64,000 nucleotides of DNA from Ectocarpus siliculosus. Taxonomy: Eukaryota; Sar; Phaeophyceae; Ectocarpales; Ectocarpaceae. How positions within the stretch are numbered: position 1 is the stretch's first letter; every line of letters starts with the position of its first letter. Of this stretch, positions 1-64,000 are shown one piece after another. The notes under the pieces were generated by a model. The model worked only from the letters and a program-made list of their open reading frames with translations. It made no database searches and was not told the origin of the DNA. A program made the translations under genes and the position numbers. The stretch is taken from the NCBI GenBank assembly GCA_000310025.1, contig FN648545.1, positions 64,763 through 128,762 on the forward strand, given 5' to 3'.

Positions 1-296
1 CACGACGAGCCTGCAGGCGCGCCGCGTTTCCTGCGGTCCGCCATGGCCTTTGGTGCTATCCAAGTACCCTCCGCTCCTGCTTCTCCCTTGTAGTTGGTCC
101 TGTAGGTCCTTTAGCGGCTGGGTTTGTTGTGATGCTCAAATTTATTTGGAAAAATTGGAAATTTGGAAGCTAGTGGTACAAATTTTCGGGCCCAGGTTCG
201 TTCCGGATTTTTTGAATATATTTGGACAAACGCCTCCGTACAATGTCCGGATTTTCGGAAAATTTGTACATTTGAACAAAAATTCGGAATGTATAG

Positions 297-1338
297 AGCA
301 CCTCCACGAGAGACTTTTTTTTGGTGCGAAAAAGCTAGGCACAGGGGATGCCACTGCAGTAGTTTCGGCCAATAGACTGGATCTTCCCAATTCGTTGGTT
401 TGGGGCAGAGCAGAGGGCGCACCCCACACACTTTTGGGTTAAGCCTTGCTGCGTGGTATAGCCGGCGCGCTGGGAGTGAGCTGTATAGTCTGCCCAACGT
501 CTGGAGACAGAGTCACCAAAACATCCGAGCCGCAATCGTAATTTTGAGGAAGTTCTGAGCACGGAGAGTAGCACCAGCTGTCAGCAAATATTTGCGGGGA
601 AAAAAGGCCAAAATCCCTCTCTAACAAGCGTATGATTTAGAGACGCTCACTTTGGAGCACATGGTGGTTCACCGAACACCGGTGTCCGCAATACTCCAAG
701 TGAGGAGGGCGTAAGAGGTTCCGAACACCCCCCTGCCCTCGGGCTATAGGTCGCTCTCGGTCTAGGGCGTGGTCCCTCTATAGTAGGGGGGCTATAACAC
801 CGTGAACACAGCAGCAGCACACACACAGCGAAGGGCACAGAACAAAATAACAACAAAAAGTTACAAAAAGAAGAGAGAATGAGCGGACCATCCGAGGCAG
901 GTTCCGCTATTGGCTTCACACCTCTGTGGGGTTTTAAGAATCAAGGCCAGATCGTCCACGCCGGGCTATGCTGCTGTGGGCTCTCCTTCCGTGGCACCGT
1001 GGGTTCCAAATCGGTACAGGCTCAAACCTCAAACCCAACACCAAAGTCGCTTGTGGAAATGAGACAGGCAGCAGTCTACACGGGGCCTCTGTTGCTGCCG
1101 AAAAGCGGGTTGGATCTTCCATGCAACGCCCACACCTACATAGCACACAGCAGTACACCACACATCAACAGCAACAGCTCAGCAGCTTCCAAAGCTTTGT
1201 TCTGTACAAGCGCGATCAAGCACACTCCGCCATGGTGAAGGTCTGCATCTGTAGCAGCAGCCTCGCGTGCCGGGAAGAGGGCACAGAACCGGGGTTGTAC
1301 ATCCCCAACGGAAAAGTCTTTCGATGTAGGGAGGGACA
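297..1338 (-). repeat. Left arm of a 1.04-kb inverted repeat
   Basis: This stretch is the reverse complement of 11,650-12,690 with only scattered mismatches by eye (roughly 98-99% identical). The arms stop matching at their outer edges near 297 and 12,690 and at their inner edges near 1,338 and 11,650. Short ORFs occur on both strands, but none resembles a known protein and the same ORFs appear mirrored in the other arm, so I treat the arm as non-coding repeat DNA. The pair encloses the DIRS-type element. It could be the ends of a foldback-type transposon or an inverted duplication. Confidence 0.85.
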
Positions 1339-1407
1339 CAACTGCTGTGGATATCCATCTGCTGCGCTGTAGATAGATCCACATTTAATATGTACATACT
1401 GCTGCTG

Positions 1408-1640
1408 TGAGGTATACCGAAGTAGTTTGTTGCTCTCTCTGCTCTGGAGGAGAGTACACAGCACACAACAGTAGTTACTCGCTTCTTCTCCTATCGTGAT
1501 GTGTTCAATCCCGGTTCCGTGCCCTCTGCACGCGAGGCTGCTGAAGATGCAGACATTCGAAGAGGCGGAGCGTGCTTGGTTGCGATTGTAGCTGCTGTGC
1601 TGGCGGTTTGTGTGTTAATTCAGTATTAAAACGTATTCAG
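1408..1640 (+). repeat. Left copy of a 0.23-kb direct repeat
   Basis: Matches 11,402-11,635 in the same orientation at about 90% by eye (shared landmark: the stretch reading ccgaagtagtttgttgctct). It abuts the outer end of the DIRS-type element. Part of it also resembles the inner end of the 1.04-kb inverted repeat, which suggests all these are members of one repeat family. No coding potential seen. Confidence 0.8.
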
Positions 1641-2053
1641 TATTCTTATCCCTTACCCAGATCATTCAATGTAAGTGTTGGATTTGGTTGGGTGAGGCCT
1701 CCTGCGCCTGCAGGAGGGCCTCGCCACAAGTAACCCTTTGGGCTGGGTGTACCCAGGCCCAAAGTGTTTGAATGATCAGCAAGTTCATGAATATCGTAAG
1801 CATCGTGTAGGGCGGGTGGGATGGTCTCAAATATACCCCTTCTTCTCTGCTCCGGCGTATTTCGGGAGAGAAAAGGGGGACTAAACTAGGTGGGGTCATT
1901 TTCCAACATCCTTTCTGGAATATCTGACTCTTCCCGATTTCGTTCCGAAATCTAGATGCGTCTCAAATCCGAGATTACTGTTGTATTCTTATCCCTTACC
2001 CAGATCATTCAATGTAAGTATTGGATTTGGTTGGGTGAGGCCTCCTGCGCCGG
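1641..2053 (-). repeat. Right terminus B1-A2-B2 of DIRS-type copy 1 (split direct repeats)
   Basis: A 70-bp block (B) occurs at 1,641-1,710 and again at 1,984-2,053 with about one difference. Between them, 1,827-1,983 repeats 11,236-11,397 (A). On the minus strand the order is therefore A1, body, B1, A2, B2. Within the terminus, 1,660-1,669 pairs with 1,768-1,777 (10-bp perfect stem), enclosing two more hairpins at 1,697-1,719 and 1,736-1,764. The B block is also found, reversed, at the end of copy 2 (62,990-63,050). Confidence 0.85.
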
Positions 2054-2157
2054 CCTGTGGTCCCGCCCATTACTTTCTTGTTAATTATCCGATCTGTCAC
2101 ATCTTAGTTATTGACCACTCACGCCTCTAAGCTAGGTCTCGCTCACCCAAACTTTCT

Positions 2158-3615
2158 TTATTTTTCGCGGCGAGCACACGCAGAGAAATCGCATGTGAAG
2201 TCAGCCGACAACGGCAACGCGTTTGAGTCTGCGTACAGCTCGCTACGGATCCTCTTGGAACCCGTTGCCCCCACACTAGTAGTGGCGCCAACATATCGCT
2301 TCGCTACACTCTCCGTACGCCACCCGGCAATTTTCATGATAGCGTCCATCGCCGTTCCGTCAAGCGACTGCGCTACAGAACCTCCGACGCGGAACGAGTG
2401 CATAGTGTAGCGGTGCGGCAGTCCCGCCGCTCGCAGATGCCCTTGTAGGGCAGCCGTCATCTGAACCGCCGTAAGCGGAGCGCAGCCCCGAGTTCTATCC
2501 AGCAGAACGATAGGAAACAGATGGCCTTGGGACAAATCCCAGCCAATACCCTCCGCCGCACTGATGTAGGCCGTAACATTGCTTACCGCGCAAATAGACG
2601 GGCAAGCGACGTCCGGACGCACGACCACGGCATCAACAGAGTCGCGGAGGGTCTTGCCAAACTGAAAGTTGAAAATCAGACCCTGCCCCGCGGGCAACCG
2701 CAGAACTTGCGATCCCATAGTGAAGGAGAGATCATGGCCTCGCCGCATGGAGGCGAACGCCAGCGAAAACAAAGCGACGTCCCGAGTGAGCTCAATACGT
2801 TCCGCCAAAGAGGACGCAGTCTGCGCGCGAGAGCGCATGCCCCTCAACAGATCGATGAGGACGTGCGGAAACATAGCCTCTGCCTGGTTGACAGCGACAC
2901 CCACACGTTTTTGTTCCTCCCCCGTGAAGACGAGGTAGGAGTCGACGAGAGGACTACAACAGGGGTTGCCCGAGCGCGTGGCAGGGTCCCAGCTGCTGTC
3001 TTTTCCCAACTGTTCTTGCATCGCCATCTTCAGCTTGGACACGATCCCTTTCTGCATGGACGCGGCGGCATACCGCTTAGCACATGGCGAGTTTGGAAGA
3101 CAATCGCGGCCGTGAGTCGTGCCGACACCAGGGCATGCCTTGTCGTGCACCCACTTGGTACCACTACCTTGTGTGTCCAAGAAGCAGAGATAGTCAAACA
3201 CGTCTCGGTCCGACGCCTGCTTCCAACCCCGACGTTGTTCAGTCGCCGAAAGTATGAAAGCGTCGAACCCGTCCGATACGGCGCACTTGCGCTGTTGAGC
3301 ACGACGGTTAGACGCGGCCGAAAGGACCTGATCACCCCGAGCGCGCAGCGCGTCGAAATCGATCGACACCCGAGCCGCTTGAGGGTCACGCGGTACCGGA
3401 CGCCCGCGGGCAGGCTGAACACCGCAGGACCAACAGTAGTTGTAATGTCCCACGTTTTCCGTCTGGCACGACGAACACGCGACAAACTGGACACAGCCGC
3501 CCGGAGACAGGGTGGGGACCTGTGATACGAAGCACAAGCCATCCACAAGCCAAAGGGAGGGAACTGGGCAAGATGGACGAGAGTCGCATGCTGCATTACA
3601 AGGTCCCGGTGTCAA
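2158..3615 (-). CDS. Tyrosine recombinase part of DIRS-type copy 1
   Basis: A 485-residue frame. Catalytic signature of the phage-integrase/YR family is visible: arginine near residues 291-292 (RRGHDL), HSFR at 406-409 (the HxxR box) and tyrosine at 441 (KRYVG), with the spacing usual for the family. An N-terminal cysteine cluster (CSSC and CWSC, about residues 47-64) could be a zinc ribbon. In the family this enzyme joins the circular DNA copy into the genome in place of a DDE integrase. It starts a few bases inside the RNase H-bearing frame upstream. A decayed homologue lies at about 62,060-62,800 on the plus strand. Confidence 0.9.
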   Translation of the reverse strand: MTPGPCNAACDSRPSCPVPSLWLVDGLCFVSQVPTLSPGGCVQFVACSSCQTENVGHYNYCWSCGVQPARGRPVPRDPQAARVSIDFDALRARGDQVLSAASNRRAQQRKCAVSDGFDAFILSATEQRRGWKQASDRDVFDYLCFLDTQGSGTKWVHDKACPGVGTTHGRDCLPNSPCAKRYAAASMQKGIVSKLKMAMQEQLGKDSSWDPATRSGNPCCSPLVDSYLVFTGEEQKRVGVAVNQAEAMFPHVLIDLLRGMRSRAQTASSLAERIELTRDVALFSLAFASMRRGHDLSFTMGSQVLRLPAGQGLIFNFQFGKTLRDSVDAVVVRPDVACPSICAVSNVTAYISAAEGIGWDLSQGHLFPIVLLDRTRGCAPLTAVQMTAALQGHLRAAGLPHRYTMHSFRVGGSVAQSLDGTAMDAIMKIAGWRTESVAKRYVGATTSVGATGSKRIRSELYADSNALPLSADFTCDFSACARREK

Positions 3616-5035
3616 TCAAAGAAATTGTTTTTCTTGAAGAGCGGCAGCCACCTAAGAACAAGAAGTAAAAATCAACCTCGTAAGCTACCATGGACCACCT
3701 CGGGTACTTCCACTCTTTCAGGGACCCGTCTGGGCAGGGCCACTGAAAATATCCCCCCGCATTAGGCGGGGAAATCAGCAAAGACCGCACTGCCGCCTGC
3801 TGCACTCGAGGGAACCAGTAAGACCTAGAACCCGGTACAACAATAACCGCATGCGCGTGGCACTCCGCAAGGTGTTGCACTACGTGGCCCGCCATCACCG
3901 GCGGCGGGAAACAATAACCGAATGCTCGAACCAGAGTACCTGGGCGCAACGACACGTCTTGGGCGAAAACATCTACACCCGATGAACCCTCGCAATCATA
4001 GCGCGAGAAAAACGGCAGAACAACGTCCGACTCCGGGATACGTTGAGCCGAAGCGTCGGAGGCCATGAGGTCGATAGTAAACGGCCCCATGTCCTCCCAG
4101 AGAGCCTGAAAGGCCGCCGGGTTGAGCCTGATGATGCCCTCACGCGAAGGGCGAGAGATATCATCAGCGACGACATTGGCAGCCGACGGGACCCATTTGA
4201 GGGACAGCATAAACTCATACTCGACTTGTAGCTCGAACAAACGAACAAGAAGTGCATGCGTTTCCGGGTCGCGCGCCCGCCCCCTGTTGAAAGATCCACA
4301 CACCGCGGTGTTGTCGACGTCGATGAGCACGTGCGCCCGCTGCAAGGAAGCCGGAAAGCGCGCACAGAATAGGCGCAACAAGTGGTACAACGCAAACATC
4401 TCTTTCTTGTTTATATGTTTGTGTAGCCAATCGTCGGGGAACACGCCACCTGCGCGGTATTGAGCTCCCTTAATGTTGATAGCACCACCCCAGCCAAGGG
4501 AAGACGCGTCTGATGATCCGTCGATTTTGACGATGAGGTGGCTCGCTCGCTGCCACGGCCCTTCGTGTGAAGAAGCCGTCAGCGACAGCCACTTCTGGAA
4601 CTCTTGCCGTAGATCCGCGTAAGCATCACGTGTCAGATCGATCTGACGCTGGTTGGTTTTGTCCATCGCGGAAAGGACGGCAAACATGGCATGCGTCCAA
4701 AGCGACGCCGGCCGAATCGCCACCGTCATGCTCATGCACTTACCCGCAACGCGTTGCAGCGTTCGGTAGGACACTCCCCCATCGGCCAGAGCTGTCCGCA
4801 GTAAGCCATGCAGCTTGTCCAGCTTCTCTTGCGGGATCCGGAAGTCATCGTCTCCGAATCGCAGATGATGCCGAGGTATTGTAGAGCTGTGACGGGTCGA
4901 AGCTCGCACTTCTTGAGTGACAGGAACTGTCCGCAGAAGAGCGAAGTCAGCATGGCGACGTGAGTCGCTTCCCCGGCTGCTAACCACTGATCCCGCGCCG
5001 GCCGACCATATGTGGCCAGAAAGTTGCTCCGCCAA
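3596..5035 (-). CDS. RNase H-bearing part of the polymerase of DIRS-type copy 1
   Basis: Contains an RNase H-like segment beginning KIDGSSDASSLGWGG, followed by INKKEM and a later DNTAVCGSFNRG, ending with a VADDISRPSR segment. These give the acidic residues of the RNase H active site in family order. It follows the reverse transcriptase part and precedes the recombinase, the usual DIRS order. It overlaps the RT-bearing frame. The closest relatives expected are Ngaro and DIRS polymerases; family identity is from motifs only. Confidence 0.85.
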   Translation of the reverse strand: MAEQLSGHIWSAGAGSVVSSRGSDSRRHADFALLRTVPVTQEVRASTRHSSTIPRHHLRFGDDDFRIPQEKLDKLHGLLRTALADGGVSYRTLQRVAGKCMSMTVAIRPASLWTHAMFAVLSAMDKTNQRQIDLTRDAYADLRQEFQKWLSLTASSHEGPWQRASHLIVKIDGSSDASSLGWGGAINIKGAQYRAGGVFPDDWLHKHINKKEMFALYHLLRLFCARFPASLQRAHVLIDVDNTAVCGSFNRGRARDPETHALLVRLFELQVEYEFMLSLKWVPSAANVVADDISRPSREGIIRLNPAAFQALWEDMGPFTIDLMASDASAQRIPESDVVLPFFSRYDCEGSSGVDVFAQDVSLRPGTLVRAFGYCFPPPVMAGHVVQHLAECHAHAVIVVPGSRSYWFPRVQQAAVRSLLISPPNAGGYFQWPCPDGSLKEWKYPRWSMVAYEVDFYFLFLGGCRSSRKTISLIDTGTL

Positions 5036-5892
5036 GAATCATCGAGGTATGCGAGAGAAGGGGCGCCTTTGGAACGCTGAAAGGCCGCCTTCGCTTCGCT
5101 GAGAGTATGGTAGACGTACGGGCTGAGGCTAAATCCGAACGGGAGGACGCACCAGCAGTAGTCGACGCCCTTGTAGGATAAGCCGAAGAGAGGCCATGAC
5201 GATGGCCGCAGAAGAACATGATGAAACGCTGAGGAGTCGTCGAGTGACGTCATGTAGCATCCCGACGACGCAATGCTAGCCACGCGTGCTACCGTGTCCA
5301 TGGCGAAAGGTATTTTTCGTGTGCAGCTGTTAAGCGGTCGAGCGTCATAGATAAGACGCGGTTTGGACGTCTCCACCGACAAAGCCATGATCATGCGAGG
5401 ACGCACCGGACCGGTGGAGCTCTTGACGTCAGCCCACCGGGAAATGCAACCTCGGTTGAGCAAGGATTGCATTTCCGCGTCGACGAAGTTGTCAAATTCC
5501 AGCGGCCAACGGTGGTTGGAGAAAATGCGCTGCGGGAAATGATCAATATTGTAGGGGAGAGACGGCGACTCGCCTCTGAATTTGGGAAGCAGAAGGTCAT
5601 AAAGGTCAACGCCATCCCGGATGTACGAAGTCAACGTATCTCGTAAGGGATGATCACGGAGAATGCAGTCCTCCCAGAACCCAGCATGGGCTCGCACGAA
5701 TCCTGGGACGAAACCCTTGGGATCCCACACGGGAGCCTGCCATGGCAAGCGACGTAATTCGCCTTCCATCGGGTCCCGGGTGACCTCGTCCAAAGTAGGA
5801 AACCCGCGAGAGGCCGTGGGAAAGGCGCCCACTTGCGCCCACTCGGACTCATCTGGCGGCAACAGGGGGGCCGGGGGCATGATCCACTCCAC
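4732..5892 (-). CDS. Reverse transcriptase part of DIRS-type copy 1
   Basis: A 386-residue frame with RT landmarks: the palm aspartate box LDDSSAFHHV at about 217-226, VLPFGFSLSP at about 249-258 and the catalytic YLDD at 282-285. The segment around 163-183 (RPRMIMALSVETSKPRLIYDAR) is the fingers region typical of DIRS-like RTs. The enzyme copies the element RNA into DNA. Its product lies immediately upstream of the RNase H part. Confidence 0.9.
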   Translation of the reverse strand: MEWIMPPAPLLPPDESEWAQVGAFPTASRGFPTLDEVTRDPMEGELRRLPWQAPVWDPKGFVPGFVRAHAGFWEDCILRDHPLRDTLTSYIRDGVDLYDLLLPKFRGESPSLPYNIDHFPQRIFSNHRWPLEFDNFVDAEMQSLLNRGCISRWADVKSSTGPVRPRMIMALSVETSKPRLIYDARPLNSCTRKIPFAMDTVARVASIASSGCYMTSLDDSSAFHHVLLRPSSWPLFGLSYKGVDYCWCVLPFGFSLSPYVYHTLSEAKAAFQRSKGAPSLAYLDDSWRSNFLATYGRPARDQWLAAGEATHVAMLTSLFCGQFLSLKKCELRPVTALQYLGIICDSETMTSGSRKRSWTSCMAYCGQLWPMGECPTERCNALRVSA

Positions 5893-6199
5893 ACTTTTGT
5901 GGCGGAGGTCAAGCGTCCGCAGCCAGTTCTCTGCTGCAACCTACCCGTGAGTCAAGTGTAAAGAACAGTTCGGAGTGGGGCGACACAGACAACAATTTCG
6001 AATTTCGAACCAAGCCAGGAAGTGTCTATGAGAGCATTGGGCATGCGACAAGACAAAGGGGGCGGTGGCGGGGCGTCGGGAATACAGAGATCAAGATCCC
6101 CCCCCCCTCCCCTACAATTGCTTTTTTTTTTTTTTTTGTTGAAGAGAGAACCTGGGCGCGGAGAGGTGACCGCACGGGTTCCCGTCAACATATAAAAGG

Positions 6200-6790
6200 C
6201 ACACAGCATGGTATATATATTTCTTTTCGGGGCCCAATTTGTATGGCCGCGTGTGAAATTACGTTCCAAAGCGAACGTCGATTCGATGCTGTGTATCCAG
6301 GCGTACCGTCGAGAAAACATGACAGCGCACGGACCAACTAACACAACGTCTCGCCGGGCTTATCCAAGTGTAAGTCTACCTACTCACAGACGGGATTGCT
6401 AGCTACGGTGATATTGGTGTGCATATGTGTTGGTGTTAGTTGGGCGTGCACCACGAGGTACGTCAGTACGCGAGAGGCACATGAACTAAGACTGCATGTG
6501 ACCGTGTGGTGTGATCGTAAACAACCCGAACGATCACTACTTATTATTAGGTGGGTGTGTGGTGTGCGCGTTGGACACGCAACCCCCAAGGGAAAAGGCA
6601 CCGAGGAACGGTGTATGTTTTTGTGGTGTGCACATTGGCCACGCAAACCCAAAGGAAAAGGGTGCGGCCGAACGGCCAATAGTAGCATATGTATGAAGCA
6701 CAAGCTACGTGAATCAAGACATTCCCTAGGTGGGAGGGATACCTCCCACGCGGCTGCCGGCGATGTGGGTGAGGTGAGGTGTTATGTACC
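6200..6790 (-). other. Leader/spacer of DIRS-type copy 1, shared with copy 2
   Basis: Non-coding. The stretch is repeated in reverse complement at about 60,490-61,100 in copy 2, which shows it belongs to the element. It holds a duplicated segment of about 60 bp (6,549-6,680) containing GTGGTGTGC, and the same duplication is present in copy 2 (60,600-60,760). No gene seen. Confidence 0.7.
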
Positions 6791-7183
6791 GCGAGTTATA
6801 GCATTAGGGAACAACACCAGGTACGAGGCCAGAATACCGGCCCAAAGAACGGAAGGGCATGAGGCAGCAGACCGGAACCCAAAACGTACGGGCATCAGGC
6901 AGTAAGAAGAAGGTCCCGAAGAGACGAAACACCCACCGGCAAGCCAATGGAGCAATGTGTATGCCAAGGGCAGACTCCCGCCGGTATTGTGATAAGTGTA
7001 ACGCTAAAACGAACGACAACCTCAGAATAATTCTGAGGGAAAAGAGGTAGGAAGCCAGGTGTCGACAAAGGAAAGATCCGCAAAGCCTGAGGGAAACCCA
7101 GCAACGAGCGAACAAACGGCGCCCGGCCCCCTCACTACACACACCTACTCGGGGCGGGAAGACGGAATGCAGAGGCTACGCAA

Positions 7184-7804
7184 CTAATAAGGGCAACCGT
7201 TGGACCGGTGTCCGGCACGCCGACATTTGGAACATGTGGAGAACGCACAAGTGTTGTGATTGTGGTTGGCGTTCCTGCCCGCGGCCTTGCATTTTTCGCA
7301 AGTGGGGCCGCCCGCCACGGGCTGGAGATGCTGCTGGGCGTCCTGGAGAGCGCTGTTAAACACGTCGATCTTGGACAGACCACGGTTACTCGGAAGCGAT
7401 GCGCGCGCGCCCCCGACCCCCCGTGATCCCGCTGCCTTGGCCTTGGACTTCCTGGCGACGCCGCCGCCAAGCGGAAGGGTAACAGATGGGTACTGCAGAG
7501 CGGCAACACTCTGTGCTACGCCGCTGGAAAAACCCTGCGGCGCGAGGCCCGCAGCGGCTCCAAGGCTGGGAGGGGAAGAAAACCCCCCACCGACCTGGAG
7601 AGAGGAACCGCCGCCGGCCGCCGCGGCGGGCTTCAGCTGGGGACCCCCGGAGAGACCCAAGGCCTTCTGGATGGTACGAGATGTCTTCTGGTCGTCGTCT
7701 AACGTGGACTTCGAGACCCCACGCGAGTTCGGGAGCTTATCCGTGAATATCGCTAACGCGACAATGTCTCCGAACCTCCGGGCAATACATATCCCCCTCC
7801 ACAT
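7184..7804 (-). CDS. Gag-like ORF with zinc knuckles, DIRS-type copy 1
   Basis: About 206 residues in the listed frame. The N-terminal third (FGDIVALAIFTD, then DDQKTSRTIQ) looks like folded protein, the middle is alanine/glycine-rich, and the C-terminus carries two Cys/His clusters (CEKCKAAG...HNHNTC and CSKCRRAGHRSNGC) of the zinc-knuckle kind that bind RNA in retroelement Gag proteins. The reading frame is open further upstream, toward about 7,950. The matching place in copy 2 lacks this whole 1.2-kb block. Confidence 0.7.
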   Translation of the reverse strand: MWRGICIARRFGDIVALAIFTDKLPNSRGVSKSTLDDDQKTSRTIQKALGLSGGPQLKPAAAAGGGSSLQVGGGFSSPPSLGAAAGLAPQGFSSGVAQSVAALQYPSVTLPLGGGVARKSKAKAAGSRGVGGARASLPSNRGLSKIDVFNSALQDAQQHLQPVAGGPTCEKCKAAGRNANHNHNTCAFSTCSKCRRAGHRSNGCPY

Positions 7805-7972
7805 GGTCTTCTCGAGGATGCGTTGGTCGACGAGGAGCCCTTCCGTGGCTGCATGGTTTGCGGCTTGAAACAGCGCGTGATGAAAATGAGGCCAAGAGTA
7901 GAGGCCGTCGGTGTTACGGCAGGTGAGCAGGGCCGTGAGGACGTACTGCTGGAACTACAGTAGCAGCGTGGA

Positions 7973-7990
7973 GGGGGGGGGGGGGGGGGG
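7973..7990 (+). repeat. G18 homopolymer
   Basis: Eighteen consecutive G residues beside the gag-like region, on the edge of the block that copy 2 lacks. Prone to slippage and to G-quadruplex formation. Confidence 0.9.
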
Positions 7991-8394
7991 ACGTAATTGC
8001 AATGGCGTAGTGGTACAACGCATGTACAGCCAATGGGACGTAGCGGCAGGACATCGGCAGCGGCGCGCCGCAACGGCACCAATTCATCACAGCGACAACA
8101 GCTGTGAGACGATGATTAACCACATCAGCGCGTGGAAATGCAGCAGTCACCTCTAACGGTGGGTAACAGCCACCAAGGGGGGGACTGTAACTAAAGAAAC
8201 CACCAGCGTGTGGTTCTACAGCATTTCCGACATGAACGATCGAACGGCGTGTACCAGCCAACACAACGCAAATTTCGTCATGAGGCCAACCACTTGCGCA
8301 AATAATAGCCGGACAAAGGTGTAACAGCCAACCAATGTAGTAGCGGCCAGGCAGCTGACAAGCACATCCGGCTGTGTACAGCAGTGACAAACAC

Positions 8395-9430
8395 CAAACA
8401 GATCAACCGACAGTCGCAAGCATAGCGGCGTATGCTAAGGAAGAGTCTACTGCGGGCAAAACATCGGCGTGTCTTGCAGGGATTTCGTCATGAGGCAACT
8501 GCTTGTGCAATGATGGCTATACAATGGCGTGTAACAGCCAACAATTGTGACAAACAAATCTACCGACGGTCGCAAGCATAGCGGCGTATGCTAAAAGCAG
8601 GGTCTGCTGCGGGCAAAACATCGGCGTGTCTCGCAGGGATTTCGTCATGAGGCAACTGCTTGTGCAATGATGGCTATACAACGGCGTGTAACAGCCAACA
8701 ATTGTGACAAACAAATCTACCGACGGTCGCAAGCATATCGGCGTATGCTATAGGCAGGGTCTGCTGCGGGCAAAACATCAGCGTGTCTCGCAGGGATTTC
8801 GTCATGAGGCAACTGCTTGTGCAATGATGGCTACACAATGGCGTGTAACAGCCAACATTTGTGACAAACAAATCTACCGACGGTCGCAAGCATAGCGGCG
8901 TATGCTATAGGCAGGGTCTGCTGCGGGCAAAACATCAGCGTGTCTCGCAGGGATTTCGTCATGAGGCAACTGCTTGTGCAATGATGGCTATACAAAGGCG
9001 TGTAACAGCCAACATTTGTGACAAACAAATCTACCGACGGTCGCAAGCATAGCGGCGTATGCTAAAAGCAGAGTCTGCTGCGGGCAAAACATCGGCGTGT
9101 CTTGCAGGGATTTCGTCATGGGGCAACTGCTTATGCAATGATGGCTACACAATGGCGTGTAACAGCCACCATTTGTAATAAACGATCTACCGACGGTCGC
9201 AAGCATTGCGGCGTATGCTTTAGGCAGAGTCTGCTGCGGGCAAAACATCGGCGTGTCTTGCAGGGATTTCGTCGTGAGGCAACTGCTTGTACAATGATGG
9301 CTACACAACGGCGTGTAACAGCCCGCAATTGTAACAAACAAATCTACCGACGGTCGCAAGCATATCGGCGTATGCTATAAGCAGGGTCTGCTGCAGGCAA
9401 AACATCGGCGTGTCTTGCATAAAATCCGAA
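8395..9430 (+). repeat. 157-bp tandem array, about seven units
   Basis: Seven occurrences of the landmark ACCGACGGTCGCAAGCAT (one slightly altered), starting near 8,408, 8,565, 8,722, 8,879, 9,036, 9,190 and 9,347. The period is 157 bp, with one 154-bp unit. Units are roughly 93-98% alike. Each carries a GCGTGTAACAGCC box that also occurs singly in neighbouring leader sequence, so the array may have expanded from the element's own leader. ORFs of 60-123 residues in it arise only because the unit lacks stops in some frames; I do not consider them genes. Not CRISPR: no unique spacers. Confidence 0.9.
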
Positions 9431-10240
9431 GTATTTTCTCAAAGGCTTCTGCAGTATTAGTGAGAGTATTGTGTGTGGGAATATAGCAGCCGGTAGACAA
9501 CCCTTCAACTGTATGTGAGTGTGCAGCGGGCATCTGTGAAATGACCGCACCGCGGTAACAGCCAGAAAGGTGTAACCGTAGTCACAGACAACAACAAGCG
9601 GTGCGTGTGTGTTGCCGCAGCTACCACCACAGATAGATGGCGGAACTATGGACGGGCGACGTACATAGTATGCAGTAACCAATCATTCATGATGTTTCGA
9701 GCAGTCCACACCGTTGGTGCCACAGCGGCGCAAGCGAGTGTAACAAGCAGCGGCGTGTGTGTGGAGAAACGTGCAATTGCAATCAGTGTGTGTGTTTGTG
9801 TTTTACGTGTGGAGCAACGTGCATGTGCAACCAGTCAACGTGCAGCAGCGTGCAAGTACAGATGGGCGGTAGCACGGATTTTTTTTTTTTTTTGTTTTGG
9901 ACTTTGACTCACTAAGGTATGACATACTTCCATGATGTGAGGACCGGGCAACAGCGGCAGGCCTTTATCAATAGAGTGGCAACATGAAACACTAGATAGC
10001 CATGGTTGGTTGTTGTGGACACGCATTCTGTTAGTGTCCGCAGAATACATATATGTACATGTAGACCCGTGCCAAGGAGGGCTTCGAAAATCTTCCGACG
10101 TGCATACGGTACACATGGACCGCCGACATCGAAGTGTGAACCACCAGTATGTTACGACAAGACCTTCATCGTAGTCTTCTAAAGAGAAGCGCGTTTAGCT
10201 CGTACTCAGATGCACGAGAGGGCGTGAGGATTCGCACAAC
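9431..10240 (+). other. Stretch without a recognisable gene
   Basis: Between the 157-bp array and the alanine-rich ORF I see no convincing coding frame. There is a T15 run near 9,879-9,893. Confidence 0.5.
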
Positions 10241-10269
10241 CTAACAACAACAACAACAACAACAACAAT

Positions 10270-10300
<31 letters not shown>

Positions 10301-10301
10301 G
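10241..10301 (+). repeat. (CAA)n microsatellite
   Basis: About 20 copies of CAA/AAC with one interruption (AATAAC). Followed at once by two T runs. Confidence 0.95.
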
Positions 10302-10545
10302 AAATGTGCCCCCTTTTTTTTGTTTTTTTTTTGAACACTTTCAACACTTGGCATATATATATACATTTTTGAATATTGCATATTGAGCAGCGCACCTCTG
10401 GTTTTACGTGCGCTCGAGTCAGTAGAGCGATCAGCTCGCGGTCGTCCCTCTCGTTCGGGCTCTCCGCCCTCCCGCTGCTGTCGCTCGGCCCCCCACTCAG
10501 GTCAATCTGTGCTTGCATTCGCTGCGCCAGCTCCGCATCAGATAT

Positions 10546-11229
10546 TTACGTCGCAGGGGCGGCGGCCGGGGCAGCAGCAGCCGCCGGTGGCGCTGCCGTC
10601 GCGGACCGCGCCGCCGAACCTCCAAAGTGAGCAGGCAGAACAACGTCCTCTACTGCTTCGAGCAGCACACAGCCTTCTGACTGCAGGAGGCGGCCATGGC
10701 GGAGCGCGAGTTCCACAATGTACTCAGCCAGGAGCTTCTTCGCCTCGGCCTGGCGATAGGCAACGGACTTGTCGCCCGCCCGCGAAGTGGCCACCTTCCT
10801 GGCGCGCGCCAAAACTGCCGTGTAGGTCTCCGCCCCGGCAAGGGGCGGCAGCCGAGTGGCCACCTCACCCAAACGGAGGACCAACTCCTCCACAGTGCCC
10901 TGATCGCAACCGAGCCGGTTGCGGTCGAACACCCGCCCCAGGTCCAGCGTTGCCCCTGCTCCCGGCACGAGCGCCGTGTAGCACGGCAGAGCGTAGGCCG
11001 CCGTGGTCGCGTCCACAAACGCGGCCGTCTGGCGGTCGGGCCGGGGAGGTAGCCCAGGTGGAGGCGGGGAAAGCGGTCCCATCGGCGCGCTGGCAGCCGC
11101 TGGGGCCGCGGCAGCCGCCGCCGGGGCAGCAGCCGCTGAGGAAGCAGGCGCCGCCGCTGAGGAAGCCGTTGTAGGAGAAGCAGCCACCGAAGCCGCCGCC
11201 GTGGAGCGCCGCGTGTTGCGAGGCGGCAT
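10546..11229 (-). CDS. Alanine-rich ORF next to the left terminus of DIRS-type copy 1
   Basis: A 227-residue frame beginning MPPRNTRRST 7 bases inside the A1 terminal repeat. Residues 10-50 and the C-terminus are alanine/proline-rich. The core (about 75-185) is balanced and looks folded, with segments such as LDLGRVFDRNRLGCDQGTV. Position directly after the left terminus suits ORF1 (Gag N-terminal or accessory protein) of this element. I recognise no family domain. A plus-strand frame over the same bases (10,383-11,174) is its shadow. Confidence 0.55.
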   Translation of the reverse strand: MPPRNTRRSTAAASVAASPTTASSAAAPASSAAAAPAAAAAAPAAASAPMGPLSPPPPGLPPRPDRQTAAFVDATTAAYALPCYTALVPGAGATLDLGRVFDRNRLGCDQGTVEELVLRLGEVATRLPPLAGAETYTAVLARARKVATSRAGDKSVAYRQAEAKKLLAEYIVELALRHGRLLQSEGCVLLEAVEDVVLPAHFGGSAARSATAAPPAAAAAPAAAPAT

Positions 11230-11235
11230 GTTACG

Positions 11236-11397
11236 ACTCTCAAATATACCCCTTCTCCTCGATAGCTCCGGCGTATTTCGGGAGAGAAAAGGGGGACTAA
11301 ACTAGGTGGGGTCATTTTCCAACATCCTTTCTGGAATATCTGACTCTTCCCGATTTCGTTTCGAAATCTAGATGCGTCTCAAATCCGAGATTACTGC
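11236..11397 (-). repeat. Left terminus A1 of DIRS-type copy 1
   Basis: Repeats 1,827-1,983 in the same orientation with few differences (shared landmark GGGGGACTAAACTAGGTGGG). It is the A half of the split direct repeats. Confidence 0.85.
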
Positions 11398-11401
11398 TGT
11401 A

Positions 11402-11635
11402 ACATACCTACCGAAGTAGTTTGTTGCTCTCTCTGCTCTGGGGGAGAGTACACAACACACAACATAGTAGTTACTCGCTACTTCTTCTCCTACCGTGATG
11501 TGTTAAATCCAGGTTCCGTGCCCTCTGCATGCGAGGCTGCTGAAGAGGCAGATATTCGCACAGGCGGAGCGTGCTTGGTTGTGATTGTATGTAGCTGCTG
11601 TGTGCTGGCGGATTGTGTGTTAAGTCAGTATGTTG
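11402..11635 (+). repeat. Right copy of the 0.23-kb direct repeat
   Basis: Partner of 1,408-1,640, same orientation, about 90% identical by eye. It separates the DIRS terminus from the right arm of the large inverted repeat. Confidence 0.8.
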
Positions 11636-11649
11636 TCCTCGAGCCGCTG

Positions 11650-12690
11650 TGGTCCCTCCCTACATCGAAAGACTTTTCCGTTGGGGATGTACAACCCCGG
11701 TTCTGTGCCCTCTTCCCGGCACGCGAGGCTGCTGCTACAGATGCAGACCTTCACCATGGCGGAGTGTGCTTGATCGCGCTTGTACAGAACAAAGCTTTGG
11801 AAGCTGCTGAGCTGTTGCTGTTGATGTGTGGTGTACTGCTGTGTGCTATGTAGGTGTGGGCGTTGCATGGAAGATCCAACCCGCTTTTCGGCGGCAACAG
11901 AGGCCCCGTGTAGACTGCTGCCTGTCTCATTTCCACAAGCGACTTTGGTGTTGGGTTTGAGGTTTGAGCCTGTACCGATTTGGAACCCACGGTGCCACGG
12001 AAGGAGAGCCCACAGCAGCATAGCCCGGCGTGGACGATCTGGCCTTGATTCTTAAAACCCCACAGAGGTGTGAAGCCAATAGCGGAACCTGCCTCGGATG
12101 GTCCGCTCATTCTCTCTTCTTTTTGCAACTTTTTGTTGTTATTTTGTTCTGTGCCCTTCGCTGTGTGCTGCTGCTGTGTTCACGGTGTTATAGCCCCCCT
12201 ACTATAGAGGGACCACGCCCTAGACCGAGAGCGACCTATAGCCCGAGGGCAGGGGGGTGTTCGGAACCTCTTACGCCCTCCTCACTTGGAGTATTGCGGA
12301 CCCAGGTGTTCGGTGAACCACCATGTGCTCCAAAGTGAGCGTCTCTAAATCATACGCTTGTTAGAGAGGGATTTTGGCCTTTTTTCCCCGCAAATTTTTG
12401 CTGACGGCTGGTGCTACTCTCCGTGCTCAGAACTTCCTCAAAATTACGATTGCGGCTTGGATTTTTTGGTGACTCTGTCTCCAGACGTTGGGCAGACTCT
12501 ACAGCTCACTCCCAGCGCGCCGGCTATACCACGCAGCAAGGCTTACCCCAAAGTGTGTGGGGTGCGCCCTCTGCTCTGCCCCAAACCAACGAATTGGGAA
12601 GATCCAGTCTATTGGCCGAAATTACTGCAGTGGCATCCCCTGTGCCTAGCTTTTTCGCACCAAAAAAAAATCTCTCGTGGAGGTGCTCCA
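11650..12690 (+). repeat. Right arm of the 1.04-kb inverted repeat
   Basis: Reverse complement of 297-1,338 with scattered single differences. Its outer edge at about 12,690 lies 97 bases from the end of a cut-off exon (12,787), so it seems to have landed inside that gene. Confidence 0.85.
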
Positions 12691-12786
12691 TAAAACGCCC
12701 CTTATTGACAGTAAGTGGTAGTATTTACCAAACGAGGCCCAACACGCTAGCAGCCCACAAACCAACACACACACACACACACACAC

Positions 12787-13433
12787 CTTGTCGCTAATCT
12801 AGACGCCGGAGCCTTTTCCGTCCCTTTGCATGAACATATGAGGCTGTCGGAAACCCTGAAGAACTCCCTGAAGGCTCGATTGCAGACAGGGGTGCCCGCC
12901 GCGATCATGCTTCCCTGACTTAGCTTCGCGAGGGGGACGTGCTCCGTGACGAACCGGTTGCGGTCTTCCTCTCGCGTGAACCCTTTGAAAATGGCCTGCT
13001 CCCGTTCCAAGAAATCCCCGTCGTGACAAAAGCTGTTGTTGTTGTCGTTGCTGCTGTTGCTGCTGTGGTTACTGCTGCTGGCGCCGCCCTCGTCATCATC
13101 CCTACCCCCCCCGCCCTTGGCGAACAGCTCGATGCAATTCAACCTGCAGCACCGCAGCAGCTGCTGCTGCTGCTGCTGCTGCTGTTCGTTGCTTGTTGCC
13201 TTCATGTGCTCCCAACACACCTGCGCGGATTGTGGTTCCCCCCACTTGCGCTCGGAACGCTGCTGTTTCTGTGGAGCCCCGAGGGTGTCTCCCGAGTCAT
13301 CCTGTCTCCTGAAAAGGGGAGTCGTTCGTGCCCTCTTCTGGCGCCTCTCTTCCTCCTCGCGCTGCCGGCGCGCTTTGTCCGCTGGGGTATCTGCTTTCCC
13401 GAAGAGCCATGCCGCAGAATCCGCCACGGGCAT
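12787..13433 (-). pseudogene. First exon of a gene cut off by the repeat complex; transposase-like N-terminus
   Basis: Minus-strand exon starting at ATG 13,433 (MPVADSAAWLFG). It encodes a charged helix (about residues 18-35), a polyglutamine run, an asparagine/serine stretch and a C-terminal segment FTREEDRNRFVTEHVPLAKL followed by VCNRAFREFFRVSDSLI. It ends at a donor, ACAAG|GTGTGTGT, in phase 2. After the donor there is a (CA)n run and then the inverted-repeat arm, so later exons are missing from this locus. The CxxAF...F.VS pattern recalls the N-terminal domain of DDE transposase-derived proteins common in brown algae and animals; that is a tentative likeness, not a firm call. Confidence 0.5.
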
Positions 13434-13559
13434 GGCTTCGTTGGACGCTTACTACGTGTGCCCTTGGTTCCTCGGTTGGTTGCTGTGGTGTGTGTGCGTG
13501 TGTGTGTGTGGGTTTCTTGAAGTAGAGCTCCCTGTATCGTACCTCTCGCGTCTCGACCC

Positions 13560-14199
13560 GGAAAGAGAGAGCGGTAGAGCAGTCGATAATCGATCGATGT
13601 GTCATCAACAAGCGGACGTCTTTATTACAGGGCTCAGTGCAGCGCTTTGTAATCAAAATGACCAGTGAGAGAGGCCAGACGATTTTTTTAATCTTTTTGG
13701 AGACCAGAGATGCCAATTCGATTACATCGGAATCTATCGTGTTCTGAACCGACACGCGGACGTTTCCGCGCAGACCTAAAGAAAAAACGCTCGTTCTACG
13801 AACGATATGATTAGTTTGGAATCAAATCGAACGGAAAAATCGTCGCAAAGAAGAATATAATCCCAGCGGCCCAAATTTTGGTCGATACGATTCCGAAGTT
13901 CATCCCTGCACTCCTTAATCAAAGACACCCCATTTCTCGAACTGTGAGATTAGAGTGTCCAGAGGAGACGTAGGGCAACGCTACTCGTTATGTTCCCGAT
14001 AATCAAGCGGGGTACCTCGAATGCGTACTTAGTATTAGACCCGTAGGAGGCCCGCTGATGCCCGTGGCCGCGTGGCGTGCCGACACCCACCAACCAAACA
14101 ATCAATCGTACGTCCCACTCTGGCCTCCGTTTGTTTGTTGTCACCTTCCTCCTCTCTGTCCTGCCACGCGGGTTCAAGGCTCCTCCGACCGACCTCATC
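13560..14199 (+). other. Intergenic stretch
   Basis: No supported gene. It separates the cut-off minus-strand exon from the plus-strand ParB-like gene, so it probably holds the promoters of both. Palindromic ATCGATCGAT lies at about 13,591. Confidence 0.5.
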
Positions 14200-17100
14200 A
14201 TGGCCAACGGGCAGCGAGGACGAGGCCGTCGTGCTGTTGGTGGCGGTGGTGGTGCTTCGTCTCCTGCGGGTGACCACGGTGATGATCCGACAAGCGCAAC
14301 AAACATCGGCGAGGTCTTGGCTTCGCACTGCGTGAAGGAGTGGGACGTGCCACTGAAGCTCATCACGTTGGCGGAGAACAGCAGGCAAACCAGCCCGACC
14401 GCGGTGCAGGACGTCGTCGAGAGCATCCAAGCTCATGGATGGGTGGATCGCTTTCCGCGAGTGATGTTCTCGGATCTGACAGAAGAGCAAGAGATGACTG
14501 CCGAGCTCGCCGCTAGGCTACATGCCGTCGTCATCGATGGAAATCATCGCTTGGCTGCCTGCAAGGAGGTGTACGGAGAAGATCGGCTCATCAGGTGCAC
14601 GTGCTACCGGTTCATCGCGGATAGCTTCGCCAGGCAAATCGCCTCTGACGGTGAGATGGAAGAGTGTACTCTCGACAGTGGATGAAGCAAACACGGTCTT
14701 GTTGGGAAGACGCCTGTTTCTTACGCTTACTTACGAGCACTCCTCCTGCTGCTCTCAAACACATCTATCGCCTCTCAAGCTTCTCATAGAAATTGCGTCG
14801 GATTTTTGTACTTTGTTTGGAGGGTACATACTTACTTGTATGTTGTTGGTGTGTGTGTAGCAGTCCAGGTGTCAGACGATAATGTTACAACGGCAGCAAG
14901 CAGCAGCAGCAGCAGCCGCAGCAGCAACGAAGAGATGATGAGCACGTCGCTGCTCGCGCGCCTCTTCACGTGCGGAATTGACCGAATTAATTATCGATAC
15001 CACGAAAAACACAGCAACACCGCAAGAACAAGACTAGCATACGATGTACCCTTTTGGGATACTCCAATGAATTACACCATTCTTAGTTGGTGTACATACT
15101 GCGGTACAGCAGTTCCTGACACAACGACACGGTAGTGGCGGTAGTGACTCCTCAACAACGCACCCACACATTTCCGATGGATCGGTGATTCGTCTCCTGG
15201 ACCACCGCTGCCGCTGCTGTACACCCCAGTGTGCAACGTCACGACGGCCACGTTCCAAGCGCGGACAATCTACGATCAGCTCTATTTCTACAGTAGGATG
15301 ATGACGTCGCTGATGAGCCAGGAAAAAGAGGCATCATCAGGTCGCCGGCGGTCTTCTAATGGTCGTTCGAAACCGTCTGTCACCGCGGCTAAGCTAGCGT
15401 CATGCTGGAAGGGGGTGAGTGCGACTGACACAATATTTTGGTGCTGATACTCTCCATATTTCTGGTGGGTGTTTATTCCTGTAGCCTGTCGCCGACATCA
15501 GGCCATGTTACTACTGTACAAGCACCAGTATTTTCGTATTATAGGATTGTTTTCTGTGCTTTATGCTGCAATATTCAGGCTGGTAGCCAGGCACCGACAG
15601 CCAACACCCTTCGCCAGTGGATTTCTATCGTCAACGACACGAGTCAGGAAGCACTGATCGCGCTTCGTGCTCTGACGGTTCAACGCGTTCCAGGGTACCA
15701 AAGCATCACCAAGGCCTTCCTCGCCGACCCTCGCGTGCGGGACTTGAAAGAAGAGCAGCCGCAAACCCAGGCCCTCATGTTCGACATTTACGCTAGGTAT
15801 TCAATATGGGAGGCAACGAGTAAGACCAGCCAAGTGTGATACAAGCGTGATATATTAACATGCTTCGTTCGTCGTTGACATCCTCTGCAACTGTATTGCT
15901 GTCGGCGGTAGTGTTTGTGTCAAAGGTTCTACGCTGCCATGTTGATCACTCGTGTATACCGATATAAGCGGACGATTAGCGTCGGAACGCATGCATACAT
16001 GCAGACCCTCCTCGATTAGAACCCCACCGTGTGGTTTGGGTACTTCTGCAGGATGCCGAAGACGTCCAAAAAAGGAGACCGCGAGGGGTTGGACGAGATA
16101 GGCTGGGCGTTGGCTCGGGCGAAGATGACGGCGTCTTGGGTCGAGGGTACTGAGCACGTAGTGCCCAGAGACCAATGGTCAGACAAGCTGAAGGGGTGAG
16201 TGCAGCGACAACGCAGAATGGGGCGTGGCACTCGGCAATTTTGTTCTTGCGGTGGTTGTCCGTGATTGGTAGGGGCAACCTAGAAAGAAGACGACGAACG
16301 TTCACTAACCTCGACCGCATTCAATATCTTCCCGGGGTTCCCATGGCCCACATCAACAGTACCGTCCGCGACTTCGCGTTCGTGAAGACCGGCCACTACG
16401 CTAACTACGTCAAGCCACACCAACTTGAGAGAGAGGCGGAGGTACGCGAGCTCCGCGAGTCGCTTCCTCCGCACATCAAGGAGCTCGACGAAGATGTAGT
16501 GCTGGCCATTCGCTCGAAGCTACATCTCACCATCAGGAAGGTGAATCCCGTACAATTTAGGGCGTTTCCGTTTGCTTTGTTCGCCTAAGCGTGTTTGTAG
16601 CATTTTTCCTTGCGGTTCGAGTGCTGTACAGGTTATTGTGGATGGGCGCAGCCAACCCAGCACTAGTTATTATGTGTTTGTTTTGCTGTTTTGCATTTGC
16701 ACACACCCTTCTTTCCCCCCTGCCCGTTATTGGGACTGGTTTCACTAGCACATCTGCAATCACTCGGATAGGGACGAGCGAGGAGGGACGGTCGCGTTTC
16801 TCCGCGCAAATTATTACAGGCGGGACATAGTCGCGGGTGGAAGGCCAAAGTTTTGTTGCTTTCTGTTGGTTCGTCGTATGGCAGGTCATGCACGAAGACC
16901 TCAACTTTCGCCCGATGTTCGTCGAGCACGAGGGACTGTACGAAAGCGCTTTGAACAAGGTCAGAAGCTTCAAGCTGCAAGTCACTCAGCCAGTGCAACC
17001 ACGTCCACGAGAACCCGTCGGCAACCCCAACAGCGAGGGTCTTGCCTGCACCGTCTGCATAGCACCAACCTCTTCGAGGTGAGGACCAGGGAGGTACAGG

Positions 17101-20100
17101 ATGAATGATCACGCCTGTTGGGAACACGCCTATATTTCATATGCGGCCTGTCCGCTCGCGTGGCCGACCGTCGCAATCTCACCGCGAGTTTACGCCGCTC
17201 GCATCCCATGGCCGGTGTGATCCTTCATGTCGACTTTAACACCGGTTCGTGTCCATCTTACCATTCATTGTATATTTTCGCGCGGCGTCCATGTATCACG
17301 CCATGTACAAAGTAGGAGTTACTTCTTTTACGACACGACAGTGTTTAAATATCGCCGCCCTCTTCACCCTTGTTGTCCCTCGTCCCCATTACTCTTCGCT
17401 CCCCTCGCCTTAGCTATTCGTGTTCCGTCTGCAAAATTCGCCACACTGGTGGTTGCGCGAACACCGACTTTTCGGAGGACAGCGAAACGTCGAAAGTCAG
17501 AGACTGCAAGGACTGCCACCTCAGCAAGCAGCCACAGCAGCAGCCAGAGGAGCCAGCGGAACCGGAGGGTCCTGAGGAGGGGGAACAAAACCAGCAGGAT
17601 GCCAGCAAGCGCCCCGCCCCAGGACGTTCGGGAGACGGGGAGGACGGTGGTCCGTCTTCCCCCTCCGGACGAACCGGCGCGCGGGATAAGGGGAAAAGGC
17701 CCAGGAGGGACCCAACGCCCTCGTCACCGGAACCGACCTTGCCCACTCTCCCGTCCTCGCCTGGCGGCACGGGTGACGACTTCAAGACCCTACGCAGGTA
17801 CTGTGACAATGAATGATGAAGGCGCGATGTACACTACTAGTACCATTTCCCCAAGATTCGCTCTAGAGCTTGTTGGTCGACGCTAGGCCCGAAGCAACAA
17901 GGAATAAATAAACAAACGAATATCCCTAACCCTGACATTATTTTGCTTTTTGTTACCGTGGTTTCCATGCCGCATGCCCCACCACCCACTGCTTGCCGTC
18001 GACATACAGGGCTGAGTGCATCCGCATCAACGACGCTATGCCGCTTAGTCGTGATTTCCGCGTGGAAGGACCCGACGCTCCTATCGAGGTCGACGGTGAC
18101 AAGGCCATGCTCTTGTTCGTCGATCCCGGTGTGAACGACGATCTGCTCAGGGAAACTGCTCCCTGGAAAGACCGCCTAAGTAAGATCATCTACCGCGTGT
18201 GCGATTTCTTGCACGAGGAAGGCATCATGATCGTCCACGTTCCTCACTCCTATCTTCACCATGGTCGGCGCATCGAGGGTCAGTGTTGTCTATTTATTGC
18301 TTTTTTTCTCTTGTACGAGCTTTCACGTCAGGACGGTCGTCGTCGTCTTGCTTTCGATTTTTTTTTAGCGGGGAATGACGTGGAGTTTGGAGGGACTATC
18401 TGGGCGCGAAGAAGAAGACGCTCCCGATGCCCTTTGTCCCCTTCGTCACGTACGGACTAACAGGCGCCGTCCTTGTTCGATTGTGTCGTGTTGCTTCTTG
18501 TTTGCTTCTTTTTCACCGTGTAGACGCCCTCAAGCAGTCCGATTTGGAACTGGTTGTAGAAGACAATCCGCTGGTGGTTGTGTACGGAAAGAGGGGAGGT
18601 GGAATAACAGCTACATCCAAGGCAAACCATCTTTCAGGGGGTGTCGACATCTTTCTTATCGCTCATCCCGATGGCGCTAGCTTCCGATGCAACAAGGACG
18701 TGCTGCCGCAGAACTTTCCGGAAAAGGTTTGGGCAAATGGCGAGCGGATTCCTGTCAACAATGGCCACGAGTGCGTCATGAACGACGTTCCCTACCTTGG
18801 GGCTTCTCGATGCTTCCACAACAACGTCGCCTCCTGGGGGATTCAACGGTGAGCCCCTGAGTCTTGAACGAGCCGCTTTACTCCGCGACATGAGAGGCTC
18901 GTACGTGAAAATAAAATACTCCATCCTCGTCACCCATGAAATGCCCACATGGCGTGTGGGGTTTGGATATATCTCCATTCATATAGTTTGTTATATTTCT
19001 TGTTCCCAACTTCCGGGGGGGATCTCACCCCTCACCCATCTAAGTAGCACATTTGCGTAGATGGCGGTGGGCCGTGAGGGGGTGGGGTGGGGGTTACTCT
19101 CCTCGCGTGGTAGACCATTAACCACGCGTCCTTGACAGGACGGACCACGTGGTAGATGGGGGTGGGGTGTGTCTTCATGGGGTACGAGGGGGGGGGGCGT
19201 ATCGTCAGGATGGGAAGAACTATTTGTTGTTGTGCGGGTGGTATACGAGGGATAGTCGTCTTCACTCAATCAACTGATAACATACCTGGACGCCCTAACC
19301 CTCGTTCGATGAGTGCCAAGTACCAGAATTCCACATGCCGCACAAGCCCTACCGTAACCCTCATACCTCACAGTTCTGTTTACTCTGTCGTTTTATGCAT
19401 CCCCATGTTTCACGAAGCAAGTGGACACCGTCATGACGCTTACCGCAGACAAGGACGGTGTCCTCGAGACAGCACTGAAGTACGGGCGGAATGTGGGCTT
19501 GTTCATAACGGACCCAAACGAGCGCGAAGGCATCATTACACGGGCGGAGCGAGCCTTCGACGACCCCTGGAGAATAGGAATATTCATGGTGGGCACCCGA
19601 AGGATACTTGTTGTTGTGCAATAGCGACATGCATTGCAGCTTTCCCCTTGTCAGCACATCCCTAACACAGGTCCTCCCCCCCAGTGAGTGTAGGTAGACT
19701 TGCTCAACTTCCTTTTGCTTGGTAATGCGTCCGCTTTCCTGCCGTCGTTGGTATTTATTGTAGGAAAGTCGTGGGGGATACGTGCGATGACTGTGCTGGA
19801 AAGTTACAATACCATATAAACATATATGGATGTGTAGTCTACAAGTAGAGCGAGATATGAGATATGCGTGCAGGTTACGCGTTCTTTAAGCCCACCAACC
19901 GCCGCTCCGGTCCTTCCTTTCTCAACTCCTGTATACTTTGCTGCTTCCAATCTCCAAAGCGGAAATCACCGGCCACCAACATCCACAAAGTCCGCCATGG
20001 CACGCTGCCGCTTGGCATTCCCCCGGAGAACACCCCGCGAGGTATCGTCGACCAAATCGACACCTGGACGGAAAATTTGGTTTTAGGGGGGAAGGATGAA

Positions 20101-21086
20101 GAAGGCGCTAGGATCCAAGCCATGGTTGAAGTGGCGTGTAAGGTGGCTCGTGACTTCCAGTGGGAAGTACGCCTGGACGTGAGTTTATTGCAAGAAGCTG
20201 CCTTGCATATTTGCAGTAGTATTGGCATGTGTATGTATGGATGTCGGGAGGTGGGCGGCCATGATGGTTTCGCCTCTCAGAAACAAAGACTTTAATCTGA
20301 TTTAAAAAAAAAATCGCGATCTCACCGAACCCTTGAATGAATGTAGGTAGCGTGCACCGTTTCATGTCGCAAACTCTCCACACTAATTTGCGCAATATCT
20401 CCCTCGAATCTGTTGTCCAATTTGTACAGTGCTCTACCCTCTTGTTCGTTAGAACCATCTGCCTGCTCCTGTTCGTCTCAAAACTCGTCAAACCCCAACT
20501 CTGTCCGCATGTCGTGCCGCAGCCGCCGGAAGAGCTAGGCGTTCGTGCGGCTCTCTTCGCCCTGGATGCCCAGCGCTACAAGGTGGGCGCTTCCGACCTT
20601 CCCGTGTGGGGGGAGTACATCGTGTATGATTCGCGCGAGCAGGCCTATGCTTCGATTAAACCCGACGACGACGACGAAAACCTCCAGTACGTGCGACTCC
20701 TTCACGTCGCTGACACCCAACTGCTAAGGCGGATGTGCAAGGAGGCCGAAGAGAGCGTCGTGTCCGCGAACGCTGGCCTTTATCTTAGGGTTGCCACATC
20801 TTGCCCGGCGTTCTACGCCTTGTGGGATGAATCCGAAGATAACGTTGGAACCCACGAGGTTCGGAACAGGTGTACACGAACTGACTCGACGAGCAATCTG
20901 GTTGCGAAGTTCAGGGGAACCGGCTCTACTGAGTTCCCTGTGTTCCTCAAGGTGTGCCAGGAAATTGCTGCCGAGGACCGGGGTCGGGTGGTACACGTCC
21001 AACCAGGCTTGTCTGTCGTTCGCCCTGGATGGTACAAATCGCCGGAAACGGAATCATCCTGCAACGACGAGGGTGGGAGTCCCTAG
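14200..21086 (+). CDS. Spliced gene: ParB-like domain joined to a methyltransferase-like region
   Basis: About 13 exons by splice signals and phase: 14,200-14,650; 14,861 to about 15,091-15,103; 15,230-15,414; 15,579-15,796; 16,052-16,195; 16,273-16,540; 16,885-17,078; 17,414-17,797; 18,010-18,278; 18,524-18,848; about 19,418-19,588; 19,960-20,178; 20,523-21,086 (TAG). Phases agree at every junction except the end of exon 2 and exon 10/11, which I could not settle. The product is about 1,200 residues. Exon 1 (ATG in context ATCATGGCC) has a ParB/sulfiredoxin-type fold signature: SDLTEEQE, then VVIDGNHRLAACKEVYG at about 110-126. Exon 8 opens with a CSVC...CKDC cysteine cluster and an acidic/proline linker. 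Exons 9-11 (LLFVDPG, EEGIMIVHVPHSYLHHGRR, DGVLETALKYGRNVGLFITD) resemble an amino-methylating DNA methyltransferase. Known phage proteins pair ParB and methylase domains; here the genes are spliced, so this is a eukaryotic gene. The function is inferred. Confidence 0.75.
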
Positions 21087-24000
21087 AGCTTGTTGTTTTC
21101 CATACAGAGGTAGTACAGAGAAGTCGACGACCGTTTTTTTTTCTTGCATCTGTTTTTTCGGCCACATGGGTAATGGCAATAGAGAGATGGCCGTCTTCAA
21201 GGAACAATAATTGCTGTCTGTGTCGTTGGCGTGGAGACTGCTCCGGTACTAAAGGCAATGGGAGAGGGAGGGGGTTGGGAGGGTGTACTCTTCTTTTTTT
21301 GGGGGGGGGAGGTACCAGGAAGAGCATGATTGAGTCTACTGAGGAACTCCCGAGTGCACCCTCGCCAGTTTCTCTCAGGGTGTATATTTTTTTCTGTTCG
21401 TTTCTTGCCCGTCGACTAATTTCGCATCTTTTCACATTCAAGTAGCAGCACGGTAGAACGAATTAATTGTAGGCGGCGGACACACACCCGTTTCTTGGGC
21501 AGTATCAACGTGCAACGTCCCAACGGTATCGGTGTGCGGAATGATTTACTTTGTTGGACGGGCGTCGGTTTACCCACAGCGAGTGACGGAGTGTGGTGTG
21601 AAACGTAGGCGTTGTTCGAAATGCTTGGCGGCCACTGCCATCTCCTCGCTTCATCGTCCCTGTTTCTACGTGAGTGGACGATTGGTTCTTTTCAATGGTA
21701 CAACAGTACAAAAAAAAGGGAACTTTTCTTGTGTTGTTGGGTGGGCACTCTCTTCTACTGAAAAAAAAGGTTGGAGGGTTGGGCCTTCCACACAAACGAA
21801 GTGGGTAACCGTACCAATTTAGTACGCGCCTCTACATGCATCACATTTGGACATTCGGTTGCTGTAAGACGACGGCAACGCTTCGTCTCCTGACGTTGCC
21901 AAGGCTGTATACAGAGGCGTGTACAAACAGTCACGGATAACGTGCCTAGGATTACTCATCTCGCTGCCTCTCGACCTTTATCACTGCGGCTGCTTTCCAA
22001 CCTGTTGAGAAAACAGCAAGCACGAGGGGCGCTACAAACGCCGAACTCAGAACCTTCTGCCACACCACTGCTGATACTATTATTGATGCGCCGCTACCTC
22101 TCACTCTAGCATGCGGAGCGGGTGTGGTCCCTCGTGCGTGCTCCACCCTTCATGCCCCCGCGCAACAAACAGTTACCACCGAATCCTACGCCAACTTACG
22201 CCTAAAACAAAATAAGAGTATCCACTTGCTGCCCGAACGTGCTCCATACTTGGGAGGGAAAACGGCCTGCAATCCGATTGATACGCACTTCTAATTATTA
22301 TCCCCGCCCCGCCGCGTCACCTTCTTTCGATCACGTGCCGCCCCAGACGTGGTCTCAAGCTTTCCCAAGGTACCGCCCCGACCCATGTTCCCCTGTCCTC
22401 CATTACAAGCTGTTCCACTCCTGTGTAGCCTCTTTCCATCTCCCCTATGCTCCATTCCAAGCGGTGGTCCAAGCAACGACGCCCCTGACCATGCAAGACG
22501 CGGCAAAACGTATCATCAGCTTAGACAAGGGGCATGGAGTGGCAGCATAGCAAAACAGAGCCAACCAAGGAGGAAAAGCGTGACGAGCACCACGACAAAA
22601 CAAAATCTATCTCGTAACATTGCAACTCCTAGTATCGGTCACTGCTCCAGAACGAGAGCTTCACTAAAGCAGGAACGACGTTACACACCAAGAATGACAA
22701 CAGACAAAACTCATTGTGAGACTACACAGAAACCCCCCTCGTCAAATGGCGAGCGCACCGCAACCCTGACTAGTGGTCTAGTGGTCATCGTGCTTATCAA
22801 CAGGCAGTACAAAGTCGCGGTAGAGCGTCTGTACACCATGCTTCCGAGATCTGGCGGTGGGTGCCATTGTTGACATCGAATACCCTACCTTCTCATCATG
22901 TAAAACACCAATACAAGTAGCCTACAGTATTACAGCAGTTGTTGTGAGAGAGGCACCGTACCTGGCTCGCAAATAGAAGAAGTTGGCTCGTCTCCCTTCT
23001 TCTACTACAGCAGCAGTGCATCATGGGCCCTCCCAGATAGGCGACATCTCCCTTCTACAGCAGAAGTACATCATGGGCCCTCCCAGATAGGCGACCAAAA
23101 CCAAGCTCGGATGACCCCCTGCTTGTCTTTTGGCAGGAACGCACTGCTGTTCTCGGGCCCGGTGTTGTCTGACCTGTCCGCGGGGATCGAAGCAGTGCAT
23201 CCATTTCATCACCCTTGCCGAACGGTACCCGTCACCAACATTTGGTTCGACTCGTCGAACAAACAATCACACATGATCACGTTCATTTTAGCCACTCCGT
23301 CTGTGCAACGGACGGTCGTGGTGTACTGCTGCTGCAGGTTCAGTTTCACGGCGGAGAAGGAAATACGGCAGTAGTTACTGCTGGACGACAACCCTTTCTG
23401 CCACTAGGTTTGCGCAGCTCTCTACTCCTTCGCCGCGTGCTGTGTGGAAGGTCAGCTACAGACAGGTCAAAGGCGTGCTCGCGTGTGCTGTTGTTGTTGT
23501 TGTGCGAGGGAGCACGTACACTTTGTTTATACATACATGAGGCGCGGCCGTTGCAAGGAAGGGTCAAAACAGCAGGAGGAGGAGGACATGCGACCGAAAA
23601 AACAAAAGGTGGATAGACCACCGACCGGCACACGTTTCGAGAAAGAGAGAGTACAGGCAGAGCCACAATAGACCCGCACATGTATCAAGAGAGAGCGTGC
23701 CGACAGGGTCACAAGTAAATCGGGCAGGCGTTGCTTGTGGCGAGCCCTGCTCGGATGGATGTCCAAACGATCGGCCTGTCCATGATTGGGCTGACTTGTC
23801 GTTGGTGCCCCGCCTGCTCTTTCTTCTTCTTCTTCTTCTCCATCCTACCCGTGATGATGCCCTGTATCTCTTCTTCTATCCCTACTGCTGCTGTACGTCT
23901 GTCTATCCACTATCAACGTGCTGTGTGTGTGTGTGTAGAGTAGGGCGTGCGTGAGGCGAGGGACAGCAGTCTCCAACATGTACGCCAGGAGCCACGACAC

Positions 24001-24286
24001 ACGTAAAGCTTTTTTTTTGGGTGTGTGTGTGACCGAGGGCTCGTTCTCTCTCTCCCTCCCTCCGACGTGATGATTTGGTTTTTTGCCATGAGGCCGCGGT
24101 GCTGCCTACACGCGCCAAAGCAACGGCAACATGTCTACCATACACCAGAGCATGCGCACACCAGCGTAGGGGCTTACGAGTGCCCATTTGGAGCGGCGGC
24201 CGATGAGGAAGTTTTTGGGGCGATTGGTCGTTTGGTGTCGCAGGCCGTGACGTGTTTGATTTGGTTTTCGGAATCAAATCGACGGT
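21087..24286 (+). other. Gene-poor stretch
   Basis: Short ORFs only, none convincing. It holds a 50-bp tandem duplication at about 22,991-23,095 (TCATGGGCCCTCCCAGATAG at 23,021 and 23,071). Small microsatellites such as (CTT)n at about 23,820 occur. A mono-G tract lies at about 21,301-21,309. Confidence 0.5.
22991..23095 (+). repeat. 50-bp tandem duplication
   Basis: Two copies of a 50-bp unit containing the palindromic GGGCCC, with near-identical 3' halves (CATCATGGGCCCTCCCAGAT) and slightly different 5' halves. Confidence 0.85.
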
Positions 24287-24519
24287 TTGGCGTCGGTTCG
24301 GGACCGTTCCTCAACGCGAAGTCCAGTTCTGAACGCGAAGTCTAAGTTTTCCCGGTTCTTGGGCGTCGTTACCGTCCGCTCCTGCCGAGCGCGTCCCGCC
24401 CCCGGCCCCTCCCCCGTTGCCGTATCCGGCGGTGTCACTACTATCCCTTTCTCCGGCGAAGACCCCCGCCTTCGCCTCCGCCCCCGCCGGTACCCGAGCT
24501 CGCACTTCCGTATTCCGCC

Positions 24520-24876
24520 GTGGACCCGCGGGATCGCTTTTTGACGGCGATAGAAGCTGTTGCCCGCCCCGTAATGGGCGATGGTACACTCTCGTGCCGA
24601 CCCCCGCCCCTGCCGATGAAGCGAGACGTCTTCATTCGCTCGATTGTGACCACCGGCAGGAGGTTCGCCGTGACGGCTAGCGTCGCGAAGTGGGTCGCTT
24701 TGAATCTGATCACGGCGTCCAACCACGTTCGACGTGAAAGCTGTGCAGTTGTCGGTGATGAATGTCGCGGACCAGGATGTGCTCAAGTCGATCCGCACCT
24801 CGCCGAGGTGCTTGCGACGATACTCGCGAACCCTGACCAGTCCAGATCACCAATCGACGCTCACAGCTGTTGTTGA
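24520..24876 (+). CDS. Possible exon of an unrecognised gene
   Basis: A 118-residue plus-strand frame with protein-like stretches (MKRDVFIRSIVTTGRRFAVT, VAKWVALNLITA). The same bases also stay open on the minus strand and in another plus frame, as is common in GC-rich coding DNA, so the strand is uncertain. I recognise no domain. Neighbouring plus-strand frames at 24,287-24,544 and 24,870-25,172 may be parts of the same gene or chance. Confidence 0.3.
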   Translation: MDPRDRFLTAIEAVARPVMGDGTLSCRPPPLPMKRDVFIRSIVTTGRRFAVTASVAKWVALNLITASNHVRRESCAVVGDECRGPGCAQVDPHLAEVLATILANPDQSRSPIDAHSCC

Positions 24877-25434
24877 TCGCCTGCGGTCTCGTCGCGCTGC
24901 TGCTGCTGCTCGTCCTTCTGTCCATACTTCAGTCTGCAGAGAGTGGCAACCTCGGCCTTGTCGAGAGGGGCGCCACGGGTGTCTGTCGATCGCGCTCGCG
25001 TGACGACTTGCATCTAGCTAGAGTACGTGACACGCTGCGGATCGAATCGCGTGCCGTCGGACCCGCTGCTGATCGTCCGGAAACTCTCCTCGTACGTGGG
25101 CGAGGAGGTTGTGGCCGCCCAGCCCCGCCATCCTTGCCTAGCCGCACCCCTGACGCTCCGCAACCGCGTTGAGATCCGTGCCGACATTTAATCACAGTCG
25201 GTTTTGTCAACAGCGAACCGACGATGGGGAGGCGTACGAACGTCAGGACGGCGTAACGGGAACACTCGTTGTTTTCTTCAGCGTAGTCGGGAATAGGGCA
25301 CACCTGTATCTGCAAGTAGAGTTCCTGCACGCCCCTACCTCTGTGGCAGAATAGCCAGCAAGGAAATGAGTCAGACGTAACGTCGCTACTGCTTCTCATG
25401 CTCATATTTCCTTCGTTGGGTACGCCTGCGTGAA

Positions 25435-25884
25435 TTGAAAGATTTCGGCACTTGTTGGCCCGTCGGGTTGCGAATAGTTTCGTGGCACTGCTCGGGTATT
25501 TTCGGGAAGCAAGGTGCGGACATATTTCTAGATGTTCTCTTCGCATCAGCCCCTTGCGAACAGGAGACTACAGAACCACAGCAGATGAACCATTCGTTCG
25601 GTGCTTGTAAACGTGTACTATACCCCGCTTCCCGAGATGGGTCTTTGGTTCGAAAATACACTGTAATTGGTTCTTTTTCAGATGCGCATGCACTGATCGT
25701 GCCTACAGTTTTTTGGAGAGGGGTGGGAGGTCCGAAAGGTGACGCCTTTCCAGAGAGCCCGGCTTCCCCTTCATACATATTTCTTCTGATGAGGGGTGCG
25801 GAATTGTTTTTTCTCGGAGATCGTGGACAGCCTTTTCGCCACGAGAAGCGACTGTTGCGCGATCCTCGTGCCGCTCGGATTTAA
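25435..25884 (+). CDS. Possible ORF of unknown function
   Basis: A 149-residue plus-strand frame beginning MKDFGTCWPVGL. Composition is protein-like but there is no recognisable domain, clear start context or splice evidence. Could be chance. Confidence 0.25.
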   Translation: MKDFGTCWPVGLRIVSWHCSGIFGKQGADIFLDVLFASAPCEQETTEPQQMNHSFGACKRVLYPASRDGSLVRKYTVIGSFSDAHALIVPTVFWRGVGGPKGDAFPESPASPSYIFLLMRGAELFFLGDRGQPFRHEKRLLRDPRAARI

Positions 25885-26760
25885 GCTTTGTATTGCGAGA
25901 CAACGCTGATTTCTTCCGTGGGTTGATTTTTCTGTCTGGCCCGTGCACATACAGAAATTACGCATTCACGCCTTGGGGGGAACGATGGGGACTGCAATGC
26001 AACCCTCGTAGAAACGGCATATTTGTTTCCAGCCTGTGTTTCGTTCGCACCGACTATACGCTCGCTGCCGCGTGCGGTCTCCCTCGTTCATCCTGTATTT
26101 TCCACATCGTTCGCACAATGATTGATTCACTTCTGGACGAGTGGGCACTGTTTCGTAGGTACTAGGGCTAAGGATTGGCCCACCGCCCCCCAATGGGCCT
26201 GGGGGCCAGCATCCAGGACCGATGGTAGTGAGTGTCCGTGGGGAAGGAAAGAAGAAGAAGGGGAGAGGGTTTGTAGGGGCGGGAAGAAGTGACGGTGTTG
26301 GGAGAGGCAAGGAATTTGTGAAGAATTTTCGGCACTCGACGAGCGCGCGGTTCCGTCGGGGGTGGAAGCAACATGTCAGTCCGTAGTCTCGTCTATCGGT
26401 AATCGAAAAGCCGAAACATCGAGGTATACATTATGTGCATAATGATGGAGATGGCCGACGAGGAAGGTACGAAGAGAGGAAATTGCACCCCACGTTCGAA
26501 GTCGGTGTGAAAACCGCCGCAAGGAAGGAGTGCGAAGGGAAGAAAAAAAAAACGGAGACGTCGACGTTTGCGTCGTGGAACAATCCTTCTGTTTGACGCA
26601 GGTACTCACTAATGCAAGACGGGGAGGTAAAATACACATCGTGAAAGTCAGAGCGCAGGTCATAACTACATATGACCCATGCGCGGAGAAGTAACCACGG
26701 AGACTTATGGAGAAGAAGTTTGAAGGCCGGCTGCGAAAGTTTGAAGACACAAACACTTAA

Positions 26761-27834
26761 CCCTTTTGAGTCTTCAGGCGTTCTCACTGATCATTGATTG
26801 ATCATTTGCAAATGCTGGTGTAGTGGCAAGTTGTGGAGTTGCCGCCCTGCACCCCTTCGCGCCGTGTAGTGGCAAGTCCATAGGTAGGTGTGTCTAGATT
26901 ATTAGCACCCGCGCTAACTGGCTGACCAATGAAGAGACGTCAGTGACAGCGGGTAATATCAAGGTCTCGGGAATGGGAATGGGGCCAATCAATGCCAAAT
27001 CATGAATCTCTCAACGTATGCACATGAACGCGTGTGTGCATACATACAAACATACATACGTGTTCTTTCGCAGCACCACACATACACTCGCCCGAACGTA
27101 TAGGAAACCACTGCTGCAAAGAACAGAGGGCAGCAAAAGGGAGGGGTATTGCAATCCCTGCCGAAGCCCAGATATCGAGGATATCATGGTTGGTTCCCAA
27201 CAATTTGAAAATCGTTCCCAAGATCCAGCAGTCATTGTGTCAGCAGCTACAACGAACGCTACAACGACACTACTACTATTGCTGTAGACGAGTAAAACAT
27301 ATCAGCAACACATCCACACTCGTACCGCCACACATACCACCCTCGCCCGAACCTAGGAAACCACGAGGTACAGGTGTGTGCTGGTGGATGTGCTTGTTGT
27401 TTGAAAAACACAGGAGCTCTAGAGAGCTGGCAGGGCACATTTCGGGGGGGGGACAGAGAACAGAGAAGTACAGAAGTACAAATACCAGCTATGGGTCTTC
27501 ACTGATCATTTTGCCCTCTCTGGACTGATCATTGACAATATACCGAAAATAGACTAGTTGAGGCAGCTAGACGACTGATCATTTCAAAGTCTACACAGCT
27601 AACCTGCCCTACTGACCGCAGCGCGACCACCCATCAACCTTTCTACGACCCTGTCTGTGGCCACCACCCTGTCGCCGGCTTCTCTCATGGCCTACAGGTG
27701 GAGATAGCTGTTGCGTGTGCAGAAGTACACTGGTGTCTTTCTCTGCACTTCTCTCTCTCCCGCTCGCTCTCGCTCTCATTTTTTTTTTTGGCGCACAAAA
27801 ACAAATCTGACAGTCCAGCCTAGACCCAAAGGGG
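26761..27834 (+). mobile_element. piggyBac-like miniature (non-autonomous) DNA transposon
   Basis: A 1,074-bp insertion lies exactly between two TTAA copies (26,757-26,760 and 27,835-27,838). Its ends are inverted: CCCTTTTGAGTCT at the left and, reading inward from the right, CCCCTTTGGGTCT (11 of 13 match). TTAA target duplication and CCY-starting ends are the hallmarks of the piggyBac superfamily. The uninterrupted junction between later units of the same array (28,232-28,255) has a single TTAA at this place, a natural empty site. No transposase is encoded. Inside are four TGATCA-containing boxes and a duplicated CTCGCCCGAAC segment (about 27,088 and 27,344). Confidence 0.8.
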
Positions 27835-27844
27835 TTAAGCGACG

Positions 27845-28249
27845 ATGGCAAGCGCAACGGCAAAACTGCACAAGAAGAAAAATGCATACACAAAAAGAAA
27901 AGGCCGGATGCCGACGTATGGCTCTCTCGGAATGGAGGGATTCCCAGAATTTCCAACAGGTAATCACAAGTATCGAGGAGGCCGACGACGATCAAGGACA
28001 CACATTACATGTGGTACGCCAAGAAGGATAGGGGAAGGAAACGCAAGGGTAAAAATTCGTACTTTAACGCAATCCTTCCTTAAAACGCAGGTACCTAGAA
28101 ATGCAAGACACGGAGGTAAAATACCCATCGTGAAAGTCAAAGCGCAGGTCATAACTGGACATGATTCACGCGCGAAGAAGCTAACACGGAGTCTTATCAG
28201 GAAGAAGTTTGAAGGCCGGCTAAGAAGGTTTGAAGACATAAGCGCTTAA
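27845..28249 (+). CDS. Small basic protein ORF, the most intact unit of the tandem array
   Basis: A 134-residue frame from ATG 27,845 to TAA 28,247-28,249, rich in lysine and arginine. C-terminal half: PRNARHGGKIPIVKVKAQ, then RSLIRKKFEGRLRRFED. The next unit's ATG begins 7 bases after this stop. Matching segments in other units (about 26,600-26,700, 28,500-28,660 and 28,869-29,080) keep the same protein phrases with stops in some copies. A possible intron (donor after CCAACAG at 27,960, acceptor before GTACC at 28,090) does not give a consistent phase, so I keep the unspliced frame. Family unknown; a nucleic-acid-binding role is possible from charge alone. Confidence 0.45.
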   Translation: MASATAKLHKKKNAYTKRKGRMPTYGSLGMEGFPEFPTGNHKYRGGRRRSRTHITCGTPRRIGEGNARVKIRTLTQSFLKTQVPRNARHGGKIPIVKVKAQVITGHDSRAKKLTRSLIRKKFEGRLRRFEDISA

Positions 28250-29354
28250 GCGACGATGGCAATCGCAACGGCAAACATGACTAGAAGAAAGATGCATATA
28301 AAAATGAAAAGGTCGGATGCCGACCTAAGGCTCTCTCGGAATGAAGGGAAGGGATTCCCACAATCTCCAACAAGTAATGCACAAGTATCGAGGAGGCCGA
28401 CGACGAGGACTCACCCAGATGTGACACGCAAAGAAGGATAGGGGAAGGAAACGCAAGGGGGGAAAAAGTCGGACTTGAACGCAATCTTTCCAAATAACGC
28501 ACGTACTTACCAATGCAACCCGGGGTAAAATACCCATCGTGAAAGTCAAAGCGCAGGTCACAACTACATGTAATGTGACTCATGCGCGGAAAATGCAACA
28601 CGGACACTCATCAGGAAGAAGTTTGAAGGCCGGTCGAGAAGGTTTGGGACACAAACGCTCAAACGACGATGGAAATCGCAACGGCAAACCTTGACAAGGA
28701 GAAGAATGCATATAAAACATGAAAAGGCCGGATCCCAGAATTTACAACAGGTATTCCACAAGTATCGAGTAGTCCGACGACGATGAAATGACACACATGT
28801 AGTACGTAATGAAAGATAGGGAAAGGCAGCGAAGGGGGGAAAGAAGTCGGACTTGAACGCAATCCTTCTTGATAACGCAGGTCCGCAGAAATGCAAGACG
28901 GGGTGATAAAAGACCCATCGTGGAAGCCAAAGAAAAGGTAATAACCGCATATTACTCATGCGCGGATAAGGACACACGGAGACTTATCAACGAAAAGTTT
29001 AGGCCGGCGAAGATGGTTGAATACACCACGACGCAAGTGACGATGGAGGTCTCAACGGCAAAAGTGCAACAGAGGGAAAGAGGCCGAAAAACAATTCCCA
29101 CCGTGGATTGTGACCGGTAGGGTCAAAACGAAAGAGACAGAATGGTAGAAAAGAATGCCGGCTCTGGGAAGACATACAACCAGGTCCCGAGATGCTCGAC
29201 CAAGGAAAACGCTCTTTGAGAAAGAGGGGAATGGTGCATGCAAGAGCGCAACATGGAATGCAGGCCATGTACCTCTCGCAAGGCAGCTGGTGTAATCCTC
29301 AAGCACGAAAACGCCCGCCGCGGCCCGCGAAAGGGGAAAGTCAGGGTCGCAGAT

Positions 29355-30743
29355 TCAGTTGTCGTCTTCGCCGCTGCTGTCGTTGCTGTCGTCGCTGTTG
29401 TCGCTGTCGTCGTCGTCGTCGACATTGTCGCTGCTGACAAGGGCATCCTCGTTGCTGGCGTCGTCGCTGCTACTGTCATTGCTCGCGGTGTCGTCGTCGA
29501 CAGGCAGGCGACGACGACACTTCGGGAATCGCCCGGAAGACGAGGGGGAAGAGGCGTTGGTGTTGGGTTTGGTCGGTCCGGACGAAGAAGAACCCGACGG
29601 GTCAGTGGTGTCGGATGCAGCCGGCTGAAGCTGTTGTGCACGTGTGACGATGTCCATGTTTTCCGTAAGGGCGACCACATACATGGTACCCCCACCTGGT
29701 CTGGTTAGACCACCGTTTCTATTCAACGGCGGCGAGAAACGTAGTGTCAGTATGTACGAAGCTCTGGTCTTCTGGTAGTCAGCGTCGAAACCGACGAATC
29801 TGTCTCCGTTACACATGAGTACTTCTTCAAGCACCTGTGGTGGCGATTGAACAAAGAAGGGAAGGAACAATGCGGTAAGTATGATGTGAAATAACGCTGT
29901 GGCGAAAGGTAAGGCAGAGGGAGGAACCCGGATGGCATGATGCACACGAAGAAGATTATGTGCGGATCGTTTGGTGGGAGAGAAAAAATGGGTATGGTAA
30001 GAGATGCGCCGCCACACAGCCAGAAACCGAAACACGTGAAGTGGGAAAAATATAACACCGCGGTCGTTAGTTGCAGGCAGGCTTCTTCAACGACATGAGG
30101 ACCACTTGGCTGTATGTGGACCAACAAGACTCCAATCGACACCCAAGGACCGGTAGGAGTGTGTGGAAATTGTCCATACCGCACAAGTCGTCACTCCCAT
30201 CACTCCAATGTATTGCAGTACAGCAGTAGTACGATGCGGGGGATGTTCCGAGGAGTCCTTTACTTCGCGCGGCAACCACAACATGGCAAGAACGTGGAGA
30301 AATGAACTCACCGGGGTACCGATAGACATTGCAGAAGTAATAAGAACGCCGTCCGGGGTGTGCGGTCAAACGTCCTCCGCGCCGTGCACAGGAACGACCG
30401 TAAACAACGTCGGCACGACGTCGTGGTGGGTGTGGGGGTTGAGCCTGCTGTTGCAAGTGAAGGGCACGCCCAACCCAAGGTTGCATGTCGAACTACATGG
30501 CGGAGTGCCGTACCCGCATTTCATGCGGATGACAGGGCCTGTGTTGGTGAACCTCAGTAGTATCGGGTAAACCCCCGCGAGTGTCTGTTGGGCGGAAACG
30601 ACGTTGAAGGATAAGACCTTGTTCCCCGTAAGCAAGGATTTATAAATAGTGGTCGGCGGAAGGTTCGGGCCGGAGTTGGTCGGGCGAGGGCCGCCAAGAG
30701 CTGGTCCCGGCGGTCGTTGTTCTGCAAGAGGCACATAGGGCAT
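29355..30743 (-). CDS. Unrecognised spliced gene with an acidic serine/aspartate tail
   Basis: Minus strand. The last exon starts at 29,834 after a good acceptor (CCACCACAG|GTGCTTG) and ends with a stop at 29,355. It encodes a compact segment (NGDRFVGFDADYQKTRASY, then PPLNRNGGLTRPGGGTMYVV) followed by a tail dominated by Ser and Asp, written in the DNA as GTC/GTCG repeats. An upstream coding segment from about 30,743 (MPYVPLAEQRPPGPALGG) to about 30,366 includes TIYKSLLTGNKVLSFNVVS. A strong donor, CCCG|GTGAGT, lies at about 30,315, but I could not join the parts in one phase. No family recognised. Confidence 0.45.
29985..30240 (-). repeat. Copy of a dispersed repeat also at 57.6-58.2 kb
   Basis: Read on the minus strand, the sequence around CGATTGGAGTCTTGT...CCACATACAGCCAAG...GCCTGCCTGCAA...CACTTCACGTGTTTCGG follows the same order as 57,855-57,960. 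Similarity is diverged (perhaps 65-75%). It overlaps an intron of the minus-strand gene above, which fits a SINE- or MITE-like element. No poly-A or terminal inverted repeat could be assigned. Confidence 0.5.
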
Positions 30744-31164
30744 GGGGCAGTTGTACGGTCGGAAGGGGAAGGAGGGATAACGTTGGCATGTGTGAGTGGG
30801 AGAAAGGATAGGTACGCTGTAAGCATTCCCGGCGTCCGCGTGTATAGAGATGAGGAGGTCAAGGTGGGTATGAATGCAGGTGACGAGATATTGGACGTTG
30901 GCGGACAGGATGAGAGTCGAAGGGGGGGGATGAACGAACCATTGAAAGGTCGAGGATAGGGCATGTATGAAAACGGGAGGAGAGACAGGTGGAGCGGGTG
31001 GGCGGATGGAAATTTGACGAATAGCAATAGTAAATGGGCGAGTTGTGCAGTGGAGCAAGTACACCGGTCGGTATAGGACATGTGCGGGTCATCAGAATTG
31101 AAAAGGGTTGGGCCGTGAGAAATGGTGCATGGAAGCGGAATGTTCGGCCCGTTCGGAAGGATGG

Positions 31165-31588
31165 TGTTAGTGCACTGCCGCCCTCAGCGGTCTGTGGTGC
31201 TGAGACTGGGGTATATGTTATCCCAGGAACCACCGATGAAAAAGGACCATGTATTATATATATATATATCCGTCACGCAAGCCCCTCAGGCAAGCTGGTA
31301 TTCAACACGCAAGCCTCTCAGGCAAGTGCCAGGAGCACACCGCCGTGTGCTCCCGGGGGGCCCGCACTTGGACCACAACCGCATACATACCCTCACACCC
31401 ATACTTCCCATACGCGTATCCCCCACAGAGGATGCACAGATCGGACTCATATCCAAGTACCACAAACAGCCCCCCTACTTGATACGATGTACGATCTTGC
31501 AACCCTTCACGCGCAATCAGCCAACACAGGAAAGCACCCCTTTGAGAAAACTTGTTCAACAAAACTGGCTACGCATCCAACACAAAGC
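31165..31588 (-). repeat. 3' LTR of the Copia-type element
   Basis: Begins TGTTAGTGCACTGCC and matches 35,940-36,363 in the same orientation. A short run of AT repeats sits near 31,255-31,270. Confidence 0.85.
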
Positions 31589-32657
31589 GGCTCCATCAGT
31601 TTATTCACGAATCCAACGCGTTCGTCTCTGGAAATAATCTCAAACCGTTGACACAAAAGAATCATCCTCAGAAAGGTACCCAACAATTATTTGTGCTACA
31701 TCAGAAAGGTGTCGGAACGAAAACGGATATTTCTGGAAAAAACAACTTCAAAAGAGTTAGCACCAAATCCATCCTCAAACAAAACAAAAACTCAACTTCT
31801 TGACCAATCAAAAGGGGAATTCGGAAAGCACAAACTCCCCAACTATTAATCGTCAAAAGATGTCAAATCCTTCCTCCAATATATTGTCCAAGGACCAGAT
31901 CCTAAACAGCGCGCACCCGCTAATCGGTACCGTCGCGTTTGTCCAAGAAACGATAGAAAATATAAGCAAGCATCCACGCAAACAGCCCCCCTTCTGTCAG
32001 CTCCCAAAATTCACCCCGAGCTAATATCTCAATGTCAACAGTCCCCCCTACTTTGCCGTTCACGTAACACACAAATAGACAAGACCAGAAAACGAACCAA
32101 TTCGATTGCTGCTCATGCCCTCTAGAATCATGGTCATACATGACATCCCCCCCCATGATTTTCGATGCAAAAGCAGCAAAACATGCGATACAAACCAAAA
32201 ACATGAAAACACGTTACACACATGGCATCAAACTCGGGAAAAAGTTCGTACCGTATGAAAACTGTCTTGGCAACTGGAACTTCAAAAGCCACCCTGCTCC
32301 CTGAGCGGAATGCCTACACGTACGTCGAACAACGCGCTATCATCCCATTTCTTGCGCGCGGCCATAAACACACCGCAGAGAGCGACCACTTAACTCAGGA
32401 CTTGACATGAAAAAAGCTAACATGAGTATCGAAACACCTTAAGTGCAAAACGCGACTGAACGTACTCCCTCCAAAGACACGTGTGTTCTGCATCAAAGTG
32501 AACGGTGCGCTTGCAAGGGAAAAACAGAACAAAAAAATAAAAAAGCGAAGCCAAAATGGCGAACCTAAAACGTCCATGCCTGCTCAGAAAACCGAACAAA
32601 CTCGTAAACGTCTCACATGTTCTCCCACTTGGCTGTAACAAGGTGCGGTCGTCGCTG
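31589..32657 (+). other. Internal Copia-type sequence without a gene
   Basis: A-rich internal DNA between the 3' LTR and the linker region. I find no RT or RNase H landmark in any frame. Confidence 0.5.
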
Positions 32658-34826
32658 TCACCGTGTCCTCCCCGTTCCCGATCGACTCGAGGGCGCCACC
32701 GCTGCGGCCGCCGCTGCCATCGCCGCCTTTGCCGTTCGCCCGCCGCCAAGACCGTCATGAGTTCCAGGGCCAACACGGCTGCCGGTGACGTCGCTGCGGC
32801 CGCCTCTACCACCGCCGCCGTTGTCGCCGCTGCCGCCGACGGGACTCTGGCCAAAGCCGCCGCTGCCGTCTTCTGCTGCCGTCGGAGCTCTGGCCGAAGC
32901 CACCACTCCCGTCGCTGCTCCTGCTGCCGCCGGTGTGGCCGCCAGAGCTCTGGCCGATGTCGCCAGTTCCGTCGCGGCTGCCGCCTTTGCCGCCGTTGCC
33001 GCTGTCACTCCCGTTCCTGCCCCTATCGAAGGCCCTGGGACCGCCCCCCGTCTCCTCGCGCCACGCGAAGATGTCTTACCGGGATCGAAGGGGTGCGTCG
33101 GGGCTCCACTCCAGGTTTCATCTAACCCCTCACCCCCGTTCCCACCACCGCCGCTTTCCTCGCTGCTGCTGCTGCTGCTGCTGCTGCAGCTCACTTCCTC
33201 TTCAGTCTTCCCGGGATCAAAAGGGTGCGTCGGGGCTCCACTCCAGTTTTCATGCAACCCCTCCTCCCCGCCCCCGTCGCCGCCACTGTCCTCGCCGCTG
33301 TTGCTGCAGCTGCCGCTGCTGCTGCTGCTGCTCACGTCCCCCTCAGCCTTCCTGGGGTCGAAAGGGTGCGTCGGGGCTCCACTCCAGATTTCATCTAACC
33401 CCTCGTCGCCACCCTTGCGGCCGTCTGGACACCCGACGCCAACGCGGCGACCGGGGACGCCGCTGCTGCTTCTGCCGCTGCCGTTCCCCCCGTCACCGAT
33501 GTCGCTACCGCCGCCGCTGCGGCCACTGCTGCTCACATCCCCTTCAGCCTTCCCGGGGTCGAAAGGGTGCGTCGGGGCTCCACTCCAGATTTCATCCAAC
33601 CCCTCGTCCCCGCCCCCATTGCCGCTCACGTCCCCCCCAGCACATTGGCTATCAAGATCCTCTAGGACTGGCAATGGCATGGTTGTCGCACCAACCGCTT
33701 CCTCCAACTCTTCGTCACATACTTCCGTCACCGGTGCGGCCGCTGCCTCCCGTGCCGCCGTCTGGACACCCGACGCCAACGCGGCGACCGGGGACGCCGC
33801 AGCAGCTGTCGCCGCTGCCGTTACCTTCGTCACCGATGTCGACGCCGCCGCCGCTGCGGCCGTCTGGACACCCAACGCCAACGCGGCGACCGGGGACGCC
33901 GCAGCTGCTGCTGCCGCTGCTGTCCCCCCCGTCACCGATGCCGCCACCGCCGATGCTGCTGTCGGGGACGGCGCTCTGGCCGAAGCAATCCGCGCCGCCG
34001 CCGCTCCTGCCGATGCCAGCACGGCGACCGGGGACGACGCTGCTGCTCCCGCTGCTGCCGTTCCCCCCGCCGCCGCCGCCGCCGCTAACCCGCTGCGTCC
34101 GTCTGAGCGCCCAGCGCCAACGCGGCGACCGTGGACGACGCTGCTCCTGCCGCCGCTGCCGTTCCCCCCGTCATCGATACCGCCGCCGCCGCCACTGCTT
34201 CCGGTGGCGTTGCTGCCGTTGACGGGGTTCTGGCCGAAGCCGTCCGCACTTCCGCTGGCGCTCCTGCAGCTGTCGTCGTCGCCGCCGCCGGTGCTCTGAC
34301 TTCTGCCGCTGCCGTGAGGGTCGAAGGCGCCGGTGCCGCTATCGCCGCCGCCGCCGCCACCACCGGTGCCACTGCCGGTGCAGAAACGGCCCCTGTTGTA
34401 CGTGGGCACGAGGCCGACGCACGGCTGGCGGCGGTAACCCCAAACAACGTCCGTGGTGTACCCCGCGGCGCCGGAGGGGAAAATTACCTTGTAGCAGTCG
34501 TGGGAGAGGAAGTCGCCAGAGTTGAGGCACAAAAAACCGAGCGCCCTTCGGCCCGATCTTGGCGGAGACACGCGCGTAGTCGATACCCGGCATGAAGAAG
34601 GGCAGAGGATGACATAGAAGGCGCTTCCCGTGGAGCATCTCGTACGGGCACAGCATGTCGGCCTTCTTGTCAAGTCGCGGCTGTGTGTTAATGCAGGCCG
34701 ACATCCAGCTCCATGCCTCCGGCCATATGCGGTTGTAGTCGCAGGCCGGCCAAGGAAACTGAACGTCGGGGAAGAGCAAGAAAGCATCCGTGAACGCCGC
34801 CCTGCCGCCCTCCCGCACGAGCCCAA
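32658..34826 (-). other. Low-complexity linker region of the Copia-type element
   Basis: After a short Copia-like segment (RRALGFLCLNSGDFLSHDCY, just downstream of the integrase core) the frame is dominated by glycine, serine and alanine. A peptide reading GLDEIWSGAPTHPFDPGK recurs four times with small changes (DNA near 33,090, 33,214, 33,357 and 33,558), separated by serine/glycine runs. Copia elements of stramenopiles often carry an acidic or low-complexity linker between integrase and RT, but here nothing recognisable as RT follows. Long plus-strand frames over the same DNA (32,785-34,299, 32,933-34,222) are shadows. Confidence 0.6.
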
Positions 34827-35898
34827 TCCAACGCTCCACCCTGCAGTTACGCGTCTGCCCTCCGTCCGGGGATGTCAGCTCGCGAGTGATGCTGAACTCC
34901 AGAAGTAAGTCGCTCACCGACGCGTTGGCCAGCCATTCCGTCAGAAGGAACTGAAAGTCGCCGTGGGCGGCCCGCAGAGGGTGAAGCGAAATGAATACCT
35001 CGCGAAGTGCTTTCGTCACGGTGCTGGCGTGCTTGTCCGGCAGATATTTGATGATGCCGTAGTTGCTGTATTCATCGACCAAGACGAGGCAGTAGGTGTT
35101 ACCACCGGCGGATGGCGGAAGCGGGCCCATGAGGTCGGCGAAGAGGCGCTGAAGAGGTCGCGAGGCCGTGGAGGGCGTCGTCATGGAGATCGCCTTGCGG
35201 GTGGCGGCGCTGCATCCTCCGATACCGCCACCGCTGCTGTCACCACCGCCTCCACCGTTGCCCCCGTCGGTCCTCCCCTGCTGCTGAAGTGGTCCTCGGG
35301 CGAAAGCTGGAGCTGTAGTACCCGGAGCGCCATTGCAGAACTGTATAGGTTGCTGTTGTTGACGAAGTTGCTGCGGTAGAGGCTGTTGGCGACGTTGCTG
35401 GGGCACGGGGTGCTGCTGGACCGGTTGCGGTGGCATGTACGTCTGCTGCACGCACTGCTCCTGCTGCCAATGGGGGGTGTACTGGCAACGTGCTGCAACA
35501 ATAGTAATACGCTGCTGCTGCGGCTGCGCAGCCGGAGGAGGAGCAGCGGGAGGGCGTGCGTTGGTCACCAGCTGCTGCTGATGCTGGTACTGGCAGTGCC
35601 CTCTGAGGACGTGGTCGTGGCAGCTGCTCTGCTGCACACCGCTCGTCACATGTTGCTGGTATCCGCCGTACACGCGGGGTGTCTTCCCCTCTCTCTCCGA
35701 AAAAAAAAATCGTTGGGGCGGGCTACTCTCGCCACCCCCATAAAAACCAGCCGCATACCCGGTATCGCCCGCTCTCCCTCTCGCGGCTTCCTCCGCTGAA
35801 CTCCTCTCCTCTACTTCACCCACTCTCCTCCGTAACTCCGGATTCTCGGCTGCCGCTTTTTTCGCTTCTTCTTCCAACTCTCTCTCTCTTTCCGTCAT
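34339..35898 (-). CDS. Integrase-bearing part of the Copia-type element
   Basis: Frame of about 519 residues. It opens with a charged coiled-coil-like stretch (EREREL...AAENPELRRR), has a glutamine-rich middle, then an rve-type integrase core: RLFADLMGPLP with the first aspartate, AHGDFQFLLTEW with the second, and CRVERWIGLVREGG with the glutamate. A Copia-type C-terminal segment, KADMLCPYEMLHGKR, follows. Diatom and brown-algal Copia integrases have the same order. Confidence 0.8.
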   Translation of the reverse strand: MTERERELEEEAKKAAAENPELRRRVGEVEERSSAEEAARGRAGDTGYAAGFYGGGESSPPQRFFFSEREGKTPRVYGGYQQHVTSGVQQSSCHDHVLRGHCQYQHQQQLVTNARPPAAPPPAAQPQQQRITIVAARCQYTPHWQQEQCVQQTYMPPQPVQQHPVPQQRRQQPLPQQLRQQQQPIQFCNGAPGTTAPAFARGPLQQQGRTDGGNGGGGGDSSGGGIGGCSAATRKAISMTTPSTASRPLQRLFADLMGPLPPSAGGNTYCLVLVDEYSNYGIIKYLPDKHASTVTKALREVFISLHPLRAAHGDFQFLLTEWLANASVSDLLLEFSITRELTSPDGGQTRNCRVERWIGLVREGGRAAFTDAFLLFPDVQFPWPACDYNRIWPEAWSWMSACINTQPRLDKKADMLCPYEMLHGKRLLCHPLPFFMPGIDYARVSAKIGPKGARFFVPQLWRLPLPRLLQGNFPLRRRGVHHGRCLGLPPPAVRRPRAHVQQGPFLHRQWHRWWRRRRR

Positions 35899-35939
35899 CG
35901 CTGAGGCAACACCCGGCCTAGCTAGGCTCCACGATATCG

Positions 35940-36363
35940 TGTTAGTGCACTGCCGCCCTCAGCGGTCTGTGGTGTTGAGACTGGGGACTATGTTATCCCA
36001 GGAACAGCCGATGAAAAGGGACCATGTATTATATATATATCCGTCACGCAAGCCCCTCAGGCAAGCTGGTATTCAACACGCAAGCCCCTCAGGCAAGTGC
36101 CAGGAGCACATCTCCGTGTGCTCCCGGGGGGCCCGCACTTGGACCACAACCGCATACATACCCTCACACCCATACTTCCCATACGCGTATCCCCCACAGA
36201 GGATGCACAGATCGGACTCATATCCAAGTACCACAAACAGCCCCCCTACTCGATACGATGTACGATCTTGCAACCCTTCACGCGCAATCAGCCAAGCAAC
36301 ACAGAAAAGCACCCCTTTGAGAAAACTTGTTCAACAAAACTGGCTACGCATCCAACACAAACA
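35940..36363 (-). repeat. 5' LTR of the Copia-type element
   Basis: Partner of 31,165-31,588. Its outer end reads CCAACACAAACA and is followed directly by GATGG, the second copy of the target duplication. Confidence 0.85.
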
Positions 36364-36369
36364 GATGGC

Positions 36370-36789
36370 GTAGCTATGTTTGGGTGTAAACGTTTGGTAC
36401 GATGACATTGACGTAGCGGTGATGATGTGGACTGAATGTACAGCCGACCCCGTTTGAAAGTCACACTTTGTTCCGATTTTGTTTTGCGTCTTCAACGCGG
36501 GTATTTTGTTGAAGGTGTCCGGGGACGGCATGGTACGATCCCCGAGGTAAATGGAGGCGTGCTATGCGATCAAATATGCGCCTTGACAAGCAATATCACT
36601 GCATTTGAAGAACGGCCGGCAAGAGTCGTGGAAGCGTCCCGGAATTTGTTCCCATGCTGATTTCACCCAGTAGTTTACGTCGATCAAACATCTAACGGTT
36701 AACGAAATATTAAAAATATTAACGGCCGGTCGACGGAGGTACGCTTTGAAATTTGGCGCCCCTGTGCGGTATTCCAGGAGTGAGTGCAC
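36370..36789 (-). CDS. Coding-like segment interrupted by the Copia-type insertion
   Basis: Minus-strand frames at 36,789-36,562 (RRPAVNIFNISLTVRCLIDV, VKSAWEQIPG) and about 36,560-36,365 (FNKIPALKTQNKIGTKCDFQ) look protein-like. The second runs up to the target site at 36,364 and, counting GATGG once, a frame of similar character continues on the other side of the element at 31,164 (LPNGPNIPLPCTISHGPTLF). So the element seems to have landed in an exon of an unrecognised gene. No family recognised. Confidence 0.4.
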
Positions 36790-37082
36790 ATCAATACTAC
36801 TACTTTTTGAACAAGAAATCGCGGATCATGGTTTTCATCTCCGCTCGCCCCTTAAAGTGCGTTTCACGTGAGATTCATAAGTGAACGAATTCACAACTAC
36901 CTCTCGGAAGAAAGTGGTACAGAACGGGCCGGCATTCAAGAAACATCAAGGTCGGGTCAGGTTCAATTTCTGATTTGAGGCCAAGAAAACGGCCGAGTCC
37001 CCCCTTCTTTGCCATAATATGTAAAGAATGGTTTGCATTTCTTTTCTGGGGACCCGTGGAGTATATATGGTACCCCCCACCA

Positions 37083-38851
37083 TCATTTCCATCCATTGGG
37101 CACGACGTCCCCGGAAAATGTTGTGTCTATGATAACGCGGGGAGTTTCCTTAAGCGGAGTGCCTTGAAAGCGGAGTCGACTGTTATGGAAGCATGTAGGG
37201 CGAACGCAATATGGACAGGATTGTATCCGTGAAAGGACGGAAAAGAAGGCAAGAAGCTTACCGGTTTTTTGGAGGGCTTCTTCTTGCTGTTGCTGCCTTT
37301 GGTGGCTGTAGCACGTGAACCACCCGCTGGGGAAGTCGTGTTGGGGCGATCGAAATGCACCTGATGAAATGGCAGGCGTAGAGATTAAGTAGAGAGATGG
37401 AGGCAAAGATATCTTGACAGTAAAGGAGGGGACATGTTTTGAAATCCCGTCATGAGCACCTTGTACCGTACGAATATGATACCCCTCGGAGGGTGTGAGG
37501 TGATGCGGTCGGGATGAGGGGGTGGTGTTAGAAGAAGGCAAAGTGAGTGGACTACAAAGGTGAATATTTTGCAGGGTCTGAACAAAAGTCGTGTTGGGTG
37601 GGGATTGGTACGAGGGGAGTATACCGGAGACTAAACGAATATGTGATGATGATGTGGTTGGGGGGGAAACTTTGAATGGGAGAATTGACGTCCCATTGTT
37701 TTGGTGAATGAAGTGCATTTCATGATGAATGGCATGTGAAGGCAAGTCAGGTACACCGACGGGTTGGGGGAGCCCGAAGGAAGTGACCTCTTTGTTGGGG
37801 GTTGTTCTTCCCGACATGGTGCATGTCCTGCTTTGTTACGTGTGGGGTGCATTGTGGACGTACCGGGGCCATGCAGACGAACAACAGGGACACCGAGAAA
37901 ACAACGTGCTTCGTACGCAGAGGAAAGGGCAACCGGAGAGCATGGCACTCGTGGTAGCGAAATAGCACGGGAGTAGATTGCGAGGCAGTGGCAGAAATGA
38001 CGCGGGGCACAACCGGGAACTCACGTTTCTCTTGTTCGCTGTCGCGCTCCGTTCCCCCTTCGTCGAAGGCGTGGAAGTCGGTGAAGGTTGGTGAACGGAT
38101 GCATCCTATCGATGGAGAGGAATGTGCGGGCATTTTTGGAAGGTGCGGCAATAGAAGTGAGTGCAGGGCCCGGTCATATTGCAGTTGCGTCAAGCGTAAC
38201 GAACGATGGAAAGCGGGAAGTGAGGGATATTCCAAGAACGATGTCATGCTGCACGTGTCATAGTGGGTAGGGGGATGTGCGTGCACACAGGGGTCGATGC
38301 AGGAGGAAGGGAAACGTGGTGGACCATATATTGTTGTACGTGGACAATAATTTGATGTAGGGCAACAACATACGCATGGGCGGAGGTTGTGGTTATGATA
38401 AGAATAACCTGGGGACGAAAACAGGATAACAACATTGCAAAGAATGAACGAGTAAATATTGGGAGCGGAAGGCTGCTGTCCGTTGTGCGTGCATGTACGA
38501 AATATTCCTACCGGTGCTTGGTGTCGATTGAAGTCATTTAGGGCGACATGCAGTTGGAGGGGTATCGAAAGCTTGTACCCCACCACCAATGCGGCAGGGG
38601 TTGGGGCGGCACGTGATTCGTTATAATTCCACGACAAATTTATATGCAACGCATGTATGCAGATAGTTCACCATGCTTGCTTGTGTTTGGTCACCTCGTC
38701 CTCGGCGATTGTTTATCTCGTGCCTGTTGGGCTTTGCGAACATGTCGACGTCTTCATTCCGTCCCCATGCACCGCCTGTTGTTGCCACCCCTAACGTGTC
38801 GTCTTTGTTCTTCAGTAAGGAAATTATTGCCGGTGGAGATACCACGCGCAC
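37083..38851 (-). CDS. Unrecognised, probably spliced minus-strand gene
   Basis: Protein-like minus-strand segments: 38,851-38,680 (AIISLLKNKDDTLGVATTGG), about 38,640-38,515 (LVVGYKLSIPLQLHVALNDF), about 38,230-37,960 (LRLTQLQYDRALHSLLLPHL, GCIRSPTFTDFHAFDEGG), 37,817 onward (MSGRTTPNKEVTSFGLPQPV) and 37,360-37,262. The last of these is a clean 99-base exon between an acceptor (CATCAG|GTGCAT) and a donor (AAACCG|GTAAGC) and encodes a lysine/serine-rich segment. The set has the look of one multi-exon gene, but I could not join all parts and recognise no domain. Part of 38.7-38.95 kb is also open on the plus strand. Confidence 0.35.
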
Positions 38852-39848
38852 ACTTTACCCACAAGATAGTGTGTTGTTTTTGTTGTTTGTTGTTGTTTTT
38901 CTTCACCTTAAACTCGTGTCAGTTGCTAATCCCAAAATCTAGCAAAGACTCGGCCCGTGGTCACAAAAATGCTAAAGCCATCAGAAGATCTAAAGAACAC
39001 GCACACTATTTGCAAGACAAGGGTACACAAGCCCAAGGAGGTACACCTACAATCCCTGCAGCACGTTTGCGTGCTCACAACTGAACTACACGCCCACACA
39101 CTACAATTCGACTACAGCAGGCGGCATCACCCCAAAATGAATGTTTGTCGACTACAGCGTACTGCTGTCTGAAGTGCTGTCTGCACAAATATCACCATGG
39201 TGTATGGTGCACAACAAGCTCGGGGCATGCAGCTGCTGTCTGAAGTGCTGTCAGAATGGATCCGTGGACATACAATGAAGAAGAACAACCAACCAAAGCC
39301 ATCATCATTGCACTTGACAATCGCCCGAATGTGTGGAACCTTCCAATGCATGCACCCCATGCCATTCGACTCTATCCTCTAATGTGAACCGCGCTGAACC
39401 ACCACCGGTCGAGACGACCCGCACTTTATGAACCGTATTTTTCACACTCCAACAGATCGATCCCACAACCTACCTGCTGTAATGTAGAGCCAGTTTTTCA
39501 ACGTCATGACGCACGTGACTTCGAGGTAAGAGGTAAATTATTTCCCTTTTCGCGTTCCATCCTTCCCAAAGATCCACTTACTTTCCTTTGGTCATGACAT
39601 TTAGCTCCAGTCTCCACATATCCACACCACCAACCTCCCTTTCCCGTATCTTCCTCGAATGTTCAAAGAATAGTCCACAATTTTTTGTCGGGATTCTTAC
39701 CTCTTCATATCTGGTGGGCTGGTGCATATTTTGAAATCCGTCGACTCCTGCCTCCGTTCCCCCCGACCCACCTCCCCACAACAACACAACGACATTCTTC
39801 CCGACGTCCCTCCCACAAGTCTCCCCGACACCCGTCCACGACATCGAC

Positions 39849-40040
39849 ATGGCTCCTACGACGCGAGGCAAGCGCACTCCCAGCGCCAATGCAAAAGTAC
39901 TCTCGCCGTTTCCTCTCAACGTTTTTACACAATACCGGCGCCCGCCGAACCATATGTGCGGCTTGCCTTCGCACGACCACGTAGACGCCCATGATCGCGC
40001 CTTCCCCCAGGACACGGCACAAACACGACTCATACGTTGA
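39849..40040 (+). CDS. Short plus-strand ORF, possible first exon
   Basis: ATG in a good context (ATCGACATGG) opens MAPTTRGKRTPSANAKVL and runs 63 residues. Another plus frame from about 40,025 to 40,335 (SPLIDFVKTSSNESVYFAPL) has a protein-like look and ends at a donor-like TCATGTGAGTA. They could be two exons of one gene. Unknown function. Confidence 0.3.
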   Translation: MAPTTRGKRTPSANAKVLSPFPLNVFTQYRRPPNHMCGLPSHDHVDAHDRAFPQDTAQTRLIR

Positions 40041-40693
40041 CCACGTCCATACCTTCTACACCCACCTTCCCTCGCCTCTTCTTGCGAAGCGGTCACCGCT
40101 AATCGATTTTGTGAAAACCTCTTCCAACGAAAGTGTCTACTTCGCACCCCTACTCAAGAACACCCGTCAACGTTTTCTCACCCTGCCTCCGTCCCTTCTT
40201 CCCTTCTTCGTTCACGCCTCGACGTCCCGTTACACTTTCATAGGCCGCCTTCGCCACCGCCAGCACGGGAGCGACTCCAACCAAGAACACACCCTCCCCC
40301 AGGAAGGGGAAGGGCAAGGTCCGCGATCCTCATGTGAGTACGTTCAGCACGTAGATACCGTCCAAAAAGCAACTTACGGCGTTCCGCAAGATTTTGTTTT
40401 TTTCCAAATCTTTCCTTTGTCGCGCGCATGCGTGTGTAGTCCTCCGTTTTTCCAGCAGCCTCAACCTTGCCCATGGCGCGTCCGCGAACCTCGACCACCA
40501 TGACATTTCTCGGCCCCCGTCTCCAACTGAACATTGCTAGCTCTAATCGATCTGCTCGTCCTGTGCTTCCCATGCGACAACAACAGCGAACCTCGAACGG
40601 GTATGATGTTCTATGACTCGGTCGCATTCTTCATCCCTGACTCCGGAGATACTGCCATGTGCACCATCGCCCCGTCATCCCGACAACAAAACA

Positions 40694-40994
40694 CATGAAC
40701 GACGTGCGTGCCATGCCTACAAATCCAACCATCATCCAACTTTTTACTACTCCTCATGCCAGCAGCTTCCGGCGTTCACCACCGCATGGTACCATGAAAA
40801 CACCGTGCGCACGCCACCTGCCCTACGTCGTCTTGGGCGATCAGTACCGATGTACGCATGTCGCGCCTGCAGGGATCAGGTGTACGTGTGTTCCCCAAAT
40901 ACCACACCTGTCGCCCGACATCCATTTCCAAAACGTGTTAACCTTTCTGACCGTCGAACGTCGGAATCTACCATTGCTGCAAGAAGCTCTATGA
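40694..40994 (+). CDS. Short plus-strand ORF of unknown function
   Basis: MNDVRAMPTNPTIIQLFTTP opens a frame that ends LTVERRNLPLLQEAL before a stop at 40,994. Just upstream a small open segment from about 40,600 reads FYDSVAFFIPDSGDTAMCTI and stops at 40,697. The block 40.4-41.2 kb seems to hold several short coding-like pieces in a row on the plus strand. Confidence 0.3.
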
Positions 40995-41055
40995 CCGACC
41001 GCGCACATGTATTCGTAGGATGAAGTGTGTACCAGCATCCTGTCGTGGTGTTCAC

Positions 41056-41235
41056 AAGATCAACATGGACCTCTATCGGTTCAAAAACCCTTCACAACTT
41101 CTCAACTTCAACAATCGTCAGCCAGCTGCTCCGAATATCTTTGTAGAGTCGAAAACGTACAATAATCTATATTACATTCGTAATACCGCTACAATACCAT
41201 TCATTATTGAACTCAGGCCAGGTAAAAGACAATAA
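41056..41235 (+). CDS. Small plus-strand ORF of unknown function
   Basis: Segment beginning KINMDLYRFKNPSQLLNFNN and containing ESKTYNNLYYIRNTATIPFI, ending at tandem stops (TAATAG, 41,233-41,238). Rich in Asn, Tyr and Ile, unlike its neighbours. It may be a final exon. No family recognised. Confidence 0.35.
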   Translation, partial: KINMDLYRFKNPSQLLNFNNRQPAAPNIFVESKTYNNLYYIRNTATIPFIIELRPGKRQ

Positions 41236-42102
41236 TAGCTGCTGATCGGTATTGGTGACGTGGTTGGGACTTTCCGTATTCCTTATGGGCACAGAACCTG
41301 CTATACCTGCACCGCACACCTCGACGATCGGATACATAATGTTGAAAGATCCACTCTGTCTACGGTACACGGAACGAATCATACATCCGTGATCTCGGAG
41401 ATTCAAGTCAGATATTCGAACACGTGCGCGAAGTGTGTGTGTCATCGCACCTCTTAGGGATGGTGAATACAGCGGTAATCCTCGGGCACACATTGGCATG
41501 AGACGGCCGTTCTGCTCGTTCTGTGTGCCAAACGCGTTTCTCCTCGTTGACTCTCTGTTGATGGTATGGGAAACAGGTGACGGCGTAGGTCAAAGTACAT
41601 GTGAATGCGGAAGATTTGTGATGTATGTGTATCGCGGATCTGTAGATGATACATGGGGAAATTGAAGGGGGAGAGTCGGTGGTCGAGACAGAGGGGTGAT
41701 GCAATCGACATTCCGTGTGTGTGTATGGAAGCATGCTTGCAATCGTAATCCGGCGCCTGATGTTGTATTTCGCGTTTGCTGAATGCAGGTGGCGTGGCGG
41801 TCTCACGTATGAACACTGAACCGTTGCACGTGCTGGGGACGTGGGTCGAAGTTCCCATGACGGTCGTGGAAGGTTGCAGACTGGCGGAAGAAGAGGCTAT
41901 GAACGATTCGAGAGAAATCGGGTGAGAAATGTCTGCATGTGTATGCATACGCGTAGGCATAGGTGTTGTGTTGAACGTACAGAAGAGGAGTAGAAGCGTT
42001 GATGACGCGGTTGGTTCATTTCGATCCTTTTTAGTTATGGGAGGATTATATGTGGACGGGCATGTCCATTGTTGGGCTTTATTTTAATTGTGGTCGATGC
42101 GG

Positions 42103-43238
42103 CGATGGCGATGAACGGCGTTCAGGTAAATACGTTTAGACGCATGGCAGACCCGTTGTCGCCATGGTGCATTCCGGCATTGTATTACGGTGGTACTGCA
42201 TCGCGTGTAAGAGTCTTGTGTCACTCGTCATGGGTGTGTAATGTTTGTGTCACAATCGATGGACACTTATTATTCATATTATTGAACTTGTCCCATTTGC
42301 AGTGGTTCGATACCGAAAAACGTAAAAAAGGCGGTAGAACCACGTTGATATGCGCACAGCAACATATGCATACCATAGTTGTATCCCTCCGCCAGCACTC
42401 GTACGACGTGGCGGTAGATGTATATTCGACGCATGGTGTGTTTTGTCGACGTTCTCCGTCATGGCAGGGAAGTGATCGGCTCGATGGCTTCCTTCGAGGG
42501 GGAGTTGGAGGCGGCAACGACGCCATTGCATAATGTGGTAAATGCAAACGTTGCCGCAAGGCTAATCATGGACGGAATGAAGCCGACGTCGAGGGATGGT
42601 ACAGGGGACCATCCGTTACATCTTGTGGAGGATCCCGTAGTCGCGGTGATGTTCATTGCTGGTGGTGGTAATGTAAACGCGAAGAACGGAATGGGTTTGA
42701 AACCCCTTCACATGGCATCAAATGTCAGTGTCGCGTCTGTATTGGTCGCTAATGGAGCGTTCCTTTTTCCCGCACAAATACTGGACGGAGTAGTATCTAT
42801 TGGGCGAGGAACGATTCAATTGCGCGGGTATTGCTGGCACGTGGTGTGGACGCGAATGATCGAAGATATGGGGTTGGGGACACACCTTTGATGCACGCTC
42901 TCACATTGGAAATGTGTAAGGTGCTGATTGAAGGTGGTGCAGTGGTTGATGCGGTCGATGCACAGGGGAGGACAGCGTTGTTGAAAATGTGTGAAATATT
43001 GGGGAAGGCACACAAACGTGACAAAGACAGATATGTACAAACTATTGAGTATTTGGCAAGAGAGGGCGCGTCTTTCGAGATTATGTATACTGCAGGTGAT
43101 GGCGTTCAAGGGTTGTCAGGGGAACAGTTTGAGCCAGTCGTGCTGCCCATTTGGAAGAGGACCATGGTGGGAAAAATGCAGAAGGTAATCGAAAAGCAGG
43201 GTCTCAGTCACAATGGCGATGGATGGACATGTCCGTGA
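42103..43238 (+). CDS. Ankyrin-repeat protein gene, spliced, possibly frameshifted
   Basis: Plus strand. The first exon starts near 42,103 (MAMNGVQVNTFRRMADPLSP) and ends at a donor, TCGCGT|GTAAGAG (42,208). The acceptor is TTTGCAG|TGGTTCG at about 42,303. Ankyrin-type motifs follow: TPLHNVVNANVAARLIMDG (about 42,523), HPLHLVEDPVVAVMFIAGGG (about 42,610), KPLHMASNVSVASVLVANGA, then in another frame NDSIARVLLARGVDANDRR, TPLMHALTLEMCKVLIEGGA and TALLKMCEILGK. It stops at 43,236-43,238. The frame changes once near 42,430-42,480 and once near 42,770-42,800. The first could be a small intron; the second has no splice signals and looks like a one-base frameshift, so the gene may be a pseudogene or the sequence may have an error. 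Ankyrin arrays mediate protein binding. Confidence 0.65.
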
Positions 43239-43444
43239 CGGTATAATGGCGTATGTGTAAAGGGCCCAGTGGGCACAGGTGATCTAAATAAGAGCATGTC
43301 GATACGGTGCAGGTGATTGTTTCGTATTTGACGATATACGAATCGGTCTTTCGCACGAACCCGAATGATGGTAACGATGTTGTGTACGGTACAATTCGTT
43401 GTCATTAGGCGAATGATGGTAAAGATGTTGTCGGCGGTACAATA

Positions 43445-43880
43445 CGTTGTCGTTAAGAGGTTGAACATGGGAAATGCGTTCGGTGTGTCGGAGGTGGCGC
43501 AATGGTTGTCGAATTCAACGGTATCCACAACGGGATATGAAAGTGGGAGGGGTACGATACAATTGCGTAAATGGCATTGTTCCGACGACAAGAACGAGCA
43601 CGGTGGGAATCGCTTTTTTTCTTTCTTAACTGTTGTTTTTGTCGTCACCGCCGTTGACCTGAAACCGAAAGTGTTCTGGGGTCGGTCGAACACCGCGGAT
43701 GTTGATTCTGGTCGAACGTCACGGTTCCCCTATGGTGGGATGACTGGACCTCCGAAACGGGATCATTCCTGTCGAGATAATTATATTTGCTGGAAAGTCT
43801 ATGCCGAAGGGTTGTCTCCGTCGGTTAACAATACCCGGAAACTACGGTGTGCGCTTTGGGGAAGGCATGTATCATGGTGA
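43445..43880 (+). CDS. Coding-like segment downstream of the ankyrin gene
   Basis: A plus frame with protein-like stretches (SEVAQWLSNSTVSTTGYESG, GMTGPPKRDHSCRDNYICWK) separated by an intron-like T-rich piece (43,610-43,660). The phrase GRGTIQLR occurs here and also, at DNA level, near 42,805, so this may be a diverged duplicate of part of the ankyrin locus. Function unknown. Confidence 0.3.
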
Positions 43881-44144
43881 GTATGATCATGTCGGCGGGC
43901 TTGTGTACACGAAAAACGGCGACATATGAAGCCCGTGTAAGAAGGGGTGACAGGGCGCTATGAAGTCGACGTTATTATGGCCTCCTCTCCATACGTCGTA
44001 ATTTCGGAACTGGTCGACCATTGAGGTCGACTTACGTTGTAATAAAATTTGGTCACGCATGAAAAGGGAGTACCGCTATGAAGGAAATATAAAAAAAACG
44101 TTGAGGACAACATCGCAAAATTCAACAGATGACGCAATGAATGG

Positions 44145-44820
44145 GAGGAGAAAGGAACGGGGGTCTTTACCGACGCTGGTACAATAGAATGAATTTCTAA
44201 AAAAAAGGCAGAAAAAACGTGGAAAGAAACAAGAAACGATCGTAGGCGGGTCCCCCCAATTCTCCATCGGGCCTACGAAAAACGAAAAATGTACGTACCG
44301 GACACCGTCCACAGGGCCTACGAAATACATACCGGATACGACAGTAAACGAATGGATCACCTACGCCGACAATACGGACATGGGAAGGTGGTCAAACCTA
44401 GTCCGCGTCGCGTACCAGCAATTGAAAACAACGTCGTGCACGCCGTGAAGCGCTGTAAAGGGGAGGACTACGCCAAAAAGGGGTGTTCCCTTTTGAAGAA
44501 GAAATTATAGGAACTCCAGGAAATACGGCAGGTGGGGTAATTGGATCTGAAACGAACGGGAGTCATTACCGACGCTGGCATAAAAGAAATGAAAAAAAAA
44601 AAGAGAGAAAGAGCGTGAAAACAAGAAACAAACGACTGTAGCCAGGTCCCCCCAAGTCTTCAGTGGACGTACTAAAAAGGAAAAATGTACCCCACTGGAG
44701 AGTAAACGATTGAAATATCGACGACCACAGCAACCACATGGCAAGGTGCCCCTCCCTGGCAAGTGTAAGACGGGCGGCGCCAAGAAGCGGAAGACGGGCA
44801 AGAGTTAGTTTTTTTTTGTT
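44145..44820 (+). repeat. Tandem duplication of a gene 3' segment
   Basis: 44,150-44,300 and 44,553-44,700 are diverged copies about 404 bp apart (shared ACCGACGCTGG; GTCCCCCCAA). Downstream of each, the plus strand reads a similar basic peptide: SKRMDHLRRQYGHGKVVKPS at about 44,345 and SKRLKYRRPQQPHGKVPLPG at about 44,702. The second ends in a lysine/arginine-rich tail (GGAKKRKTGKS) and a stop before a T9 run. This suggests duplication of the last exon of an unknown gene with a nuclear-localisation-like tail. Confidence 0.5.
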
Positions 44821-44999
44821 TGCCCTTTAGCCTAAGCCTAGCGATATCGTCGGCATAGTCGTTGTGACTTGGAGAATTGTAGCGGCATGTTCGTGTTGTA
44901 GGCTGGCCTCCTCTAGACTCGGCGCCAATCAACGGCGCGGGAGGGGGGCGGAAGGAAACAGCGAGGGAAGAGAGCAAACGAGAAGAGGCCGACCGTGTC

Positions 45000-46770
45000 G
45001 CACGGCATGTTGCGGATTGAAGCTGACTAGTATTTTTCTTTTGTTATTTTCTCCCCCCCCCCCCCCCCCCTTGCCGTCCCGTTTAAACTGGCTTCGTGGA
45101 TATTCTGGCCCCTGGGCGAGTTGGTGTTCTCGTCTTTTATTTTATTTTTATTTTTATTAATGTTTTTTTTTACACTTTTATTTTCTTTGATTTTTCCTCA
45201 CATACATAACGTGTAGAGGGGAGCGGAGGGCTAAAAAACATTTTTGCTTCTGATTCTATTTTGCTGTTGTATTTTACCGCTCTGCTGACCCTTGGGGTCC
45301 ATTTCATTTTGGTATATATTTTCCAGGTATGTTAACCTGTGACCACGGAAATTGACCGAGTCAAGTGTTGGATTAGTACGGAGAGATTCAGACCGAAAGA
45401 GGTCCTGGATAGAGAGAACGGGATGTTTTTTTTTATGTGAAGAAAATAACAACAACAACAACAACAACAACAACATTCGTGTCCACTTGGAGGTTTTTGG
45501 TAGCAGCGTGTGTGTGATGCGCATTCGCGATGAGAGTATCACGTGAGGCTTAGGAGATCTAAGGGCTCAGTGGTTGGGCTTTCGTAGTGATGTCTTGTGC
45601 AGGTGTGTGGGGAACAGGTGCTACATCTTCGATTGTGCCCAAATCGTTGCGAGCTTGCTTTTATGCGCAACAGCAGGGGGGCGGGCTGTTTGCATATTTT
45701 TGTTTTTCTATTTGATTCTTCACCAACGGCAGAAACTTGTCCAACGGTAGAAATACGGATGTCGTGTAGGCGAGTGCGCTCTCTATCGTTTAGTGGATGT
45801 TGGATAATTTATTTGGAGACAGGATACGACGTGTCGTAGTGACTGTACTCGTGGTTGGTGCCCTCGTGCTTCCGAATGGTGATTTCGGCTGGCTGGTCGG
45901 TTGTGGGGATTGTATTTTTTCCGCTTGATTTCGGCTAACTTTCTTGTCATGTGTGGATTGTTTTTTTTCGAGGGAACGTAACATGTCGTATCGTGCGCGA
46001 TGATGATCAAGCGACGTTCAGAATGGAGATGCCTGAAGTCGTTAGTCGGCTATCGTAGCGATGTGATACTATCGTGTTTCATGCACTTATATTTGGAGGT
46101 TTGTGTTACTTGTATTTTGGGACATTGAAAGAACACCGTGTGTCATGCGATCTGCGGTTAAAGTCAGTGAGGCTCAGAATGGAGGTGCACGAGATCATTG
46201 ACTGGCTGTCGTAGATTGTGTGTTATCATTATGTTCACAAGGAAGGGCGGTTTCTTCTGTGTTGGCGTACTGCATACAAGTATCATATGCCATACCCCTT
46301 GTAGCAGTACGATCTTTTCATGTTTTGCGTTGACAAGGTGTTGAATTGCCTTAGGATAACGGCAGATGTCTGCACTATATATTGTCTGTTCCCGTTTTCT
46401 AGTGGCTTTATTTAAATCCCACGGAGCGGGGGGGGCGATGGAATGAGAATTATTGATGTAAATGCAACGACAGTTGCAAGCGTCATTTATGTGTTGGGTT
46501 TTTGGACGTTATTCTGTCTTTGCAGTCCTGGGTATTTCTGGATGTTGTATTGAAGGAAGGATTTGGTATGTGCTGATTAGTAAATGGTTGGGGCCTACGT
46601 GCTTTCCGAATAATGATTACGTGCTGACCAAGATTTTGAAAGGTACGGTGTTGTTTGAGGTTGTTGATTCTGATTTGATGACGCGTTTCCGGTATTGTCC
46701 GTTGTTCTGCAAGACGCAACGCTGATGTAATGATGAATCTTGTTGGTTATTTTTCCAAGAATATTTCTGG
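45000..46770 (+). other. T-rich stretch without a recognisable gene
   Basis: Contains a C18 run (45,053-45,070), an (AAC)n run (45,449-45,476) and diverged direct repeats around GGCTATCGTAGCGATGTG (near 46,050, with weaker matches near 45,580 and 46,200). A plus ORF at 46,462-46,725 (87 residues) is possible but unsupported. Confidence 0.5.
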
Positions 46771-46776
46771 ATTTTT

Positions 46777-47060
46777 TTACGGATTGAGTTCTCTCAAGGG
46801 GGTAAGGTAAGTAGGGTCTTGACGTATGAGGTATATCTTTAATGGTATATTTTTGTATGTTTCAAGTTGCCGTTCCTGGAACGGTACATGCATGTAATTC
46901 GCTTGGACGACAGTACCTTTATCCAAGCAGGGGGCTGTTTGTGGTACTTGGGTAAAGATACTGGTCTGAGATGGATTTCGGGGATACGCAGTTGGGGTTG
47001 TGGTTTGACCATCTGGTATTGCGAGGACCTTTTCACCCTCGCAGAGACCACAACCTAATA
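46777..47060 (+). mobile_element. Diverged LTR relic related to the Copia-type LTR
   Basis: Read on the minus strand, CAAGTACCACAAACAGCCCC is shared with the Copia-type LTRs (about 31,461 and 36,226), with GCGTATCCCC upstream of it in the same order. The rest is much diverged. Probably an old solo LTR of a related family, opposite in plus-strand orientation to the element at 31-36 kb. No internal region seen. Confidence 0.5.
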
Positions 47061-47194
47061 ACACAAGAGCAAAAACAACTTCAAGGGGCGCCTTCGGAGA
47101 TTGTCGGCAGCGAGCTAAGCATTAGCCCTAGCGCCAGCACACAAGCAAAACTTTCATCAAAGGACACACAGTCAACCCTATGTTCATATGACGT

Positions 47195-47445
47195 CACTTG
47201 CGTAAAGGTGGAGAAAGTCACGCACGTGATATGTACCGTGCACTGATCATGCACTTTAATGAAAGTGACGAAATCGTTCGTCACTTGTCTTCACTTTCGT
47301 AAAAGTGACGAAAGTCACGCACGTGATATGTACCGTGCACTGATCATGCACTTTAATGAAAGTGAAGAAATCGTTCGTCACTTGTCTTCACTTTCGTACA
47401 TGTGACGAAAGTCACGCACGTGATAGTATCGTGGACTAGTTCTGC
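47195..47445 (+). repeat. 97-bp tandem repeat with embedded palindromes
   Basis: Three copies, the last partial. The landmark CGCACGTGAT starts at 47,221, 47,318 and 47,415, a period of exactly 97 bp. Each full unit has two 16-bp palindromes, CACTTTAATGAAAGTG and CACTTTCGTAAAAGTG (6-bp stems, 4-base loops), and the box GTGCACTGATCATGCAC. Confidence 0.95.
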
Positions 47446-47755
47446 ACTCTTATGAAAGTGACGTGCAAGTCACTTTCATAAAAGTATCATTCACTTTCAC
47501 CGTGAAATGACTCTCGTAATAGTGATTTGACTGTTGTAGGAGTGTCTGTGAAAGTGAGTGTGGCTTTCACTTTCATTGTGGGAGGGAGTGACGTTTATAA
47601 CAGTCAGTATCACTTTTGTGAGAGTGACTATCACTTATATACAAGTGACGTCACTCTTATGAAAGTGTCTATCGCTATTACAAGAGTGCTCCTCACTATC
47701 ATTAGAGTGCTTCTCACCGTTGTAAGAGTGACAGTTCACTATTATAACAGTGAAT
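47445..47755 (+). repeat. Lattice of 16-bp imperfect palindromes with a 21-bp period
   Basis: Consecutive elements of the form CACT-N8-AGTG start at 47,445, 47,471, 47,492, about 47,509, 47,529, then 47,568, 47,590, 47,611, 47,632, 47,652, 47,673, 47,694, 47,715 and 47,737. The last eight steps are 22, 21, 21, 20, 21, 21, 21 and 22 bp. Cores differ (for example TTTGTGAG, TATATACA, ATTATAAC) while the CACT/AGTG arms are kept, so selection or copying acts on the arms. No convincing gene overlaps. Confidence 0.9.
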
Positions 47756-48374
47756 CCATTTTCACGATAATGTGGGATGCCCGGGGGGGAACAAGTCAAC
47801 AAATCCCTCCGCGCAGGGAAATCTTGCCTTCCTCACTTATGTACCGTAGAATATCCACTGTTGTTTGAGGTATACACATGTATGTATGCATTCCGTATCC
47901 GTTCCGTATATTGTTGCTGTTCCTTGCATGCACCATGCATTGGAAACGCCATGCCCGTTAGTCGGCGCTCTCTTTTATGTGTGACGACGTGATATATTCT
48001 TAGTGTACTGAAGCCGCTATGCACACTAGACTACATCAAGTACGTAAATACGTCCATCATCGCCGCGCTGCAAGTACGATGCAAAAGTAGACGGAGCGCA
48101 AGCAGTAAGGTTGTCGCCGACAGGTTAAACCCGTTGGAACCTCCAGTTGCGGTCATGAGCGTTCGGTTGTGTCTCGCCACACGAAACAAGTAGTTCATGA
48201 CGGATTGTAGCCAGCCGCAGCCAAGGCATGGCTCCCTGCTGTCCCCGATTTTTGGTGTCTCGTATATTCCAGGAACCCTCTTTCGATACGCCGATTTCGT
48301 TACCCCCCGGGACACGCGGGGAATACCGTGGAAATCGTGTGGATCAAATTCCAGTGCCGTTCTGCTCCGCGTGT

Positions 48375-51300
48375 TTACTCCTCTTCGTCGACCGGCGCCC
48401 GTTGTTGAAATCCGTTTATCCTCTTGGTCTGACGAGACTTTCCTTGCTGCCCCTCCGGGTTTCCGGGTTCCTCTTTGGCCCCCGATCGATGCTGAAGAGG
48501 TTGCCTTCTACCGTCCTTTTTCGGCCTCCCCTTCTTGGGCGCCTCTCCAGGATTTTGGACGCCTGTGCCTCCCGCGGACGAGTTGAGAAGATACCGCAGA
48601 AAGTCCCCAACCTTGTCCTGGACGGACAGCGCTTGATCCAGGGGCACGGACCTCATTATATCTCCTACAAGCTCCTTGCTCTTCGCCATCAGATGGGCGT
48701 AGACTCGACGCTTGTCGGAAGCGCTTCTATCCTGCGCGGCGCGCCCCGGTTCAGCAGGATGTATGCCATCCACCGCCTCATCGCATGTCGGTCCCCAGTA
48801 GTTCTTGTCGCTGCGTTCGTCATGGCCGTCCCACCCTACGCCGTGGCCTGACGACGACAGCACCGATGAGATGCTCCACGGCGAATCTTTGCCATCTTCT
48901 CTTCGACGCCAACGGTTGTGGACACATGCGCCGTTGAAGGTATGGGTGAAGGACATCTCGTCGCTTTCGCCAGTTCTCCCCATGAGGTTGACAAGCACCG
49001 CAATAGCTGTAAACAGGAACATAGGTGGAAGGTGTCAGGTCCGAACACCACGAGGTGGCCAGGTCTGTTCGCCGTCCACTTGTATCGAACGGCCACGACC
49101 AGTTGGATAGGTACATCCGCGATTAAATCCCAAGAAGGCTGACAGCGACGTACGCGCCCACATAGTGTTGTCCACCGCAGCTTCGCCGGCTAACTGGTCT
49201 CCCTCGAGATCGGTATCAGGTGGTGCGACCTGAAGAATGTTGAGCTTGAGGCGCAATGAGCGAATCTTGGCGAGGTTGTGCTCATGGAGAGGCAGCGGGT
49301 CCCCATTCTCGTCCTCACGACCTGAATTCACCAACTCGGCGTCATACGACTGGGCTTCGGCAACCTTCGCTCTGACCTCCTGCGACAGAATGAGGTTCGA
49401 CAGTACGAAGATGTGTTGGATGGGGTTTCAGTTCGACTGGATGGTGTCTGCTTGTGCTTAAGCTTGGTAAACCACGGACACACCATCGCACGAATTCAAC
49501 AGCGGCACTTGCTGGCAGTACTGGCTAGCACCACAGGCTAGGAGCTCCTGCTTCACGGGTCTGAAGAAATTCTCCACGTGGATATCCCGGAAGGCCACGC
49601 CAGCGGCAAGGGGGGGTGTCGCTAACCTGCATGCATGGCATGAAACGCAGTCTTACATAATGTTTAAAGGAGGGAGAAATCCGCACACGATGTCGATCCG
49701 CCACCAGTGTGTGTAGCTGTAGCTGCAGGTAGAGACAAATTCGCGTGTTGTGGAGCACATCGGAATACCGCATAAATCGAAGCACGCGGATACCACCTGC
49801 TGCCATGGGTGACGAAAACAACAGACAAACTCACCTCGCAGTCGCTATGGCAATCATCTTGCTGAGACGTTGCAGGCGATCCCAAAGAGCGCACAGAGAT
49901 AGCTTCTTGCCGACGCCAGAGTGTTTCGCCACCCCGAATAATCCTTCCGTGCGCTGAGTAGCAACCATGCCTAGCATGAGGACAGTGGGCCGGCAGCAGA
50001 ACGCCCACTTGGTCTTGTTCCTACGACGGTTTACGACGCGGGTACCAGAGTGAATTAGTGAATATCGAGTGTAAAGACGCGGCATCGATGGCTCAAGCCA
50101 GGGCATAATGACAGCATTACGGCGCTTCCTCGAAATGTACGGAGGGAAGTTACTCACTTGATCAAGTCCGCTATGTATCCTTCGCACTTCTTGGCGGCCA
50201 GAAGTTGCTCCAACCGGGCCACTTGGTCGCAAACACCTGCCACCGGAGACAGTGGTAGACACAAGACACGCCAAAGGTTATGTTTCCGCTCGTTGTGGCG
50301 GGGCGAACGGGTGGGATAGACCAATGCATTCTCGCGGGGCCGTCATGTGGCGGCAACCTACGAGTGAATGCCATCGTACCTCCGGGGTAGCTGCATACGC
50401 TGCGTTTCTGAAGCAACGCATCATGTCGGTCTTGTCGTCATTGTTAGCAAATGATGACGAGCAGTTCTTGAGGACGTTCTTGAAGACATGCCACAAGCAG
50501 TGCAAATGCAGCGTCCCTGGCCAGCAAGAGGCTATTGCAGCCGTCATTGATCAGCGTCGCTCAAGATCACCTGTGGAAAAGGGAAAAAGTGATATGTCAA
50601 CGGATGGGATAGGCCATGGACGGCGCGGTTATGTCGACAGCCACTAGATGCGTCTGCAGTACATGCCTCAACAAATATAGACGTCTATTTGTTCCTATCG
50701 CGAAGCGACTTTTTATTGTACATCATCCTGACCTCGTTCTACATGGACGCCATGAATGAGTGTTGTGAACATCGTAAGAGGGTCACCTTCGGCTTCCGCC
50801 CACCGGTAGCGGCCTCATATCTGTTCAGGATCCATTCGAACGTCTCCGTACACTCAGACCGCAGAAAGCCCTGCCCAAAATGCAGCTGCGATTCTCGTCG
50901 CCGACGCCCACGACGAACAGAAGAGGGCACCGGTACCTACAGACAAACAATCAGCCCGAGTTACATGACGCATTGATACTTGTCCTTGCAGCACCAAATA
51001 CCCCCACCATAAACGACGAGCGTGGATTTAAAAAGGGCAACCATGAGCAGCTTAGCGTATCGAACGGTCCCACATTTGCTGTGGAGACATGCAACCTGTC
51101 GAAGGGGGTATTGTGTGCACCTGTTCGTGAACACCGTTGTATCCAGCTGTATGCAGCCCCCAAATCTTGCAATATGTTCTTGCTGTTGGACGATAGCCCA
51201 AAACACATCCACCACTCGTCCCTGGGCATCCAGCGTGTGATCGCAGTACATGCCAGGTTCGCTTATCAGAGTCGCGAGGAAGTTGGTTGCGTCCTCGGGT

Positions 51301-52660
51301 TTCGCGTTCAACCCGTCGTTTACCTTCTGCATTTCGTTGTACACCTTTAGCACGAAAACGGCGTTACGAAACGAAATGCAAGGGAACGAGAGGGTAAATT
51401 CCTCCCGCCACCTAACACAATGACGGGGAAGAACTGCAAGAAGACTTGCCTGCCTCAACGGTGCCATTTTATGAGAAACGCCGAGAATGCAACAACTCCG
51501 CTATTTCACTGCTATTTCCCGCGAATTGACGTCTATACTGAACGTTGTTGGTCGTTGGACTCCCAACTGTAGCCACCCACTTTTCGTCTTCCGTGTTTGC
51601 ACAAGAGGAGACCGTCCTGGTCCAGTTCCAGCAGTTTGATATTTTGCTGTGCTGATACGCCCCCCACAGTCCATGTCCGGACATCGTCTATCCTCTCGTC
51701 GACAGTATTTGGCGACAGGATGTGCTTGGCTGCACTTGACACCGTTCCCCGTGGGTCGTGGTTGTGTTGGCAGCGAGACTGGAGGGGTCGACAAAAGGAC
51801 GGAGCCACTCAGTTCCAGACTCAGTACTACCAGATGTCTCAAGCATGTCAGAATCAGTACGATAAGATGTCCCAAGCATGTAGACTGCACGTACATCTCG
51901 AGTAGTTCAAAACAACAGCACGAGTAGATGCCGATACTATGTGCGTGGATGTTGGTCAAGATGCCGTAATAGAAGGAAGGCCCAAACTCGCAGGGGATAT
52001 GGATGGGTTACTCCCCCGCAGAGGCCAATTGATGGTGATCTTAAAAGGGCACCCCACCTATTCCGTGCCAGAGTAAAAAGCGGAGACGGCGGGGGGTAAA
52101 GAGTGAAACGGTCATCAACCCCAAGGCAAATGCACAACCCAGAACACGATGCGATACCAGTACTTCGCACCAGGTGCGCGGTCAGCAGGTTTTACGTCGT
52201 CGAGCATGTCGAGCAACTGGAGGTCAGGCTGCCATTATGATAGTTCAACACAGCTCACCTTCTGCGACGTTCTCTTCCTGGGGTTGGCCTCTTGTTTTGT
52301 CGGATCTTTCTTGCGTACGCTTCCCGAATGCGCACAACTGACTTCACAGAGATTGTGTCGCGATTTGTCGGCCGTCTGCATCAAGAGACAAACAAAACGA
52401 GCGCCCTTTATTTGCTACGGGCCGGTGCGAGGTTATCGTGCGGATACATCTATGTTGGGCACGAAGGGAGACCAGAAATACCAATGCGCAAGGGTGCACA
52501 GAGCTCTCACCTATTTTTTTCGGTTAATACAGAGAGTTTGGTGCCCCTCAGCCCCGAGGTCTTCGAGTAGTGTGTCGAACACAGCATCCCAAGTCTCTTG
52601 AGGAGAACCGAGCACGTCAAAGGAACGGCCCACTTTGGCAATTCTTCCCGCTTCCCCCCG
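48375..52660 (-). CDS. MULE (Mutator-like) transposase gene, spliced and decayed
   Basis: Minus strand, many exons. N-terminal pieces at about 52,640-52,507 (SFDVLGSPQETWDAVFDTLL) and about 52,385-52,262 precede an exon from 51,778 with the zinc-type ending RCQHNHDP and SAAKHILSPNTVDERIDDVR. The catalytic exon (about 51,430-50,990) has DHTLDAQGRVVDVFWAIVQQ and FGGCIQLDTTVFTNR, the MULE box with the first active-site aspartate. Next come FLRSECTETFEWIL (about 50,850), AAIASCWPGTLHLHCLWHVF (about 50,540), VATQRTEGLFGVAKHSGVGK (about 49,930), a CSC...C.H SWIM-like segment near 49,040, and a C-terminus with KKGRPKKDGR before a stop at 48,375. Donors such as CCGGAG|GTACGA and CTGCGAG|GTGAGTT support splicing. 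A frame break lies between VILSDADQ and MTAAIAS near 50,550, and the SWIM segment is split over frames, so it is probably a dead copy or a FAR1-like relic. Confidence 0.75.
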
Positions 52661-52826
52661 GCCCACTCGATTCGCGCCGCCTCCCTTTTTCGCGTCCTAA
52701 ATCGCGGCGACAAAGACAGGGAGGGGGTAAACGGACTGTCGATGGTGACAATTGCTCCAACGACTTATTAATTCCAACACAGGCCATCTACCCCAGCCCT
52801 GCTTAAGACTTCTTCCCGCCTACCTT

Positions 52827-53686
52827 TCATCGCCGTCTGTTGCGCTTCCGTTGTTTTGCCCGCCTTTCTCTCATCTCCTGCGAGGCGTCACTGTTGTCAC
52901 TGTCCGAACCATCCCCACTTCCTTCGCTGTACTCCCTCCCGGAGTCATTGCCCCCATCTGAACCGCTGTCGCTTCCCTCATCATCACTCTTTCCCCTGGA
53001 TCGCCCTCCGGCTCCGGCTTTAGAACCCTGCCTACCCTTATTATCCGATTGAATCTCCGCGTCTGTACTGCTGTCGCTTTCCTCATCATCACCCGTGTCC
53101 TTGTATCGCCCTCCGACTCCGGCTTTGGATCGCTGCCCACCCTTCTTGTCCGATCCCATCTCGACATCTGTGCTGCTGTCGCTTTCCTCATCATCACTAT
53201 TTCCCTTCTTTTTGCCTTTATCTCCGTTTTTGCGACTCTGACCCCCTTCTTTCTTCACGGATACCATCCCCCTTGTCCCGCATAGCTTGTCGTCTTGTCC
53301 ATTTTTTCTACTCCTGTCGACACCCTCTCCTGTACACGTACCGCCATTGTTTGTTGCCACGGGTATCTGGGTATCTTCCTCCTCCTTCGAACTGTTCTCA
53401 GGTGAGACCAATTCATTGTCGGATCTCCTTCTCTCTCCTGCAGGTGACCCTTTCCCCGATGCAACATGCGTTCGGGCATACTTGACGTCTACCTCCACAT
53501 ACCGCGCCACCATCGTAACGATGCTCTCGGCGTCGTCCATTAGCACGTCGTGCGACTCAACTTCTTTTTGGTCGACACCCATGTTAACCTTCATCACAGT
53601 TCCGTACCCTGGCTGCTTCACATTCCAACGACCATTGTGAAGGCGATTGCCGAGTACGAAGTCCAAGCACCCCTGCACGAACGCAT
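52827..53686 (-). CDS. Exon with in-frame 105-bp repeats, unknown gene
   Basis: Minus-strand exon from an acceptor (CGTGCAG|GGGTGC, first base 53,686) to a stop at 52,827. It opens with a protein-like segment (CLDFVLGNRLHNGRWNVKQP, then DDAESIVTMVARYVEVDVKY) and passes into a charged tail. Three copies of a 35-residue unit (DDEESDSSTD...KGGQRSKAG type) are encoded by a 105-bp minisatellite: CTGTCGCTT-like landmarks at 52,966, 53,071 and 53,176. It ends with a basic cluster (KQRKRNRRR). It lies between the MULE gene and the 114-bp repeat exon, same strand. Function unknown; it may be the 3' exon of the OTU-containing gene or of a separate gene. Confidence 0.5.
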
Positions 53687-53909
53687 GGGAAGCGCGAAAG
53701 GTACACTTTATAGCAACGGGTGTGGGTAGCAACGGGTGTGGGTTCTTTCGACAAGTACTGGTGGCGAAACGCGACAAGGCTGTAGCTACTCGAGCCGTCT
53801 TCAGAATCAAGGCGATTTCGTTTTCGTTCCGGTTATGCTGGTCCCCATACCACCGTCTGTGCTACGTCTGTTGGACATGATAAATCATGGCTCATCAAAG
53901 AAACCCGCA

Positions 53910-54568
53910 TTATAACCTACGCATGCCTTTCCTTCTCTTCTTGAAGCCGCGCTTTCTTCGACATTTTATGTGCCCTCCGTCGCAGCTTGGTAACGCCCTG
54001 TCTCCATTCATATCCTTGCCCACCTTGGGGGCGGTGCTGCCGTCAAACCCGTTGCCCTGCTTTCCCTCCGCCTCCTGCCCGTTCGCGGAATTGACACCCG
54101 CCGTGCCATCCCCTTTGCCACCACTCTTTCCTCCGTCCCCACCCTTTTTCTTCCCTCCCCTTCCCTTGCCCTGCTTTCCCTCCGCCTTGCGCCCGTTCGC
54201 GGGATCGACGCGCGCCTTCTTATCCTCTTTGCCACCACTCTTTCCTCCGTCCCCACCCTTTTTCATCCCTCCCCTTCCCTCGCCCTGCGGACCCTCTGCC
54301 TCCTTCCCGTTCGCGGAATCGACACCCGCCTTGGCATCCCCTTTACCTCCAGTCTTTCCTCCGTCCCCGCCCTTTTTCTTCCCTCCCCTTCCCTGGTCTT
54401 GTTTTCCTTCCGACTCTTGTCCGTTCGCGGGCTTCGTTTCCTTGCTCGCGCTGTCCTCGCCTCCGTCCACGTTACTGGTGCTCCCGTTTTTTCGTTGCTC
54501 GTCACGGGACCTGGCCTCCTCGGCAGCGGCGGCCGCTTTCCGCTGTGCTTCTTCTCTCGCCTCATTCT
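53910..54568 (-). CDS. Exon with in-frame 114-bp repeats, unknown gene
   Basis: Minus-strand frame beginning after an acceptor-like CATCAG|AATGAGG with NEAREEAQRKAAAAAEEARS (a charged helix). It then has about 3.5 copies of a 38-residue unit rich in Gly and Lys (GGKKKGGDGGKSGGKGD). The DNA unit recurs at 54,141, 54,255 and 54,369, exactly 114 bp apart. Ends with KCRRKRGFKKRRKGMRR and a stop. The basic repeat would suit a disordered nucleic-acid-binding tail. Long plus-strand frames here are shadows of the repeat. Confidence 0.5.
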
Positions 54569-55457
54569 GATGTACACGACAAGACATTGGTCGCACAAGA
54601 GCACGATATACTTGGAGCTTCAATCACTCAACGAGCCTGGGTTGACAAGGTCTAAGAGTTTGCTAGTCTTAGTGGTTTGATCGTGGCTTCTAGACGGTCG
54701 ACGTTTTGAAGCAGATGCAGATACGCCGATATGCGTCACGAGGATGCGTGCTGCGCGCACCAAGTAATGCGCATACTTGCGAAAACGAAAATGTTGCGAA
54801 ACCGCTCTGCAAGTGTTGGGGAGGTCTACTTCAGATTTTATTCACCACACCGCATTTCGACGTGCTCACCACGCGGATATCGAACGCCTCCTCGTTTGCT
54901 TCTGCGGCATGCTCCGCACACTCAAACGGTCTCTGTCAACACACGCATATACATCGGATGACGATGAGGTGAGGCGAGGGCAAAGATGTCACAATGTCCA
55001 ACGCACCAGAACACGCGTCTGGGGTTCCCTGCGAACGCTTGGGGTGGGGCAACGTAACGAGGGTTGTGATGAGCTTCTCTTACTCAAATATTCGAACGTA
55101 CTAGACGCTAACGGAGAGTCCCCCAATGGCCCGACCAGCAACCAGTGTACCCTCGCACATTAACCGGAATTCTTGCAACCACTTACCACATGATAGCCCA
55201 TGATGCGTTTCAAGTCAGCATCGCACCTCTCGAAGTGGGATTCAGCCTGTCGGTTCGCATGGAACACAGGCAAAGCAAATCGGTGGACGTCAACCACGTT
55301 ACGTCTCGGCACATATATCGTTTTGAATCGTACGGAATATCATCGTGTACGGGGTCCTACAGCTCAGGGAGGTAGGGAGGTGGTCAAATATGCGTGGCCC
55401 CAACGAAGGTAAAACCTCATCACTAACCCTATTTACAAGCTCCGAACCCTTACCCTT

Positions 55458-55891
55458 GTATGGGCGTCCGTCAGCCTGCGGTGGACGTCCTCCTCCTCGT
55501 CCGCCGTCAATTCGTTCAGTTCTGGGCCAAGCATAGCGTCGTGTACCTGCCGCTTTGAGGCCGTGACCGCCTCCTTGGCTTTACTCTTCAACGTCCTGAA
55601 TTTCGTTAAAACGCGGTCCTTCGCGACGATGGCGGTGTCACTAGACACGGTAAAAAAGTGGTTTAGCTCGGGAAGCTGGTTTTCCACGTACTCGAGGTAT
55701 CCAGTCGCATTGTCGAAGGGCGGGAGATAACTGGAGCTGTAACCCATGGTCATGGCCGCGTGGAGCGTGGGGTGGCGCCCCGTTTCCCACGCCGGCAGAA
55801 AAAGCGTGTGCTTCCAAGGTCCTCCCTGAGCATTGTTGAGGGTGTTGACTGCAACAGACCGAGCGCGAGTGGGGACGGCCACAAAATTCAT
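55458..55891 (-). CDS. Exon of unknown function upstream of the repeat exons
   Basis: Minus-strand frame containing LFLPAWETGRHPTLHAAMTM, TGYLEYVENQLPELNHFF and DAMLGPELNELTADEEEDVH. It ends at a donor, AAGG|GTAAGG, at about 55,457, and may begin at an acceptor, TTGCAG|TCAACACC, near 55,850 or at the ATG at 55,891. No family recognised. It sits between the OTU gene and the repeat exons, so it may be an internal exon of one long gene. Confidence 0.5.
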
Positions 55892-56270
55892 TCCGAAAAC
55901 GACATCACGGAATTGTCGTTAGCGTGTCCCCCACCCGTTTTCCTTCGTTTTCCTTTCCCTTTCGGGTATTGCGCAGCTCATCCAATTCGTACGTGAAAAC
56001 TGGGCGGGTCATCGGCAGGCACCCAACGCACGGACAACGATCCTACTGTACTACGATCATGTTTATACTGCCTGAGCTGACCAGTGTTGCTGCGTGCTGC
56101 GGGGAAGCGATGAGCTGTTGCCTCGGATGGACTTACTTCGATACCAAACCGGTGAAAATAAGTGCTAAATAACTCTATACGCGCCTAGCCTTCCAGCTAA
56201 CACACTCACAAGGCAGAAACACTCGCTGAGGAGATTGGACGACTGTGGCGAGTATCGGAAAGACAAACTG

Positions 56271-57346
56271 TTAGAGCCATGCCCCAGGCTTTGCTATGCT
56301 CCGCAGCTGCGCAAGGAACATCAGCCGCGCGCAGTTTGACGACCCGACGTGCCAGTTGTTGTCGACGTCGGGCACCACATGCCACCCGTTCTTCTCCAGC
56401 CTTTCCCGCACATCCGACGTGTAGTTGTACCATGCCCCAAAATGGTCATCCTGCTCCAGCAGAAATATCTCCATGTACTTCAGCCCGTACAGCACGACGC
56501 TGAGTCGAAGCTTCACCGCCATTGTCTTGACAGCACTTCTGACTCCTCGACCTCCCTCCTTGGCAAATAATGCCGCCACTGAATTCAACAAGCAGTCGCC
56601 GTTGCCCTCGCTCTCGAACGGAGTGCCCACGCCCCCACCATCTTCGGGTTCAATCCCGTTAAGGAGAGCCGCGGTGAAGTTGTCCTTAAACAGGCCCTTC
56701 GCCAGAAGCTCCTTTGCGGTCTGGACGGGAATCGAGGAGGATACATTGCGGCCATAAATGATCAAGTTTATCGTCAATGTTGAAAAGATTATGATAATGA
56801 AGCTGATAATGAATTAATTATGAAACGGAGAGCGTACATTTAAGTTCACCATGCCTACATTTACCCTGTCTACTCTCCGCATGAAACCAGCGACACATAT
56901 GTATGGAGCACGAATGGCACAACAGAGCAAAAAAATATATACCTACCAGATGGAATTAACCATGCTGCTACGAGCAGATCATAGTTCAATCTTTCCGATA
57001 CGAGGCTGCTACCCCATCTCCATACAACAACGTCGTGCAGATGTTTTGCAGTGCGGTTTTGCAGTCCGTTTGCGGTCCGTTTGCAGTCTGGTGAAAAAAA
57101 CAAAAACCTTCGTCGATCATTGCGCCTGGAGCATCAATCATGGACCCGACCTTAAGCACACACCTGGGATGCATCTGGCAGCAGTTCGCCGTCAATGGGA
57201 TCTTCCTGCTTGGACACCCACTCCATCACCTTCTGCAGCCTCTCATCTTCGACAGGTATGCCACTCGTGTCAGGAGAAGACGGGTGGAGGACAAAGTCTA
57301 GCATCCCACGGACCTTTGCCAGCGCCTGAAGCTGAGAGTTCGCCAT
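56271..57346 (-). CDS. OTU-type cysteine protease gene, two exons
   Basis: Exon 1: 57,346-57,164, ATG start, MANSQLQALAKVRGMLDF, ending PDASQ at a donor, CCCAG|GTGTGTG, phase 0. Exon 2: from 56,720 after GTCCAG|ACCGCAAAG, phase 0, to a stop at 56,271. The joined product is about 210 residues. Exon 2 carries the OTU catalytic motif GNGDCLLNSVAALF, with Asp and Cys as in the DGxCL box, followed by a helical segment and a later histidine (NNWHVG) where the family keeps its catalytic His. OTU enzymes remove ubiquitin from proteins. In plants, oomycetes and algae, OTU domains often occur in or beside MULE elements, and a MULE gene lies 3.6 kb downstream on the same strand. Confidence 0.7.
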
Positions 57347-57589
57347 GGATGTTGCCGGTGATATGCGCTAATAGATACATACGCTGGCGTATTGAATGGG
57401 CCCGGGTTCGGTGTTGATACGCTGGAGTGGTCGCCCCACAGAAAACGATCCCAGCGACCGCAGGTTCGCAGGTTTTCAACCATGCGGCCAAGCGGCGGGA
57501 TTTTTGTACAGTCCCCCCCCTCCCCCTTGTGACGTGTGTCTAGCCTGCTGTGCTGCAGTGGTGCAGTGGTGCAGAGCTGCTGTGTGCGG

Positions 57590-58170
57590 TGTGCTGTGTA
57601 CTGTGTGATGTACGCGGTGTGTGCATGAACAGCACGCTCTAACCATGGCGCTTGTGCTTCGATTAGAGTCTTGTACGGCGAGATACCGCTGGTGGGGTGT
57701 TTAGCCTTATCCACCCAACCGGTGGGGCATACACTATGCATTGCGTTGTTTACCCCACCAGCCGTGGCACCACCAAACCTTTAGAATTCGACCTCACCAT
57801 GGATCCCACGATAGCCCTGCAAAGCAGCAATACATTCGTACATGTCTTGTGTTAATTGGAGTCTTATAGGGCTACATACGGCAGTGGGGAAGTCTGCCTG
57901 CAAGAGAATAGAAGGCAGTGTTCGCTACCCACTTCGGGTGTTTGGCGTCATGCGGCGGGATTTCTTGACCTGTTCGGCGCCCCAGGTGCTGCCCGCTGCT
58001 GTGCGCTGTGCGTGCATCGACCACACACTCCTACAGGTGGTTGTGTGTCGATTGGAGCCTTGTAGCGGGAGATCCAGCTGGTGGGGTCAATATCGTTATC
58101 GACCCCACCAGTGGGGTAGCGGCGGTATATGCCCCACCAACCGTGCTGCTCGGCGTAATACAGGTCTAAC
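57590..58170 (+). repeat. Dispersed repeat, two related halves
   Basis: 57,640-57,775 and 58,030-58,150 share CGATT(A/G)GAG(T/C)CTTGTA, GCTGGTGGGG and CCCCACCA(A/G)CCGTG in the same order. 57,855-57,960 is similar to 29,985-30,130 reversed. The second half contains a GGTGGGGTC...GACCCCACC inverted repeat (about 58,080-58,108). No coding potential seen. Probably a small non-autonomous element. Confidence 0.55.
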
Positions 58171-58954
58171 AACTGTGTTCACGCTTGAGGAAGACCTGAA
58201 GCAGCGGGTACCGGACGGGCATTGAGGGCACTCACCCCGTGACCGGTAAGTCGTAGGCCAGCGGGAGCGTGATCACTTGACCCCGTGTACGACGGACGTC
58301 AGGAAAGTCCTGGCGTGAGTATCTACTCTGTGTAGTGACAACGTCTCCGCTGACAAAAATTATATTGTTGCGCCGAGATAAGGTCACGCGGCAGGCAGGT
58401 ACGCCACCAAACCGAGTCTATAGCCTGTATACTATACACTCGGGTGAGCGGTAAGCCCTACGGGCAGTTATGTGGCGGGGGTGGAGCGAGAGCGATTCCC
58501 AACCCGTGTAATCGAGAACTGCGGTAGGTGAAATTTTAGTCCTGATCCGGCTAAATTCACACGAAATCTCGGTGGAATTGGTGACGCTAATCCCGTCACA
58601 ACCACGCGAGAACCCCACCGGTAGAAGAAGATCTCCAATCGGCGCAGGTCTACGTCCTGACAGAGTAGACAGCGCGGCTGCAGACCACCCTACATAAAGG
58701 AGCTAGGAGCTGGGCAACTAATTTCCTTCATCGAGAGCAGCAGGAGTCGCTGCATCTGAAGAGAAAGGAGGAGCTGCATCATCAGCAGCAGAAACAAATT
58801 CAGCCAAGACTAGAAATAAGTGTTATCATCAACCATCAAGGTCTCACCGAGTGGATTGCCGGCACACATACGCATCTCAGGAAGTAACCCATGAAGCCGA
58901 AGAACTCAGCAGTCACACTGCGCACTAGTCTGACACGGAAAGCTGCAGTTGGAA
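58171..58954 (+). other. Stretch without a recognisable gene
   Basis: No supported ORF, RNA gene or terminal repeat. A small plus ORF from 58,891 (MKPKNSAVTLRT) runs into the tandem repeat that follows and is probably chance. Confidence 0.5.
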
Positions 58955-59330
58955 TTCCCCCCCGCACCCTGAAGTTTAAGCTGATGGATTGGTCAGCGCT
59001 TCACAAAAGGGTTGCGCGGGAAAGAAGGGGCTGTACGACATTTCCCCGGACGCTGAAGAGAGCTGGTAACTTGTGCAGCACATCACAATAGGGTCGCGGT
59101 GGAAGACAAGAACTGTTCGAGGCAAGAAAGGAGCAGTTCGACGTCATAGGAATTTCCCCGAACCCTGAAGGCAAGCTGGTAACGTGGACAGCACTCCGAC
59201 AAATAGGGTGTCGCTGGAAAATATCGAGAGAGCTGTTCGAAAAGAGTTTTCCCCGAACCCTGAAGGAAGCTGGTAACTTGGACAGCACTTCGACAAATAG
59301 GGTGTCGCTGGAATACGAACCGAGCTCGAA
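58955..59330 (+). repeat. Tandem repeat of about 85-108 bp, four units
   Basis: Units share TTCCCC(G/C)(A/C)ACCCTGAAG-like openings (near 58,957, 59,041, 59,152 and 59,248), AGCTGGTAAC...GACAGCACTTCGACAA and GGGTGTCGCTGGAA. Later units are more alike than the first two. Confidence 0.8.
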
Positions 59331-59853
59331 CGACGACAAGTCCGCCACTCTGAAGACCGGAGGTCGCGCGGAAACAAAAATTGTGCCAGGTTTGGCCACC
59401 TGCATCAGCAATTCAAGTCGACATTACAACGAATAGTACAGTTCTGGAAAAGGAAGCCTCAACATCTGAGCAAGGAGCCTCAACATTTGAGCAAGGAATT
59501 CTTACCGAGGAATAATTCAAGGGAATTGGAAAAGGACAAACTACTGGATCGAGAGCCTCGGAATCAGCACCTGGCACCAGTACCAGTACCAACAAGGATC
59601 GACCATGGCCCACGACAGCAAACAACAGAGAAATCTTAGACTTCCGGCTGAACACTGACTTCCTGCTCGTTTTTGGTTCGGAACCGGACCGAAAAACGCC
59701 TTTTAACTCTGAAATCGGAATCAAAACGCGCGTTTTCAACCACGCCTAAAGACTTTGCGCTCGCAAAAGCAGCTCATCGGTGAAAGCTCCAAACGTCCAC
59801 AGGTGAGGCCTTGCGCTCGTGTCGGCATGCGTTGGAAGTGTTTAGACACAGCA

Positions 59854-59896
59854 GCTTTCTTCTGGCAGCCCCCACGGGTCCACGCCAGAAGAAAGC
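59854..59896 (+). other. Perfect 13-bp hairpin
   Basis: GCTTTCTTCTGGC (59,854-59,866) is the exact reverse complement of GCCAGAAGAAAGC (59,884-59,896), with a 17-base loop. It lies in otherwise unassigned DNA just before the second DIRS-type copy. Confidence 0.85.
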
Positions 59897-60144
59897 GTGC
59901 TCCCTTGCATTTGAATGGTGATTCATCTTCAACAAAAAAAGACAGGAGAGCAGCAGCAGCATGTCTCTCCTCTCCGCAGCCGCGCCGCACGACAACACCA
60001 CAATGTTACCGGCCACAGGTCAGACCCTGGGCCTGGTGCGCATGCTTCGTCAGTGTATATGCATAGCAAGGTGGCGTTTGACTGCCTGTAGGTGTCCCGG
60101 TCACTCATTTCATGGCATGGCGAGACATACATGTGTAGCCGCAG

Positions 60145-63050
60145 ATTGTTTGCGTTGTGTTGGCTGGTACACGCCGTTCGATCGTTCATGTCGGACAATG
60201 CTGTAGAACCACACGCTGGCGTGGTTTCCTTGGTTACAGTCCCCCCTTGGTGGCTGTTACACACGGTTATGCATCTATTGCACAGACAGTTGCACTGACG
60301 AGGTTACTGCTGCATTTCCCCGCGCTGATGTGGTTATTCATCGTCTCACTGCTGTTGTCGCTGTGATGAATTGGTGTCGTCGCGGCGCGCCGCTGCCGGT
60401 GCCCTGCCACTACGTCTCATTGGCTGTACACGCCGTTGTACCCCTAAGCCATTATAATTACGTCATCCGATTGCCGTAATGGCGGCTAATTTACATATCA
60501 CCTCACCTCACCCGCATCGCATGCGACCGCGTTGGACGTATCCCTCCCAACTAGGGAATATCTGGGCGCCCGTCACGAGCTGTCTTGTATCTCATGTAGC
60601 TTGTGCCTTATACATTGGCCACATATTGCCGTTTGGTGGTGCCTTTTTCCTTTGGGATTGCGTGTCCAACGTGCACACCACATAAATACATGCCGTTCGG
60701 TGGTGCCTTTTTCCCTTGGGGTTGCGCGTCCAACGCGCACACCACACAACCACATAATAGTAAGTAGTGACCGTCCGGGTTGTTTTATGTAAACACCACA
60801 TGGTCACATGCCGAATTAGTTCCCTTGCCTCTCGCGTACTGACGTACCTCGTGGCGCACGCCCAACTAACACCAACAACCCATATGCACACCAACTCCGC
60901 CGTAGCTAGCAATCCCGTCTGTGAGTAGGTAGACTTACACTTGGATAAGCCCGGCGAGACGTTGTGTTAGTTGGTCCGTGCGCTGTCATGTTTTCTCGAC
61001 GGTACGCCTGGATACACAGCATCGAATCGACGTTTGCTTCGTAACGTAATTTCACACGCGGCCATACAAATTGGGCCCCGAAAAGGAAATATATATATAT
61101 GCTGTGTCCCTTTTTATGTGGACGGGAACCCGTGCTGTCAGTTTTCAGCGCACAGGTTTCCTCTTCAAAAAAAAAAAAAAAAAGGGAGGGGGGGGGGGTG
61201 ATCTCGACAGTTCCTGTCGTTCAAGAAGTGCGAGTTTTGGGCCAGTCACGGCCTTTCAATGCTTCGATATCATCTGCGATTCGGACACGATGACGTTCCG
61301 GATTCTCTAGAAAAAAGCTGGACAAGCCACGTGCCATACTACGAACAGCTCTCGCCGATGGATGCTTGTCGAACGCCGCAACGCGTTGCGGGCAAGTGAA
61401 TGACCATGACTGTGGTGATCCGACCGGCGTTACTTTGGACGCATGCGACGTTGCCGTCCTTCCCAGATGGTCAAAACCATCCAAAGTCGGGTCGATCTAG
61501 CATGTAACGCTAACAACGCATCTGCGGGAAAAGTTCCAAAAGCGGCTTTCTCTGACGGTTTCCTCGCACGAAAGGCCCTGACAGCGAGCAAGCCACCCTC
61601 ATCGTCAAACTTGACGCATCATCGGACGCGTCTTCCCTAGGCTGGGGTGGCGTTTTGTCAACATCGGGGGAGCCCAGTACCGCGCTGGTGGTGTGATCCC
61701 AACTGATTGGCTGCACAAGCACATCAACAAGGAGATGTTTGCGTTGTACCAGTTGTCGCGACTCTTTCCGTGTGCGCTTTCCGACTGACTTGCAGCGGGC
61801 TCAAGGGTTCATCGACGTCGCGTTTGTTGGAGCTACAGATCGAGTACCCAGTGGCTGCAAATGCCGTCGCTGATGGTATCTCTCTGCCCTGGCGCGAAAG
61901 CATCGTTCGTCTAAACCCCGAGGGTTTTCCGTATTCTCTGGGAGAATGTGCGGCTGGTCGCCGTTGTTCTCATGGCTTCGGCGACCGAACAACGTTGTTG
62001 CTGAACGCAGGCCTCGGACCAAGACGCGTTCGAATGCCTCAGATTCTTGGGCACATAACGTAGAGGCACCAAGTGGGTGTACGACAGAGCCATGCTTTGG
62101 CGCATAGACTAGGTATGATACAATTTCGCGCATGCCTTCTAGTTTCGCAATGCGCTAACAGTACACAGCCGCGTCGATGCAGAAAGGGATCGTGTCCAAG
62201 TTGAAGATGGCGATCCAAAAGTAGTTGGGGCAAGACGGCAGCTGGGACCCTGTTACGCGGTCGGGCGACCCGTGTCGTAGTCCTCTCGTAGAACCCTACG
62301 TCATCTTTACGAGGAAGGAACAGAAGCTTTGTCAACCACCAGAGGCTATGTTGCCGCATGTTCTCTTCGATTTGTTGAGGGACATGCGCTTCCGGGCACA
62401 AACTGCATCGCCTTTGGTGGTACGCATTGAGCATACCAGGGATGTCGCTTTGTTCTCGCTGGCGTTCGCGGCCACGACGACTTCTCCTTCACGATGGGAT
62501 CGCAGATTCTGCGGCTGCCAGCGGGGGAGGATCTTATCTTCAATTTCCAGTTTGGTAAGACCCCCCATGACTCCGTAGACGCCGTGGTGGCGGGCGCGGA
62601 CGTTACGGGCTGCCACACTGCTACACGATGCCTTCCTCTCGGGACGGGGGATGTGTGGCACAGTTGCTGGATGGACCTGCAATCGCTGTTATCATGAAAA
62701 ATTGCCGGGCGGCGTACCGATAGCGTCGCACTTGGCGCCTACTAGTGTAGGAACGGCGGGTTCCAAGACGAGGCGTAGCGAGTACTACCCTGACTAAAAC
62801 ACGTTGCCGATTGTCGGCCGGCCACGCATACATTCGATTTTCTACGTGTGCGTGCCGCGGAAATAAGAAAGTTTGGGTGGGGAGAGACCTACCTTAGAGG
62901 CTTGTGTGGTCAAAAGCAATATACCAATATATGGCAGATCAGACAATCAACAGGAAAGTAATGGGCAGGACCACAGGCCGGTGCAGGAGGCCTCACCCAA
63001 CCCAATCCAATACTTACATTGAATGATCTAGGTAAGGGACAAGAATACAA
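60145..63050 (+). mobile_element. DIRS/Ngaro-type retrotransposon, copy 2, decayed
   Basis: Fossil on the plus strand, same family as copy 1 but reversed. Parts: leader (60,145-61,170, matching reversed 8,270-7,990 and 6,790-6,200), a remnant of the RT/RNase H region (about 61,205-62,060), a remnant of the recombinase (about 62,060-62,800), and the B terminal block (about 62,990-63,050). The gag-like block and most of the RT are absent, and the coding remnants carry many breaks. Much older than copy 1. I do not see an A repeat after the B block, so the right end appears incomplete. Confidence 0.8.
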
Positions 63051-64000
63051 CAGTATTCACGGAAAACATTTGTTGCGAACAGGCAGCTAGGGTAAAGCAG
63101 CAAGCTGCTGGCCCCATCTATCCTCCTGGTCAGATCAGCTGACACCATGACGACCAGCGCATTAATGTGTTGCGTAGGGTATGGTCGCCCTCAGCGTGCG
63201 TGTGTGTGTGTAGGTTTCGTCTGCTGATCTGTGGCCGCTGAATGAAGAAGAGGGAAGAGGGCACCAGTCTACTGCTGCTGTAAAAAGAGTTTTTTCTCTG
63301 TTTTTTGCCGGCGCTCCTCACTCGAAAAAAAAAATCAGCAGCAAGCAGCAGCCAAAATCAGCAGCAATCAGCAGCCATAACTCTGTATCCACAGCCCGCC
63401 TTGATATAGATACGGAATAACGCCTGCCAGGCAGCGTGGCAGGGTTTCGCCCGTCCGCGTTTGGTATAGGGTTGATTGGGAGTTTGGTTTGTCGTGAGTA
63501 AAAAGTGGAATGAAAAGAGAAGATCTGGCGAGGAGGCATGCCACATTTTTGGAAATTTGTTTGCCGGCAACTTTTGGTATTTTATTGATGTATGCATGTC
63601 ATCATGGACCAGAGACCTCACGCTAGCAGACCTGTGCCCCCCTCTTTTTTTGTTGGCTGTGCCACGGTGCGTAGACGGGGGACGTGGGCTGCCTGTGCAA
63701 GGTCCAAAAACTAGTGTTATATTATTAATCATCTAGGGCGTCCTTGATATCTACCTCGGCCTCTTTTTTCAATGTTTCGTCGATTACACGGTATGATGTT
63801 CCCTGCTCGCCCAACACCGTGCACCCGACGAGGAGACAAAGCGACCCATCCACTACATAGCAGATACGATTATGTGTTCAGGTAACATAGGCATCGTAGT
63901 AGATGACGGCAGGACATGCCCTGAGTAAGGAACAATTCTATTATAGTAAATCACCATATGAAAAATATCATATCTGGCCTTTTACCCTTTCTTTACCGTT
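63051..64000 (+). other. Window end without a recognisable gene
   Basis: Only short ORFs. Contains CAG-rich runs (63,331-63,373), an A10 run and a T-rich segment near 63,640. The last 150 bases are AT-rich. Confidence 0.5.

Follow-up and report, generated by a model that had tools for sequence, protein, structure and literature searches.

Palindromic subterminal arrays at the ends of a giant class II transposon family in the brown alga Ectocarpus siliculosus

Introduction

Palindromic arrays in the subterminal regions of large transposons are already known as a kind. The closest described case is soybean Tgmt*, a 20.5-kb CACTA element whose palindrome-forming subterminal motifs are unequally divided, with 12 on the right and 2 on the left (PMC2613891). 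Subterminal motifs are known to be sites of DNA-binding proteins in En/Spm, where the motif is 12 bp long and includes a TCTTA part, and the same role has been proposed for those of Tgmt* (PMC2613891). In Hermes, a member of the hAT superfamily, two zinc-finger BED domains cooperate in binding a quasi-palindromic subterminal pair close to the tip of the left end (PMC10368747). In Ectocarpus itself, a survey described giant KDZ, EnSpm and Sola-1 elements. Its KDZ elements form 8 families of up to 30.3 kb, and most of the giant families contain nested insertions, often with a broken transposase gene; neither "subterminal" nor "palindrom" occurs in the main text (PMC12477816).

Here we analyze a 64,000-nt stretch of E. 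siliculosus DNA (hereafter, the window; contig FN648545.1, positions 64,763 to 128,762, with coordinates below counted from its first letter). A preliminary description of this stretch had drawn attention to a row of imperfect palindromes, CACT-N8-AGTG, between 47445 and 47755. We estimate a probability of roughly 0.75 that this row forms the right-end subterminal array in a giant class II transposon family, and that its palindromes serve as sites for a dimeric protein that pairs the transposon ends.

How does this family compare with the described systems? It shares with CACTA/En-Spm elements and Tgmt* a very large size, short imperfect terminal repeats and unequal palindromic arrays at the two ends, but Tgmt* makes a 3-bp target-site duplication and has CACTA tips, whereas here the duplication is 8 bp and the tip is CGGGCTCCCAC (PMC2613891). 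Hermes resembles it in the 8-bp duplications, in sites fixed relative to the tip and in unequal ends; it differs in that its sites are short AAG(T/C) motifs, mostly unpaired as palindromes and, in the available part of the account, without a lattice (PMC10368747). Galileo and Foldback elements likewise have several transposase binding sites in long, internally repeated ends, but those ends are long true inverted repeats with direct tandem repeats and few sites, and no palindrome lattice appears in the available part of their description (PMC3688188). The giant KDZ elements of Ectocarpus belong to a superfamily in which Zisupton and Dileera make 8-bp duplications (PMC12730594), and nested elements are present here too; the difference is that no KDZ protein was recognized in the present family. 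In view of the 20.5-kb CACTA element with its subterminal palindromic arrays (PMC2613891), the preliminary description went too far in stating that it knew of no such element. No phased palindrome lattice was found among the titles and abstract openings searched, which included few subscription journals. Within that literature, a lattice of 16-bp palindromes phased at two helical turns, on an element that makes 8-bp duplications, may be new.

The transposon family and its target-site duplications

We searched a genome assembly of 189.5 Mb in 492 contigs. A type III polyketide synthase exon encoded there agrees at 51 of 51 residues with PDB 4b0n, a protein of E. siliculosus. The interval 47400–47800 of the window gave at least 136 matching pieces, and most of it was matched at no fewer than 26 other places with 83–94% identity. 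The right end of these copies is marked by a terminal motif consisting of GAATCCATTTACACGATAATGTGGGA and about five further bases. Allowing up to three mismatches, it occurs at 28 places genome-wide (29 rows, less one that is a left end), and the reversed control at none. Under the same threshold, a second, related motif marks the left end at 41 places (42 rows, less one that is a right end), again with no match for the reversed control. In paired copies, the left motif faces the right motif, and the two ends lie 0.7–25.6 kb apart. The terminal inverted repeats are 31 bp long and imperfect (left, CGGGCTCCCACACAATCTTGTATATGGATTC; right, reversed, GGGGTTCCCACATTATCGTGTAAATGGATTC), with elements mostly starting with CGGGCTCCCACAC and finishing with GTGGGAACCCC or GTGGGAAGCCC.

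Duplications of the target site were assessed in 21 pairs; since the window copy lacks its left end, these statistics rest on other copies. An 8-bp duplication is perfect in 16 of the 21 pairs, matches at 7 of 8 positions in two and is absent in three. For 15 of them the flanks were compared by a script, which found 13 perfect 8-bp duplications directly outside the terminal repeats and none in the remaining two (C25:3797784 and C59). The other six were compared by eye: C5, C6 and C16:6880096 have perfect duplications, C9:5736314 and C23 agree at 7 of 8 positions, and C12 has none. Mismatched left and right ends served as a control, and among 210 such combinations none agreed at 8 bp and one agreed at 7. 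With terminal inverted repeats and a duplication of fixed length both present, the family is a class II, cut-and-paste DNA transposon. Moreover, the C6, C10 and C16 copies are 99–100% identical over 6.8 kb of their interior, yet their duplications differ (CACTGTGG, GTTTGTCT and TACGAGTG), which indicates recent, separate moves.

The C6 copy, about 15 kb long, shows how the two ends are built. On the left, 13 sites lie within 400 bp, spaced 20 to 62 bp apart, and many of them have GACT or AGTC arms. On the right there are 12 sites, eight of which form a lattice with steps of 20–22 bp; a degenerate match inside the terminal repeat is not counted. At the left and right end alike, the outermost palindrome abuts a terminal 26-mer, at an equal distance from the tip. 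Repeated short sites are thus present inside both tips, and they constitute a subterminal repeat array.

The window copy

The window contains the right-hand 3.0 kb of such an element on the plus strand, at about 44749..47782, identified by its match to the C6 copy, to which it is 91–97% identical in blocks from 44749 to 47777. The left part has been lost. Among 64 matching rows, 20 start exactly at 44749, one starts at 44750 and the others start further right; a search of the window's contig at up to three mismatches revealed no left terminal motif. The right terminal inverted repeat, ending in ...GTGGGATGCCC, occupies 47752..47782 on the plus strand, and the outermost palindrome adjoins it just as it does at the left end of the C6 copy. 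From its sequence, the window copy looks like a left-truncated, dead remnant. Adjoining the truncation point, and outside the transposon, is a different repeat (41570..44748) that is 89% identical to C115:213-3369. This repeat includes a plus-strand frame at 42753–43235 with ankyrin repeats (PF12796, E 2.6e-6).

The array of the window copy

Between 47440 and 47760, the window holds 11 CACT...AGTG sites with at most one arm mismatch, whereas 2000 dinucleotide shuffles gave 0.36 on average and never more than 4. Strong over-representation of the motif at this place is thereby confirmed. Counted over the entire window, the motif shows no significant enrichment (29 sites, with 25.8 expected). An array is therefore present where it had been reported, with 11 palindromes at this mismatch threshold between 47445 and 47752 rather than about 14. 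Their steps are 26, 38, 20 and 82 bp, followed by 21, 20, 21, 21, 21 and 22 bp. The last six steps belong to an outer lattice of seven 16-bp palindromes on the plus strand (47611..47752), which start at 47611, 47632, 47652, 47673, 47694, 47715 and 47737. The regular 20–22 bp spacing that had been described holds for these seven sites and breaks down further in, where four plus-strand palindromes at 47445, 47471, 47509 and 47529 (47445..47544) are irregularly spaced; under a stricter rule for arms and symmetry, the first two of these are retained and the last two are dropped.

The array also turned out to be longer than the described extent of 47445–47755. Its inner part consists of 97-bp tandem repeats (2.8 copies; 47184..47463, plus strand), which carry plus-strand palindromes at 47252, 47292 and 47349 and weaker ones at 47195 and 47389. 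The row of palindromes as a whole spans 47195–47752, and the transposon terminus at about 47782 closes the array.

The proposed siting on a single face of the DNA agrees with the phasing in the outer part of the row. The seven outer sites, which were picked for their regularity, have a helical-phase coherence of 0.96 at 10.5 bp (p 0.001), while for the 14 right sites at 47252–47752 the coherence is 0.51 and not significant (p 0.087 for the best period). In the C6 copy, the 12 right sites have a coherence of 0.69, with a best period of 10.55 bp (p 0.014); at the left end, the coherence is 0.11 at 10.5 bp, and the best period is 10.1 bp (p 0.01).

The palindromic site

At both element ends the palindrome takes the form [C/G]ACT-N-TTATAA-N-AGT[G/C]. 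The logo derived from 346 sites at 29 ends, among them one left end and part of a second, is [C/g]ACTNTTRTAANAGT[G/c], that is, [C/g]ACT N TTRTAA N AGT[G/c], where the conservation of the arms is partly built in by a site finder that requires arm and symmetry matches, and that of the core much less so. Over the same sites, positions 6–11 are mostly TTATAA or a near variant, and the whole 16-mer tends to be a palindrome; the core is not the unconstrained N8 of the preliminary description. We take the half site CACTCTTA to resemble the 12-bp En/Spm motif. The pattern SACTNTTATAANAGTS occurs at 165 places in the genome, compared with 3 for the pattern read backwards, and each of the first 50 of the 165 matches is no more than 404 bp away from a mapped terminus. 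Among the matches listed, the motif is a property of the ends of this transposon family. Its position is fixed as well: from the start of the last palindrome to the end of the terminal motif the distance is 41 bp, in 28 of 28 right ends.

When the seven outer units of the window are compared with one another, identity is 0.93 in the arms, 0.62 in the cores and 0.29 in the spacers; for the eight outer units of the C6 copy, the corresponding values are 0.91, 0.85 and 0.36. Since the outer units agree in their arms and partly in their cores, but not in their spacers, none of them is a fresh duplicate of another: the spacers have drifted, while the sites and their spacing have persisted.

These comparisons bear on the idea that the array is a functionless tandem-repeat expansion carried along with the transposon. 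The number of complete units of about 21 bp does vary among copies at the outer end (extra in L008, L016 and L031, fewer in L024 and L025), and the inner 97-bp unit is tandemly repeated. Across 27 sequences, minor letters account for 4.1–4.5% in the arms and 5.1–5.5% in the cores, compared with 4.0% in the inner and 8.2% in the outer spacers and 6.2% in the neighboring interior, so that the arms are not clearly better conserved across copies than other parts, and weakly at best. On the other hand, adjacent units resemble one another in arms and partly in cores but not in spacers, which makes a microsatellite-like expansion unlikely as the whole story. Furthermore, the palindrome recurs at the left end with a different spacing and different arms (the GACT/AGTC variants), and the logo is tight over all 346 sites. 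We consider a functionless expansion improbable.

Candidate function of the array

The presence of sites at both ends, beside the terminal repeats, points to recognition at the level of DNA. Under the reading that we favor, in which the palindromes are protein sites of the transposon ends, each 16-bp palindrome would comprise two half sites for a dimer, the candidates being the transposase or an accessory protein encoded by the element. The outer sites, two helical turns apart, would recruit several dimers to a single face of the DNA, and this loading would mark and pair the transposon ends. Of the three roles suggested in the preliminary description, a cooperative array for a dimeric protein appears to fit the sequence best, although the transposon-end setting had been missed.

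An array of this kind might also permit movement in trans by copies that have internal deletions or lack a transposase. Three short copies of 0.66–0.94 kb (C23, C9:5736314 and C5) still have palindromes, although much of the right array is missing from C23. Their duplications, perfect in C5 and near-perfect in the other two, agree with movement in trans.

A more specific version of the mechanism, which we regard as possible but rather doubtful, treats the lattice as a platform on which a dimeric protein polymerizes along one DNA face with two-turn spacing. A short filament would form at the right end and another, less regular, at the left, and the number of units would set both the pairing of ends in giant elements (15–25 kb) and the advantage in trans. 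If this were true, transposase-less copies would gain an advantage in trans from the number of their 21-bp units.

Alternatively, the array could control transcription, as an operator or promoter for the element's own gene, and contribute little to transposition itself. The En/Spm protein TNPA binds subterminal repeats and both regulates and blocks transcription, which means that both roles can coexist (PMC2613891). Against a promoter alone are the sites at both ends, adjoining both tips, and their persistence in the three short copies, even with the right array of C23 much reduced. In our judgment this alternative is unlikely, to about the same degree as a functionless expansion.

Hairpins were considered as well, either in a folded RNA that is a source of small RNAs or a target of silencing, or as extruded DNA cruciforms. 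The strand folds well: for 47440–47784, the RNA fold has −131 kcal/mol compared with a shuffle mean of −87 (z −8.8), and small RNAs have been associated with intact Ectocarpus transposons (PMC12477816). However, any palindrome array folds well. Among 27 sites (14 from the window and 13 from the C6 left end), palindrome positions 5 and 12 are complementary in 10, with a shuffle mean of 7.9 (p 0.24), and positions 1 and 16 in 13 (p 0.84), neither of which is significant compensation. The lack of significant compensation between positions 5 and 12 favors two protein half sites over a stem, and the sites adjoin terminal repeats. We consider a hairpin function, including the string of transcribed hairpins envisaged in the preliminary description, very improbable. 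A replication or centromere-like element, the remaining earlier suggestion, is rejected, since the array is dispersed at transposon ends with terminal inverted repeats and target-site duplications.

The analysis provides mapped ends, duplications and probable cis-sites for a recently active giant transposon family in a brown alga, together with copies whose arrays vary naturally in their number of complete units. It thereby makes testable the question of how very large transposons pair their ends and how transposase-less copies stay mobile.

Superfamily and transposase

Our first guess for the superfamily, and a fairly probable one, is KDZ (Kyakuja-Dileera-Zisupton), which is the likeliest because of the 8-bp duplication, the size and the host. 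A duplication of 8 bp agrees with both hAT and KDZ (Zisupton, Dileera), and some MULEs and P elements also make duplications of this length. Within KDZ, 8-bp duplications are described for Zisupton and Dileera and 7-bp duplications for Kyakuja (PMC12730594). Membership of CACTA/EnSpm, for which the rule is a duplication of 2–5 bp and a CA...TG or CACTA-type tip (PMC12730594), is ruled out by the 8-bp duplication and the CGGGC tip. This transposon family may already be within the Ectocarpus library of PMC12477816.

When the 15-kb C6 copy was scanned against Pfam in six frames, no match passed a cut-off; the two that were obtained have E-values of 0.08 and 0.13. The KDZ profile PF18758 had no matches across the genome, but it also had none in 14 controls. 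None of the 20 genome matches to the hAT dimerization-domain profile PF05699 and none of the 45 to the MULE profile PF10551 falls in a paired copy, as judged by comparing coordinates by eye. The absence of a hAT transposase inside the element is compatible with movement in trans. Substitutions among the C6, C151 and C241 copies were examined as a test for coding exons, but the 197 and 205 changes were too few for a clear pattern.

Several other transposon-related sequences were found in or near copies of the family. A broken MULE/FAR1-like transposase remnant lies on the minus strand of the window at 50200–51500, immediately beyond the right end of the transposon; two pieces of it were scanned, of which one has a sub-cut-off match to PF10551 (E 0.0028) and the other no match, and the rest of the assignment was made by eye. 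Located at 50.2–51.5 kb, outside the right terminus, this remnant was rejected as the transposase of the element. The 25.6-kb C9 copy contains a nested, unrelated element (L066:1017-9089) with identical 99-bp inverted ends at a distance of 7.9 kb from each other; its MULE-like matches fall below the cut-off. An extra stretch in L088 has a frame that by eye resembles a tyrosine recombinase; its matches are below the cut-off, the best (E 0.0016) being to a TFIIA model. L067 and L090 have in common a nested repeat with 187-bp direct ends (BLAST, by eye), and L090 also has a helicase-like frame, recognized by eye.

Other elements in the window

A retroelement on the minus strand at 2161–5940 encodes a reverse transcriptase (PF00078, E 1.1e-8) and has a tyrosine-recombinase match below the cut-off (PF00589, E 0.047); it is perhaps DIRS/Ngaro-like. 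Another minus-strand frame, at 34342–35958, has an integrase-core match below the cut-off (PF00665, E 7.6e-5) and is probably an LTR retroelement. In addition, a 157-bp unit is repeated in tandem at 8395–9419 (6.5 copies, 93% matches).
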